In this document: positions 1 to 64,000 of the stretch, one piece after another
Numbering within the stretch: position 1 is the stretch's first letter
Layout: every line of letters begins with the position of its first letter
Assembly (NCBI GenBank): GCA_000526255.1
Contig: JAFS01000001.1
Location: 558,001 to 622,000, forward strand
Source: Verrucomicrobia bacterium LP2A
Lineage (GTDB): Bacteria; Verrucomicrobiota; Verrucomicrobiia; Methylacidiphilales; Methylacidiphilaceae
Direction of reading: 5' to 3'
DNA: 64,000 nucleotides
Notes under the pieces: generated by a model
What the model was told of the DNA's origin: nothing
Database searches by the model: none
Seen by the model: the letters and a program-made list of their open reading frames with translations, nothing else
Translations under genes and position numbers: made by a program

Positions 1-9076: not shown

Positions 9077-9721
9077 ATGATCTATCTCGAGGGATCCGGA
9101 AAGGATTTTGCAGGGCCCCCGCTTGCGCGGGAAGATCTGAACAGCGACCCGCTGAGGCAGTTTGTTTCCTGGTATCAGGAGGCGCTGCGGGTAGAGGCCG
9201 GCGATCCCTCGGCAGCCGCACTGGCCACTTCCTCCCGGAAGGGGAGGGTGCGTAGCCGGATGGTGCTGCTCAAGGCGATCGACGAGAGGGGTTTTCTCTT
9301 CTTCACCAATTACCGGAGCCGCAAGGGGAGAGACCTCGAAGAAAATCCCCAGGGAGCCTTTTCCTGCTTTTGGCCGGCCTCGCTGCGGCAAGTCTGTGCC
9401 CGGGGAGTAGTGGAAATGGTGTCCACGGAGGAGTCCTTTCGTTATTTTCAGAGTCGGCCGCTGCTGAGCCGTCTCTCCGCCTGGGCCTCCCCGCAAAGCG
9501 AGCCGATACCGACCGAGCGCGCTTTCCTGGAAAGCCGCCTCCGGGAGATGCGGGAACGGTTTGCCTCGGGCGAGGTTCCTCTGCCTCCCCATTGGGGCGG
9601 ATACCGCCTGGTGCCCGACGAGATCGAGTTTTGGCAGGGCCGGAGCAGTCGGCTCCACGATCGCTTCCTGTACGAGCGCGAGCCAGAAGGGGGATGGAGG
9701 GTGGAGCGACTGGCGCCCTAG
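9077..9721 (+). CDS. pdxH: Pyridoxamine 5'-phosphate oxidase
   Basis: FMN-dependent oxidase making pyridoxal 5'-phosphate from pyridoxine- or pyridoxamine-phosphate. Typical motifs are the RMVLLKAIDERGFLFFTNY strand pair, the FMN-binding SRKGRDLEENP, SAWASPQSEPI, and the C-terminal HWGGYRLVPDEIEFWQGR followed by RLHDR. The start at 9077 (ATG) gives a normal N-terminus; an upstream in-frame ATG at 9047 would add ten residues. Divergent from the 474-residue conserved gene. Confidence 0.94.
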   Translation: MIYLEGSGKDFAGPPLAREDLNSDPLRQFVSWYQEALRVEAGDPSAAALATSSRKGRVRSRMVLLKAIDERGFLFFTNYRSRKGRDLEENPQGAFSCFWPASLRQVCARGVVEMVSTEESFRYFQSRPLLSRLSAWASPQSEPIPTERAFLESRLREMRERFASGEVPLPPHWGGYRLVPDEIEFWQGRSSRLHDRFLYEREPEGGWRVERLAP

Positions 9722-9777
9722 AACCCGGGAAGCGGAGGCGCGGGACCGGCGGAAAAAAGACCAACGCCGCTTTAGGA

Positions 9778-9805
9778 TTGACAAAAGGCGTAAGGAACCG
9801 ATCTT
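9778..9805 (+). promoter_or_regulatory. Possible sigma-70 promoter for the cytochrome c gene
   Basis: A perfect -35 TTGACA at 9778-9783 is followed after 16 bases by a poor -10, GATCTT (9800-9805). It sits just before the cytochrome gene start at 9818. The weak -10 makes this tentative; the leader would be only a few bases. Confidence 0.3.
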
Positions 9806-9817
9806 GAGTGGGTTACG

Positions 9818-10345
9818 ATGAAGACATCCTTGCGCGATTGGATCGGTTCTCGTTCCCCATTTCTTTCTCGGGAAGCAGCCCGCAGCCACCGCTGGGCGGC
9901 GATCGTGGGCGGAGCGATCGGGCTGGCCCCGCTGGCGGCATTTTCCCAGGATTTGAAGCAGGGCGAGCAGCTTTATACGATGAACTGCGCCGCCTGCCAT
10001 CAGCCAACCGGCACCGGGATTCCGGCTGTCTATCCTCCCCTGGCGGGCTCCCCCATGATGACAGGGGGGTCGAAGCGGGCGATCGCGATCGCCCTCAACG
10101 GGCTGCAGGGCCCGATCACCGTCAACGGGATGCAGTACAACGGTCCGATGCAGCCGTGGAAGGCCATTTTGTCCGACGACAAGATCGCCGGGATCCTAAC
10201 CTACCTGCGGCAGGCATGGGGCAATAAGGGGACTCCGGTAACCGCGGAGCAGGTGAAGGCGGCCCGCGCGGAGTACGCCCAGCGGACCTCCCCCTTGACC
10301 GAAGCCGACCTCAACGCGATCCCCGACGAAGACGTCAAGCCGTAA
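9818..10345 (+). CDS. Periplasmic monoheme cytochrome c
   Basis: A 175-residue exported c-type cytochrome. Residues 1-44 form an arginine-containing leader with a hydrophobic core (AAIVGGAIGLAPLAAF) ending near FSQ-D. The heme motif CAACH is at 57-61, and GMQYNGPMQPW supplies candidate axial methionines. The fold resembles small electron-transfer cytochromes found with terminal oxidases or dehydrogenases; no partner is adjacent. The C-terminal 35 residues are a polar tail. Electron donor and acceptor cannot be assigned from sequence. Confidence 0.88.
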   Translation: MKTSLRDWIGSRSPFLSREAARSHRWAAIVGGAIGLAPLAAFSQDLKQGEQLYTMNCAACHQPTGTGIPAVYPPLAGSPMMTGGSKRAIAIALNGLQGPITVNGMQYNGPMQPWKAILSDDKIAGILTYLRQAWGNKGTPVTAEQVKAARAEYAQRTSPLTEADLNAIPDEDVKP

Positions 10346-10430
10346 CTGACGCTCTCACAAACATCCTCTTTCGGCGGGCCATGTCCACGATCGCGCATGA
10401 CCCGTCCGAGTGGGGAAGCGCTTCTCCGGG

Positions 10431-10643
10431 TCAGCGCCGGAAGAGCCAGAGGATTGCGCTCAGGAGCAGGCTGCCGAGCAGGCACGTAGTGATCGGAAGG
10501 AAGAAGCGCACGTTGCCCTTTTCGATCCGGATGTCGCCCGGGAGTCTCCCAATCCACTTGGGGTTGAACCCGAGGCTAATCAGCAGCCCGATCCCCGCGA
10601 GCAGAAGTCCCGTAATGAGCAGAAGGCGACCGATGGGTTGCAT
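10431..10643 (-). CDS. DUF2905 small membrane protein
   Basis: Seventy residues with two membrane segments (about 6-24 and 50-66) and the family core NPKWIGRLPGDIRIEKGNVRFFLPITTC. It matches DUF2905, a small inner-membrane family of unknown function. It starts 12 bp after the alaS stop on the same strand, with AGGA ahead of the ATG, so it is probably the last gene of a yebC-alaS-DUF2905 operon. Confidence 0.85.
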   Translation of the reverse strand: MQPIGRLLLITGLLLAGIGLLISLGFNPKWIGRLPGDIRIEKGNVRFFLPITTCLLGSLLLSAILWLFRR

Positions 10644-10655
10644 GGAGAGCGTTTC

Positions 10656-13400
<2,745 letters not shown>

Positions 13401-13407
13401 GGCTTTC

Positions 13408-14175
13408 CTATTTTCCCGGGACCGCAGCCACCGCCTGTTCCATCATTTCCGGCGCCATTTCGAAGTTGGCGAAGACATGCTGGACGTCGTCGTGTTCCTC
13501 CAGGGCGTCGAGCAGACGGAGGAGCGAGCGGGCGCTCTCCTCGTCCTTGATCGGGACGACGTTCTGAGGGAGATAGGCGAGGGAAGCCGACCCGATGGGG
13601 ATCTTCGCCGCTTCCAGGCTTTTGACGATTCCCTCCAGCCGGTCGGGCGATGAGATAATCTCAGTCGAGCCGTCCGCGGGCTGCACGTCCTCGGCCGAAG
13701 CCTCCACCGCGGCCTCGAAGACGCGATCGAACGGAACCTCGGATGCATCGACGCGGATGATGCCCTTCCGCTGGAAGAGCCAAGAGACGCTGCCCGATCC
13801 GGCCAGATTTCCTCCGTGGCGGGTGAAGAGGCTGCGGATCTCCGCCGCCGTTCGGTTCCGATTGTCGGTCGCCGCTTCGACCAGGACCGCGACGCCTCCC
13901 GGAGCGTACCCCTCGTAAAGGATCTCCTCGTAGGACTCGCCGGCGAGCTCGCCTGTTCCGCGCTGAATGGCCCGCGCAATGCTCTCAGAGGCGACTCCTT
14001 CGCTCTTTGCGGCTTCGACCGCTCGTCGCAGGCGCGGATTGAAGCTGGGATCCCCGCCGCCGAGCTTGGCGGCGAGCGCGATCTCCCGGACCAGATTGCT
14101 GAAGAGCTTCCCTTTCCGCGCGTCGGTCACCCCTTTCTGGTGCCGAACCTTTGCCCAGTGGCTATGTCCCGCCAT
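13408..14175 (-). CDS. yebC: YebC/PmpR family protein
   Basis: The 255-residue sequence begins AGHSHWAKVRHQKGVTDARKG and contains the long conserved YebC body, including the GGNLAGSGSVSWLFQRKG segment. The family was long annotated as transcriptional regulators; some members act on ribosomes to ease translation of proline stretches. That role would fit the neighbouring proline-rich gene and EF-P, but is inference. First gene of the yebC-alaS-DUF2905 block. Confidence 0.95.
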   Translation of the reverse strand: MAGHSHWAKVRHQKGVTDARKGKLFSNLVREIALAAKLGGGDPSFNPRLRRAVEAAKSEGVASESIARAIQRGTGELAGESYEEILYEGYAPGGVAVLVEAATDNRNRTAAEIRSLFTRHGGNLAGSGSVSWLFQRKGIIRVDASEVPFDRVFEAAVEASAEDVQPADGSTEIISSPDRLEGIVKSLEAAKIPIGSASLAYLPQNVVPIKDEESARSLLRLLDALEEHDDVQHVFANFEMAPEMMEQAVAAVPGK

Positions 14176-14288
14176 CGTTTCTCCCTTTTTGTAACAATTG
14201 GACGGGGCGCCTGAGGAAAGTCAACCCTTTGCACTCCCGCGGGAAAGGCTTCTTCCCCGCGGCGGGCCAGCCGGTTCGGTTCCGGAAA

Positions 14289-15431
14289 TCAAGAGTCGGC
14301 GAAAAGGTCCTGCTGCCAGCGGCACCAGCGCCCTTCGTCCAGAAGGCGTTCGGGCGCCCCTTGCGGATCTTGGGCGAGCTCCAGGAGGATAGGCTTCGGA
14401 GCGAGTACTCCCGCGTCAATGCCCAGAAGTGCTGAGAGGCGGCTGCGCCTCGCGTTGAGCTCCTCCAGACGCTGGGTCGCTGCGGAAGTCAGCCTGAGTC
14501 GTGGCCCCACGGGTGGGAAGAGCTCCTCCGGCGATTCCTTCGGATGGGCGAGCGCCTTCGCCAGCCGGGAGCGCTCCGCCTCTCCGAGGTGGCGCGGGAG
14601 CCATTTTGGCGGGACGGGCTCCTTGTGTGCGGCCGCCCAGATCGCCATGCGGAGCAGCAGCTCCGGGGGAACCAGCCGGAAGGGAGCCAGGTCGCGGCGA
14701 GCGGCCTCCTCTTCTCGCCACTCCCAGAGCGCGCGGAGGAAGGGGAGGGCCTTGGGGGGGAGCTCACGCCAGCCGCGAATTCTCCAGGCACCGGACCTTT
14801 CTGGCGTGGGTTCCCCCGTCTTGCGCCGGAGCCGCGCGCAGCTCTCCCGGTGCCAGTCGAGACGTCCCAGCCGGCGGAGCTCGTCCGAGAGCCGTTCCTG
14901 GAGGGGGCCGAGGTAGCGGACGTCCTGAGCCGCGTAGTTGAGCATGGTTGGCGAGAGCGGGCGCCTGGCCCAATCGGCCTTCTGACTCTCCTTGGCAAGC
15001 ACGATTCCAAAGAAGCGTTCGACCAGGGCCGCGTAGCCGATCGCCGGAAGGCCGCAAAGCTGGGCGGCGACCATCGTGTCGAAGATCGAGGGGGGATCGG
15101 CCGCCCCGGCTTCCCGCAGGAGCCGCCGATCGAAGTCCATCCCGTGGAGGATCCAGGGCGATCCTGCGAGCGGCGTCCATAAGGAGGAGGGGTCGAGGCC
15201 CAGGGTGTCGATGACGGCCGCCGTCTCTCCCTGTTGGATCGAGAGGACGCAGAGCCTGGCCTGGTAGTGGTGAAAGGAGGCCGATTCGGTGTCGAGCGCG
15301 ACGGGCTGGCCCGGTCGGAGCCGTATTAAAAAAGAGGCGAGCTCCGGATCGGAGTCGATCCAGGGGGCAGCCTGTGGTGTGGGCTTGGCAGCCGTTTTGG
15401 GCTTTCCAAGGCGAAGCTTGCGAAGAATCAT
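14289..15431 (-). CDS. rnd: Ribonuclease D
   Basis: A 3'-5' exoribonuclease for tRNA 3' processing. The DEDDy exonuclease motifs are visible: VALDTES (Asp, Glu), LHGMDFDRRLL (Asp), and YAAQDVRYLGPL (Tyr, Asp). An HRDC-type helical region follows, with PPKALPFLRALWEWREEEA as its first helix. The ATG at 15431 is preferred because the 17 extra residues of a GTG start at 15482 look non-coding; neither has a good ribosome binding site. The C-terminus ends QQDLFADS. Confidence 0.9.
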   Translation of the reverse strand: MILRKLRLGKPKTAAKPTPQAAPWIDSDPELASFLIRLRPGQPVALDTESASFHHYQARLCVLSIQQGETAAVIDTLGLDPSSLWTPLAGSPWILHGMDFDRRLLREAGAADPPSIFDTMVAAQLCGLPAIGYAALVERFFGIVLAKESQKADWARRPLSPTMLNYAAQDVRYLGPLQERLSDELRRLGRLDWHRESCARLRRKTGEPTPERSGAWRIRGWRELPPKALPFLRALWEWREEEAARRDLAPFRLVPPELLLRMAIWAAAHKEPVPPKWLPRHLGEAERSRLAKALAHPKESPEELFPPVGPRLRLTSAATQRLEELNARRSRLSALLGIDAGVLAPKPILLELAQDPQGAPERLLDEGRWCRWQQDLFADS

Positions 15432-15552
15432 CGGATGTAGTAGATAAGTAAACTTTTTCTTTCGCAAGCCTAGGAGGTTCACAAGCTTGAAAAGGGGCGG
15501 GCTGCCCGCGACCCCACGGGCTCGGAAGGCGAAAGAGTAGGAGAGGGATTCG

Positions 15553-16728
15553 ATGAGTTATTTGCCGCGAGTGAACAAGGTTTTTCCCGCTGCGAGCTTT
15601 TCGCACGAAGAGATTCGGCGCTACGGCCGACACCTGATCATGCCGGAGGTCACGCTTGAAGGGCAGAAAAAGCTCAAGGCTGCGCGCGTGCTCGCCGTGG
15701 GGACGGGAGGTCTCGGCTCGCCCCTGCTTCTCTATCTAGCGGCGGCGGGCGTGGGCCGGCTCGGTATCGTCGATTTCGACACGGTCGACGACTCGAATCT
15801 GCAGCGGCAGGTGCTTCACAAGACCCGCAACGTCGGCAAGCCAAAGATCGAATCGGCCATCGAGGCGATCCATGAGCTCAATCCCAACGTCGAGGTCGTC
15901 CCCTACCCGACGGCTCTCCGCGCGGAGAATGCGATCGAGATTCTTCGGGACTACGATGTCGTCGTCGACGGAACCGACAATTTCCCTACGCGCTACCTGG
16001 TCAACGATGCCTGCGTGCTCCTGGGAAAACCAAACGTCTACGGGAGCATCTTCCGCTTCGAGGGGCAGGCGACGGTCTTCTGGGCGGAAAAAGGACCGTG
16101 CTATCGCTGCCTCTATCCGGAGCCTCCCGACCCCGGCATGGTGCCGAGCTGTGCGGAGGGGGGAGTGCTCGGCGTCCTGCCCGGACTGATCGGGATGGTG
16201 CAGGCCATCGAGACGGTGAAGCTCATTCTCGGTCTGGGCGATCCCCTGATCGGCCGGCTGCTCCTTTTTGACGCCCTGGGCATGGAGTTCCGGGAGTTTC
16301 GGCTGCGGAAAGATCCCGCCTGTCCGATCTGCGGTGTCGAGCGGACGATCCGCGAGTTGGTCGATTACGAGGCCTTTTGCGGCATCGTGGCTCCCGTAGC
16401 CGCCAACGAGCTGCCGGAGTTGACGGTCCAGGAGCTCAAGCGGCGACTCGACGAGCGGGCGGACTTCGATCTGATCGACGTGCGCGAGCATCACGAGTAC
16501 CAGATTTCGCGGATTCCCGGGGCAAAGGTGATCCCTCTCTCGGAGTTCCATCAGCGCATCCACGAGCTCGACCCGGCCCGGGAGATCGTGATCCACTGCA
16601 AGGCGGGGATTCGATCCGCCAAGGCCTGCCGACTGCTCTTTGACGCGGGGTTCCGGAAGGTGCAGAACGTCGCGGGGGGCATCGACGCCTGGAGCCTGGA
16701 GATCGATCCATCCGTGCCGCGCTACTAA
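15553..16728 (+). CDS. moeZ: ThiF/MoeB adenylyltransferase fused to a rhodanese domain (MoeZ-like)
   Basis: A 391-residue two-domain enzyme that activates the C-terminus of a ubiquitin-like sulfur carrier (MoaD, ThiS or similar) and delivers sulfur. The E1-like domain (about 1-260) has the nucleotide loop VGTGGLGSP, the DFDTVDDSNLQRQ motif, paired CYRC and CPIC zinc ligands, and PSCAEGGVLGVLPG with the conserved cysteine. The rhodanese domain (about 290-391) ends in the active loop HCKAGIRS. An AGGAGAGGG Shine-Dalgarno precedes the ATG. Whether it serves molybdopterin, thiamin or cysteine synthesis is open; a molybdenum sulfite dehydrogenase gene lies later in the window. Confidence 0.93.
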   Translation: MSYLPRVNKVFPAASFSHEEIRRYGRHLIMPEVTLEGQKKLKAARVLAVGTGGLGSPLLLYLAAAGVGRLGIVDFDTVDDSNLQRQVLHKTRNVGKPKIESAIEAIHELNPNVEVVPYPTALRAENAIEILRDYDVVVDGTDNFPTRYLVNDACVLLGKPNVYGSIFRFEGQATVFWAEKGPCYRCLYPEPPDPGMVPSCAEGGVLGVLPGLIGMVQAIETVKLILGLGDPLIGRLLLFDALGMEFREFRLRKDPACPICGVERTIRELVDYEAFCGIVAPVAANELPELTVQELKRRLDERADFDLIDVREHHEYQISRIPGAKVIPLSEFHQRIHELDPAREIVIHCKAGIRSAKACRLLFDAGFRKVQNVAGGIDAWSLEIDPSVPRY

Positions 16729-16786
16729 AAAGAACTTCTGGCAAAACCTCTCCGCCTAGTAGGCTAAAAAGCCACAGCTTGTGTTC

Positions 16787-16814
16787 TTGTGAGCAGCGCG
16801 TCCGGCGTTATAAT
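16787..16814 (+). promoter_or_regulatory. Predicted sigma-70 promoter upstream of clpS
   Basis: A perfect -10 TATAAT at 16809-16814 lies 16 bases after TTGTGA at 16787-16792, which matches the -35 consensus at four of six positions. It would start transcription near 16821, giving a leader of about 45 bases for clpS. Confidence 0.55.
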
Positions 16815-16867
16815 TCGTCTTTGGACTGGCAAGCTCAACCTGGAAATGTGGGAAAGCGGCGGAAGCG

Positions 16868-17167
16868 ATGGAGCAGATAGCATTCCCGGAGACCATCCAC
16901 GAAGAGGTTGTTGACGAAAAGGTGCGCGACGCCTTCGAGCGTCGCTGGGGCGTGATCGTCTGGAACGATCCGGTCAACCTCATGAGCTATGTGGTCTACG
17001 TCTTCCAGCGCGTGCTCAAGATGAGCAAGCAGGAAGCCACCCGCCACATGATGGAGGTCCACAACAAAGGGAAGAGCCTCGTCGCCCAGGAAACGCGAGA
17101 GCGGGCCGAGTTCCTCGTTCATCAACTGCAACGGTTCGGGTTGCAAGCAACGATGGAGCTCGGGTGA
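16868..17167 (+). CDS. clpS: ATP-dependent Clp protease adaptor ClpS
   Basis: A 99-residue N-recognin adaptor that delivers N-degron substrates to ClpA/ClpC. The diagnostic VIVWNDPVNLMSYVVYVFQ strand-helix and the KQEATRHMMEVHNKGKSLVA helix are present, with the His residues of the N-degron pocket. The N-terminal extension is short. Its stop overlaps the GTG start of the next gene (GTGA), so the two are translationally coupled. Confidence 0.94.
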   Translation: MEQIAFPETIHEEVVDEKVRDAFERRWGVIVWNDPVNLMSYVVYVFQRVLKMSKQEATRHMMEVHNKGKSLVAQETRERAEFLVHQLQRFGLQATMELG

Positions 17168-17682
17168 AGATCGAGCGTCATCCGGACGCGACCCTCTTCC
17201 GCTTCGAACCGGGAGAGCGGGAGATCTTGGTCTCCTCGCTCCTCGAGCTCCGTAAGCACTACCAGACCGACTTATCCCAGATGTCGGAAGCGATGCAGAG
17301 CCATTGGCGAGGGGTCTTGACCCGGGGTGAGGGGTCCGAGGAGGAAGGGGAGATCGCGGGTGCGGCTGAGGAGCTGGAAGCCGAGCGGCTCAGTTGGCGT
17401 CCAGAGCGGGTGACGCTTCTCAACCAGTGGCTCGCGCCGGAAAGCCCGCTTCAAAACGCTTCTCAACCCTCCCTGCGGCTCAGCCGAGGAGAGGTCGACG
17501 AATTTCTTGCGATGCTCAACGACCGGCGTCTCACGCTCGCGGTCGCCCAAGGGATCACCGATGAGCAGATGGAGTGGAATCCACTGACCGTCAAAGCGCG
17601 CGATCTCCAGCGTGCGCTCTGGGAAATCCATTTCCTCGCCTATCTTCAGGAAGGCTGCGTCTCCGCTTTCCTGGAGGAATAG
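17164..17682 (+). CDS. DUF2017-like protein coupled to clpS
   Basis: A 172-residue soluble protein starting at a GTG that overlaps the clpS stop codon. Its layout (RHPDATLFRFEPGEREIL near the start, a helical core, and ITDEQMEWNPL near residue 134) resembles the DUF2017 family, which is often found directly after clpS. The function of the family is unknown. The coupling suggests a role in N-degron handling or Clp regulation, which is inference from position only. Confidence 0.65.
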   Translation: MKIERHPDATLFRFEPGEREILVSSLLELRKHYQTDLSQMSEAMQSHWRGVLTRGEGSEEEGEIAGAAEELEAERLSWRPERVTLLNQWLAPESPLQNASQPSLRLSRGEVDEFLAMLNDRRLTLAVAQGITDEQMEWNPLTVKARDLQRALWEIHFLAYLQEGCVSAFLEE

Positions 17683-17757
17683 CCCGATTGCGGGCTTCTC
17701 CGGGAAATCAAAAGCCCGGTGGTTGCGGTCTTCCTTCCAACCGTGGTAAACGGGGGC

Positions 17758-18495
17758 ATGAAACGATCCATTCCGAACGAAATTCGCAATGCCCAAGGGG
17801 AACGACTCGACTTCGCCTACCAGGGAGGATCGCCCGATAATCCGACTCTGGTCGTGATCGGCCACGGCATTACCGCCCACAAGGATAGGCCGATGCTGAT
17901 CGAACTCTCCAACGTGCTTTCCCGCAATGGGATTCATTCCCTGCGCTTTTCCTTCTCCGGCAACGGGGCGTCGGAAGGGAAGTTCGAGGAGTTTACTCCC
18001 AGCAAGGAGGTAGCGGACCTGGGCTCGGTTCTCGACGCCCTTGGGGACTGGCATGTGGGCTATGCGGGGCATAGCCTCGGGGCGCTTGTGGGGGTCTTAC
18101 GGGCGAGCGAGGATTCGCGCATCCGTTTCCTGATCTCGGTCGCCGGGATGGCCCATTCGGCCGCCTTCGCCAAGCGCGAGTTCGGAGAGGTGACACCAGG
18201 AGCGGGTTGCATGTGGGACATGCCGCAGTTCCCCCTCTCCCGGGCGCTGATCGACGACATGAACCGGATTGGCAGCGTGGTGGAGACTGCGCGGAAGATC
18301 CGGGTGCCCTGGTTCTTCGTCTATGGCCTCGCCGATGATGTTGTGCCTCCCCAAGACTCGAAGGATCTCTTTGCAGTGGCTTCCGGACCGAAACGGCTTG
18401 TTGAGATTCCCGGGTCGGATCATCTCTTTCCCGACGCTCATGCCACGACCATGGCGAACGCCGTCGCCTCGTGGCTCAAGGAGCTGAAGCCCTAA
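17758..18495 (+). CDS. Alpha/beta hydrolase
   Basis: A 245-residue serine hydrolase. The nucleophile elbow GHSLG follows GYA; the acid is likely in YGLADDVVPP and the catalytic histidine in PGSDHLF. The oxyanion-side motif GHGITAHKDRP is typical of the acyl-esterase/peptidase subgroup related to BAAT- and S9-like hydrolases. No signal peptide, so cytoplasmic. The ATG at 17758 is chosen; an upstream GTG at 17719 would add an unconvincing leader. Substrate unknown. Confidence 0.85.
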   Translation: MKRSIPNEIRNAQGERLDFAYQGGSPDNPTLVVIGHGITAHKDRPMLIELSNVLSRNGIHSLRFSFSGNGASEGKFEEFTPSKEVADLGSVLDALGDWHVGYAGHSLGALVGVLRASEDSRIRFLISVAGMAHSAAFAKREFGEVTPGAGCMWDMPQFPLSRALIDDMNRIGSVVETARKIRVPWFFVYGLADDVVPPQDSKDLFAVASGPKRLVEIPGSDHLFPDAHATTMANAVASWLKELKP

Positions 18496-18511
18496 GAGGA
18501 GTTCTCTTCTT

Positions 18512-18549
18512 GGGACGGCCTCGGGAGGCGCTACGCCCGAGGCTGTCCC
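18512..18549 (+). terminator. Strong hairpin after the hydrolase gene
   Basis: A 14-bp stem (18512-18525 with 18536-18549, one G-T pair) closes a 10-base loop 16 bp after the hydrolase stop codon. No run of T follows, so it may act as an mRNA-stabilising hairpin or a terminator that does not need a U-tract. Confidence 0.45.
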
Positions 18550-18648
18550 GGCGAGCCGCAAAGGCCGCCCATCGCTTTTTACGGAGGCGCGGCATCGGCT
18601 TGACTTTTACGGCTTTTCTCCGAGACTGCGTTACCACGCAGCGCAGCC

Positions 18649-19962
18649 ATGTCAGGGCGGGAGAGGGGGGAGCTGGATCGTGAAATCGGCCAAGGCGGAG
18701 ACGGCGACTTCACGAGGCGACGTAAGTACTTACTCTCTGTAAGTTCTTATTGCGGAAGAGTGTTGCTTTCTGGTCTGACGTTTTCTGGCTCGGTGCTTCC
18801 CTTCTCCAGGGCTCCCTTCGAGCATCGGGGAAAGCCGGGGAGAGCGACTTGGGGACGATCTCGACGCCGAAGCTGCCGGAACCACCCGCGTGGATGGAGG
18901 GACCTCGTCCTTCCCAGCGCCTGGATCGGGGCCGCTTCCCTCTTGCTCGCCGGCTGCGCCTACCTGCCCAAGGATAGCAAGCCCGCGACTCCGCTGGCCC
19001 CCCCCGCGATGGCGACGACCGTCGCTTCAGTCCCGGCGGAGACGGTCTCGGTTGCCACTCAGTGGCCTCAGAACTTCTGGTGGCGGAGCCTCGATTGCCG
19101 GGAGCTCGATCGAATCATGCACCTGGCGCTCACGAGCAACCCGGACCTCCGGGCCACGATCGACCGTGTCCACCAGGCATGGGCGATGGCCGCCGGGGCC
19201 CGCGGGCGCTACCTCCCTTCGGTCGGACTGCGCCCGTGGCTGGCCAGCTCGACCTTTGGTGTCTGGGGCTTCCCGGGCTCGAGCTTCTTTGGCCCATTTG
19301 GCAACAACTCGTTCTTCTTTGCGGATATCATCCCTCTCTTTACCAGTTACCATGTCGATCTCTGGGGGGAAGATCGTGCCCGGGTTCGTGCGGCCGTAGG
19401 GGAGGCCCGCGCGGAGGAGTCCGAAGTCGCCGTTGCCCGGCTACTGCTGGGTGCCACCGTGGCTCGGCGGTATGTGCGGCTCGCCGCGGCGGAAGAGGAA
19501 CTCCGCCTGGCGCGACGGAGAGAGGATCTCGCCAGCGAGCTGCTCTCCCTTTCCCGAGTGCGGGGCGGCCAAGGGGTCGACAGCCTCTTTCCGGTGCATA
19601 CGGCCGAAGAACGCTTGGAGCAGGCGCGTCAGGATGTGGCCGGGCTCGAGCGGGAGAGCCAGAGCCTGAGAAATGAAATTGCCCGGCTTTCCGGGCAGGG
19701 GCCGGACTGGGGACGGACCCTGGTCGTCTCCGAGACGAGCTTCCCCCGGCGCTTCCCTCTGCCCGAGCGGACCGCCTTCGACCTCCTGGGCCACCGGCCG
19801 GATGTTGCCGTAGCGCGCTGGAGCGCGCAAGCCGCTGCCAACCAGGTAAAGGTGGCGAAAACCGCATTCTATCCGAACCTCAACCTGGTTGCCTGGCTCG
19901 GCTTTCAAACCGTTCCTAAAACCATAGACCACCATTCCACTACCAAGGAAGGTCGTCGATGA
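18649..19962 (+). pseudogene. RND efflux outer-membrane lipoprotein (OprM/NodT-like), 3' end lost
   Basis: TolC-superfamily outer-membrane channel of a tripartite efflux pump. A lipobox LLLAGC places the acylated cysteine at codon 103 of the open frame, so the true start must lie nearer, around 18760-18900, probably at a non-ATG codon. Recognisable blocks are NPDLRATIDRVHQAWA, the central YHVDLWGEDRARVRAAVGEA, LLGATVARRYVRLAAAEEEL, LLGHRPDVAVARWSAQAAANQVKVAKTAFYPNLNL. Family likeness stops at about 19915, where the IS607 element begins; the last 15 codons are element sequence. Roughly 120 C-terminal residues are missing and are not found on the other side. The channel should be non-functional. 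Confidence 0.85.
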
Positions 19963-21568
19963 CGTCGGCCGAACAGTTCTGCCGACGGTTCGCGTGCCGG
20001 GATTGCGCCGGCAATGCGCAGGTTGCGCCCAATGCCCGCGTTTCCGGGAGCAAAGGCGCGGGCGGCTCTCGCAAGCCTCCCGACCGGGCATGCGCTGCAT
20101 GCGCCGCTTTGAGCCTCCTCCGAACCTCCGACCAGAACGACCACACATGCTTCGCCCGATTCCTCGCGGGTAGGGCAAAGGTGAGGTGGCCTCCATTGCG
20201 GGCCGGTGCGACGGCCTCCCGCACGGTCGGACGCTCGGAGAGGCCCAAGCCTCTCCTGGCCACGGCATAGGCCGCGCCCTGGTGAGAGCTGATGCCGTGA
20301 CGACGCGCGTGGTTCACCGCGCCAATCACGGAAGTATAGGCCGGATCGACTTCGATCCCCTCGACTCCGGCTCGAAAACAGGCCGCCTTGAGCAGGGAAA
20401 TGGTCTTGGAGTAGCAAAACGACGAGATCTTCCTAGCGGCGGATGGACTCGCCACCTCAAGCTCAGCCCTCCTTTTCTTGAGATCCAGCCGCTCAAGGAC
20501 CAGGGGAAGACCACGCTCCCGTGCCATCTCCACAATCATCCTCGCCGCGTCGCCGATGATCGCCTTGGCTTGATCTTCGGTCTTGCCGTAGAGGTTGAGA
20601 TCCACCCGAAGGGCCCGCCGCAGGTTGCCGAACCGGTCCGTCTCCGCCACGGCCAGATGGTCGTGGTTGATGTCGATCCCAACCGCTCCCGCCAGACGGC
20701 TCGTCGCAATGGGAACCGGCTTGGCCAGGACGCTCGCGAAGACCCGCCAGCCCTTCCGGTCCCTGACAAAGCGGTAGCTCACAGCCACTCCCTCCCGCTT
20801 CCGGACAGGCTTGCCCGTCTTGGTTTGCGAGAAGACAACCCGGCTCGCGGCGAGCGCCTGAAGGATCTCCTCCTGGCCATAGGCGAATCGCACGGCGGGA
20901 ATGACCAGAAGCTTGCCATCCGAGGCCAGCGCATCGGGAAGACGCAGACGTAGGGTCAGGCTGCGGTCTTCCTCGACCGAAGCCCGGCAGGACTGGTTGC
21001 CCGCGGTCTCGTCCTTCGAGCCGATCACGAAGAACTGGCCGCTCCGCGCCGCCTGCCACTCCTCTTTCCACTCCTCATGGCTGGCGTAGCCGTTCTCCTC
21101 CAGGGCAAACTGCTTGCGGAAAAGGCGGCGGGAGCCGAAGCAGAGGCGGACGCGCCCCGAGTCCCGGTCGGTGATGAGGGCCGCGAGCCTGGCGCGAAGG
21201 CTTCCAAGCCGCCGCTTCTTCTGGTGCAGCTTCTCCGAGCCTGGCTCCCTCGCCGAGAGGATGCCGATGACCCTTTCGGCTCTCTGGATGCGGGACTCGG
21301 CCTCGGCGATCAACTCCGGAAGCCGCTCCCGGATCGAGGCGATCTTGCCCTCGAGGCCCACGCGAATCGCGTTGAACTGCCGGGCGGTGATCCCGAAGCG
21401 CCTCAGGAACTCGCACTTGAGATCGCCCATCGGAATCCCCACTCGCATCCTGGCAAAGAGTGCCCGCTCGGCTTGCCCGTAGAGATCCGCATAGGCGTCC
21501 AGAGCCGCGACCTGCCCCTCCGTCAGCCTCAAGCGCGTCTGGTAGGTGAAGAGCGCAGGGTCACTCAT
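19940..21568 (-). CDS. tnpB: TnpB-type RuvC-like protein, variant catalytic site
   Basis: A TnpB-related protein of 542 residues from the ATG at 21568, which overlaps the tnpA stop by 8 bp. (A longer frame begins at 21619; residue numbers below count from there.) RuvC-I is GIDINHDHLAV with Asp316, RuvC-II is LVLERLD with Glu376. Where standard TnpB has a CxxC zinc ribbon and then DRDVNAA, this protein reads DPAYTSVIG and, 18 residues later, SSHQGAAYAVARR; the third aspartate is replaced by His446 and no paired cysteines are present. TnpB proteins are RNA-guided nucleases that help retain the element; whether this subgroup cuts DNA is unknown. The 75-residue C-terminal tail is low-complexity. 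Confidence 0.85.
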   Translation of the reverse strand: MSDPALFTYQTRLRLTEGQVAALDAYADLYGQAERALFARMRVGIPMGDLKCEFLRRFGITARQFNAIRVGLEGKIASIRERLPELIAEAESRIQRAERVIGILSAREPGSEKLHQKKRRLGSLRARLAALITDRDSGRVRLCFGSRRLFRKQFALEENGYASHEEWKEEWQAARSGQFFVIGSKDETAGNQSCRASVEEDRSLTLRLRLPDALASDGKLLVIPAVRFAYGQEEILQALAASRVVFSQTKTGKPVRKREGVAVSYRFVRDRKGWRVFASVLAKPVPIATSRLAGAVGIDINHDHLAVAETDRFGNLRRALRVDLNLYGKTEDQAKAIIGDAARMIVEMARERGLPLVLERLDLKKRRAELEVASPSAARKISSFCYSKTISLLKAACFRAGVEGIEVDPAYTSVIGAVNHARRHGISSHQGAAYAVARRGLGLSERPTVREAVAPARNGGHLTFALPARNRAKHVWSFWSEVRRRLKAAHAAHARSGGLREPPAPLLPETRALGATCALPAQSRHANRRQNCSADVIDDLPW

Positions 21569-22121
21569 GAAGAGCCTCCAGCACCTTCCTCGCCCGGTTC
21601 CTGGAGGACCGCTTGCCATAGAGCCTCGCGCACATCGACTCGATGACCTCGTGCAGATCGCGGACGATGTCGTCGGTCATCTCCTCGGGATCGACAACCA
21701 GCAGGGATCTGCCATGCGCAGCCAAGGCCGCCTCCACATGCTCGAATCCAAAGCGCATCAGCCGGTCCCGATGCTCGACCAGAATGACGCCGACCTTCGG
21801 ATCGCGCAAGAGCCGCAAGAGCCCCTTGCGCTGGCCGTTCATCCCAGAGCCGACCTCCCTGACCGCATCGACGATCGGCAACCGCTTGGCGAGCGCCCAC
21901 TCCGTCAGCCGCGCCAACTGCCTGTCCAGATCCGTCTTCTGGTCGGCGCTGGAGACGCGCGTATAGAGGGCAACACCGCCGGGCTGCCTCTCCTCCGCAT
22001 GCACGATCACCGTCCCGGTCGGCAACTGCTCGACCGGCACCGGCATCTTCCCGTCCTTCCCCATCCGCCAAGCCGTCTTGGAGCCAATCCCCTGCCGCCT
22101 TGCCCAGACGCTCAGCTTCAT
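21561..22121 (-). CDS. tnpA: IS607-family serine recombinase TnpA
   Basis: A 186-residue transposase with a short N-terminal MerR-like helix-turn-helix (WARRQGIGSKTAWRMGKDGK) and a small serine recombinase domain. ALYTRVSSADQ carries Arg55 and the nucleophile serine at 57 or 58; VILVEHRDRLMRFG is the second conserved block. It moves the element through a serine-linked intermediate with little target specificity. The gene looks intact. Confidence 0.93.
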   Translation of the reverse strand: MKLSVWARRQGIGSKTAWRMGKDGKMPVPVEQLPTGTVIVHAEERQPGGVALYTRVSSADQKTDLDRQLARLTEWALAKRLPIVDAVREVGSGMNGQRKGLLRLLRDPKVGVILVEHRDRLMRFGFEHVEAALAAHGRSLLVVDPEEMTDDIVRDLHEVIESMCARLYGKRSSRNRARKVLEALHE

Positions 22122-22171
22122 GGGAAAAGAATGCCATGCAACGTGAGTTATGTCTATTGATTAGTCAACTG

Positions 22172-22191
22172 TTGGCAACCCCGCTTGCCAA
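22172..22191 (-). terminator. Small hairpin downstream of glgP
   Basis: A perfect 7-bp stem (22172-22178 with 22185-22191) around a 6-base loop, 16 bp after the glgP stop. It lacks a T run on the minus strand. It may end glgP transcription or belong to the IS607 end. Confidence 0.3.
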
Positions 22192-22206
22192 GAAGCGAGC
22201 GCCCTC

Positions 22207-24663
22207 TTAAGGGGCAACCGGGGTGAGCCGCCAGATTCCGTCCGCATACTCCCGGATCGAGCGGTCGCTCGAAAACCGCCCGACCGAAGCGGTGTTCTCC
22301 AGGACCATGGGAAGCCAGCGGGACTTGTCCCGGTAGGCTTGTTCGGCTTGGCGATGGGCGGCCAGGTAGGCCGCGAAGTCGGCCAGCACGAGGAAGGGGT
22401 CTCCCCCTTCCAAGAGGCTGGATCGGAGCGGGGCGAGCACCGAGGCGGGCTCCCCCGGGGTCAGGTCGCCTGAGCCGATCCAGTCGAGAATCGCCCGGAT
22501 CTCCGGATCGGTCTCGTAAATCTCCCACGGGTTATAGCCGGATTGGATCCGATCGGTCACCTCTTGGGCCGTCAGGCCGAAGATGAAGATGTTCTCCGGG
22601 CCGACCGCTTCTCGGATCTCGACGTTGGCTCCATCCAAGGTGCCGATCGTGACCGCCCCGTTGAGGGCCAGCTTCATGTTGCCCGTGCCCGAGGCCTCCT
22701 TGCCGGCGGTCGAGATCTGTTCCGAGAGGTCGGCGGCGGGAATGATGCGCGAGGCTCGGGAGACACCATAGTTCGGGACGAAGGCGACTTGCAGCTTCCC
22801 GAAGGCCTGGGGATCACCGTTGATCCGGGAAGCAACCGCGTTGATCGCCTTGATGATGCACTTGGCCAGGTCGTATCCCGGTGCTGCCTTCCCGCCGAAG
22901 AGGAAGAGCCTGGGCAGGAACTCCTCCTGGGGGTTCTCGAGGATCCTCCGGTAGAGCCAGAGGATATGGAGGAGGTTCAGATGCTGGCGCTTGTATTCAT
23001 GGATGCGCTTGATCTGCACATCGATGAGCGCATCCGGGTCGGCGCTGATGCCGCACCACTCCCGCAGGCAGTCCGCGAGCCTGACCTTGTTCGTCCGCTT
23101 GATCGCGGCATACCGCTCCCGGAAGGAGTCGTCGCCAAAGAACTTCCGAAGCTCCTCGAGGCGTGAAAGGTCGGTGACCCAGCCATCGCCCAGAGCCTCG
23201 GTCAAGAGAGAGGCGAGCTGCGGATTGGCTCCCAGGAGCCAGACCCGGGGGGTGATGCCGTTGGTCACGTTCCGGAACTTCCCGGGAAAGAGAGCCGCGA
23301 AATCAGGGAAGAGGCGGCTCTGGAGGAGCTCTGAGTGGAGGGCCGAGACGCCGTTGACCGAAAAGCTCCCGACCACGGCCAGATGGGCCATGCGGACCGC
23401 CTTGGTCTGGTTCTCCTCGATCAGCGAGATGGCCCGGCGCCGGGCCTGGGCCGCCTCGTCGATCGCCGGAACCGTTTCGAGGAGCCGCCGATTGATTTCG
23501 TAGAGGATCTCGAGATGGCGGGGAAGCACTCGGTGGAAGAGCGGGATCGACCAGGCTTCGAGCGCTTCCGGGAGGAGGGTGTGGTTGGTGTAGGCGAAGA
23601 TCCGGGTGACCCAGGCCCATGCCGCGTCCCACTCCATCCGCCGCTCGTCGATCAAGATCCGCATCAGCTCGACGATCGCGATGGCCGGATGGGTGTCGTT
23701 CAGATGGATGACGACCTTTTCCGGAAAGAGCTCCCAGTCGTGATGCTCCGCCTCGAAGCGGCGAAGGATGTCCCGAAGGGAGCAGGCGACGAAGAAGTAT
23801 TGCTGGACCAGGCGCAGCTCCTTGCCGCTCTCGGTCTTGTCGTTGGGATAGAGGACCTTCGTGATGGATTCACAGAAGCTCTTTTCTCCGACCGCCTCGA
23901 AGTAGCCTCCCCGGTTGAATGCGTCGAGGTCGAACTCTCGAGTCGACTTGGCGCTCCAGAGGCGGAGCAGGTTGACCGTTTTGCCCCCGAAGCCCGCGAT
24001 CGGGATGTCGAAGGGAAGGCCGAGGACGTCGCGGCAGCCGGTCCAGCAGCAGCCGCCCTCACGGTGGTCGATTCTTCCGTAGAGATGGACCGTCTGGGAG
24101 ATCTCGGGATGGAGGATCTCCCAGGGGCTTCCGAACCGGTGCCAATCATCCGGGCGTTCGATCTGGTATCCCCGGGAAAAATCCTGCTGAAAGAGGCCGA
24201 ACTCGTAATGGATCCCGTAGCCGATGGCCGGCAGCCGCAAGGTAGCCAGCGACTCGAGAAAGCAGGCGGCGAGCCGGCCCAAGCCCCCGTTTCCGAGACC
24301 CATCTCCCCTTCTTCCTGGCAGATCTCCTCCAGATCGACGTCGATCTGCCGCAGCGCCTCGGCGGTGAGATCCCAGAGGCCAAGGTTGAGAAGGTTCTGG
24401 CGCAGCAGGCGGCCCAGGAAGTATTCGAGGGAGAGGTAGTAGAGCCGACGAACGCCGCTGTTCTTATGCTCCTCCTGCGTCGCGAGCAGGCGCTCGACCA
24501 GGAAATCCCGCGTCATGAGCGAGGTGGCGAGCCACCAGTCCCGCGGTGTCGCGCTCTTTGGGACGCGAGCCAGACTGAAGCGGAGGTGGGCGCCGATGCA
24601 TTCCCGGATCGCACCCGGCGTGGCTTCCTTGGTAAAACGAAACGATCCGAGAAAGGCGTTCAT
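22207..24663 (-). CDS. glgP: Glycogen/maltodextrin phosphorylase
   Basis: Releases glucose 1-phosphate from alpha-1,4-glucans using pyridoxal phosphate. The 818-residue form from the ATG at 24663 has the family's length. Motifs include YYLSLEYFLGR near the N-terminus, GLGNGGLGRLAACF, and the PLP site EASGTGNMKLALNG followed by VTIGTLDGANVEI. A 50-residue upstream extension to 24813 is possible but has no resemblance to the family. A GGAG lies 12 bases before the chosen ATG. Its 3' end faces the IS607 element. Confidence 0.95.
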   Translation of the reverse strand: MNAFLGSFRFTKEATPGAIRECIGAHLRFSLARVPKSATPRDWWLATSLMTRDFLVERLLATQEEHKNSGVRRLYYLSLEYFLGRLLRQNLLNLGLWDLTAEALRQIDVDLEEICQEEGEMGLGNGGLGRLAACFLESLATLRLPAIGYGIHYEFGLFQQDFSRGYQIERPDDWHRFGSPWEILHPEISQTVHLYGRIDHREGGCCWTGCRDVLGLPFDIPIAGFGGKTVNLLRLWSAKSTREFDLDAFNRGGYFEAVGEKSFCESITKVLYPNDKTESGKELRLVQQYFFVACSLRDILRRFEAEHHDWELFPEKVVIHLNDTHPAIAIVELMRILIDERRMEWDAAWAWVTRIFAYTNHTLLPEALEAWSIPLFHRVLPRHLEILYEINRRLLETVPAIDEAAQARRRAISLIEENQTKAVRMAHLAVVGSFSVNGVSALHSELLQSRLFPDFAALFPGKFRNVTNGITPRVWLLGANPQLASLLTEALGDGWVTDLSRLEELRKFFGDDSFRERYAAIKRTNKVRLADCLREWCGISADPDALIDVQIKRIHEYKRQHLNLLHILWLYRRILENPQEEFLPRLFLFGGKAAPGYDLAKCIIKAINAVASRINGDPQAFGKLQVAFVPNYGVSRASRIIPAADLSEQISTAGKEASGTGNMKLALNGAVTIGTLDGANVEIREAVGPENIFIFGLTAQEVTDRIQSGYNPWEIYETDPEIRAILDWIGSGDLTPGEPASVLAPLRSSLLEGGDPFLVLADFAAYLAAHRQAEQAYRDKSRWLPMVLENTASVGRFSSDRSIREYADGIWRLTPVAP

Positions 24664-25051
24664 GGAATCAGGAATCTCCGGTGAGGGGGTCGGGCGGTCA
24701 AGCCCCAATCCATGGCTGCTCACCCGACTCCTTTGAATCTCGTTTGCCCTCTTCGCCGGATCGGCCCCGCTTCGGGGAGCTCCATGATCTTGGGAAGACG
24801 TAGCAGGACTCATGCCAGAATGCGCACCAGCAAAGCCTCTGCTTGCCTTCCTTCACGGCCCCCGCAGTAACCCGCCTCGGGCCGTTTGACGGCTCCGCGA
24901 ACGACGACGAACCTCCGACTCCCGACGCGTACCAAGCGTTCCTCCATCGCTGGTCAGCGGCACTCCTCCCGCGAAGAGACCGCCGGATCCCGAGAAGCCC
25001 CGAGAAAGGATTGACGGAGGCTCTCTTCCGCGCCAACCTTTGTGTTGCTTT
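24664..25051. other. Intergenic region between divergent glgP and tRNA-Leu
   Basis: About 390 bp holding the upstream regions of glgP (minus) and tRNA-Leu (plus). I see no convincing gene. Open frames here are continuous with glgP but lack family resemblance. No clear promoter pair was found by eye. Confidence 0.5.
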
Positions 25052-25135
25052 GCGCTCGTGGCGGAACGGCAGACGCGCTAGATTCAGGTTCTAGTGGGGC
25101 AACCCGTGGAGGTTCAAATCCTCTCGAGCGCACCA
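25052..25135 (+). tRNA. tRNA-Leu (anticodon CAG)
   Basis: The acceptor arm gcgctcg (25052-25058) pairs with cgagcgc (25125-25131), followed by discriminator A and an encoded CCA. The anticodon stem ctaga/tctag encloses loop TTCAGGT with anticodon CAG (leucine, CUG codons). The T arm contains GGTTCAAATCC. The long variable arm tggggcaacccgt confirms a class II tRNA such as leucine. 84 nt. Confidence 0.96.
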
Positions 25136-25204
25136 GAGCAAAGAATCCGCCGGATCGGCTTCTTCGTTACCAGAAGAGAAGAGCATCTTCCTTTGGAATC
25201 CTGC

Positions 25205-25798
25205 ATGCGAAGACCCGGAAGGCGGCCCGATTTGCCTGGTCGAAGAAGGCAACTTGCGAAGCGAGCCGTTTTTATCCTATTGGTCGCATGTGGCGTCCTT
25301 GCAGCAGGGACGCCCGGAGCCATGGCTCTTAGAGCGGTTTGGCAACCATTCGAACACCCTTCGGTGGGCAACGAGGGTTCCGGTGCCCACAGCGAGGTCA
25401 AAGGGATGGCAATTTATACGACCCCTCCCGCCAAGCCTTACATGATCCTCGGGTTGATTGGCGCCCGCAGCGGTGCTTTCGGCTCGCCGAGAACGCGAGC
25501 CGTAGCTCTAGCCAAAAAAGTCGGCGCGGATGCGTTGATCTTGCTCAGCTCGGATCAATTCACAACGGGAGCAACCGAGAACTTGTTCAGAACAGAGGAG
25601 CGGGACACTTCGGGCAACAGCAACTACGACGCCTTTGGAGGGAATGCCTCTTCCCGGGTACGCTATAGCGGCGGCGCTTACTACGCGGCGATCCAGTGGT
25701 CCCGTGCCGCGCCACATCCCGCGTCGAAGGGCACTGCCGGAGAGCGGGACTCGGAGCGCGTGGATCGCGCACTCCCCGCGCAAGCCCCATCTCCCTAG
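25205..25798 (+). CDS. Exported protein of unknown function
   Basis: From the ATG at 25205 the product is 197 residues, with a basic N-terminus, a hydrophobic stretch (RAVFILLVACGVLAAGTPG) and a probable cleavage after AMA. The mature part contains PYMILGLIGARSGAF and AVALAKKVGADALILLSSD, a strand-helix-strand pattern resembling the small YbjQ/DUF4156-type exported domains; that match is only by eye. The last 50 residues are Ser/Ala-rich. An upstream extension would run into the tRNA and is rejected. Confidence 0.6.
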   Translation: MRRPGRRPDLPGRRRQLAKRAVFILLVACGVLAAGTPGAMALRAVWQPFEHPSVGNEGSGAHSEVKGMAIYTTPPAKPYMILGLIGARSGAFGSPRTRAVALAKKVGADALILLSSDQFTTGATENLFRTEERDTSGNSNYDAFGGNASSRVRYSGGAYYAAIQWSRAAPHPASKGTAGERDSERVDRALPAQAPSP

Positions 25799-26061
25799 GC
25801 GATTGGGGACTCGCTTTCTTTTGGCTCGTTCCCGGACCCGACGGCCTGCCGGCTCTGCGAAGGCCGGGTTCCCACCTCTTCATCGTTTTGCTGTCTTCGG
25901 CAGCGGCGATTTCGGAACCGACAAGCCGAGGGAAGATGCGGGCGCCCATGCCATGCAACGCGGAGGGGCGTGCCTGTCATTACAGGGCATCCCAGGATGA
26001 GCGACTGGGGAGTTCCCCGATGGCGGGAAGATCGACCGTTACCCACAATGAGAGGCAGCTC

Positions 26062-28191
26062 ATGAATCGATTGCTGAGGCTGACCGGGATGTGCTGGCGA
26101 AGCGGCGGGACAAATCGCACCCTGCGGGTGGCGGAAGCGGGTCCCGGGGATGAGGGGCGGGGGATGTGCCGCCTGGCGAAGGAGGATATGGACTCCTTGA
26201 ACCTTCGTTCGGGAGAGATCGTGGCGATCGAAGGGAAAAGGAAAACGGTTGGAATCGCTACCGTAAAAAAGGCGGACGAAGACACAAGGCCAGGAACCGT
26301 GCTGCTCGATCCGATCCTCCGAGGGAACGCCGGAATCGGATTGGGGGAAAAGGTCTCCCTTTCCCAGACCCAAGCCATTCCAGCTCGACGGGTGATTCTC
26401 GCCTCGCTCTCCTCGGCTTGGGCTCCCCTCAAGGAGCGGGAGAGGAAGGAGATCTTGTGTCGGATGGAAGGGCGGCCCCTGGTGGTAGGGGATCGCGTGC
26501 GGATCGTCGCTTCCGGAAAGATGACGGATTGCCTCGTTTCGCTGACCGAACCCGACGGGCCGGTGGTGGTCGCGGCATCGACCGAGTTGCGCATCGATCG
26601 ATGGAGCAGTGGGGAGTCTGGCGCCCGCGCAATCGGCTATGAAGATGTCGGTGGTCTCCATCGTGAGATGCAGCGGGTCCGGGAGATGGTCGAGCTGCCG
26701 CTCCGTCACCCGGAGCTCTTCGAGCGCTTCGGGATCGGTGCGCCCAAGGGAGTGCTGCTCCATGGACCGCCGGGCTCGGGGAAGACCCTGATCGCCCGGG
26801 TGGTCGCAAGCAAGACGGAGGCGAGCTTCTTCCCGGTCAGCGGCCCGGAGATCCTCGACAAGCATTACGGGGAGGCCGAGGCCCGACTGCGACGGATCTT
26901 CGAGGAGGCGGAGAAGAAGGCACCCAGCATCATCTTCTTCGATGAGATCGACGCGCTCGCCCCGAAGCGCGAGGCGGTCGTCGGCGAGATGGAAAAGCGG
27001 GTCGTCGGTCAGCTCCTCTCCCTGATGGATGGCCTTCGGACGCGGGGCCAAGTGGTCGTGCTCGGGGCGACCAACCTGCCCAACCTGCTCGATCCGGCGC
27101 TTCGGCGGCCGGGCCGCTTCGATCGGGAGATCACGATCGGCATTCCCGACCGGCAGGGAAGAGTGGAAATCCTTCAGATTCATAGCCGCCGGATGCCACT
27201 GGCCGAAGACGTGGACCTCGAGGAGCTTGCGGAGCGCACTCATGGCTACCTGGGAGCCGATCTTGAGCTCCTCTGCCGAGAGGCGGCAATCGCTTCGCTC
27301 CGGGAGTTCCTTACCCACGGCTCCCCGGAGGGAGAAGCCGGGGCTCGCGGGAACGGCCGTCGGGATCCGGAAGTCGCGCGGATCCATTTCCGAGAGGCCC
27401 TCCGCCAAGTCGAGCCCTCCGCGCTGCGGGAGGTCATGGCCGAGGTGCCCGACGTCCATTGGACGGACATCGGAGGCCTCGAGGAAGCCAAACGAGAGCT
27501 GCGGGAGGCGCTCGAATGGCCGCTCCGCCATGCGCAGCTTTTCCACCATGCCGGGGCGAGGCCCGCCAAGGGGATCCTGCTGCACGGACCGCCCGGCACC
27601 GGGAAGACCCTGCTGGCCAAGGCGGCTGCGACGGAGAGCAACGCCAACTTCATTGGCGTCAAGGGACCCGCGCTCATATCGAAGTGGGTCGGCGAATCGG
27701 AGCGGGGCGTCCGGGAGATCTTCCGCCGGGCTCGTGGCGCCGCGCCTTGCGTCGTCTTCCTCGACGAGATCGACGCGCTTGCGCCGGCCCGCGGGTCGGG
27801 CGGGGACAGCCGGGTGATGGAACGGGTGGTGGGGGCGCTCCTGACCGAGATCGACGGGATGGAGGAGCTGCACGGGGTCGTGGTGCTCGGGGCGACCAAC
27901 CGGATCGATATCATCGACCCGGCCATTCTGCGACCGGGACGCTTCGACCTGATCATCCCCCTCGTGCTCCCGGACGTGCGGGAACGGCAGGAGATCCTTC
28001 GCGTCCACCTGCGCGGCAAGCCGGTTGCTCCCGACATCGACTTGGGATCCCTGGCGGCGCGGACCGAAGGATGCTCGGGTGCCCAGATCGAAGCGGTCTG
28101 CCGAAAGGGAACGATGATCGCCATCCGGGAATACCTGGAGGAGAGCAAAAAACGGAAGCGGAGGATCCCACTTTCCGCCGCTACCGGCTGA
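26062..28191 (+). CDS. CDC48/VAT-type AAA ATPase with two AAA domains
   Basis: About 709 residues from the ATG at 26062. The N-terminal region (TLRVAEAGPGDEGRGMCRLAKEDM at its start) matches the CDC48 double-psi barrel N-domain. D1 has GPPGSGKT, FFDEIDAL and RRPGRFDRE; D2 has [16 protein letters not shown] and LRPGRFD, with the pore-loop neighbourhood SKWVGESE. CDC48/VAT hexamers unfold proteins for proteasomes in archaea and eukaryotes; in bacteria they are sporadic and their partners are mostly unknown. Both Walker B glutamates are intact. The basic C-terminal tail KKRKRRIPL lacks the HbYX proteasome-docking motif. The upstream in-frame leader looks non-coding. Confidence 0.9.
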   Translation: MNRLLRLTGMCWRSGGTNRTLRVAEAGPGDEGRGMCRLAKEDMDSLNLRSGEIVAIEGKRKTVGIATVKKADEDTRPGTVLLDPILRGNAGIGLGEKVSLSQTQAIPARRVILASLSSAWAPLKERERKEILCRMEGRPLVVGDRVRIVASGKMTDCLVSLTEPDGPVVVAASTELRIDRWSSGESGARAIGYEDVGGLHREMQRVREMVELPLRHPELFERFGIGAPKGVLLHGPPGSGKTLIARVVASKTEASFFPVSGPEILDKHYGEAEARLRRIFEEAEKKAPSIIFFDEIDALAPKREAVVGEMEKRVVGQLLSLMDGLRTRGQVVVLGATNLPNLLDPALRRPGRFDREITIGIPDRQGRVEILQIHSRRMPLAEDVDLEELAERTHGYLGADLELLCREAAIASLREFLTHGSPEGEAGARGNGRRDPEVARIHFREALRQVEPSALREVMAEVPDVHWTDIGGLEEAKRELREALEWPLRHAQLFHHAGARPAKGILLHGPPGTGKTLLAKAAATESNANFIGVKGPALISKWVGESERGVREIFRRARGAAPCVVFLDEIDALAPARGSGGDSRVMERVVGALLTEIDGMEELHGVVVLGATNRIDIIDPAILRPGRFDLIIPLVLPDVRERQEILRVHLRGKPVAPDIDLGSLAARTEGCSGAQIEAVCRKGTMIAIREYLEESKKRKRRIPLSAATG

Positions 28192-28445
28192 GGATGGCCC
28201 ACTTGGAGGAAGCGGTCCGCTGGGTAGCCCGAAGTCATTCCCTTGCTCCCTCTCCCGGGGAAGCACGAGCCTTTCCCCCTTCGCCTTGAAGGCGGGTCGG
28301 TCTCCTCGAGGAAGAGTGGTTCGCTGTCACTCGCACCTGCCGAGAAAATCGCCATCCTGCTGGATGAAATGAACAAAGCGGCACTTCCCGAGCGGGACGA
28401 AAGGCAGGCGGCGTGACGATACCGTCGTGGAGAAACGCCCTCTTC
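28192..28445. other. Intergenic region, no clear gene
   Basis: About 250 bp between the CDC48-type gene and the IS1380 derivative. A plus-strand frame ends in EKIAILLDEMNKAALPERDERQAA just before the element and could be a relic of a small gene, but it has no recognisable start or family. Confidence 0.4.
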
Positions 28446-28657
28446 GCCGCCATTTCTCACCAACGCGAGGTTTCGCGCAAGAAAGGAAGGCCCGTCGATT
28501 GCGAAGATGTTCGGCGGGGAAAGGTCGTCGTGAGCGGGGATAGAGCAAGATTTTTCCTCGATTTGGCTGAATGCGAGCTCTGTATAGACCAAAAGTCTGC
28601 TTTGGGAGCAAGGCTCCGCCCGATGGGAGGCTCTGCTGCAGGGGGAAGCGCTCTGGT
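28446..28657 (+). repeat. Dispersed repeat copy A (IS1380 3' end)
   Basis: About 210 bp closely similar to copy B (33756-33969) and, inverted, to copy C (38819-38981). It begins with the terminal repeat and ends near ctctggt. It corresponds to the terminal, transposase-3' segment of the IS1380-type element. Confidence 0.85.
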
Positions 28658-29144
28658 ATCAAACCCGAGCACCACCTCCTTGGGAGGCTGGGGATCCGAT
28701 TCAAGGGAGAGATCGACCAACAGCCGGTCGATCGCTTCGGCCGAGAAATCGATCTTGTGGTAGCGTTCGCTTCGACCTACCCGTTCCAGGCGGCCCAAGC
28801 GTACTCTTGCCCGCCAGATCCGCTTCCCGATCCCTTTTGCCGCTTTAGGAGAGCCACCAAAGGATCGGTACGCAGCTGCTCGTGGTCATTGAGATCCTCG
28901 TAGCCCAGCGCCATCCCGAAGATGCGCTGCGCTAGCATCTCCCGCACCCGATGCACAATGCGCCCCGCATGGCGTCGATCCCGGAAGCAACGCTCCAGCC
29001 GTCTTCACCAACCGATCTTCCGATCCGCTTCTCGTAAGAGGATCGCGCCCCCATCGCTCGAAACCCGACCTAGGGAAATCCCGCTTCCACCCGACGCGAA
29101 AAATGGGCTCTCAACCCAAAAGTCTCTTGGATCCACTCTGTCAT
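28457..29144 (-). pseudogene. IS1380-family transposase, N-terminal part, frameshifted and deleted
   Basis: Reading leftward from an ATG at 29144: MTEWIQETFGLRAHFSRRVE, then a frameshift into LGRVSSDGGAILLREADRK, then another into REMLAQRIFGMALGYEDLND, HEQLRTDPLVALL and PPKEVVLGFDT. These are the conserved N-terminal blocks of IS1380 transposases. After VLGFDT the frame jumps to RALPPAAEPP, the sequence that follows the C-terminal block in the other copy, so the middle (including the catalytic core) has been removed. Non-functional. Confidence 0.8.
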
Positions 29145-29327
29145 CGAAGGTCGCTTTCCTTCCTGGTTATAATTACGTCTCGTTCACGCACTTTATCCCA
29201 GGGAAAGGCGGCCTTTCCTATGCTCTTTTGCCGGCTTTCTTGCTCTCGCCCACGCTTGGCCTTCGTGAGAAATGGCGGCTAGAATGAAAATAGTCTTGCG
29301 TCATGAGAACTTAGCCTATTTGCTGTC

Positions 29328-32300
29328 ATGCAACGTCTTTTTGAGAGGTTTGTGTCTATGACTGCGCTCGGGACTGCTGCCAGCCGGGAAATCAGGGTCT
29401 TCCTCTCTTCTACGTTCAAGGACATGCAGGCCGAGCGCGGCTACCTGCTCAGCCATGTGTTTCCCCCCTTGCGCGCCTTGTGCGCGCAGCGCGAGGTGGT
29501 GTTTACCGAGATCGACTTGCGCTGGGGCGTGACCGAAGAAGCGCGCAAAAACGGCCTGACTATCGAGCTCTGCCTGGAGGAGATCGAGCGTTGCCGCCTC
29601 CATCCCCCGTTTTTTATTGGGTTTTTGGGCGAGCGCTACGGCTGGGTGCCGACAGAGGAGGATCTGCGTACCTATTGGCAAACGCACAAGGATTCCCCGT
29701 ATGCCGAGCGCATCCAGAAGGCTCTGGCCACTGGCATCAGCGTGACCGAACTGGAAATGCAATACGCCTTCTTGGACAACCCCACCGCGGTCGATGATGC
29801 GCGGGTGTTTCTGCGTTCTCCTGAGCTGACGAAAAAGCTTTCCGACCAGGCGGGGAATGCTGTGCTCACCGACTTCTACGATCCGGCGGGAGGAAAGCTT
29901 GATCGGCTCAAGGATCTCTTACGACAGCAACCGTCCATCGTTGGCCTTGACGGGTACAAGGCCAACGAGGAGTTCGGCAAGGCAGTGGAAAAGTTCCTAC
30001 GGGGACGAATCGATGCCACCTTTCCCGAGGGTCAAACTCCGACGCCACAGCAGCGCCGAGACAACGCCCACCGCGTTTACGCGGCTTCGCGCCGTCAAGC
30101 TTACGTTCCCTTGCCCGCGCTCCGAAAGGAGATGCTGACGGCGCTGCAGCAGGCGCTAGAGGGAAAGGCAGCGCGGTCGCCGCGCATCGTGCTTCAGGGA
30201 GAATCAGGTTCAGGCAAGAGCGCCTTTGTGGCCGACCTGGAGACATGGTTGCCCAGCGAGCTTCGCCCCTGGACCCATGCCCATTATGTGGGCGCCGATG
30301 GTGACCGTTCTCTAGACGGCTGGATCGAGCGCCTGCTGCTTGCGCTGCAGGCAACCGGCCATCTCCAAAAGGAGGACATCCCGCAGGACGGGAAAGAACG
30401 CTGGGAGTTCTTGCCGGATGCCCTCTACCGGGTACAGAAAGCGCTGAACCAGCCCCTGGTGTTGCTGCTCGATGCGGTCGACCAGCTCCGTGAAAGCAAT
30501 GCTTGGTCGCAGCTATCGTTCTTGCCGTTGCCACCGCAGGTCATCCTGCTGGCAAGTACCACCTCCCAACCGGCTCCGGTTGCATCGCGCTGGCAGCACT
30601 TGACCTTGCGACCACTCGAGGAGGAAGCAGATCGGCGCGAGGCCATCCGGGTGTTTCTGGACCGATATGGCAAAAAGCTCAAGGAGCGGATCATTGCGCA
30701 GATCGTCAATGCACGGCTAGCTCAAGCCCTTTGTATCTGCGGCTGCTGCTCGAAGAGATACGGGTGCATGCCTTGCATGAGACCTTGCTCGCGCGCGTGT
30801 CGGACCTGCTCAATGCGGGGCGAGAGCGGAAAGCTTTTTCGCGACATCATTGCTGCGCTGGACCAGGACTACAACCACCCGAGCCAGGTGGAGGAAACGA
30901 CACTGGGGATCGCCACCCTTGCCGCAACCTTGCTGGCCGTCTCCTACCGGGGACTGGGGCATATCGAGCTGGCCTAGGCTGCTGGCCACGGCCAACGATC
31001 CCAAAGATCCGGCCGATGACACCCCGCGCGTGCCCGACCTCATCCTCAGCGCCTTGCTGGCGCGGCTTGACCCGTTCTGCCTGCAAGAGGATGGACGCCT
31101 CTTCATCATGCATAACATTTTGGCCGAGGCTCTGCGGAAAGGGGACTGCACCGCGGCCGCGCGGCGCAAGCTGGTCGTGTTTTTTGCAAAAGGGGACGGA
31201 AGAGCTCTGGCCGAACGCTCTTATCAGCTCTGGCAACTGGGAGACACCGAGTCGCTGGTTGGCACCCTCGCGACCCCCATGCCATCCTCTCCCTCTGGCG
31301 CACCGATACCCAGCTGCTCCGCGAGCTGCTGGGCTTTCTTGGAGCCGGCAACAAGGATCTCACACCTTCACTACACACCCTCGCCCAGCAGTGGGACGCA
31401 GCGTTCGGGGCCCTTGATGCGCTGCCCGCAGACGTTGACCTGCTGGCGGTGTGGCTGACTCATAACGCCTATAGGGCGATTGCAGAAAAATGGCTGCTTG
31501 AGCCTGCTGAACTGGCGCAGGCAGCAAGGCATTGGAAGGTGAGGAAGCGCTTGCGATAAACCTCAACAACCTTGCGGGCCTCTATCAAAAGCCCAAGGCG
31601 TCCTGGATGAAGGCCGAGCCGTTGCACCGCCAAGCGCTGAGATCTTTCAACAAGCGCTGCCTCCGGCCATCCCGGTATCGCAACGAGCCTCAACAACCTT
31701 GCGGGCCTCTATCAAGCCCAAGGGCTTCCTGGCGAGGCTGAGCCGCTGTACCGTCAAGGCGCTGGAGACCTTTCAACAAGCGCTGCCTCCCGGCCATCCC
31801 GATATCGCAACGAGCCTGAACAACCTTGCGGGCCTCTATAAAGCCCAAGGCCGCTTGGGCGAGGCTGAGCCGCTATACCGCGAGGCGATGGAGATCCGTC
31901 AACAAGCGCTGCCCCCCGGCCATCCCGATATCGCAACGAGCCTCAGCAACCTTGCGAGCCTCTATCAAGCCCAAGGCCGCTTGGGCGAGGCTGAGCCGCT
32001 GTATCGCCAAGCGCTGGAGATCTACCAAAAAGCGCTGCCTCCTGGCCATCCCGATATCGCAACGAGCCTCAACAACCTCGCGCGCCTCTATCAAGCCCAA
32101 GGCTTCCTGGATAAGGCTGAGCCGCTGTATCGCCAGGCGCTGGAGATCCGTCAACAAGCGCTGCCCCCGGCCATCCCGATATCGCAATGAGCCTCAACAA
32201 CCTTGCGAGCCTCTATCAAGCCCAAGGCTTCCTGGATAAGGCCGAGCCGCTGTACCGCCAGGCGCTGGAGATCCGTCAACAAGCGCTGCCTGCCGGCCAT

Positions 32301-33611
32301 CCCGATATCGCAATGAGCCTCAACAACCTTGCGAGCCTCTATCAAGCCCAAGGCTTCCTGGATAAGGCCGAGCCGTTGTACCGCCAGGCGCTGGAGATCC
32401 GTCAACAAGCGCTGCCTGCCGGCCATCCCGGTATCGCAACGAGCCTCAACAACCTTGCGGGCCTCTATAAAACCCAAGGCTTCCTGGATAAGGCCGAGCC
32501 GCTGTACCGCCAGGCGCTGGAGATCCGTCAACAAGCGCTGCCTCCCGGCCATCCCGATATCGCAGGCAGCCTCAGCAACCTCGCGCTTCTCTATCAAGCC
32601 CAAGGCTTCCTGGATAAGGCTGAGCCGTTGCACCGCCAAGCGCTGGAGATCCGTCAACAAGCGCTGCCTCCCAGCCATCCCGACATCGCAACGAGCCTCA
32701 ACAACCTCGCGCTCCTCTATCAAGACCAAGGCTTCCTGGATAAGGCTGAGCCGCTGTACCGACAGGCGCTGGAGATCCGTCAACAAGCGCTGCCTCCCAG
32801 CCATCCCGACATCGCAACGAGCCTCAACAACCTCGCGCTCCTCTATCAAGACCAAGGCTTCCTGGATAAGGCTGAGCCGCTGTACCGACAGGCGCTGGAC
32901 ATTGACCAACAAGCGCTGCCTGCCGGCCATCCCGACATCGCAACGAGCCTCAACAACCTCGCGGGCCTCTATCAAGACCAAGGCTTCCTGGATAAGGCTG
33001 AGCCGTTGTACCGCCAAGCGCTGGAGATCCGTCAACAAGCGCTGCCTCCCGGCCATCCCGATATCGCAGGCAGCCTCAGCAACCTCGCGCTTCTCTATCA
33101 AGCCCAAGGCTTCCTGGATAAGGCTGAGCCGTTGCACCGCCAAGCGCTGGAGATCCGTCAACAAGCGCTGCCTCCCGGCCATCCCGATATCGCAACGAGC
33201 CTCAACAACCTCGCGCTTCTCTATCAAGCCCAAGGCTTCCTGGATAAGGCTGAGCCGCTGCATCGCCAAGCGCTGGAGATCCTTCAACAAGCGCTGCCTG
33301 CCGGCCATCCCGATATCGCACGCAGCCTCAACAACCTTGCGAGCCTCTATCGAGCCCAAGGCCGTCTGGGCGAGGCTGAGCCGCTGTACCGCCAGGCGCT
33401 GGAGAGCCTTCAACAAGCGCTGCCTCCAAATCATCTCGATATTGCAACGAGTCACTTCAACCTTGCGGTTCTCTATTACACTCTCAGACGGCTGAACGAG
33501 GCCGAGCTGCATGCTCGGCGGGCATTACAGATTTATCAGAAAGCCTTACCTGTCGGCCATCCCTACATCGTCCAGACCAAGCAGCTTCTCGACAGCATCC
33601 ACCAAGCATAG
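29328..33611 (+). pseudogene. DUF4062 / P-loop NTPase / TPR protein (NLR-like), multiply frameshifted
   Basis: The remains of a protein of about 1,400 residues. The intact 5' part (29328-30710) has a DUF4062 domain (REIRVFLSSTFKDMQAERGY, LRWGVTEEARKN, FFIGFLGERYGWVP) and an NTPase with P-loop GESGSGKS (291-298) and Walker B LVLLLDAVDQL. Frame changes follow near 30715, 30820, 30970, 31265, 31530, 31636, 31662, 31728, 31758 and 32168; the intended protein resumes in other frames each time (for example SSPLYLRLLLEEIRVHALHE and PDLILSALLARLDPFCLQEDG). The 3' part is a TPR array of 42-residue units that is open again from 32187 to the stop at 33611. DUF4062-NACHT-TPR proteins resemble eukaryotic nephrocystin-3 and bacterial NLR-like sensors; a defence role is inference. 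Confidence 0.85.
31553..33590 (+). repeat. 126-bp tandem repeat array encoding about 16 TPR units
   Basis: Each 126-bp unit encodes 42 residues of the form SLNNLAxLYQAQGFLDKAEP followed by LYRQALEIRQQALPPGHPDIA. Eleven units lie in the open frame 32187-33611, about five more upstream in shifted frames. Neighbouring units at about 32693 and 32819 are nearly identical at the DNA level, and the units carrying GSLSNLALLYQAQGF occur twice, four units apart, indicating recent unit duplication. The outermost units are more diverged. Confidence 0.9.
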
Positions 33612-33755
33612 CGTAGAGCATGAGCTTGCCGCGTTTTCCGTAAGACACCCGGTGCCGCCTGCATCGTCCTTATCGCAACCGTCCCTGAACTCCACCCACG
33701 GTGCAGAGCGCCATGATCGCGTCCTGAGCGCGGCGCTGGCGTGCAATACCTTTAA

Positions 33756-33969
33756 CCGCCATTGCTCACCAACGCGAGGTTTCGTGCAAGAAAGGAAGGC
33801 CCGAGTCGATGGCGAGGATGTTCGGCCGGGAAAGGGTCTTCGTGAGCGGGGATGGAGCAAGATTTTTGCTCGATTTAACTGAATGCGAGCTCTGTAAAGG
33901 GCAAAAATCTGCTTTGGGAGCAAGGCTCCGCCCGATGGGCGGCTCTGCTGCAGGGGGAAGCGCTCTGGT
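33756..33969 (+). repeat. Dispersed repeat copy B (IS1380 3' end)
   Basis: Direct copy of the segment at 28446-28657. It starts ccgccattgctcacc, a variant of the terminal repeat, and runs to ctctggt. Immediately beyond lies the C-terminal part of an IS1380 transposase, which shows what the repeat belongs to. Confidence 0.85.
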
Positions 33970-34274
33970 TTTTGTGGATGCTCCGCAACGCAGCATCCGG
34001 AAGAGATGGGTGAAGAGGTGCTTCCAAGGATAGGCGCTGCTCATCGACAAGAGGACGCGTCGGATGCGGGCACGAACCCGCGCGCCGACCTGGAAGAGCT
34101 TGAGCCGGAGGGTGTCAACCTGGGCCTGGACCCACTCCGTTCCTTGCAGAGCTAGCCCTCGCAGCGCTTCGACCAGGGCATAGGCCAAAGCCGAGAAGTA
34201 GAGGCGAAGCGGATGGCTGGCCATTTGCGCGGTCGAGAGCCGGTAGGCAAAGAGGTAGAGCTGTTTTCCCGGTA

Positions 34275-34338
34275 GGGACGCTCCTTGCGGAACGCCCCCC
34301 GGACAGATCCGTGCAAGCCCGATTCAGGCACACGGCTC
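34275..34338 (-). ncRNA. Group II intron domains V and VI
   Basis: On the minus strand 34338-34301 reads GAGCCGTGTGCC, a loop, then GCACGGATC, the catalytic domain V hairpin form. Next, 34298-34275 forms a stem GGGGCGTTCC/GGAGCGTCCC with a GCAA loop, followed by TAC, consistent with domain VI. Structure inferred by eye from pairing. Confidence 0.7.
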
Positions 34339-35817
34339 CCACCTTGGGTGCTTGACGGCGAAGCGACGCTCGGGCCAAGGATGCAGAATAGGCGGTGGTG
34401 GCAGCCAGGCATCAACGAGTTTGGGCATTTGCTTCCAGGTCAACTGACCGCGCTGGCCACGCCGTGACAACGCGCGCTTCCAGAGCTGTGCAATGCGAAC
34501 CCGAAACAGCCGCAGCGCCGGATAGTCCGTCGGCACTGCGTGGTATGCATAAAAGCCCCTGACCACCTGCGCCAGCCATTTTCCTTGATCAGGAATCGGC
34601 TGGTGCCGCCTTCGCTGCAATTCCTCTTTCACGCGCTGTATCGTGCGCTGCAGACGGTCGCGGCGGGTTCTTCGCAGAAGTTGGAAGCCACCCGTGCGCT
34701 TCTGGCCACAGATCATGGTAAAGCCGAGAAAGTTGAAGGTCTCCGGTTTGCCCCGACCACGTTCTTTTCGATTGAGAGCCGCAAAACGGCCAAACCGAAT
34801 GATCCGTGTCTTGTCCGGATGCAGTTGCAGCGAGAATGCCTTCGACCGCGTCCCCATCTCCGCCAGAAACCGCTGGGCATCGGCTTCATACTCAAAGCCG
34901 AGGACACTATCATCGGCGTAGCGCACTATGATCATGTCCCCGCGGGCGTGGCGTTTCCGCCACTGTTGCGCCCAGAGATCGAACACGTAATGCAAATAGA
35001 CGTTGGCCAACAGGGGCGACACCGTCGCACCCTGAGGCGTGCCTGCTTCGCTCTCCGTGACAACCTCCGCCTCCAGTACTCCCGCCTTCAGCCATTTGCG
35101 GATCAGACGGAGGATGCGCTCGTCGCCGATTCGATGCTCCAGGAAACGAATAAGCCATTCATGACTCACCGTGTCGAAAAAGCTTCGATAATCTGCGTCG
35201 AGTATCCAGCTCACCTTCCGTCGTTGAATGCCGGTTGCCAAAGCATCCAGCGCATCGTGCTGACTGCGCTTCGGCCGGAATCCATACGAGAACCCGAGGA
35301 AATCTTCCTCGTAGATCGCATTCAGCACCGCCACCACCGCCCGCTGGAGGAGCTTATCCTCCAACGACGCGATGCCCAACGGCCGCTGCCGCCCATCCGG
35401 CTTTGGAATGTACTTCCTCCGGCTGGGCAGTGCCCGGTACGCGCCCCGATGAACCCGATCATGCAGACCTTGCAGATTGCTCTCCAGGTTTGCCTCGTAG
35501 TCCGACCATCTCACCCCGTCCACTCCGGGAGCCGCGTTGCGCTTGAGTGCGTAAAACGACTGACGGAGTAGATCGACGCTGATATGGTGGAGCAGCGCAG
35601 TGAACCGTTCCTTCTTCCTCGCCTTTGCTACTTGCCGTACACGCTCCAGCGCCTGTGACACGCGAACCCGGCCCTGAGTCCGGTCCGTGCTTTGCTGATG
35701 CGTGTTCCCCTCGGTCCTCGCCCTTGGCTCCACCGGCTCCGCCGCCGGTTTCCCGGCCTTGTTCGTCGGCTTCTCAGCTACTATGGCGAGGTCAGACTTC
35801 TTGGGTCCGTTCATCAT
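34324..35817 (-). CDS. ltrA: Group II intron reverse transcriptase/maturase
   Basis: A 497-residue intron-encoded protein that helps splicing and retrohoming. The fingers-palm domain contains APGVDGVRW, PDGRQRPLGIASLEDKLLQ, GFSYGFRPKRSQHDAL, LDADYRSFFDTVSHEWL, GTPQGATVSPLLANVYLH and the catalytic YADD. The maturase domain follows (GKWLAQVVRGFYAYHAVP, LWKRALSRRGQRG). There is no HNH endonuclease, so insertion would use other DNA ends such as replication forks. The gene appears intact. Its stop codon falls inside the predicted domain V. Confidence 0.95.
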   Translation of the reverse strand: MMNGPKKSDLAIVAEKPTNKAGKPAAEPVEPRARTEGNTHQQSTDRTQGRVRVSQALERVRQVAKARKKERFTALLHHISVDLLRQSFYALKRNAAPGVDGVRWSDYEANLESNLQGLHDRVHRGAYRALPSRRKYIPKPDGRQRPLGIASLEDKLLQRAVVAVLNAIYEEDFLGFSYGFRPKRSQHDALDALATGIQRRKVSWILDADYRSFFDTVSHEWLIRFLEHRIGDERILRLIRKWLKAGVLEAEVVTESEAGTPQGATVSPLLANVYLHYVFDLWAQQWRKRHARGDMIIVRYADDSVLGFEYEADAQRFLAEMGTRSKAFSLQLHPDKTRIIRFGRFAALNRKERGRGKPETFNFLGFTMICGQKRTGGFQLLRRTRRDRLQRTIQRVKEELQRRRHQPIPDQGKWLAQVVRGFYAYHAVPTDYPALRLFRVRIAQLWKRALSRRGQRGQLTWKQMPKLVDAWLPPPPILHPWPERRFAVKHPRWEPCA

Positions 35818-36494
35818 CGGCTTTGGCTCCTCACCTTCCCGATGCGGACCGGTAGTGCTTGCCGGTCAGGCCCAAGATCTCCCGGTTCCCGTGCGAAGAG
35901 CGTGCGCACATGCCAGGTTCTAAGACCACGCCGAACCGATCGAAGGCTCGCGTTATCGCCTCCGGCCGTGTTGCCTTCCACGTCAAAGACCGTGTCAGCG
36001 TTCGGAACATAAACCATTTTCGCGGCTCCATGGCTGGCCTGCGCGTACCCTTGTCAACGCTTCACCGTTGTCCTCACGGCCAACGGCGCATGACTCAGGG
36101 CCACTGTGATTCGCTATTTCTTCAGTGCAGTGGACTTGCACCACCTGCTCTTCGCCGGTTTTGCCGGCGCACCCTTGATCCGATTCTCCCCTCTCTGCCC
36201 GAGCAAAGGAGAGCTTCTCGCAGAGGGCCTGGGCGGGCCACTCCTCGGTGGAGAGAGGTGACGACAAAGCGCGGATTCTTTCCTTTCTCCCAGTGCTCGG
36301 CTTTGGAGAGCACTGGGGCGCTCCCTCGACCAGCTGCTCAAGGTGCAATAGCGATAGGCAAACTCGGAAAAGACGCGAGCCGGTTTGCCCGTGGACTCGT
36401 GCAGCCGACGGGCTTGCTTCATCGACGCCTCAATGGGGGGGTACAAGCGCTCGTTGCGAATCAGGCCGAAGAGGAAGTCGACCTGATTGGCTTC

Positions 36495-36716
36495 GCACCC
36501 GACGGAAGCCGTTCCGCCGCGATTGCTTGGCGCGCCACGGCGGAGCATATTGGCGAAATGGACAAGCTGGTCCGAATCCACAATCCGCCGATCCGCCTCG
36601 ACCACGCCAAGCGCGAGATCGTGGCGGCGCACTGCTTCGCGATTCCGGCCGAGGCGGTCGATCTCGCTGGCCAGTCAGAGTCCCCGCGGAGAGCGGAATG
36701 CCCAGGAAAGAACTGA
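36495..36716 (+). pseudogene. 5'-truncated gene fragment upstream of the TIGR04255 gene
   Basis: The frame GFAPDGSRSAAIAWRATAEH followed by IGEMDKLVRIHNPPIRLDHA and IPAEAVDLAGQSE looks like genuine protein and ends at 36716, overlapping the next gene by 19 bp. Its upstream side runs straight into the IS1380 remnant, so the start and N-terminus are gone. Family not recognised. It was probably the first gene of the operon. Confidence 0.5.
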
Positions 36717-37468
36717 AGAACAAACCCCTCGTCGAAGTCATCCTGGAGCTGAAGTGGGCCCTACCGGCTCCGGGGATGGGAGGAGACCCTGATTACCAAC
36801 TCTTGCTGGGCCGGTTCTCAGAAAGAGTGGAGAGCGTGTATCCGTTCCATGAGCCGCTGCCCACTGCCCAGATGCCGGATGTGATGGCTGCACAGATGGT
36901 GCAGCACCGTTTCAGGACAGGGAAGGGCGGATGGCCTCTGGTGCAGATGGGCCCCGGGATCATGACGGTCAACGCGACGGATGGCTACCAGTGGGATGAC
37001 TTCAGGAACCGCTGCGAGCAGGCCGTCAAGGCTCTCCTCGATGCACACCCCGCGAAGCAGAAGTTTGCGGTTCAGGATCTCGCCCTGCACTATATCAACG
37101 CTGTTGAGGTTGACTTCAGACGTGAAAGCGTCTTCCAGTTCCTCGCGGAGAAGATGAAGACCAAGATTTCGCTTCCCGATCGCCTCTTTGATGGCGGGCG
37201 GGTGATTGGGAATCCGGCTGCGTTCCATTGGCAAGCATCGTTTCCCCACGATGGCCCCGGCGGCACCGTAACCCTGCGCTTTGCCATAGGCCAGCGCAGT
37301 GGGAGGCCAGCTTTGATATGGGAGACACTTGTACAGGTGGCGCGTGATCGTATGCCATCGATCCCTGACGGGTTCTCGAGGTGGCTTGGCAAGGCGCACG
37401 ATTTGACCGACGACTGGTTCTTCAAGCTGATCGAGGGCGAACTTGAGAGCACATTCTCTGCTGAGTAG
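36698..37468 (+). CDS. TIGR04255 family protein
   Basis: A 256-residue protein opening with KNKPLVEVILELKWALP and closing with DLTDDWFFKLIEGELE, the two hallmarks of TIGR04255, a family of sporadic distribution and unknown function. No signal peptide or membrane segment; no catalytic motif is evident. The ATG at 36698 has GGAG just upstream. It overlaps both the truncated gene before it (19 bp) and the gene after it (26 bp), so the cluster is a tight operon. Sporadic spread and location among mobile DNA suggest an accessory, possibly defensive, role; this is inference. Confidence 0.85.
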   Translation: MPRKELKNKPLVEVILELKWALPAPGMGGDPDYQLLLGRFSERVESVYPFHEPLPTAQMPDVMAAQMVQHRFRTGKGGWPLVQMGPGIMTVNATDGYQWDDFRNRCEQAVKALLDAHPAKQKFAVQDLALHYINAVEVDFRRESVFQFLAEKMKTKISLPDRLFDGGRVIGNPAAFHWQASFPHDGPGGTVTLRFAIGQRSGRPALIWETLVQVARDRMPSIPDGFSRWLGKAHDLTDDWFFKLIEGELESTFSAE

Positions 37469-37838
37469 CGAGCTGGCCACGATCGATGTCCAAACGGGCT
37501 CGACGGGCACGGACGTGTCGGCGTCCGGTGCGTGGAGAGAAGGCTCCGTCGAGCGGCCGGACATGCCCTGCGTGACGAACTGGCTGCCCCAGGCTGGGAT
37601 CCTGCTTGCCATAGCCGCTTCTCCGACGACGGCGGTCCAGGGATGCTCGTCCTTTGATGGATGGCGGAGTGAGGTAGCGACCGCGTCGTCGATCCTGGAA
37701 GACGTCATCGGCCGTCGAATCTCCCGCTTGGAGGCTCTGGAAATCGCTGCGCAGATACTCGAAAAGGCCGAACGGGAGCGGGCGGAGCTCGCCGCATGGG
37801 AGGCGCGACGAGGAGTCCAGTGGGAAACGGAGGAATGA
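37443..37838 (+). CDS. Small unrecognised protein in the TIGR04255 operon
   Basis: Up to 131 residues from a TTG at 37443; an ATG at 37563 would give 91 residues. The C-terminal half is a charged helix (ALEIAAQILEKAERERAELA) that may form a coiled coil. No family recognised. Its stop shares the sequence ATGA with the next gene's start, so the two are translationally coupled, which supports this being a real gene even though the start is unsure. Confidence 0.6.
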   Translation: MRAHSLLSSELATIDVQTGSTGTDVSASGAWREGSVERPDMPCVTNWLPQAGILLAIAASPTTAVQGCSSFDGWRSEVATASSILEDVIGRRISRLEALEIAAQILEKAERERAELAAWEARRGVQWETEE

Positions 37839-38494
37839 TTTACGAATACCCTGATCTAACCGCGCCGCTACGTCAGGGCGACATCTTCGTGGGCATCCCG
37901 AGGATTGAACTCTCGCTCGAGCGAATCCTGCTCGTAGATGCCGTTGGCGAGCGGGAGGTGAAATGGCAGGAACTCGCCGGTCGAACGGTGCAATGCAACA
38001 TCATCGTGCCAGTCCGCTCGGTCGCAGCCATAGTAGCAACGCAGGACTGCGATGCCATTCGGAGCCGTGACATCACGCTTTGCGAGATTCGCGAGTTTCG
38101 CGACGTCGAGCGAAAGTCTCACGATACGAAAAAACCCGAGAAGTGGAAAAATCTCATCACGCAGCAGGCGCGCCTCAATCAGAAGTGGTTTTACCTGCCG
38201 CCCGACGAGAAGGTTGGCTTCACCGAAAAGATGGGGGTCGATTTCCTCGTCACGCTTCGCGTCCCAAGAGCCGATTTGGAAGAGCTCCGATGCCTTCGGA
38301 AGGGACGCCTGAACGGGGTTGCGGATGAGCACTTTAGGGAACGGATTGCCGAGTTCTTTAGACGCTATCCATACGATGAATGGTATCCCCTCAACAAAGA
38401 GGAACTTGCGGCATATGCGCAGGAGTATCCTGACGTCAAACCGTTTCCTTGGCAGGAGCAGCCCGTCGCTAGATCCGAGAGCAGTCCGAGATGA
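37835..38494 (+). CDS. Unrecognised protein, third gene of the TIGR04255 operon
   Basis: A 219-residue soluble protein beginning MIYEYPDLTAPLRQGDIFVG. The start has a GGAGG five bases or less upstream and overlaps the previous stop (ATGA). The middle contains VAAIVATQDCDAIRSRDITL, where an invariant-looking QDCD could be functional, then a charged helical region and an aromatic PYDEWYPLNKEEL stretch. The opening resembles small uncharacterised proteins seen next to TIGR04255 genes, but I cannot name a family. No membrane segments. Confidence 0.75.
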   Translation: MIYEYPDLTAPLRQGDIFVGIPRIELSLERILLVDAVGEREVKWQELAGRTVQCNIIVPVRSVAAIVATQDCDAIRSRDITLCEIREFRDVERKSHDTKKPEKWKNLITQQARLNQKWFYLPPDEKVGFTEKMGVDFLVTLRVPRADLEELRCLRKGRLNGVADEHFRERIAEFFRRYPYDEWYPLNKEELAAYAQEYPDVKPFPWQEQPVARSESSPR

Positions 38495-38818
38495 CAAACG
38501 ACGGCAGACTCATCGAGGATTACCGACCCATCGAGGCGATCAGCAAGAGGCCGCGCAGGAGAAGTCCATTTGCAAAGGGCACATCTCAACACTGGAACTG
38601 GGCTTGATGGCCTCCTCGCTCCCCAAAATGCGGCGAAGACGCATGGCAAGAACCCCGCTTCTTGCCATCCCTTCACTGAAAATCCGCTTCCCTTACCCAC
38701 TCCATTCAGCGGGGAGCCGAACTTCGGAGCTTCCGCTACCGAAGGATTGCGGCGTACCTCAAACCGAAGTCGCGACTCGCTCTTCCGGCTCTACCCACCT
38801 GCAACAGCGAAGAGGCGC
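38495..38818. other. Intergenic stretch, no gene seen
   Basis: About 320 bp between the TIGR04255 operon and IS1380 end fragment C. Open frames are short and unrelated to each other. It may be debris from earlier insertions. Confidence 0.5.
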
Positions 38819-38981
38819 CAAAACCGGACTTTTTCCCCTTTGCAGAGCTCGTATTCAGCCCAATCGAGCAGAAATCTCGCTCCCTCCCCGCTCACGAAGC
38901 CCTTTTTCCTGCCCAACATCCTCTCAATCCAGTCGGGCCTTCCTTTCTCGGACGAAACCTCGCAGTGATGAGAAATGGCGG
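38819..38981 (-). repeat. Dispersed repeat copy C (IS1380 end fragment, inverted)
   Basis: Inverted relative to copies A and B. Reading leftward from 38981 it begins ccgccatttctcat and keeps clear similarity for about 160 bp, for example in cgtgagcggggagggagcgag. Only this one end of the element remains; no transposase or opposite terminal repeat is seen. Confidence 0.8.
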
Positions 38982-39017
38982 CCAGGATAGGATCGGATTG
39001 CATTGTGGAGGCCGAGC

Positions 39018-39308
39018 ATGAAGCCATCAACCCTCTTGGAGTCAACCCGTCCGGCGATCCGTCGGATCGTCGAGTCGCGTCACGCTCGCAACCCGCGTGT
39101 GTTCGGCTCGGTGCTGCACGGCGAGGACACGGAGCGCAGTGACCTGGATCTGCTGATCGAGCCGACCTCGGAGACCACACTGTTCGACATCGGCGCGATC
39201 TGCCACGAGCTGGAGACGCTTCTCGGCGTGCGAGTCGACATGCTCACTCCCAATGCGCTGCCGGACAAGTTCCGATCCGCCATGCTCTCAGAGGCCCGCT
39301 CGGTATGA
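39018..39308 (+). CDS. mntA: MntA-like nucleotidyltransferase antitoxin
   Basis: A 96-residue minimal nucleotidyltransferase. The signature GSVLHGEDTERSDLDLLIEP has the GSxxxG loop and the paired metal-binding aspartates. In MntA-HepT modules this enzyme neutralises the HEPN toxin by adding AMP groups to it. The ATG at 39018 is chosen; one at 39003 adds five residues. Its stop overlaps the hepT start (ATGA). It looks intact although its toxin partner is broken. Confidence 0.88.
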   Translation: MKPSTLLESTRPAIRRIVESRHARNPRVFGSVLHGEDTERSDLDLLIEPTSETTLFDIGAICHELETLLGVRVDMLTPNALPDKFRSAMLSEARSV

Positions 39309-39683
39309 ACCGCGACCAGCAGCGCCTGCCTGACTATCTGGGACACATCCTGGAGGCGATCGACCGAATCGATCGCTACATCAGTGGCCAGGACCTGCTT
39401 GCGTTCATGGGCAACGCGATGGCTCAGGACGCCGTGACACAATCTCGAAGTGAGCGGCGAGGCCAGCAACAGCATCGTCAAGCACGATCCGGACTTCGCT
39501 GCCGCACAGACTGAGTTGCCCCTGGCCTTTGCTTACACGATGCGCAACGCGGTTGCACACGGTTACTTCAAGGTGGACTTCGATGTAGTGTAGCAGACGA
39601 TCCACCACGATCTTCCCGGCCTGCGTGTCAAGATTGAAGCGGTGCACGCTCAGCTTGCCGAGGACAAATCCGAAGCGAAGTAA
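39305..39683 (+). pseudogene. hepT: HepT-like HEPN toxin, frameshifted and with an internal stop
   Basis: The first frame reads MNRDQQRLPDYLGHILEAID and continues to MAQDAVT, then the sequence shifts frame near 39440 to NLEVSGEASNSIVKHDPDFA and AYTMRNAVAHGYFKVDFDVV. The RNase motif RNxxxH (RNAVAH) is preserved. After VDFDVV there is an in-frame TAG where the family usually has a tryptophan, then QTIHHDLPGL to a stop at 39683. Two separate lesions make a functional toxin unlikely. Confidence 0.85.
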
Positions 39684-39699
39684 GCCCGATCACTGAACG

Positions 39700-39960
39700 A
39701 TGCCCGCCAACATCCTGAACCTCCCCGCCTGCAAGGTCGAGCGGATCGACGAGACCCGAGCGGGATTACCCCATCTGTGCCGAGGTTGCCCAGGCGCCGA
39801 CTGTTTGCCCGACCTGCGGCAGCGATCGCCTGTTCCGTCCCGGTCGCAACGAGCAACGGATCCGAGACCTGCCCATGCAAGGCAAATGCATGGGCGTCCA
39901 GGTAGACACCCAGCGCTGGCGGTGCCAGGCGTGCGGCGATTGGCAGCACGGCATCTCGGT
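39700..39960 (+). pseudogene. ISL3-family transposase, N-terminal fragment
   Basis: MPANILNLPACKVERIDETR is the opening of ISL3-type transposases. After a frameshift near 39760 the sequence continues AEVAQAPTVCPTCGSDRLFR, IRDLPMQGKCMGVQVDTQRW and RCQACG, the N-terminal zinc-ribbon with CPTCG and CQACG. The catalytic part is absent. Short remnant of another IS. Confidence 0.75.
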
Positions 39961-40340
39961 GGCTTCTGATGACTTCGGACGGTTTTGCCTATTGCCTGGG
40001 TCAGGGCGCAAAATTCCGGATCAATCGAAAAGGAGTTGTCGGGCAGAAACCGGCAAGTGGGATGATCGCGACGCGATTCTCCATGATGAGGGCAGGGATT
40101 TCGTCGGATGATCTGCTTCCGAAAAACAGACGGCCCCCATGGAATGGATGTGCCCTTCTTGGGGAGCTCGTGGCAGGATGGGCGTGGAGGCAAGAGCGCG
40201 CAGCCAGTCGGGAAGCTCGCAACCATCCTGAAGCGGACGCGGGGATCGCCGAGGAAGTTTGTCTAAGGCTTGATTCCCGTGCGGCGCGGTGCAGGCTTTG
40301 ACCCGCCTCCACGGGAATGGGAAGCGAGCCGATGGGAAGC
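39961..40340. other. Intergenic region with a 9-bp inverted repeat
   Basis: About 380 bp without a credible gene between the ISL3 fragment and the methyltransferase. The only structure seen is the inverted repeat attcccgtg (40273-40281) and cacgggaat (40310-40318), 23 bp before the chosen methyltransferase start; it might be a regulatory or terminator hairpin, but lacks a T run. Confidence 0.45.
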
Positions 40341-42926
40341 ATGGCGAATCAACCACGGATGCCGGAACGCTTCGGGGCGGAGCATGGGGGCGAGCAGCTC
40401 TTGCGCGAATGGCTCTTGGCCCGAATCGCCGAGGCGGCAGCGCTTCCCCCACCGCACCGGTTTCCGCGACCGCAAGAGCTTGTGGAGGAGGGACGACCGC
40501 CCGTGCGCGTCGAAGGGCTCTCCGATGCGGTTGAGCGGCTCTGCCGGCTTGCCCCGCCTGGGCGACGCACTGAGGAGGCCGGTTTTCGTTCCGCCGGTGC
40601 TCCTCCCGCTCTCTTTTGCCGGGAGCGGATCTCCGCGGAGAGGATCGTGGGAGGCATACTCGGAAAGGAGGATGGGAGGGAACTCCCGCCACTCCTGGGC
40701 AGCTACGGGTTCCCTGGCGGATGGGAGAATCGGCTCATCTGGGGGGATTCCTTGCTCGTCCTTGGGTCTCTTCTTTTTCGGGAAGGTCGGGAAGGAGAGG
40801 TTCAGACGGTCTACTTCGACCCCCCCTACGGGGTAAACTTTCCCTCCTGCTTCGAGCCGTTTGCCCGGAGGAGGGGAGAAGCAGCCCCTGGGTTCGTGCG
40901 GGTCAAGGCGTACCGGGATGCCTGGGAGCAGGGGCTTCCCTCCTACTTGGCTCATCTGCGGGAGCGGCTCCTTCTGTGCCGCGCGCTGCTCCACCCGACG
41001 GGAAGCCTCTTCCTGCAGATCGGGGAGGAGAATCTCCACCATGTGCGCGTCCTGCTGGACGAGGTCTTTGGCGAAAAGAACTTCGTAAGCCTCATCTCCT
41101 TTCGGAAGACCTCGGCCTTCCCGGGCAAGCTCCTGCGAGGGGTGTCAGACTACCTTCTCTGGTATGCGAAGCAGAAGGAGCGGGTCAAATATCACCCCCT
41201 TTACCAGAGAAAGCGGCCGGGAGCCGAAGGGGCCTCCAACTACCGCTGGGTCGAGCTTCCGGACGGGAAGTGCCGTGCGCTTTCTTCCTCCGAGGAGGCG
41301 AATCCCGCTCTCCTGCCTCCGGGGGCTCGGATGTTCGCCTTGGGTGACTTGAGGAGTGCTGGGGCGAGCGAACGAGGAAGCTTTGCCTTCTCCTTCGCCG
41401 GCCGGACCTTTCGGCCGTATGCGAATAGCCATTGGAAGACGACGTGGGAGGGGATGGAGCGGCTGGCCGAAATGGGAAGGCTCGTGGTGAGCGGCCGGAC
41501 GCTCATGTACAAGCGGTATCTCTCCGATTTTCCGGTGGTGGGCCTGACGAACCACTGGTCAGATGTCCGGCCGAGCTTTCAGCGGAACCGGCGCTACGTC
41601 GTGGAGACGGTCGAGAAGGTGGTAGAGCGGTGCCTGCTCATGACGACCGATCCTGGAGATCTCGTGCTCGATCCGACCTGCGGCAGCGGGACGACGGCCG
41701 TCGTTGCCGAACGTTGGGGAAGGCGCTGGATCTGCATCGACGCTGCTCCAGTGCCGCTCGTCCTGACCCGGATGCGGCTGTTGACATCCGTCTATCCCCA
41801 CTACGCGCTTCGCAATCCCGTGGAGGGACCCGCCGGAGGATTCCTCTACGCGAGGCGGCAGAACGGCAAGGGAGAGGAAGTGGGCGGGATTGTGCTCCAC
41901 TTGACCTTGGAAGCGATCGCCAAGGAGCGGCCTGCGGTGGAGGAGGTTCTGGTCGACTGTCCCGAACCGGCAACGGGTAGCACCCGGCTCTCGGGCCCCT
42001 TCTTGGTGGAGGGACTCTTGCCTGTGAACGCCGAGGGAAAAAGCTCCGCCGAGGAAGGCCGCTCGTTTGCGGAGGGGATGCGCGAGGCGCTCCGCCTCTC
42101 GCCAGTCTTTGCGGGAGCCGGTCGTAAAAGAATTCCCCTGGAAAAGCTCCGGACGCCGGATTGGCCCTCCGTTTTGGGCGCGGAAGCCGTAGTGGCGGGT
42201 GAACGGGTGGGAATCGTCTTCGGACTCGAGAAGGAGCCGATCGGGGAGAACCTGGTGCGGAAAGCCGCCCGGGAAGCAAGCCGAAAAGGATATCGGGATC
42301 TCTACCTCGTGGGGTTTTCGATCGACGCCGGAGGTCTAGAGCGGCTCCGTAAGCTCGATCGCGAGAACCGGCGCCTCCATTACGTCCAGGCGAGCCTCGA
42401 TCTGCTCATGGGGGGACTGCTCAAATGGACGCGCTCCAGTCAGATCTTCTGGCTGAGCGGTCTCCCCCAGGTCCGGGTCCGGCGGAAGCCGGGAGGGGAG
42501 GAGGAACGATGGCAGGTCGAGATCGTCGGCATCGCGTTCTTCGACCCAGAGACGAGAACCTTCGGGCAGCGAAGGGCCGACGAGCTGCCCGCGTGGTTTC
42601 TGGACACCGACTACGACGGAAGCTGCTTCCTGCCCGGGGAAGCGTTTTTTCCGCGAACGAAAGCGTGGGAACCGGTGGGGCGCGCACTGGGGGCAACGAG
42701 AGAGCGAGGGGATCCGGAAGGAAGGAGGAGCTCCCTTTTTGCGCCGGGCAAGCACCGGCGGATCGCGGTCAAGACGATCGACGAGCGGGGAACGGAGCTC
42801 TTGGTGGTGCGAAACCTGCCGAGGGAGCGCGTAAAGCGGCCAAGAGAGGCCCTCGATTCGGAGTTCCGAGAAAAAATGGAGAATCCGATGCGGCCGGGCG
42901 TGGTCAGAAACGCGGCGGCGGGCTAA
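40341..42926 (+). CDS. Large DNA methyltransferase (beta-class, DPPY type), apparently orphan
   Basis: About 861 residues from the ATG at 40341. In numbering from an alternative upstream start at 40317, motif IV DPPY is at 168-171 within VYFDPPYGV, and motif I DPTCGSGTTAVVAE at 452-465 followed by the adenosyl-side ICID. The order IV before I marks a beta-class amino-methyltransferase (N6-adenine or N4-cytosine). ENRLIWGDSLLVL precedes the catalytic motif as in type III Mod proteins. About 390 residues after the core form an unrecognised C-terminal region that may bind DNA. No restriction endonuclease or helicase gene is adjacent, so it is likely an epigenetic or relic orphan enzyme. Confidence 0.88.
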   Translation: MANQPRMPERFGAEHGGEQLLREWLLARIAEAAALPPPHRFPRPQELVEEGRPPVRVEGLSDAVERLCRLAPPGRRTEEAGFRSAGAPPALFCRERISAERIVGGILGKEDGRELPPLLGSYGFPGGWENRLIWGDSLLVLGSLLFREGREGEVQTVYFDPPYGVNFPSCFEPFARRRGEAAPGFVRVKAYRDAWEQGLPSYLAHLRERLLLCRALLHPTGSLFLQIGEENLHHVRVLLDEVFGEKNFVSLISFRKTSAFPGKLLRGVSDYLLWYAKQKERVKYHPLYQRKRPGAEGASNYRWVELPDGKCRALSSSEEANPALLPPGARMFALGDLRSAGASERGSFAFSFAGRTFRPYANSHWKTTWEGMERLAEMGRLVVSGRTLMYKRYLSDFPVVGLTNHWSDVRPSFQRNRRYVVETVEKVVERCLLMTTDPGDLVLDPTCGSGTTAVVAERWGRRWICIDAAPVPLVLTRMRLLTSVYPHYALRNPVEGPAGGFLYARRQNGKGEEVGGIVLHLTLEAIAKERPAVEEVLVDCPEPATGSTRLSGPFLVEGLLPVNAEGKSSAEEGRSFAEGMREALRLSPVFAGAGRKRIPLEKLRTPDWPSVLGAEAVVAGERVGIVFGLEKEPIGENLVRKAAREASRKGYRDLYLVGFSIDAGGLERLRKLDRENRRLHYVQASLDLLMGGLLKWTRSSQIFWLSGLPQVRVRRKPGGEEERWQVEIVGIAFFDPETRTFGQRRADELPAWFLDTDYDGSCFLPGEAFFPRTKAWEPVGRALGATRERGDPEGRRSSLFAPGKHRRIAVKTIDERGTELLVVRNLPRERVKRPREALDSEFREKMENPMRPGVVRNAAAG

Positions 42927-42936
42927 TGTAAGGGAG

Positions 42937-44547
42937 ATGGCGGTGCGCGAAACGAGCGGGAGCGGTTCTCCGACGGAGGGCTGGTTGCGGCGCCTGGGCA
43001 TCTTGTGGATTCTCTGCTCCGCGGCGGTGTCGCCGCTGCGGGCGGCCCAGGCGGTGGTCGGCAGTTCGCCGCAGGATCGCTTTTTGCAAATCTACGTGGA
43101 AATCCAGGATGCGGACCGGGCGGCCGGACAGGGCTTCTATACCAAGGCGGCCGGGCAGTACCGGGAGGCGCAGTCGGCCCTGGAGGAGCTCCACCGCGCG
43201 AATCCCCAATGGGAAAGGCAGATCGTCGAATACCGCTTGGGCTACGTGCGCAAGCAGCTCGCCGAGATGGAAAAGCGCATGGTGGGCCTTCCGACGGCGC
43301 CAACGCCCGCACCCGCCTCGCCCGTGGAGGGGCGCCTCCAGGAGGTGGAGGACAAGCTGGCCAAGCTGGAAGCCAGCCGGGAGAGTAACGCGGACAAAAC
43401 CGTGGTGAACCGACAGATGGTGGAGCTGCGCGATCTCCTGGGGAATCTCCAGGGCGAGCTCTCTGAGCTCAAGGCGGCGCGCACCAAGGAGATGGCAGAG
43501 GAAGTGGCCACCCAGGCGGAGATTGCCAAGATCGGCGCCCTTTCAACGGAGGTCGATTCGCTCGATGCCCAGGTAGGCAAGCTCAAGAAGAGCCGGAAGA
43601 ATGAGGAAGAGCGCTCCCGGCTGCAAAAACGGCTCCAGGATCTGCAAGGGCAGCTCGCGCATGCCAAGGGGGTGCAGGAGAAGGTGAAGGAGCGGAGGGC
43701 GGTCCAGGGTAAGATGAAGGAGCTGAGCGGACAAGTAAGCGCTCTGCAAGACGAGCTTTCCCGGGTCAAAGCCGCGCAGGTAACGGCGGCGCAGGCGGCG
43801 GGAGGGCAGGAAGAGGGTGCGGAGCGCGTCGTTCAGCTCGAGGGGACCGTCCAGCAGTTGGAAAACCAGCTGGCACAGGCTCAGAAAGAGCAGCAGCGGC
43901 TCCAGATGGAAAGCCCGTTTGCCGCACAGGCTCAGGAGGTGGTGCAGCTGCGCGCTCAGATGGAGCGCATTCAAGCGGAGGTAGCGCGGATGGAAGGGAA
44001 GAAGGAGATTCACCGCCTGGAAACGACGACCACGGCCAACAGCTCGGAGGTGGCCGCTCTCAAGGATCGGGTCAGGAAGCTGGAGGACGAGCTGGAGCGC
44101 ACAAGACAACAGCAGGAGCGTCTATTGACCTCGGTAGCCGGACAGAGGAACAACCTTCAAACCCGGGTGGAGCAGCTTCAGACCGAGCTCGACCGGGTTG
44201 AATCCTCGCAAGCATCTCCTCCCGCTCCGGGAACGGGCGGCGGCAAGGCTGGGAGCCGAGAGGAGGCCGTTGCGCCGCCGCGCACCCCGACTCCCTGGAG
44301 TGCTTCCACCGGTCATCGTCCGGTATCGGCGGAGCCGCCGAGCGAAACGGGCGAGGAGGTCTCCGAAGGACAGGCCGCCGAGGAGCCGCCGCGGACGGCG
44401 CAGAAAAAGGAGACCGGGAGCAAGAAGACCGCCGAGGCCAGAAAAAAACCGGTCCATCACCGGCGAAACGGCTCGGCTGTCGAGGAGGAGGTCGTTCGCG
44501 GACTCAATCGCGTTCGCCGGCAGATCGCTAATTTGATCGGGGGCTAA
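42937..44547 (+). CDS. Exported coiled-coil protein
   Basis: 536 residues. A basic leader and hydrophobic stretch (LGILWILCSAAVSPLRAAQA) form a signal peptide or anchor. Residues about 45-115 are a helical, TPR-like region (YTKAAGQYREAQSALEELHR). Residues about 130-420 form a long heptad-rich coiled coil full of Lys, Glu, Gln and Leu. The C-terminus is Pro/Ser-rich and basic, closing with a short helix EEEVVRGLNRVRRQIANLIGG. No family recognised; probably a periplasmic structural or scaffolding protein. It starts 11 bp after the methyltransferase stop. Confidence 0.75.
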   Translation: MAVRETSGSGSPTEGWLRRLGILWILCSAAVSPLRAAQAVVGSSPQDRFLQIYVEIQDADRAAGQGFYTKAAGQYREAQSALEELHRANPQWERQIVEYRLGYVRKQLAEMEKRMVGLPTAPTPAPASPVEGRLQEVEDKLAKLEASRESNADKTVVNRQMVELRDLLGNLQGELSELKAARTKEMAEEVATQAEIAKIGALSTEVDSLDAQVGKLKKSRKNEEERSRLQKRLQDLQGQLAHAKGVQEKVKERRAVQGKMKELSGQVSALQDELSRVKAAQVTAAQAAGGQEEGAERVVQLEGTVQQLENQLAQAQKEQQRLQMESPFAAQAQEVVQLRAQMERIQAEVARMEGKKEIHRLETTTTANSSEVAALKDRVRKLEDELERTRQQQERLLTSVAGQRNNLQTRVEQLQTELDRVESSQASPPAPGTGGGKAGSREEAVAPPRTPTPWSASTGHRPVSAEPPSETGEEVSEGQAAEEPPRTAQKKETGSKKTAEARKKPVHHRRNGSAVEEEVVRGLNRVRRQIANLIGG

Positions 44548-44592
44548 ATCTGGGTCGCCGCTCCTGAGGAAAGCAAGCTTTCCGCGGCTCCC

Positions 44593-45432
44593 TTGCGCAC
44601 GCTCCTAAACGCAGAGGCGATGAGGTCAATCCGAGGTACCAGAGGTCCCGATGGGAAGCGATGGTCGCGAGGCACTGCCGTCTTGCTCTGGGGTCTTCTG
44701 CTCTTCTGTCTGGTAGCAGGACGGGATTCCGCCGACGCCGCAGCTGCGGGGGGGAAGGAGCCTTCTCAGGGTTTCTCGGCTTATCCGTGGCATCGAGGGA
44801 TCGTCTCCACCGTCTTCTGGATCGGAACGGACTGGGCGCCGCAGAGCCCCTCCGGAAACTTCCAAAGCGCCTGGGATGCCCGCTGGGTGCGGCATTACGG
44901 AGGGGAGGATAGCCCGGTGGCGCGCGCGGGACTTCTGCCGGGCACTCATGCGGCCACATTGAATCCCTTTTATGTCGCGCTGCCGTTCAACGACTTGGCC
45001 CATCCGGGACTGGCCAGGAAATGGATCCCCTGGGACGACTCCGAGGCTTCCGATGGCAGATCGCGCTGTGAAGGGCATTGGGTCGAAATTGAGGGATCGA
45101 GCGGAAAGCGCGTCTATGCCCAGTGGATGGATGCCGGACCGTTTGTCTCGAACGATGCAGCCTATGTCTTTGGAGCGCATCGACCGCGGACGTCGGCAGG
45201 GATCGACGTTTCCCCGGCCGTCAAGGAGTATCTCAGCTTGGGCGGAAGGGATCGGGTCAACTGGCGTTTCGTCGAGCGGCGGGATGTTCCGCCCGGGCCT
45301 TGGATCACCTACCTGGAGGAGGCCATCCTCTATCAAGCCATCAAGCAGAAGGATGGCGGAGCGGGCAGAGAGGAGCGTTCTTCTCCGGAGCCCGTCCGCA
45401 GGAAGAAAGGGCAGCGGACAGGCTCCCGCTAG
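44593..45432 (+). CDS. Exported protein with putative double-psi beta-barrel fold
   Basis: 279 residues with a signal-type hydrophobic segment (TAVLLWGLLLFCLVA). The mature part has NPFYVALPFNDLAHPG, HWVEIEGSSGKRVYAQWMDAGPF and GIDVSPAVKEYLSLGGRDRV in the order expected of RlpA/expansin-like double-psi beta-barrels, with a candidate acidic residue in WMDAGPF. Related verrucomicrobial proteins are uncharacterised. A role at peptidoglycan is possible but inferred from fold only. The tail is Lys/Arg-rich. Confidence 0.65.
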   Translation: MRTLLNAEAMRSIRGTRGPDGKRWSRGTAVLLWGLLLFCLVAGRDSADAAAAGGKEPSQGFSAYPWHRGIVSTVFWIGTDWAPQSPSGNFQSAWDARWVRHYGGEDSPVARAGLLPGTHAATLNPFYVALPFNDLAHPGLARKWIPWDDSEASDGRSRCEGHWVEIEGSSGKRVYAQWMDAGPFVSNDAAYVFGAHRPRTSAGIDVSPAVKEYLSLGGRDRVNWRFVERRDVPPGPWITYLEEAILYQAIKQKDGGAGREERSSPEPVRRKKGQRTGSR

Positions 45433-45457
45433 GGGGTGACGCAGGCGGAACGGTCCC

Positions 45458-46324
45458 GTGACTCCTATGGAAGGACTCAAGCGAAAGGAGGGCCGGCCAG
45501 GGGCGATCGGTCGGAAGGAGTTCCGCGTCGGCCTGCTCTTGATCGGCCTGTTCTGGCCGCTCAACTGGTTTCTGCCCGGCGCACGGACGGCCTGGCTCTT
45601 CTTCCCTCTCTGGCTGGGCTACATCCTGACGATGGATGGGATGGTCTCCCGGCGGACCGGCAGCTCCCTGCTGAGTCGCGATCGCAGGTGGTTTGCAGCG
45701 CTCTTTCCCCTTTCTGCCGCCATCTGGTGGCTTTTCGAGCTCTTCAATCTCCGCAGCCAGAATTGGGCCTATGTGGGGCTGGAACGGTTTCCCGCGTGGC
45801 TCTATTTCTTGTGTTCGTCGATGAGTTTCTCGACCGTGCTTCCGTCCGTTCTCGTGACTGCGGAATGGATCGGAAGCTTTTCCTGGATTTCGCGCTTCCG
45901 GAGCGGGATGGGCCGGACTGGGGTTGAGCGGTGGCCCCCCGCCGTCTTTCTCGGGGGTGTCGGGATGCTTGGCCTCTTTCTGCTCTTCCCGCGGATCTTC
46001 TTTCCCTTTCTCTGGACTTCGCTCGTCTGCCTGACCGATCCGCTCAACGCCGGGAGAGGAAGACCCTCGCTCCTGGCGTCGATCGGAAGGGGGGACTGGC
46101 GGCCGATCGTGGCCTTCGGGCTTGCTGCACTCCTCTGCGGATTCTTCTGGGAGCTTTGGAACAGCCGATCGAACCCCTATTGGGTCTACCATATTCCCTT
46201 CTTCGATTTCTGGCGTCTCTTCGCTATGCCGCTCCCGGGTTACCTGGGATACCCGCCGTTCGGGTGGGAGCTCTTCGGCCTCACTCATCTGGTTTGGAGG
46301 AGGACGCCTCTCCGGATTGGGTGA
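45458..46324 (+). CDS. Integral membrane protein of unknown function
   Basis: 288 residues with about six or seven membrane segments, beginning FRVGLLLIGLFWPLNWFL. Conserved-looking motifs are AAIWWLFELFNLRSQNWAY and, near the end, GFFWELWNSRSNPYWVYHIP with MPLPGYLGYPPFGWELF; the repeated FWELWN/FELFN pattern suggests an internally duplicated carotenoid-cyclase-like or uncharacterised membrane family, but I cannot assign a reaction. Starts 25 bp after the preceding gene. Confidence 0.7.
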   Translation: MTPMEGLKRKEGRPGAIGRKEFRVGLLLIGLFWPLNWFLPGARTAWLFFPLWLGYILTMDGMVSRRTGSSLLSRDRRWFAALFPLSAAIWWLFELFNLRSQNWAYVGLERFPAWLYFLCSSMSFSTVLPSVLVTAEWIGSFSWISRFRSGMGRTGVERWPPAVFLGGVGMLGLFLLFPRIFFPFLWTSLVCLTDPLNAGRGRPSLLASIGRGDWRPIVAFGLAALLCGFFWELWNSRSNPYWVYHIPFFDFWRLFAMPLPGYLGYPPFGWELFGLTHLVWRRTPLRIG

Positions 46325-46489
46325 CCCTCGCCATCAACGCGCGAGATCGGGAGTGCGGGAAGGGAGGCCGAGAGGAGGGGGAGAGGGCCAAATTCCGGGG
46401 AAGGAAGCATGCGTCTTCCCCGGCGAAAGCGGAATTCTCTTTGCAATCGGCCGGATCCGGATAAGCTATTGCCCTAGAAGGAGGGTGCG

Positions 46490-48310
46490 ATGAAGCGCTT
46501 GCCACTCGTCGGCATCATCTTGGCCTGTTCGGGCCTTTCTCTCATCGGCGCTCCCGCTTCGGACACGGCGCAGCTCTCGGCGTACCAGGGTTCAGTCTCG
46601 GTGCAGAGGGCGGGGTCGGAGCGCTGGGAACCGGGTTCTCCGCGCGAAGCGCTCCATCCCGGAGACCGAATCCAGACCGGACCGCAGTCCCGGGCGGAGG
46701 TGCGCATCGACTCCAACAATTTCCTTCGGCTCGGGGAGGAGGGCGAAGCCCAGATCAGCGATCTGACGCCTTCGGCCATCAAGGCGGAAGTCATCCGAGG
46801 AACGGCGACCTATTCGGCGTTCGGGGGTAACCATCGGGACATCGCCATCGAAACGCCTGGAGCGAGCATTCAACCGGTTCAGGAAGGTGACTACCGGGTC
46901 AAGGTGGAGGGCGAGACGGCGACCGCGATCGTGCGGAAAGGGGACGCTCGGGTCGTCTCTCCGCAGGGTTCGGAAGATTTGCCGGCGGGGAAGATGATGG
47001 TCATTCAGGGGACGAACAACCCGGAATATCAAACCGCAGATGCGCCGGCCACCGACGCATGGGACCAGTGGAACCAAAAGCGTGACTCGGTCGAGATGGC
47101 GGCGGCGAAGTCGGCGACCGCTCCCTCCGCCCTGTGGGACGACTCCCCAGCCTATCACAGCTATTCCGATGACACCGGCCGGAACGTGACCAACATCTTT
47201 GTCGGAGCTACCGTTCCCGCTTCGTCGTACGGATCTGCTGGCTGGCCGGGCGCCGGATTGGGCTACTACGCGGCCGCCCCGTTCATGCCGTACAACCCCT
47301 TTTGGGGCCCTTGGGGTTACGGCATGGGCATGGGGTTCGGCTTTGGCTGGCCGATGATGGGCATGGGATTCGGCTTTGGTTGGCCGATGATGGGCATGGG
47401 ATTCGGTTTTGGTTGGCCGATGATGGGCATGGGATTCGGCTTTGGTTGGGGAGGGATGGGCATGGGATTCGGTTTTGGCTGGCCGATGATGGGCATGGGG
47501 TTCGGCTTTGGTTGGCCGATGATGGGCATGGGATTCGGCTTTGGTTGGGGAGGGATGGGCGTCTACAACCGGACGAACATTACGAACATCAATAACATCC
47601 GTAATGTTAACAACACCCGGAACGTCACCAACTCCAACAGGGCAGGGGCGGCGGGACACGAGGCCGGCATGCATGGCGGGGCTGCGGCCGGAGCTCATGG
47701 GGGTGTGGCCGCGGGAGGCGAGCGGGGGATGTCCCATTTCGGTGCCAACACGGCGGCCGGAGGCCGCGCCGGAGGAGGTGCCTCAGGCGGGTGGAGCCAC
47801 TTCGGCGGGCAGGGAGCCGGGGCGGGGGGATCGCGCTCAATTGGGGGTGCCGCCCACTCCGGGAGCTCGGGCTGGAGCCGTTTTGGGAGTGGGAGCAGCG
47901 GCATGGGAAACCGGGGTGCCGGGGGAAGCTTTGCGGGCGCGCGCGCGGGTTCCTGGAGTAGCCATGGTGGCGGTGCCTTCGGAGGCGGAACGGGTTCTTG
48001 GCGTGGCGCGACAGGAGCCGGAGGAGCTTCCCATTTTAACAGTGCGGCGGGTCGCGGGCTTTCCCGAGCCGGTTCTCTCGGTGGTTGGCGCGGGGCCGCA
48101 GGAGGCCATGCGGGAGGGATGCGGAATGGAACCGGCGCGTTCCGCGGCGCTTCGATCGGAAGCCGAGGCTTCGGGGGGAGCCGCAGCGGATTTCGGGGGG
48201 GCATGGGAGGCGGCTACCGCGGAGGAGGCGGAGGTTTTGGCGGGTACCGTGGCGGTGGTGGATTTCGTGGGGGAGGCGGCTTCCACGGAGGCGGAGGGGG
48301 GCATCGGTAG
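46490..48310 (+). CDS. FecR-domain exported protein with aromatic-glycine repeats
   Basis: 606 residues. A signal peptide (LVGIILACSGLSLIGAPAS) is followed by a FecR-like beta-helical domain (about 25-170; AYQGSVSVQRAGSERWEPGS, LHPGDRIQTGPQSRAEVRI). Residues 279-355 are seven copies of the 11-residue unit MGMGFGFGWPM or MGMGFGFGWGG. An Asn-rich run (NITNINNIRNVNNTRNVTN) comes next, then a Gly/Ser/Ala-rich C-terminus ending in GGGGFRGGGGFHGGGGGHR. A strong AAGGAGG ribosome site precedes the ATG. Probably an exported or surface structural protein; the FecR domain here is not linked to a sigma factor gene. Confidence 0.8.
   Translation: MKRLPLVGIILACSGLSLIGAPASDTAQLSAYQGSVSVQRAGSERWEPGSPREALHPGDRIQTGPQSRAEVRIDSNNFLRLGEEGEAQISDLTPSAIKAEVIRGTATYSAFGGNHRDIAIETPGASIQPVQEGDYRVKVEGETATAIVRKGDARVVSPQGSEDLPAGKMMVIQGTNNPEYQTADAPATDAWDQWNQKRDSVEMAAAKSATAPSALWDDSPAYHSYSDDTGRNVTNIFVGATVPASSYGSAGWPGAGLGYYAAAPFMPYNPFWGPWGYGMGMGFGFGWPMMGMGFGFGWPMMGMGFGFGWPMMGMGFGFGWGGMGMGFGFGWPMMGMGFGFGWPMMGMGFGFGWGGMGVYNRTNITNINNIRNVNNTRNVTNSNRAGAAGHEAGMHGGAAAGAHGGVAAGGERGMSHFGANTAAGGRAGGGASGGWSHFGGQGAGAGGSRSIGGAAHSGSSGWSRFGSGSSGMGNRGAGGSFAGARAGSWSSHGGGAFGGGTGSWRGATGAGGASHFNSAAGRGLSRAGSLGGWRGAAGGHAGGMRNGTGAFRGASIGSRGFGGSRSGFRGGMGGGYRGGGGGFGGYRGGGGFRGGGGFHGGGGGHR
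47324..47554 (+). repeat. Seven tandem 33-bp repeats in the FecR-domain gene
   Basis: Seven consecutive 33-bp units, each encoding an 11-residue Gly/Met/Phe/Trp segment; units 4 and 7 end in GG, the others in PM. The phase is exact (231 bp), so gain or loss of units keeps the frame. Copies differ only at a few third positions, indicating recent expansion or homogenisation. Confidence 0.95.
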
Positions 48311-48405
48311 GTTCGTCCCGAGTCGACCCGGGAGGATAACTCTCTCCGGAAAAACCGCTTTCGTCCCGTTCTTCCCTCTGCGATGCTTCCCGGATCAGGG
48401 GGAGG

Positions 48406-50475
48406 GTGGAATTTTTTAATTTCTGCAATCACGGGTTCGTCCGCGTCGCCATCGGGATCCCGGTGGTGCGGATCGCGGACCCGGCCGCAAATGCGGAGCG
48501 GACAATCGCTCTGCTGGGAGAGGCCGCCCAGCGGCAAGTGGCGCTCGCCGTCTTCCCGGAGCTCGGCCTTTCCGGCTACTCCTGCGAGGATCTCTTTGGG
48601 CAGTCGGCTCTCCTTGGAGCCGCTCGGGAAGCTCTTCTGCGGGTTCGGGAGTCCTCGGTGGGCTTGCCTGTCGTGGCCGTCGTCGGGCTGCCCCTGGAAC
48701 TCCGTGGGGCGCTCTACAATTGCGCCGCGGTGGTGCATCGCGGCCGGATTCTGGGCATCGTTCCCAAGACCTACCTTCCGAACTACCGGGAGTTCTACGA
48801 GCTTCGCCAGTTTGCCCCGGGGGCCTATGCGCAGGAGCGGGAGGTCTCCTTGGGCGGGGAAGCGGTTCCTTTCGGGAGCGACCTTGTCTTTGCCGCGTCG
48901 GACGAGCCGCTCTTTGCGTTCTCCGTGGAGATCTGCGAGGATCTCTGGGTTCCGATTCCGCCTTCTTCCTACGCTGCGCTTGCCGGGGCGACCGTGCTGA
49001 TCAACCTCTCGGCGTCGAACGTCACGATCGGGAAGGATGACTACCGCCGCGAGCTCGTGGGCAATCAGTCGGCTCGCTGTCTTGCCGCCTACCTTTACAC
49101 TGCGGCCGGCTGCGGCGAATCGACCACCGACCTCGCTTGGGACGGACACGGGATGATTTACGAGAATGGGAGCCGCTTGGTCGAGACCGAGCGCTTCCTC
49201 GATCGGGATCAGCTCGTCACCACCGAGATCGACCTGGAGAGGCTGGCGGCCGATCGCCGCCGCCAAGGGAGCTTTGCCCAGAGCCGCTTTCAGCATCGCA
49301 ACCAGATCGAAGGCTTTCGTCACATCCCCTTCCGGGCGGGACTTCCTCGAGAAGGGGTCCTCCTGCTCGAGCGCGCCTACGACCGCTTCCCTTACGTGTC
49401 GAGTGACTTGCAAAAAACCGAGGAGCGCTGCCGGGAGATCTACCAGATCCAGGTCCAGGGGCTGGCCACACGCCTGCAGGCGGCCGGGTTCCAGAAGGTC
49501 ATTCTTGGGATTTCGGGAGGGCTCGATTCGACGCAGGCGCTCTTGGTGGCCTGCCGCGCCATGGATCGGCTCGGGCTGCCGAGGAGCAACGTCCTCGCCT
49601 ATACGATGCCCGCCTTCGGGACGAGCGAGCGTACATTAGCACAGTCGGTTCGGCTCATGGCCGCCTTGCGCTGCGCCGCATACCAGATCGACATCCGGCC
49701 GAGTTGCCAGCAGATGCTCCGGGACATCGGCCATCCGGCGGCCCAGGGCAAAGCGGTCTATGACACGACCTTCGAGAATGTCCAGGCGGGGGAGAGAACG
49801 AGCCACCTCTTCCGGTTGGCCAACGCCCACAACGCCCTGGTGGTGGGAACGAGCGACCTGAGCGAGCTCGCTCTCGGCTGGTGCACCTACGGCGTCGGAG
49901 ACCAGATGGCTCACTACCATGTCAATGCGAGCGTTCCCAAGACCCTGATTCGGCATCTGATCGCCTCGGAAGCTAAGCGCGAGGCGCTGGGAGAGGAGAC
50001 GAGCGCTCTGCTTCGGGAGATCCTGGCGACCGAGATCAGCCCTGAGTTGATTCCCGGGAGGGATGGGGGCCAGCCGGAGCAGCGGACCGAGGAGGTGGTG
50101 GGACCCTATTCCCTGCAAGATTTTCATCTCTACTATATTCTCCGATTCGGGTACAGTCCGGCCAAGGTCGCTTTCCTGGCTTGGACCGCCTGGCACGACC
50201 GGAGCCAAGGGGCTTGGCCGAGCGGGGAGCCGGAACCGCGACCGGAATGGTCAATTGGGGAAATCAAGGGGTGGCTGCGCCTCTTCCTGCGGCGCTTTTT
50301 CGCAGAGAGCCAGTTCAAGCGGAGCTGCATCGCCAATGCGCCCAAGGTCGGCTCCGGGGGCTCCCTTTCTCCGCGCGGAGACTACCGAGCGCCGAGCGAT
50401 AGTCCGGCCACCGTTTGGCTGGCGGCTTGCGACGAGATCCCGGAGCGGGAGCCCGCCTCTTCTCGCCCGCATTAG
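48406..50475 (+). CDS. nadE: Glutamine-dependent NAD+ synthetase
   Basis: Converts nicotinate adenine dinucleotide to NAD with glutamine as nitrogen source. The nitrilase-type glutaminase domain has the catalytic Glu in FPELGLSGYSCEDL, Lys in PKTYLPNYREFYE and Cys in EICEDLW. The synthetase domain has the ATP loop GISGGLDST and GTSDLSELALGWCTYG. At 689 residues it matches long NadE enzymes. The start is a GTG at 48406; the next frame-compatible starts would cut into the domain. The gene runs in the same direction as mgtA. Confidence 0.96.
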   Translation: MEFFNFCNHGFVRVAIGIPVVRIADPAANAERTIALLGEAAQRQVALAVFPELGLSGYSCEDLFGQSALLGAAREALLRVRESSVGLPVVAVVGLPLELRGALYNCAAVVHRGRILGIVPKTYLPNYREFYELRQFAPGAYAQEREVSLGGEAVPFGSDLVFAASDEPLFAFSVEICEDLWVPIPPSSYAALAGATVLINLSASNVTIGKDDYRRELVGNQSARCLAAYLYTAAGCGESTTDLAWDGHGMIYENGSRLVETERFLDRDQLVTTEIDLERLAADRRRQGSFAQSRFQHRNQIEGFRHIPFRAGLPREGVLLLERAYDRFPYVSSDLQKTEERCREIYQIQVQGLATRLQAAGFQKVILGISGGLDSTQALLVACRAMDRLGLPRSNVLAYTMPAFGTSERTLAQSVRLMAALRCAAYQIDIRPSCQQMLRDIGHPAAQGKAVYDTTFENVQAGERTSHLFRLANAHNALVVGTSDLSELALGWCTYGVGDQMAHYHVNASVPKTLIRHLIASEAKREALGEETSALLREILATEISPELIPGRDGGQPEQRTEEVVGPYSLQDFHLYYILRFGYSPAKVAFLAWTAWHDRSQGAWPSGEPEPRPEWSIGEIKGWLRLFLRRFFAESQFKRSCIANAPKVGSGGSLSPRGDYRAPSDSPATVWLAACDEIPEREPASSRPH

Positions 50476-50626
50476 CCCGGCGGAAGAAGGCTTTTGCTTT
50501 TCTCTCGGAAAGGGTTTGGGTAAGAGGGGAAGCCCTGGCGGTCGTCCTGTCTCGTTCTATGGATGGCAGAAGGGGTTGCCGGAGTGCATACGGTCCACGA
50601 CCACCGGGTCAATTGGAATCGAACCC

Positions 50627-53392
50627 ATGAGCAAAGCCCCAGCCAATCCGACCGAGTCGCTCTACCGTCGGTTTGTTGGTCTGCCTCTGGTGCTTTGGCG
50701 CTGGATCCTCGAACGGAAAAAAAGCAAGGAGCGTGCCAGGGAATCGGCTCTCCGCGAGACGGAGAAGGCGATCGCCCGGCATCTCTGGAATTTGAGCCGG
50801 GTTCCAATCCCCGATCTCTTGCGGGAACTCGGCACCTCCGAAGCGGGCCTCGAAGAGGAGGAGGCGGAGAAGCGGCTGGATGAGAGCGGGTATAATGAGG
50901 TCCATTCCGAGAAGCCGCCGAACTGGGCGCAGATGCTTCTCTGGAGCTACCTCAACCCGTTCGCCGTCCTTCTCACGGTCATGGCCGTAATGGCGGGCTG
51001 GCTGGGAGAGCGGTACGGGGTCTTCATCATGTCGGTGATGATCGGGGTGAGCGTTCTCCTCCGGTTCTTCCAGGAGTTCGAGTCGAGCCGGGCTGTCGAA
51101 AAGCTCAAGGCGATGGTCCGCACGACCGTGATGGTCCGGCGCCACTGGACGGAGTCCGAGGAGGGGCTTCCCGCTCCGGAGATGGCCCGGGGCCGGGAGA
51201 TCCCTCTTCGCCTGATCGTTCCCGGAGATATCATCCATCTCTCCGCCGGCGACATGATCCCCGCCGACGTAAGGCTGCTCTCCACTCGGGATCTTTTCGT
51301 GAGCCAGGCGGCTCTCTCCGGAGAATCCTTCCCGGTGGAAAAGTTTGATTCCCCCAGCGCACCCGGCGGAGGCGTCGAGCGTCCCGTCGATGTCTTCGGC
51401 CTACCGAACATCGCGTTCCTGGGGACCAACGTGATCTCCGGCACCGCGACGGCCGTCGCCTTGAGAACCGGTCCGTCGAGCTATTTTGGTGCCCTGGCCA
51501 AGGGGATTCGCGGTTATCGGGCGACGACGAGCTTCGATCAGAGTGTGAGCCGGGTGAGCTGGCTTCTCGTAAAGGTGATTGGGACGATGATCCCGATCGT
51601 TCTTCTGCTCAACGGGTTCACGAAGGGAAATTGGACGGAGGCCTTTCTTTTCGCCTTGGCCATCGGAGTGGGTCTCACCCCGGCGATGTTGCCGATGATC
51701 GTCACCGGGGCTTTAGCCAAAGGAGCGATCAGCCTCTCCCGCCGGAAGGTGATCACCAAGCGGCTCAATGCGATTCAAAACATCGGCGCGATGGACGTGC
51801 TCTGCACGGACAAGACGGGCACCCTGACTCACGACAAGATCATCCTGGAGCGATTCCTCGACGTGGAAGGAGAGGAAAGCCCGGAGGTGCTCGAGTATGC
51901 CTACCTGAACAGCTACTACCAGAGCGGCCTTCGCAACCTTCTCGATGCGGCCGTGCTCGAGCAGCGCGAGATCGGGATGCGACTCATCTCGCATTTTCAG
52001 AAGGTTGACGAGATCCCGTTCGATTTCGAGCGGCGCCGCATGTCGGTCGTGGCCCGCCGGGTCTCCAGCGGAAGAGACTTGTTGATCACCAAAGGAGCCG
52101 TGGAGGAGATGATCCGCATTTGCAGCCAGGTAAAGAAGGGGCAGGAGATCCTTCCGCTCTCCAAGGAGATGAAGCATCATGCCTTGACCTTGCGCGACGA
52201 GCTCAATGGCGATGGAATGCGGGTGGTCGCGGTCGCCTACAAGGAGCTGCCCGTGCAGGCCGGATCGATCGTTACGGCAGCCGACGAGAACGAGCTTACC
52301 TTCTGCGGCTTCATCGCCTTTCTCGATCCGCCGAAACACGACGCGGGGCCCGCGATTCAGGCCCTGCAAAAGTCGGGGGTCGAGGTGAAGGTAATCACGG
52401 GCGACAACGAGATTGTGACCTCTCGGATCTGCGACTGGGTCGGGCTCGAGATCAAAGGGATCCTGCGCGGTTTCGAGATCGAGAAGCTTTCCGACGAGGA
52501 GCTGATCGCCGCGTCGGAAAGCACGACCGCCTTTGTGAAGATGGCTCCGCTCCAGAAGGCTCGCGTGATTCGCGCGCTTCGGGCGGGCGGACATGCCGTC
52601 GGCTTTCTCGGGGACGGGATCAACGATGCTCCGGCGCTCCGGGAGGCCGACGTCGGCATTTCTGTCGACACCGCCGTCGATATTGCCAAGGAGTCAGCCG
52701 ACGTCATCCTCCTGGAGAAGAACCTCATGATTCTCGAAGAGGCGGTGATCGAGGGCCGCCGCATGTTCGGCAACATCGTCAAGTACATCAAGATGGCGAC
52801 GAGCTCGAATTTCGGGAACGTCCTGAGCGTTCTCGGATCGGGGGCGCTGCTTCCGTTCCTCCCGATGAAGCCTCTGCAGCTTCTCATCATCAACCTGATT
52901 TACGATCTGTCGCAGACGCTGATCCCCTGGGACCGGATGGACGACGAGTTCGTCTCCAAGCCCCGAAAGTGGGAAGCGGAAAGCATCGGCCGCTTCATGG
53001 CATTGATCGGCCCGATCAGCTCGATCTTCGACTATGCGACCTTTGCGGTGCTCTGGTTCGTCTTCCAGGCGAACACGCCAGCCCATCAATCCCTCTTTCA
53101 ATCGGGCTGGTTCGTCGAGAGCCTTCTTTCCCAAAGCCTCATCGTCCACATGATTCGAACCCGGAAAATTCCGTTCTTCCAGAGCGTCGCGGCGTGGCCG
53201 CTAGTCGTGGCGACGATCCTCGTCATCGTCCTCGGGCAGTTGATCCTCGCTACTCCTTTCGGGGCGGCGGCCGGACTGGTCCCTCTGCCGATGAACTTCT
53301 ACTTTTGGCTCTGGGGCATTCTCCTGTCCTACTGCGTGCTCACCCAGCTTGTGAAGAACTGGTATGTGCGACGGTTCGGCGAATGGCTGTGA
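50627..53392 (+). CDS. mgtA: Magnesium-translocating P-type ATPase
   Basis: A P3B-type ATPase of 921 residues from the ATG at 50627. It shows the phosphorylation motif DKTGTLT, the transmembrane GVGLTPAMLPMIVTG sequence (the MgtA/MgtB replacement for PEGL), TGD in KVITGDNEIV, and GDGINDAPALREADVGISVD. About ten membrane segments are predicted, with the last four at the C-terminus. It imports magnesium into the cytoplasm. The in-frame upstream extension overlaps nadE and is rejected. The 150-bp leader shows no structure I could assign. Confidence 0.95.
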   Translation: MSKAPANPTESLYRRFVGLPLVLWRWILERKKSKERARESALRETEKAIARHLWNLSRVPIPDLLRELGTSEAGLEEEEAEKRLDESGYNEVHSEKPPNWAQMLLWSYLNPFAVLLTVMAVMAGWLGERYGVFIMSVMIGVSVLLRFFQEFESSRAVEKLKAMVRTTVMVRRHWTESEEGLPAPEMARGREIPLRLIVPGDIIHLSAGDMIPADVRLLSTRDLFVSQAALSGESFPVEKFDSPSAPGGGVERPVDVFGLPNIAFLGTNVISGTATAVALRTGPSSYFGALAKGIRGYRATTSFDQSVSRVSWLLVKVIGTMIPIVLLLNGFTKGNWTEAFLFALAIGVGLTPAMLPMIVTGALAKGAISLSRRKVITKRLNAIQNIGAMDVLCTDKTGTLTHDKIILERFLDVEGEESPEVLEYAYLNSYYQSGLRNLLDAAVLEQREIGMRLISHFQKVDEIPFDFERRRMSVVARRVSSGRDLLITKGAVEEMIRICSQVKKGQEILPLSKEMKHHALTLRDELNGDGMRVVAVAYKELPVQAGSIVTAADENELTFCGFIAFLDPPKHDAGPAIQALQKSGVEVKVITGDNEIVTSRICDWVGLEIKGILRGFEIEKLSDEELIAASESTTAFVKMAPLQKARVIRALRAGGHAVGFLGDGINDAPALREADVGISVDTAVDIAKESADVILLEKNLMILEEAVIEGRRMFGNIVKYIKMATSSNFGNVLSVLGSGALLPFLPMKPLQLLIINLIYDLSQTLIPWDRMDDEFVSKPRKWEAESIGRFMALIGPISSIFDYATFAVLWFVFQANTPAHQSLFQSGWFVESLLSQSLIVHMIRTRKIPFFQSVAAWPLVVATILVIVLGQLILATPFGAAAGLVPLPMNFYFWLWGILLSYCVLTQLVKNWYVRRFGEWL

Positions 53393-53446
53393 GGGGAAAT
53401 TGCCCGTTGTCTTTCTTGCGCCGAGTCCGTAGCATCGAACCTCTTC

Positions 53447-54418
53447 ATGAACCTGCTGGCAATGGGCCGGAGGGTATTCGAGATCGAGATCGATTCCCTC
53501 CGCCTGGTGGAAAAAAAGTTGGGACCCTCCTTTGAGGAGGCCGTTCAACGTCTTTCCGACTCCGTTGCGGCAAGCCGCAAGGTGATCGTGGTGGGAGTCG
53601 GCAAGTCGGGCCACGTCGGTCAGAAGATCGCGGCGACCTTGGCCAGCACGGGGGCGCCGAGCGTGGTGCTCAACGCGGTAGACGCCTTTCACGGGGACCT
53701 GGGAATCGCCTGCGAGGGAGATGCGGCTCTGGCGCTCAGCTACAGCGGGGAGACCGAGGAGCTCGTCCGCCTGCTGCCCTATCTCAAGAGAATGAAGGTT
53801 TCCGTGATCGCAATGACCGGCAACCTCAAGTCAACCCTGGCGCAAAACGCGGACACGGTTCTCGACGTCGGGGTCGAGAAGGAAGCCTGTCCTCATAATC
53901 TGGCGCCCACCTCGAGCACCACGGCGATGCTCGCGCTCGGGGATGCGCTGGCGATGGTTCTTCTTGAGAAGCGGGGGTTCCAAAAAGAGGACTTTGCCCG
54001 CCTTCATCCGGGCGGGACTTTGGGGCGTAATCTCTTGCTGCGAGTGGGCGACATCATGCGGCCGAGAGAGGCGATCGTCGTTCTCCCTGGAAAAGCCACG
54101 GTGAAGGAGGCGCTGCGCCAGTGGAATCGAAAGAGGGCGGGGGCCGCCGTGGTCGTCGACGGAGGTGGCGCGGTCGAGGGGATCTTCACCCATGGAGACT
54201 TCGTGCGGCGGTACGAACGGGATCCTCAAGTAGGAGAGCTTCCGCTTTCCGCGGTGATTACGTCGCGCCCCGTCACGGTGCGAGTTGACAAGCTTGCGGT
54301 GGAGGTGCTCAATCTCTTTGAAGTCCATCGAATTGACGATCTCATCGTGGTCGATGGGGAGAATCGGCCGGTCGGGATGGTCGACTCGAGAGATCTTACC
54401 ATGCACAAATTGATGTAG
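53447..54418 (+). CDS. kdsD: Arabinose-5-phosphate isomerase
   Basis: KdsD/KpsF enzyme making D-arabinose 5-phosphate from ribulose 5-phosphate for KDO in lipopolysaccharide. The SIS domain (about 40-190) has [20 protein letters not shown] and [15 protein letters not shown], with the [11 protein letters not shown] motif closing it. Two CBS domains follow to residue 323. It implies a Gram-negative outer membrane with KDO. 16 bp ahead of efp. Confidence 0.95.
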
Positions 54419-54434
54419 AGAAGATGACGCATCT

Positions 54435-54992
54435 ATGACGAACGCGAGCGATGTCAGCAAGGGGCAGGCGATCCACCATCACGGTGCCGTCTGCCTCGTC
54501 TTGGAGACCCAACACAGAACCCCGGGGAATCTGCGCGCCTTTGTCCAGATGACGCTGCGCAACCTGAAAACAGGCAGGTCTTCGGTAGAACGCTTCAGCT
54601 CATCGGACAAGGTCGAGCTGGTCAGCGTAACTCGGAAGAAGTGCGAATTCAGCTACCGCGAAGGCAAAGACTATGTCTTCATGGATCCGGACAGCTATGA
54701 AAGCATCCCGGTTCCGGAAGATCTGGTCGGTAAGGCGAAGGACTACCTCATCGAAAACCAGGTTGTCGATCTTCTGTTCACCGATGAGGTGGTGGCCGCG
54801 GTCGAGCTGCCGCCCACCGTCACCTTGAAGGTAGTCAGCTCTCCGGAAGGGATCCGCGGCGATTCGGCAACGAACGTGATGAAGATCGCCGAGGTCGAGA
54901 CGGGCTTGAACGTCCAGGTCCCGCTCTTCATCAAGGAGGGAGAGAAGATCAAGGTGAGCACGGCGGAGGGCAAGTATTTGAGCCGCGCATAG
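54435..54992 (+). CDS. efp: Elongation factor P, Asn-tip type
   Basis: Rescues ribosomes stalled on polyproline. 185 residues, three beta-barrel domains of normal length. The domain I tip loop reads [10 protein letters not shown], aligning Asn32 with Lys34 of E. coli EF-P, which is lysylated, and with the Arg of the rhamnosylated group. Neither modification is therefore expected. No epmA, epmB, earP or ymfI-like gene is nearby. KdsD lies just upstream and the XRE fusion protein 49 bp downstream. Confidence 0.95.
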
Positions 54993-55041
54993 GGCCGCTC
55001 CGAAAGAGGGTCCAAGAGGTCAAGCTCGTCGGAAAGGGCGG

Positions 55042-55890
55042 GTGCCGGAGAAACAAGAACCTATGCCGGAATGGGTCAAGATCCTCCAAGCTGCTCAGAT
55101 TGGCATGGGGTGGACGGATGAGAGGCTGGCGGAACGTTCCGATACGCCTCTGCGAAAGCTGCGGGAGTTGAAAGCGGGAAGCCTCGAGCCCGCCGCGCTT
55201 CGCTCTGTGGCCCACGCCTTGCGCTTGGGAGCTGACGCCCTGCTCGCTCTGGCGCAGGAAGGAAGCCGCTCCCCCCTCTTTCCGCCGCCGCGAACCCTCG
55301 GGAGCATCGAGACTGGATCGGGACGAGGGTATCTGCTCTGGGATTCGCCGTCGCGGCTCGCATCTCTGATCGATATCGGGGAAGCGTGCCCGCCGGCGGT
55401 GCGTCTCCTGGAAAGTGAATTCCTGGTGCCGCGCTATCTCTTCTTCACCGAACGGCGCCGCCTCGCTGAGCCCGCTTGGATCCGGTTCCTGGGGGAGCGG
55501 GGCGCTCTGCCGCTTCGACCGGAGGCGGAAGATACAGACGGGACTTTCTCTCTGGGAACCCTTCAGATGGAGCGTCGCCTCGTGGTCGCCCAAGGAGGAG
55601 CCGGCCATCTCCTCTACGTCGTCCACGGCATGGAGGTGCCGGTCGCTTTCATCGGCCGGTCGTTGCTGGCTCCGACGGGCGCGTCCCTGGAAGAGGATGG
55701 CCGTCTCTACGCGACATGGCTGGAAGAGGTCCGTTCGCATATTTTTACTCTGAGCGACGAAACCCTCCTCTGTCCCTCGGGCGGGCCCATTACCTCGGTC
55801 GGCTTTGAAAAAGCCCATAACCCGTTCTTTCCCGAATTCGAGCATTTTTCGTCCTTCGCCAACTTAACCGAGGAGACTCGCAATCCGTGA
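55042..55890 (+). CDS. XRE-type helix-turn-helix fused to a metallo-beta-lactamase fold without metal site
   Basis: 282 residues. The N-terminal 70 resemble an XRE/Cro DNA-binding domain (IGMGWTDERLAERSDTPLRK, LRSVAHALRLGADALLALA). The rest follows a metallo-beta-lactamase scaffold: YLLWDSPSRLASLIDIGEAC, then VPRYLFFTERRRLAEP where HxHxDH should be, GGAGHLLYVVHGMEVPVAFI where the GHTPGS loop usually is, and a closing GGPITSVGFEKAHNPFFPE. The metal-binding His/Asp residues are absent, so it is probably a non-enzymatic sensor or regulator. The start could be the ATG at 55063. It sits between efp and prs on the same strand. Confidence 0.65.
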   Translation: MPEKQEPMPEWVKILQAAQIGMGWTDERLAERSDTPLRKLRELKAGSLEPAALRSVAHALRLGADALLALAQEGSRSPLFPPPRTLGSIETGSGRGYLLWDSPSRLASLIDIGEACPPAVRLLESEFLVPRYLFFTERRRLAEPAWIRFLGERGALPLRPEAEDTDGTFSLGTLQMERRLVVAQGGAGHLLYVVHGMEVPVAFIGRSLLAPTGASLEEDGRLYATWLEEVRSHIFTLSDETLLCPSGGPITSVGFEKAHNPFFPEFEHFSSFANLTEETRNP

Positions 55891-55984
55891 ACGCCGGTCG
55901 TTCTTTATCGGGCAGGGGCGTTGCCCGGCGGCCATCGGCAAAGCGCTCCGGGTGCGGCTTCGGAACAAAGAGGAATGGTTACCG

Positions 55985-56956
55985 ATGAATGGAGAGAAAT
56001 CCCATCCGCTTCTCGTCTTCACGGGGAGCGCCAACCGGCCGCTGGCGGAGCAGATCGTCGAATCGATCGACATCCCCTTGGGCGCGGCTACGATCTCCGC
56101 GTTTCCCGACGGGGAGACCTTCGTGAAGATCGACGAAAACATCCGGGGACGCGATGTCTTCCTCGTTCAACCGACCTGTCCGCCGACCAATCATAACATT
56201 ATGGAGCTGCTGATCATGATCGATGCCGCCCGGCGGGCCAGCGCGGCGCGGGTGACGGCGGTGATCCCATTTTACGGCTACGCCCGGCAGGATCGTAAGG
56301 ATCGGCCGCGCGTGGCGATCACCGCCAAGCTGGTCGCAAACCTCCTGGTCGCCGCCGGTGTCAACCGTGTGCTGACGGTCGATCTCCACGCCCAACAGAT
56401 TCAAGGGTTCTTCGACATTCCGGTTGATCATCTTTACGCCGCACCCGTGATCTATCGGTACTTGGCGACCAAAGATCTCTCCAACCTGGTTGTCGTCTCG
56501 CCGGATGTCGGAGGGATCAAGCTGGCCTCGAGCTACGCGCAGCTGCTGGGAGCGGGGCTCGCAATGGTGGTCAAGCGTCGCGTCGATGCGGAGCATACCG
56601 AAGCTCAATTCGTGGTGGGAGACGTTGATGGCCGGGATGTTTTGATCGTGGACGACCTGACGGAAACGGCCGGAACGGTGACCTCGGCGGCGCGAATCCT
56701 CAAGGAGAGGGGAGCACGACGGATCTTCGCCGGCATCTCCCATGCAGTGCTCAATCCATTGGGGATAAAGCGGATGCAGGAATCATGCTTGGAGGAGCTC
56801 ATCACGACGAATACGGTGCCGTTCCATCCGGTGGAAGGAATGAAGGTAACAGTTCTCGATGTCGCTCCCCTGCTGGGAGAGGCGATCAAGCGGATCCACA
56901 ACGGCCAATCGGTTTCTTCCCTCTTCCGCGTGGATGGAAAGATGGTTCTCCTATGA
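55985..56956 (+). CDS. prs: Ribose-phosphate pyrophosphokinase
   Basis: Makes PRPP from ribose 5-phosphate and ATP for nucleotide, histidine and NAD synthesis. FTGSANRPLAEQI, FPDGETFVKIDENIRG, YGYARQDRKDRPR, VDLHAQQIQGFFDIPVDHLY and the PRPP loop IVDDLTETAGT are present. The ATG at 55985 gives 323 residues; eleven upstream residues are unlikely. The stop overlaps the Lrp-family start (ATGA). Confidence 0.96.
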   Translation: MNGEKSHPLLVFTGSANRPLAEQIVESIDIPLGAATISAFPDGETFVKIDENIRGRDVFLVQPTCPPTNHNIMELLIMIDAARRASAARVTAVIPFYGYARQDRKDRPRVAITAKLVANLLVAAGVNRVLTVDLHAQQIQGFFDIPVDHLYAAPVIYRYLATKDLSNLVVVSPDVGGIKLASSYAQLLGAGLAMVVKRRVDAEHTEAQFVVGDVDGRDVLIVDDLTETAGTVTSAARILKERGARRIFAGISHAVLNPLGIKRMQESCLEELITTNTVPFHPVEGMKVTVLDVAPLLGEAIKRIHNGQSVSSLFRVDGKMVLL

Positions 56957-57453
56957 GCAAAGAGGCTTCCTTTTCGGACGAATTGCTCCGCCTGCTGGAG
57001 GAAAACCCCCTACGCTCCCCGGAAACCTTGGCCAAGCTCCTGGGATCCGAGGCGTCCTCCGTCGGGGAGGAGATCGCCCGCTTGGAAAAGGAAAAGGTCA
57101 TTCTCGCCTACAAGGCGATTGTCGACGACGAGAAGGCGCAGCGTCGGACGGTCAAGGCCGTGATCGAGGTAAAGCTTGTCCCCGAGCGGGGAGGGGGGTT
57201 CGACCGTCTGGCTCGGAGGATCGCCCGCTATCCCGAGGTCACTTCGTGCTTTCTCATGAGCGGGGGTTACGACCTCCTGGTCTTTCTGGAAGGCTCCACC
57301 TTGCAGGAAGTCGCTCTCTTCGTCTCGGAGAAGCTGGCGACTCTTCGGGGAGTGACCTCGACGGCGACTCATTTCATGTTGCGAACCTATAAGGAGCAAG
57401 GGGTGCTCGTCGGAGACGCGGTCGAACCGGAACGGCTGCCGGTCAGCCCATGA
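56953..57453 (+). CDS. Lrp/AsnC family regulator
   Basis: A 166-residue regulator with an N-terminal winged helix-turn-helix (LLRLLEENPLRSPETLAKLL) and a C-terminal RAM/ACT-like ligand-binding domain (VKAVIEVKLVPERGGGFDRL, YDLLVFLEGSTLQEVALF). Such proteins sense amino acids. It overlaps prs by ATGA at its start and the aminotransferase by ATGA at its end, so it probably controls, or responds to the substrate of, the aminotransferase. Confidence 0.88.
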   Translation: MSKEASFSDELLRLLEENPLRSPETLAKLLGSEASSVGEEIARLEKEKVILAYKAIVDDEKAQRRTVKAVIEVKLVPERGGGFDRLARRIARYPEVTSCFLMSGGYDLLVFLEGSTLQEVALFVSEKLATLRGVTSTATHFMLRTYKEQGVLVGDAVEPERLPVSP

Positions 57454-58709
57454 AGCAAAACGCGATGCGACCGGCTTCCGATCCTCACGAGGGGAAAATT
57501 CTTCCCTTCCTCCCCGGCGGGGATCCCTGGGTGGCACGGCATGTGCGCGATCTTCCCCGGTCGGGAATCCGCGACTTCTTCGACCTGGTGCAGTCGATGG
57601 AGGGGATCGTCTCGCTCGGAATCGGAGAACCGGGAGAATCGACGCCTTGGAAAATCCGGGAGCAGGCGATCTTTGCGCTCGAATCGGGGAAGACCGGCTA
57701 CACCTCCAATCTCGGCCTCCTCCGCCTGCGGCGAGCCATCAGCGCCTACATGGAACGGTTGACCGGGGTGCGCTATGACCCCGAAGAAGAAATCCTGGTG
57801 ACCGTCGGGGTCTCCGAAGCGCTCGACTGCGCCTTGCGCTCGATCGTCAACCCGGGAGAACAGATTCTCTATGCCGAACCCAGCTATGTCGCCTACTCCC
57901 CCGGCATCGTGCTCGCGCATGGAGTTCCCGTCGGCATCCCGACGCGATTCGAGGACGAGTTTCGGCTCTGGGCCGAAGGGGTAGAGGAAAAGGCAAAGCC
58001 CGGAGTCAAGGCATTGCTGCTCAACTCCCCGGCGAATCCCACCGGTTCGATGGTCGAAGCGGGAGAGCTCGAGAAGATCGCCGCGATTGCCCGGAAGGAA
58101 AATTGGGTGGTGCTTTCAGATGAGATTTACGCCGAGCTGACGTATGGGAAGCGCCACCGTTCCATTGCGAGCTTTCCCGGGATGAAGGAGCGGACGATCG
58201 TATTCAACGGCTTGTCAAAGGCGTTCGCGATGACCGGGTTTCGCCTCGGCTGGGCCTGTGGGCCGGCCCCCTTGATCGCCGCGATGGTCAAGATTCATCA
58301 ATATTCGATGCTCTGTGCCTCGATCGTGAGCCAGGAGGCGGGGATCGAGGCGCTGGAGCATGGAGCGGCGGAAGTCGAGGCCATGCAGCGGGCCTACCAG
58401 CGAAAGAGAAACTTCCTCTATCGCAGTCTCTCCTCCTTAGGCTTTCCCTGCCACGCGCCCGAGGGAGCGTTTTATCTCTTTCCGTCCATCGTTCCCTTCG
58501 GGCTCTCTTCCCAGGAGTTTGCCCTTCGCCTCCTGCGCGAGGCACGAGTCGCCGTGGTTCCGGGGACGGCCTTCGGGCCTTCCGGGGAAGGCTATCTCCG
58601 GTGCAGCTTCAGCCCGCGGATGCCGGATCTGGAGGAGGCCATCAGAAGAATGAGCCGATGGATGAGAACGAACTTCCCTGGGAAACGCACACGCGTGGCC
58701 GGGCATTGA
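57450..58709 (+). CDS. Class I/II aminotransferase
   Basis: PLP-dependent aminotransferase, 419 residues, of the aspartate/alanine aminotransferase group. Substrate loop and PLP-binding signatures include GIGEPGESTPW, YTSNLGLLRLR, NSPANPTGSMVE, and NGLSKAFAMTGFRLGW with the Schiff-base lysine. It is translationally coupled to the Lrp-type regulator. The exact amino acid is not readable from motifs. Confidence 0.92.
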   Translation: MKQNAMRPASDPHEGKILPFLPGGDPWVARHVRDLPRSGIRDFFDLVQSMEGIVSLGIGEPGESTPWKIREQAIFALESGKTGYTSNLGLLRLRRAISAYMERLTGVRYDPEEEILVTVGVSEALDCALRSIVNPGEQILYAEPSYVAYSPGIVLAHGVPVGIPTRFEDEFRLWAEGVEEKAKPGVKALLLNSPANPTGSMVEAGELEKIAAIARKENWVVLSDEIYAELTYGKRHRSIASFPGMKERTIVFNGLSKAFAMTGFRLGWACGPAPLIAAMVKIHQYSMLCASIVSQEAGIEALEHGAAEVEAMQRAYQRKRNFLYRSLSSLGFPCHAPEGAFYLFPSIVPFGLSSQEFALRLLREARVAVVPGTAFGPSGEGYLRCSFSPRMPDLEEAIRRMSRWMRTNFPGKRTRVAGH

Positions 58710-58737
58710 GCAGACGGATGAAGAGGCTCTTCTTGCG

Positions 58738-58766
58738 TTGGTGGTCAATGTCTTGCATACTATTAT
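58738..58766 (+). promoter_or_regulatory. Possible promoter for the ACT-domain gene
   Basis: TTGGTG (58738-58743) and TATTAT (58761-58766) are separated by 17 bases, a reasonable sigma-70 pair with a weak -35. It would leave a leader of about 80 bases before the gene. Confidence 0.4.
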
Positions 58767-58851
58767 CGATAAGCGTGACATCCGCCGCAGCCTTTTGTGC
58801 AGCAGGGAGAACGGGCTAGGCTCGGAAGAGCGGTAACGGAGAGGAGCGGTT

Positions 58852-59313
58852 GTGGGATTGCAAACGGCTCGGGAAGACGACATGGAGAAAATCATCCAGT
58901 TTTCCGTATACATGGAAAACAAGGCGGGTCGGTTGCTCGATCTGGTGCGCATCCTGACCGGAGGTGGAGTCGATATCGTCGGCTTCACGATCCTCGATTC
59001 GGTCGACGCCGCGGTAATCCGGCTCGTTGTCGACGATCCTTCGAATGCGCGCGCCCTTCTTCGCGAGCACAACATCGCCTTCAATGAATCGACTCTGGTT
59101 GCGGTCGAGCTTCCCCAGAGCGCAGACGACTTGCGGAAGCTGCTGGCGACCCTCCTTCAGGCTGAGATCAACATCTACTTCAGCTACCCCCTGATGACGC
59201 GCCCTTACGGGAAGGCCGTCCTCGCCCTGCGGGTGGAGGATGACGAGTTGGCCGGCTCGGTTCTGATCCGCAATCAGTTCCGGGTGCTCTCACAAAAGGA
59301 TATCAGCCGCTGA
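58852..59313 (+). CDS. Two-domain ACT protein
   Basis: 153 residues. After a short leader the sequence holds two ACT domains: IIQFSVYMENKAGRLLDLVR then AVELPQSADDLRKLLATLLQ. ACT domains bind amino acids allosterically; small stand-alone forms regulate amino-acid enzymes. The GTG at 58852 has AGGAG five bases upstream, so it is preferred over the ATG at 58882. It follows the aminotransferase on the same strand after a likely promoter. Confidence 0.85.
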   Translation: MGLQTAREDDMEKIIQFSVYMENKAGRLLDLVRILTGGGVDIVGFTILDSVDAAVIRLVVDDPSNARALLREHNIAFNESTLVAVELPQSADDLRKLLATLLQAEINIYFSYPLMTRPYGKAVLALRVEDDELAGSVLIRNQFRVLSQKDISR

Positions 59314-59531
59314 CCCACTCCTGAGGGGGTGTCTTAGAAAGGCCGGACGCGATTTGGGCGAACCGGCGGCAGAAGCTGCATCGGCTGGGCTGTCACCTCG
59401 GCGGCTGGCAAAGCCGGAATGACCGAAAATCGCCGCGCAAGCCCCTGGCTTTCACTGTGGGAGGTTCAGAGGGAAGGGCGGTCAATCCCGCCGCACCGGG
59501 AGAGATGGCCGCGTAGAGCAAGGTTCGTCGC
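59314..59531. other. Intergenic region between convergent genes
   Basis: About 220 bp between the ACT-domain gene and the sahR-like gene, which converge on it. No gene and no T-run terminator were recognised. Confidence 0.4.
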
Positions 59532-60545
59532 TCAATCGTGAAGGCGTTGGGGAGAGGCCGCGCCCGCAGCGGAGCGACCCGGCTTTGCGGCGCTCACCAA
59601 GAGAGCGCGCAGGTGAGGAGGATCGGGGTCGGGATCGAGGGGCTGGATTCGGATTGCGTCGAATCCCGCGGAGCGCAACCACGTTTCGAGATCCCCCTCC
59701 GCGAAGCCGAGCCAGTAGTCTCCGTAGAGCGTGCGAGCTTCTTCGAAGGCGTGCTCGCACAGGTCGAGAACGACGAGAGCTCCCCCGGGTCGCAAGATCC
59801 GAAACGCGGCCGCGACGGCCTGGTCGGGGCTCGGGGCATGATGGAGCGCCTGGCTCAGGACGGCGACATCGATGCTTGATGGCGGGATAGGAGGGTCTTG
59901 GATATCCCCGAGGCGGAACTCGAGGTTCGCGAAGCTTCTCCTCTTGGCTTCCCGGGTGGCGAAAGCCACCATCTTGGGAGAAATGTCAACGGCGATCACG
60001 CGTTCGGCCCGTTCGGCAAGAAGCTGGGAAAGCCATCCCTCTCCGCATCCGAGGTCGGCGATGACAGCGGGCGCGATCAGGCGGGCGAGAAGGGGACCGA
60101 CGGCGGGCCATCCTCTTCCGGGGCAGGCGGCTCCCCCCAGGCGGCCAGCCATTCGATTGAAATGGGCGCGGGTTTCGCGCTTGCGCCTTTCGATCACCTT
60201 GCGCAGCCGCTCGGGGTCGCGCTCCGCCTCACCCGACTCCTCCAGCAGGAGAAGAGCCGTGGCCGAGAGGCGGGCTTCCGCCTCTTTCTGCTCGGGAGGG
60301 AGGGAGTAAAAGGTCTTTCGGCCTTGCCTCCGGGCGCGGACGAGGCCTTCGGTGCGCAGCAGGGCGAGATGCCCCGACACGGCCGGCTGGCTGGCTTGAA
60401 GAATTTCGCAGAGCTCGGCGACGGAAAGTTCCTGCTTCTGCAAGAGGGCGAGGATGCGCAGCCGCGTGAGATCCCCGAGCATCGACCAGAGTCGGCGGAG
60501 GCGATCGCCCCGACGGGAGGATGCGGAAGCGGATTTCTCATGCAT
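59532..60545 (-). CDS. sahR: ArsR-family regulator fused to a SAM-dependent methyltransferase domain (SahR-like)
   Basis: 337 residues from the ATG at 60545. Residues about 20-100 are an ArsR winged helix ([40 protein letters not shown]). The rest is a Rossmann methyltransferase with [31 protein letters not shown] and [16 protein letters not shown]. SahR-type regulators have this fusion and repress SAM-cycle genes, sensing S-adenosylhomocysteine. Divergent orientation from metK-ahcY fits that function exactly. The palindrome in the shared upstream region is the likely operator. Identification is by architecture and context. Confidence 0.82.
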
Positions 60546-60555
60546 CAACCTATGC

Positions 60556-60569
60556 TTATCAATTCATAA
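60556..60569. promoter_or_regulatory. Palindromic operator candidate between sahR-like gene and metK
   Basis: The sequence ttatcaattcataa is a 14-bp inverted repeat with 12 of 14 positions paired (TTATnAATTnATAA). It lies 10 bp upstream of the sahR-like start and about 30 bp upstream of metK. A CATAAA -10-like element for metK and a TTGGCA -35-like element for the regulator overlap or flank it, so binding would affect both directions. Confidence 0.6.
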
Positions 60570-60598
60570 ATCACTTGCCAATGCTCGATTTTCTCCGT

Positions 60599-61789
60599 AT
60601 GAATGGCGGCGTGATCGCCAGAAAACATGTATTCGCTTCGGAATCGGTGACCGAAGGGCATCCGGACAAGGTCTGCGACGCCGTTTCGGATTCAGTCCTC
60701 GATGCCTGCCTAGAACAAGATCCTCATAGCCGGGTGGCTTGCGAGACGCTCGTCAAGAGCAATCTCCTGGTCCTCGCCGGAGAGATCACGACGCGGGCGA
60801 AGCTCGATTACGTCCAGATTGCCCGAGAGCGCGTTCGGGACATCGGGTACGACGAGCCGACGGAGATCTTCCACGCCGACAAGCTGCAGATCATCTATGC
60901 GCTCTCGCAGCAGAGCCCGGATATCGCGCAGGGGGTCGATGGAACCCATACCGCGACTCCCGGCATTCAAGGGGCGGGGGATCAAGGCATGATGTTCGGC
61001 TTTGCCTGCCGGGAGACGCCCGAGTTGATGCCCGCTCCCGTTACTTTCGCCCATCGGCTTTGCCGCCGGCTCTCGGAGTTGCGTCACAGCAGAGAGGTGC
61101 CGTGGCTCCGCCCCGACGGGAAAGCCCAGGTGTCACTCCTTTACGAGGGACATCGGCCAGTCCGCGTCGATGCGGTCGTCGTTTCGACGCAACACGCGCC
61201 GGAGGTCGGACAGGAGACGATCCGGGAGGTCATTCTCTCCGAGGTCGTAGCCAAGGCGATTCCGCCAGAGCTCCTCGATCACTCGACCCGGTATTTTATC
61301 AATCCGACCGGGCGGTTCGTCGTTGGAGGTCCAGAAGCGGATAGCGGGTTGACGGGGCGGAAGATCATCGTGGACACCTATGGGGGGATGGGCCGCCATG
61401 GCGGGGGTGCGTTTAGCGGGAAGGATCCGTCGAAAGTCGACCGCAGTGCGGCCTACATGGCGCGGTACGTCGCCAAGAACGTGGTGGCGGCCGGCGCGGC
61501 CAACCGGGCCGAGGTGCAGCTCGCCTATGCGATCGGTTATCCCGACCCCGTCTCGGTCGCCGTCGATACGTTCGGGACCGGCAAGGTGGCGGAGGAGAAG
61601 ATCGTGGAGGCGATCCGCCAGGCGTTCCGGCTCAAGCCCGCGGAGATCATCGACGAGCTTTCGCTGCTCCGGCCAATCTATCGGCAGACGACCAACTACG
61701 GCCACTTCGGGCGAGTGGACCAACTGGATAGCTTCACCTGGGAGCGGACCGACCGCGCCGTTGCGCTCCAAAAGCTGCTCAACCTCTAA
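60599..61789 (+). CDS. metK: S-adenosylmethionine synthetase
   Basis: Makes SAM from methionine and ATP. Standard motifs: [13 protein letters not shown] near the start, [26 protein letters not shown] (the GAGDQG loop), and [19 protein letters not shown]. About 396 residues from the ATG at 60599; a GTG at 60611 or an ATG at 60581 are alternatives and none has a good ribosome site. It is 35 bp upstream of ahcY, forming a SAM-cycle operon opposite the sahR-like regulator. Confidence 0.96.
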
Positions 61790-61824
61790 GAAAGAGACCC
61801 CAAAATCAGAAGGAAGGATTTGCC

Positions 61825-63171
61825 ATGACGACGACCGTGGAAACGAAAGAAGAGCAGGCCTCTAACGCTCAGGAGTTCCGAGTCAAGGACATCAGTCTCG
61901 CCGAATTCGGTCGGAGAGAGATCGAGGTGGCGGAGGCGGAGATGCCGGGACTGATGGCTCTCCGCAAGGAGTTCGGGCCGACGCAGCCGCTGCGGGGCGC
62001 CCGTATCGCCGGCTGTCTCCACATGACGGTGGAGACCGCGGTCCTCGTCGAAACCTTGCTCGCTCTCGGAGCGGAGGTGCGGTGGAGCTCCTGCAATATC
62101 TTTTCGACGCAGGATCATGCAGCGGCCGCGCTCGCCGCCCGCGGCATCCCGGTCTTTGCCTGGAAAGGGGAGACCGAGGATGAATACCTCTGGTGCATCG
62201 AACAGACGCTCCGCTGGCCCAACGGTTCGCCCCTCAACATGATCCTCGATGACGGGGGCGATCTGACCGAGCTCGTGCATGAGAAGCATCCCGAGCTCCT
62301 TCCGGGCATTTACGGCATCTCCGAAGAGACCACGACCGGAGTCCATCGCCTGGCACGGCGCGGCGCCAAGGGAACCTTGGGAACGGCGGCCTTCAACGTG
62401 AACGATTCTTGCACCAAGAGCAAGTTCGACAACCTCTACGGCTGCCGGGAGTCGTTCCTCGACGGAGTCAAGAGGGCGACCGATGTCATGGTCGCCGGAA
62501 AGACGGTCGTCGTCTGCGGATTCGGAGACGTGGGAAAAGGGTGCGCCCGCTCCGCCCGGGGAATGGGCGCGCGCGTGGTGATCACCGAGGTCGACCCGAT
62601 CAACGCTCTTCAGGCGGCGATGGAGGGTTACGAGGTGACCGTGCTCGAGGAGATCGCTCCGACCGGGGATATCTTCGTCACCACGACCGGCTGCATTCAT
62701 GTGATTCGGCGGGAGCACATAGACCAGATGAAAAGCGGGGCAATCGTCTGCAATATCGGCCACTTCGACAGCGAAATCGACGTAGCGACCCTCTACAACG
62801 ATGCGAGCCTCCGTCGGGTCGAGATCAAGCCTCAGGTGGATCTTTTCGTCTGGCCGGACGGCAAGCGGCTTTTCGTCCTGGCCGAAGGACGGCTCGTGAA
62901 CCTCGGTTGCGCCACGGGGCATCCGAGCTTTGTCATGAGTGCCAGCTTCACCAACCAGGTATTGGCTCAAATCGAGCTGTGGAGAGAACGGGAGAGCGGA
63001 CGCTATGCTCGCGGTCATCTCTACGTCCTTCCGAAGATCCTCGACGAGCGGGTAGCCCGGCTCCACCTGGAACACTTGGGGGTCAAGCTCACCCGCTTGA
63101 CCGCAGAGCAGGCGGAATATCTGGGCGTCCCCGTCGATGGACCCTACAAGCCGGAACTCTACCGGTACTGA
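61825..63171 (+). CDS. ahcY: Adenosylhomocysteinase
   Basis: Hydrolyses S-adenosylhomocysteine to adenosine and homocysteine, relieving inhibition of methyltransferases. 448 residues. Key sequences are [55 protein letters not shown], the NAD-binding [13 protein letters not shown], and the C-terminal [15 protein letters not shown] lies ahead of the ATG. Co-directional with metK. Confidence 0.97.
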
Positions 63172-63189
63172 TCGAAGGCTAGCTTGGAG

Positions 63190-63234
63190 AGCCGTCCGGC
63201 GCTCCGCACTTGCGGAGAGAGCCGGACGGCTTTT
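63190..63234 (+). terminator. Rho-independent terminator after ahcY
   Basis: An 11-bp perfect stem, agccgtccggc (63190-63200) with gccggacggct (63221-63231), encloses a smaller inner stem (ctccgc/gcggag). It is followed by TTTT and lies 19 bp after the ahcY stop. On the minus strand no T run follows, so it acts mainly for metK-ahcY. Confidence 0.9.
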
Positions 63235-63241
63235 GGCTTTT

Positions 63242-63704
63242 CTATGGGCTCGGCTTGGGTTTTGGCTCGGGAGCGGAAGGCTGCGTCTTGACAGGACTAT
63301 AGTGCTTCTGGAGATAATCGACGATCTGTCCGACCATCTCCGTCGGAATCGGAGCGCCAAGGTGGATCATCTTGTCCACCTCCTTCTTCCAGAACTCGGG
63401 CGGGAAGCGAGGCTGGACGCCGATCAGGGTCACGCTGTGGCAGATCGAGCAGTAGCTTTCGACGAGCTCTTGCCCGGTTCCTCGCGCAAGGGGAGTGGGA
63501 GCCAAGGGATAGGCTCCCACGGAATAGGTCGAGCTCGTGTTGCCCGGGTAAGGGGAAGTCGGCAAGAGCAATCCGCTCGAATCGAGAGCGTACACCCCGG
63601 CTTCAGAGAGCCCGTCGGGGTTCGTCGGAGTGGAGCCAGCGCTGCCGGGCAGCGTCCAGAGCAGCAGGGCTGCGGCAGCGGCCATGAATCGGTGCCGGTT
63701 CACG
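63242..63704 (-). CDS. sorB: Monoheme cytochrome c subunit of sulfite dehydrogenase (SorB-like)
   Basis: About 153 residues from the GTG at 63704, which overlaps the upstream gene's stop (GTGA). A signal peptide (FMAAAAALLLWTLPGSAG) is followed by CSICH, the heme-binding motif, and MIHLGAPIPTEMVGQIVDYL, typical of small sulfite-dehydrogenase cytochromes, with a candidate methionine ligand. A proline-lysine tail ends the protein. A longer frame upstream is rejected because it would overlap the Mo-subunit gene. Confidence 0.82.
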
Positions 63705-64000
63705 CAGCCTCCCCGACGAAAACGGTCTGCGTTTCGACCTGATTCCATGCGTATCCTCCGGGATTCCAGATCGGCTCCGTCGGCTGGGCATTGCCTTTTC
63801 CGTCGGTCGCCCGGCAGCGAAGCTCGTAGACTCCCGGCCGCTGCGGGGTCCAAGGAAGCCTCCAGCCGCGGAAGGAGTAGGGTCCCAGGTCCGGATCGAG
63901 ACGGGCGAGTCTCCAGCTCCGGCCTCCGTCGGTGGAAACCTCGACCTGCCGAATGCCTCCCGACCCGCTGAACGCAATGCCCTTCACTTCGATCGGGAGA
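63700..64000 (-). CDS. sorA: Sulfite:cytochrome c oxidoreductase molybdenum subunit, C-terminal fragment
   Basis: The last 99 codons of a gene entering from the right edge. EVKGIAFSGSGGIRQVEVST, GGRSWRLARLDPDLGPYSF, RGWRLPWTPQRPGVYELRCR and ATDGKGN are typical of the Mo-co dimerisation domain of sulfite oxidase family proteins. The molybdenum-binding cysteine lies outside the window. Coupled to the downstream cytochrome, it indicates periplasmic sulfite oxidation, giving electrons to cytochrome c. Nitrate-reductase-type relatives are less likely because of the cytochrome partner. Confidence 0.85.
   Translation of the reverse strand, partial: LPIEVKGIAFSGSGGIRQVEVSTDGGRSWRLARLDPDLGPYSFRGWRLPWTPQRPGVYELRCRATDGKGNAQPTEPIWNPGGYAWNQVETQTVFVGEAA

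Follow-up and report, generated by a model that had tools for sequence, protein, structure and literature searches.

The gene analyzed here, called X, almost certainly encodes a metal-free paralog, or pseudoenzyme, of a glyoxalase II/YcbL-like metallo-beta-lactamase (MBL) protein that carries a helix-turn-helix (HTH) head and is found throughout the Verrucomicrobiae. It lies in the window, the whole 64,000-nucleotide stretch of DNA under study, within an open frame that spans 282 codons (55042-55890, plus strand). The original prediction began the gene at the GTG at 55042, which is probably too early; the true start is probably the ATG at 55063, because the Methylacidimicrobium orthologs all align from that Met and because a stop sits just upstream in species G004. 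X shares its strand with a kdsD-like gene, efp, and prs, and is separated from efp by 70 bp and from prs by 94 bp. The features discussed below are as follows.

53447..54418, plus strand: kdsD-like SIS-CBS sugar-phosphate isomerase gene, upstream of efp (Pfam SIS, CBS).
54435..54992, plus strand: efp, elongation factor P, upstream neighbor of X (Pfam EFP_N, EFP, Elong-fact-P_C).
55063..55890, plus strand: X, metal-free HTH-MBL pseudoenzyme gene, 275 amino acids (open frame, start from ortholog alignment, MBL fold, purifying selection).
55063..55260, plus strand: residues 1-66 of X, XRE/lambda-repressor-like five-helix head (model helices, profile matches).
55444..55476, plus strand: FFTERRRLAEP, residues 128-138 of X, in place of the FLTHTHGDHIA metal motif (alignment with paralog L031 and 22 other canonical homologs).
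55747..55887, plus strand: residues 229-275 of X, conserved C-terminal end (ETLLCPSGGPITSVGFEKAHNPFFPE) and clade-specific tail (FEHFSSFANLTEE) (invariance, low dN).
55985..56956, plus strand: prs, ribose-phosphate pyrophosphokinase, downstream neighbor of X (Pfam Pribosyltran_N, Pribosyl_synth; ATG at 55985 read from the sequence).

Searches of plasmids and viral contigs for a mobile or viral origin of X gave no match, and a literature search on the gene found no paper.

Searched alone against Pfam, the window protein matched no family, nor did its orthologs give a match, and the tested members of the canonical, metal-competent form match Lactamase_B at 63-74 bits. The MBL scaffold proposed originally was nonetheless borne out by two comparisons. 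A profile built from the metal-free copies only, with all paralogs left out, matches BLEG-1 (7ev5, E=1.3e-8) and YcbL (2xf4, E=1.3e-7). The AlphaFold2 model of X (pLDDT 86.7, pTM 0.85) has the alpha-beta/beta-alpha fold of the MBL superfamily and superimposes on 2xf4 with a Z score of 17.4 over 167 residues at 2.4 A; since the alignment supplied to AlphaFold2 included canonical rows, the assignment rests also on the X-only profile. Across the YcbL/glyoxalase II-type hydrolases compared (2xf4, 7ev5 BLEG-1, 7l0b GloB, and 1qh3), Z ranges from 15.9 to 17.4, but these are metalloenzymes without an HTH head, whereas X has the head and no metal ligand. The intact paralog was modeled with a pLDDT of 96.0 and a Z of 26.7 to BLEG-1.

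Homologs were sought among the proteins of 60 related genomes and were found in 57, in two classes. The canonical class has the full ligand set, THTHxDH, GHS, GDSLF, and PGHGP, with the seven ligand positions invariant in 45 proteins. The placement of the lost motif in the original prediction was right: LFFTERRRLAEPAW of X lines up with IFLTHTHGDHIAAL of the intact paralog in the same genome, with FFTERRRLAEP falling exactly on FLTHTHGDHIA. The downstream ligands are gone as well (GHS to QGG, GDSLF to GRSLL, and PGHGP to PSGGP), so that all seven positions differ from the paralog and every metal ligand is indeed replaced. The same holds for the nine full-length X orthologs, none of which retains a ligand; their residues at the seven positions are E/K, R/H/S/N/I/M, L/P/E, A/V/I/L/M, G/E/D/K/N, R/K/N, and G/S/E/A/I/R (the single H being at position 132 of G004), and the substitutes vary both between and within genera. 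The ligand pattern of an MBL metallo-hydrolase (HxHxDH, GH, D, and a second H) is thus lacking in 9/9 orthologs. Homologs with HxHxDH in the aligned position, named beforehand as counterevidence, exist among the paralogs only. It is very improbable that X is still an active enzyme using a metal-free or remodeled site; E130 does stand in place of the first His in eight of the nine copies, and the MBL core has D104 and Y90 unchanged in every copy, but there is no other conserved polar set, and positions 132, 134, 135, 178, 199, and 240 all vary.

The genome that holds X also holds an intact canonical copy of identical architecture (G000:C1:287525-288331), as do all near-complete genomes with X. 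An hhalign comparison of X with the canonical profile gave a probability of 100 and E=3e-51 over 255 columns, end to end and including the head, and X thus has the full-length combination, XRE-like head plus YcbL-like MBL, that defines the Verrucomicrobiae HTH-MBL family. X shares about 30% identity and the GPxTxVxxEKxHNPFF end with that family and with its own-genome paralog, but the paralog keeps all metal ligands, is without the FSSFxxLTE tail of X, and lies elsewhere in the genome. The canonical head-bearing form is found across the class, from which it follows that the HTH-MBL fusion is old and that only the metal loss is new. In one genome, the neighbors of the canonical copy are biotin ligase-like and MGDG-synthase/PHP-type genes upstream and a ZnuA-like gene downstream, which gave no clear functional lead.

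Family f12 of the class contains a second set of HTH-MBL paralogs, in which HxExEH replaces HxHxDH in 8/8 members (for example THPETEH, THYEAEH): L094:3663-4649, L098:3056-4129, L107:3760-4617, L100:3660-4517, L096:3602-4558, L106:3354-4211, L105:3450-4346, and L103:3612-4478. These proteins keep the GH, D, and PGHGP ligands, apparently as a remodeled metal site, and their heads are strongly acidic, with net charges of -5 to -10. Separately, the order-level relative G015 has two full-length head-bearing HTH-MBL matches (C173:801-1610 and C62:1152-1931), suggesting that duplication may have occurred more than once in the order.

The metal-free copies form one clade (SH-aLRT 99) limited to Methylacidimicrobium and Methylacidiphilum, with scores of 277-468 bits in 10 Methylacidiphilaceae genomes and no more than about 150 bits in the rest of the order. 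A topology test on the timing of the duplication did not reject a clade of X with the canonical copies of its own family (AU p 0.22), and the X branch is long. The position beside efp that had been pointed out is fixed between efp and prs in both genera: the order efp-X-prs is complete in eight genomes, G009 has a contig break between efp and X that leaves only the prs side visible, and G002 has a partial X at a contig end. Efp and prs are adjacent without X in G008. X has been lost independently in two other genomes. In the efp-prs gap of G005 (L067:7605-7914), the middle of X has been deleted and its two ends joined, leaving roughly 50 codons in an open frame. In that of G010 (L065:4769-5274), the core is deleted; a degraded head frame of some 90 codons is left, along with a remnant of the GHNPFF end. 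The canonical copy is kept in G005, G010, and G008; the losses of X in the first two with the paralog kept indicate that X is dispensable and that the paralog does not need it.

Where the gene is present, it is under purifying selection. Omega is 0.14-0.34 in all measurable within-genus pairs, and none of the nine full-length copies has an internal stop, which also rules out a chance or frameshift artifact. By comparison, efp, kdsD, and prs have omega values of about 0.02-0.11, several times below those of X, and the canonical copy has 0.04-0.28. X has lost its catalytic residues and is kept as a protein by selection, as is understood by a pseudoenzyme, and the proposal of an enzyme fold reused without its metal is supported. 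Constraint is unevenly spread: the core (residues 67-228), which contains the pocket, evolves fastest, with dN of 0.10-0.37, and residues 229-275 have dN of 0.02-0.11 with dS not reduced, so that the constraint there acts on the protein. The head has 21/66 positions invariant across the genera, the core 14/162, and residues 229-275 have 22/47; within the head, selection acts on the helical core. Just 3 of the 275 circular windows match the C-terminal one in conservation. The short tail, FSSFxxLTE, is conserved in X of both genera, is absent from canonical proteins, and was modeled at low confidence (pLDDT 42-53).

We also considered whether the 3' conservation reflects an element in the DNA or RNA that acts on prs, and rejected this, as synonymous sites there are not slowed. 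No Rfam match and no terminator-like site turned up, and the one promoter-like site is weak and lies inside prs.

X could instead be a slowly decaying relic, a functionally unimportant duplicate adrift between efp and prs. Its fast evolution relative to its neighbors, the broken or deleted copies in G005 and G010, and its absence from G008 all fit such a course. The low omega and intact frames, however, together with a C-terminus and tail conserved in two genera while synonymous sites change freely, make decay quite unlikely.

The head of X has helices at residues 3-14, 19-26, 30-37, 43-52, and 57-66 of the full-length AlphaFold2 model. A profile search with residues 1-70 gave MBF1 (2mez) as the top match at E 0.00038, then 434 repressor/Cro variants at 0.0005-0.004 and cyanase (8c7e) at 0.011, and Pfam gave weak HTH matches; together with the five helices these identify a lambda-repressor-like fold of the kind found in XRE regulators. 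The original description of a DNA-binding head attached to an enzyme fold is thus correct as to the HTH-type head but not as to its attachment, the head being already present in the intact paralog across the Verrucomicrobiae. The canonical heads all keep an E and a D ahead of helix 1, a D and a K within it, and the leucines of the core. Their recognition helix, in contrast, ranks with the most variable parts, and their charge averages about -1.8 and falls as low as -8. Judged from sequence, this pattern appears to fit a structural or oligomerization head better than one that reads DNA in a conserved way. The X clade does not keep the canonical E4, D9, and K13, so that its head may pack differently, and has L33, L36, K37, and G39 invariant. 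Signs of sequence-specific DNA binding by the head appear weak, given the variable recognition helix, the near-neutral charge, and the lack of a conserved operator. Cyanase has a lambda-repressor-like head that is not known to be used for DNA binding. The N-terminal domain of this cyanate hydratase resembles the X head, although its catalytic domain is unrelated, and in the fungal enzyme that domain makes the decamer interfaces (PMC7801690).

These observations bear on whether X acts as a transcription factor of the XRE type, with a small molecule bound in its dead MBL pocket and kdsD-efp-X-prs under its control, much as the original prediction of a ligand sensor controlling efp or prs supposed. 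The 434 repressor/Cro and MBF1 resemblance, the four invariant head residues, head charges (-2 to +2) that are on average less acidic than the canonical ones, and the clustering of the genes on one strand would suit such a regulator. Yet the metal-competent paralog has the same head class-wide, the pocket and the ligand-replacing positions are unconserved within the fastest-evolving part of the protein, and the intergenic DNA flanking X is unconserved and holds no conserved operator. The sensor and the control of efp or prs are accordingly not supported, and we regard this reading as fairly unlikely. The kdsD upstream region, suggested as a target, fares no better, as its conserved stretch is equally present in a species that lost X. 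Across five Methylacidimicrobium species, that gap (window 53390-53447) shows about 81% identity and includes a common TTGnCCGTTGTnTTTC stretch, possibly as a promoter.

A role in translation, in which X would bind the ribosome or EF-P through its MBF1-like head and its dead scaffold, would agree with the adjacency to efp, with the best head match, and with the match of the X model to mt-SAF20, an MBL-fold protein of the trypanosome mitoribosomal small-subunit assembly complex (6sg9_FL, Z 14.5). In G008, however, efp lies next to prs without any X between them, so that the adjacency of X may be incidental, and we consider this role distinctly improbable.

Conserved ends with a variable pocket speak against sensing through the pocket and favor a scaffold whose contact surfaces lie at both ends. 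A pseudoenzyme acting by protein contacts is our best overall explanation, with about an even chance of being right as a whole. X would no longer catalyze, its MBL core would serve as a permissive scaffold, and its head and C-terminal end with the tail would contact other proteins; this scaffold or partner mode of action we hold to be nearly as likely as not to apply. The higher omega of X than of its neighbors, its dispensability, the low-confidence model of the tail, and the canonical head residues that X has not kept count against it. That the head and tail bind the active HTH-MBL paralog, or else EF-P or Prs, and regulate that partner is possible but somewhat unlikely. The likeliest single partner, though itself rather unlikely, would be the intact paralog of the same genome, even though that paralog persists where X is lost, and the alternative would be a product of the neighboring genes.

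The best-known metal-free MBL paralogs act in eukaryotic RNA processing. There, CPSF100 and INTS9 are the metal-free MBL partners of CPSF73 and INTS11 (PMC4819959). Each is an MBL paralog with a broken HxHxDH beside an active paralog, as is X, but they are subunits of the eukaryotic RNA-processing machinery, and the link between X and its paralog is their co-occurrence in a genome. Among bacteria, the metformin hydrolase MetCa/MetCb likewise joins a metal-free pseudoenzyme, MetCb, to its active paralog, MetCa, and DnhAB has been named as an MBL-family case (PMC11271267). MetCa/MetCb, however, belongs to the arginase family, is a demonstrated complex, and is encoded in one gene cluster, whereas X is an MBL protein with its paralog elsewhere in the genome.

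X offers a compact bacterial case, with nine orthologs in two genera, an intact sister copy, a relative without X (G008), and two natural losses, and this set allows a direct test of what selection keeps after metal loss. The HTH-MBL fusion, as an old class-wide architecture, is no proof of a transcription factor. If the proposed explanation is true, the acid-loving, methane-eating verrucomicrobial methanotrophs would contain an enzyme-pseudoenzyme pair, and finding the partner of X would give a hint at what the intact enzyme does, whose class-wide family has no known function.
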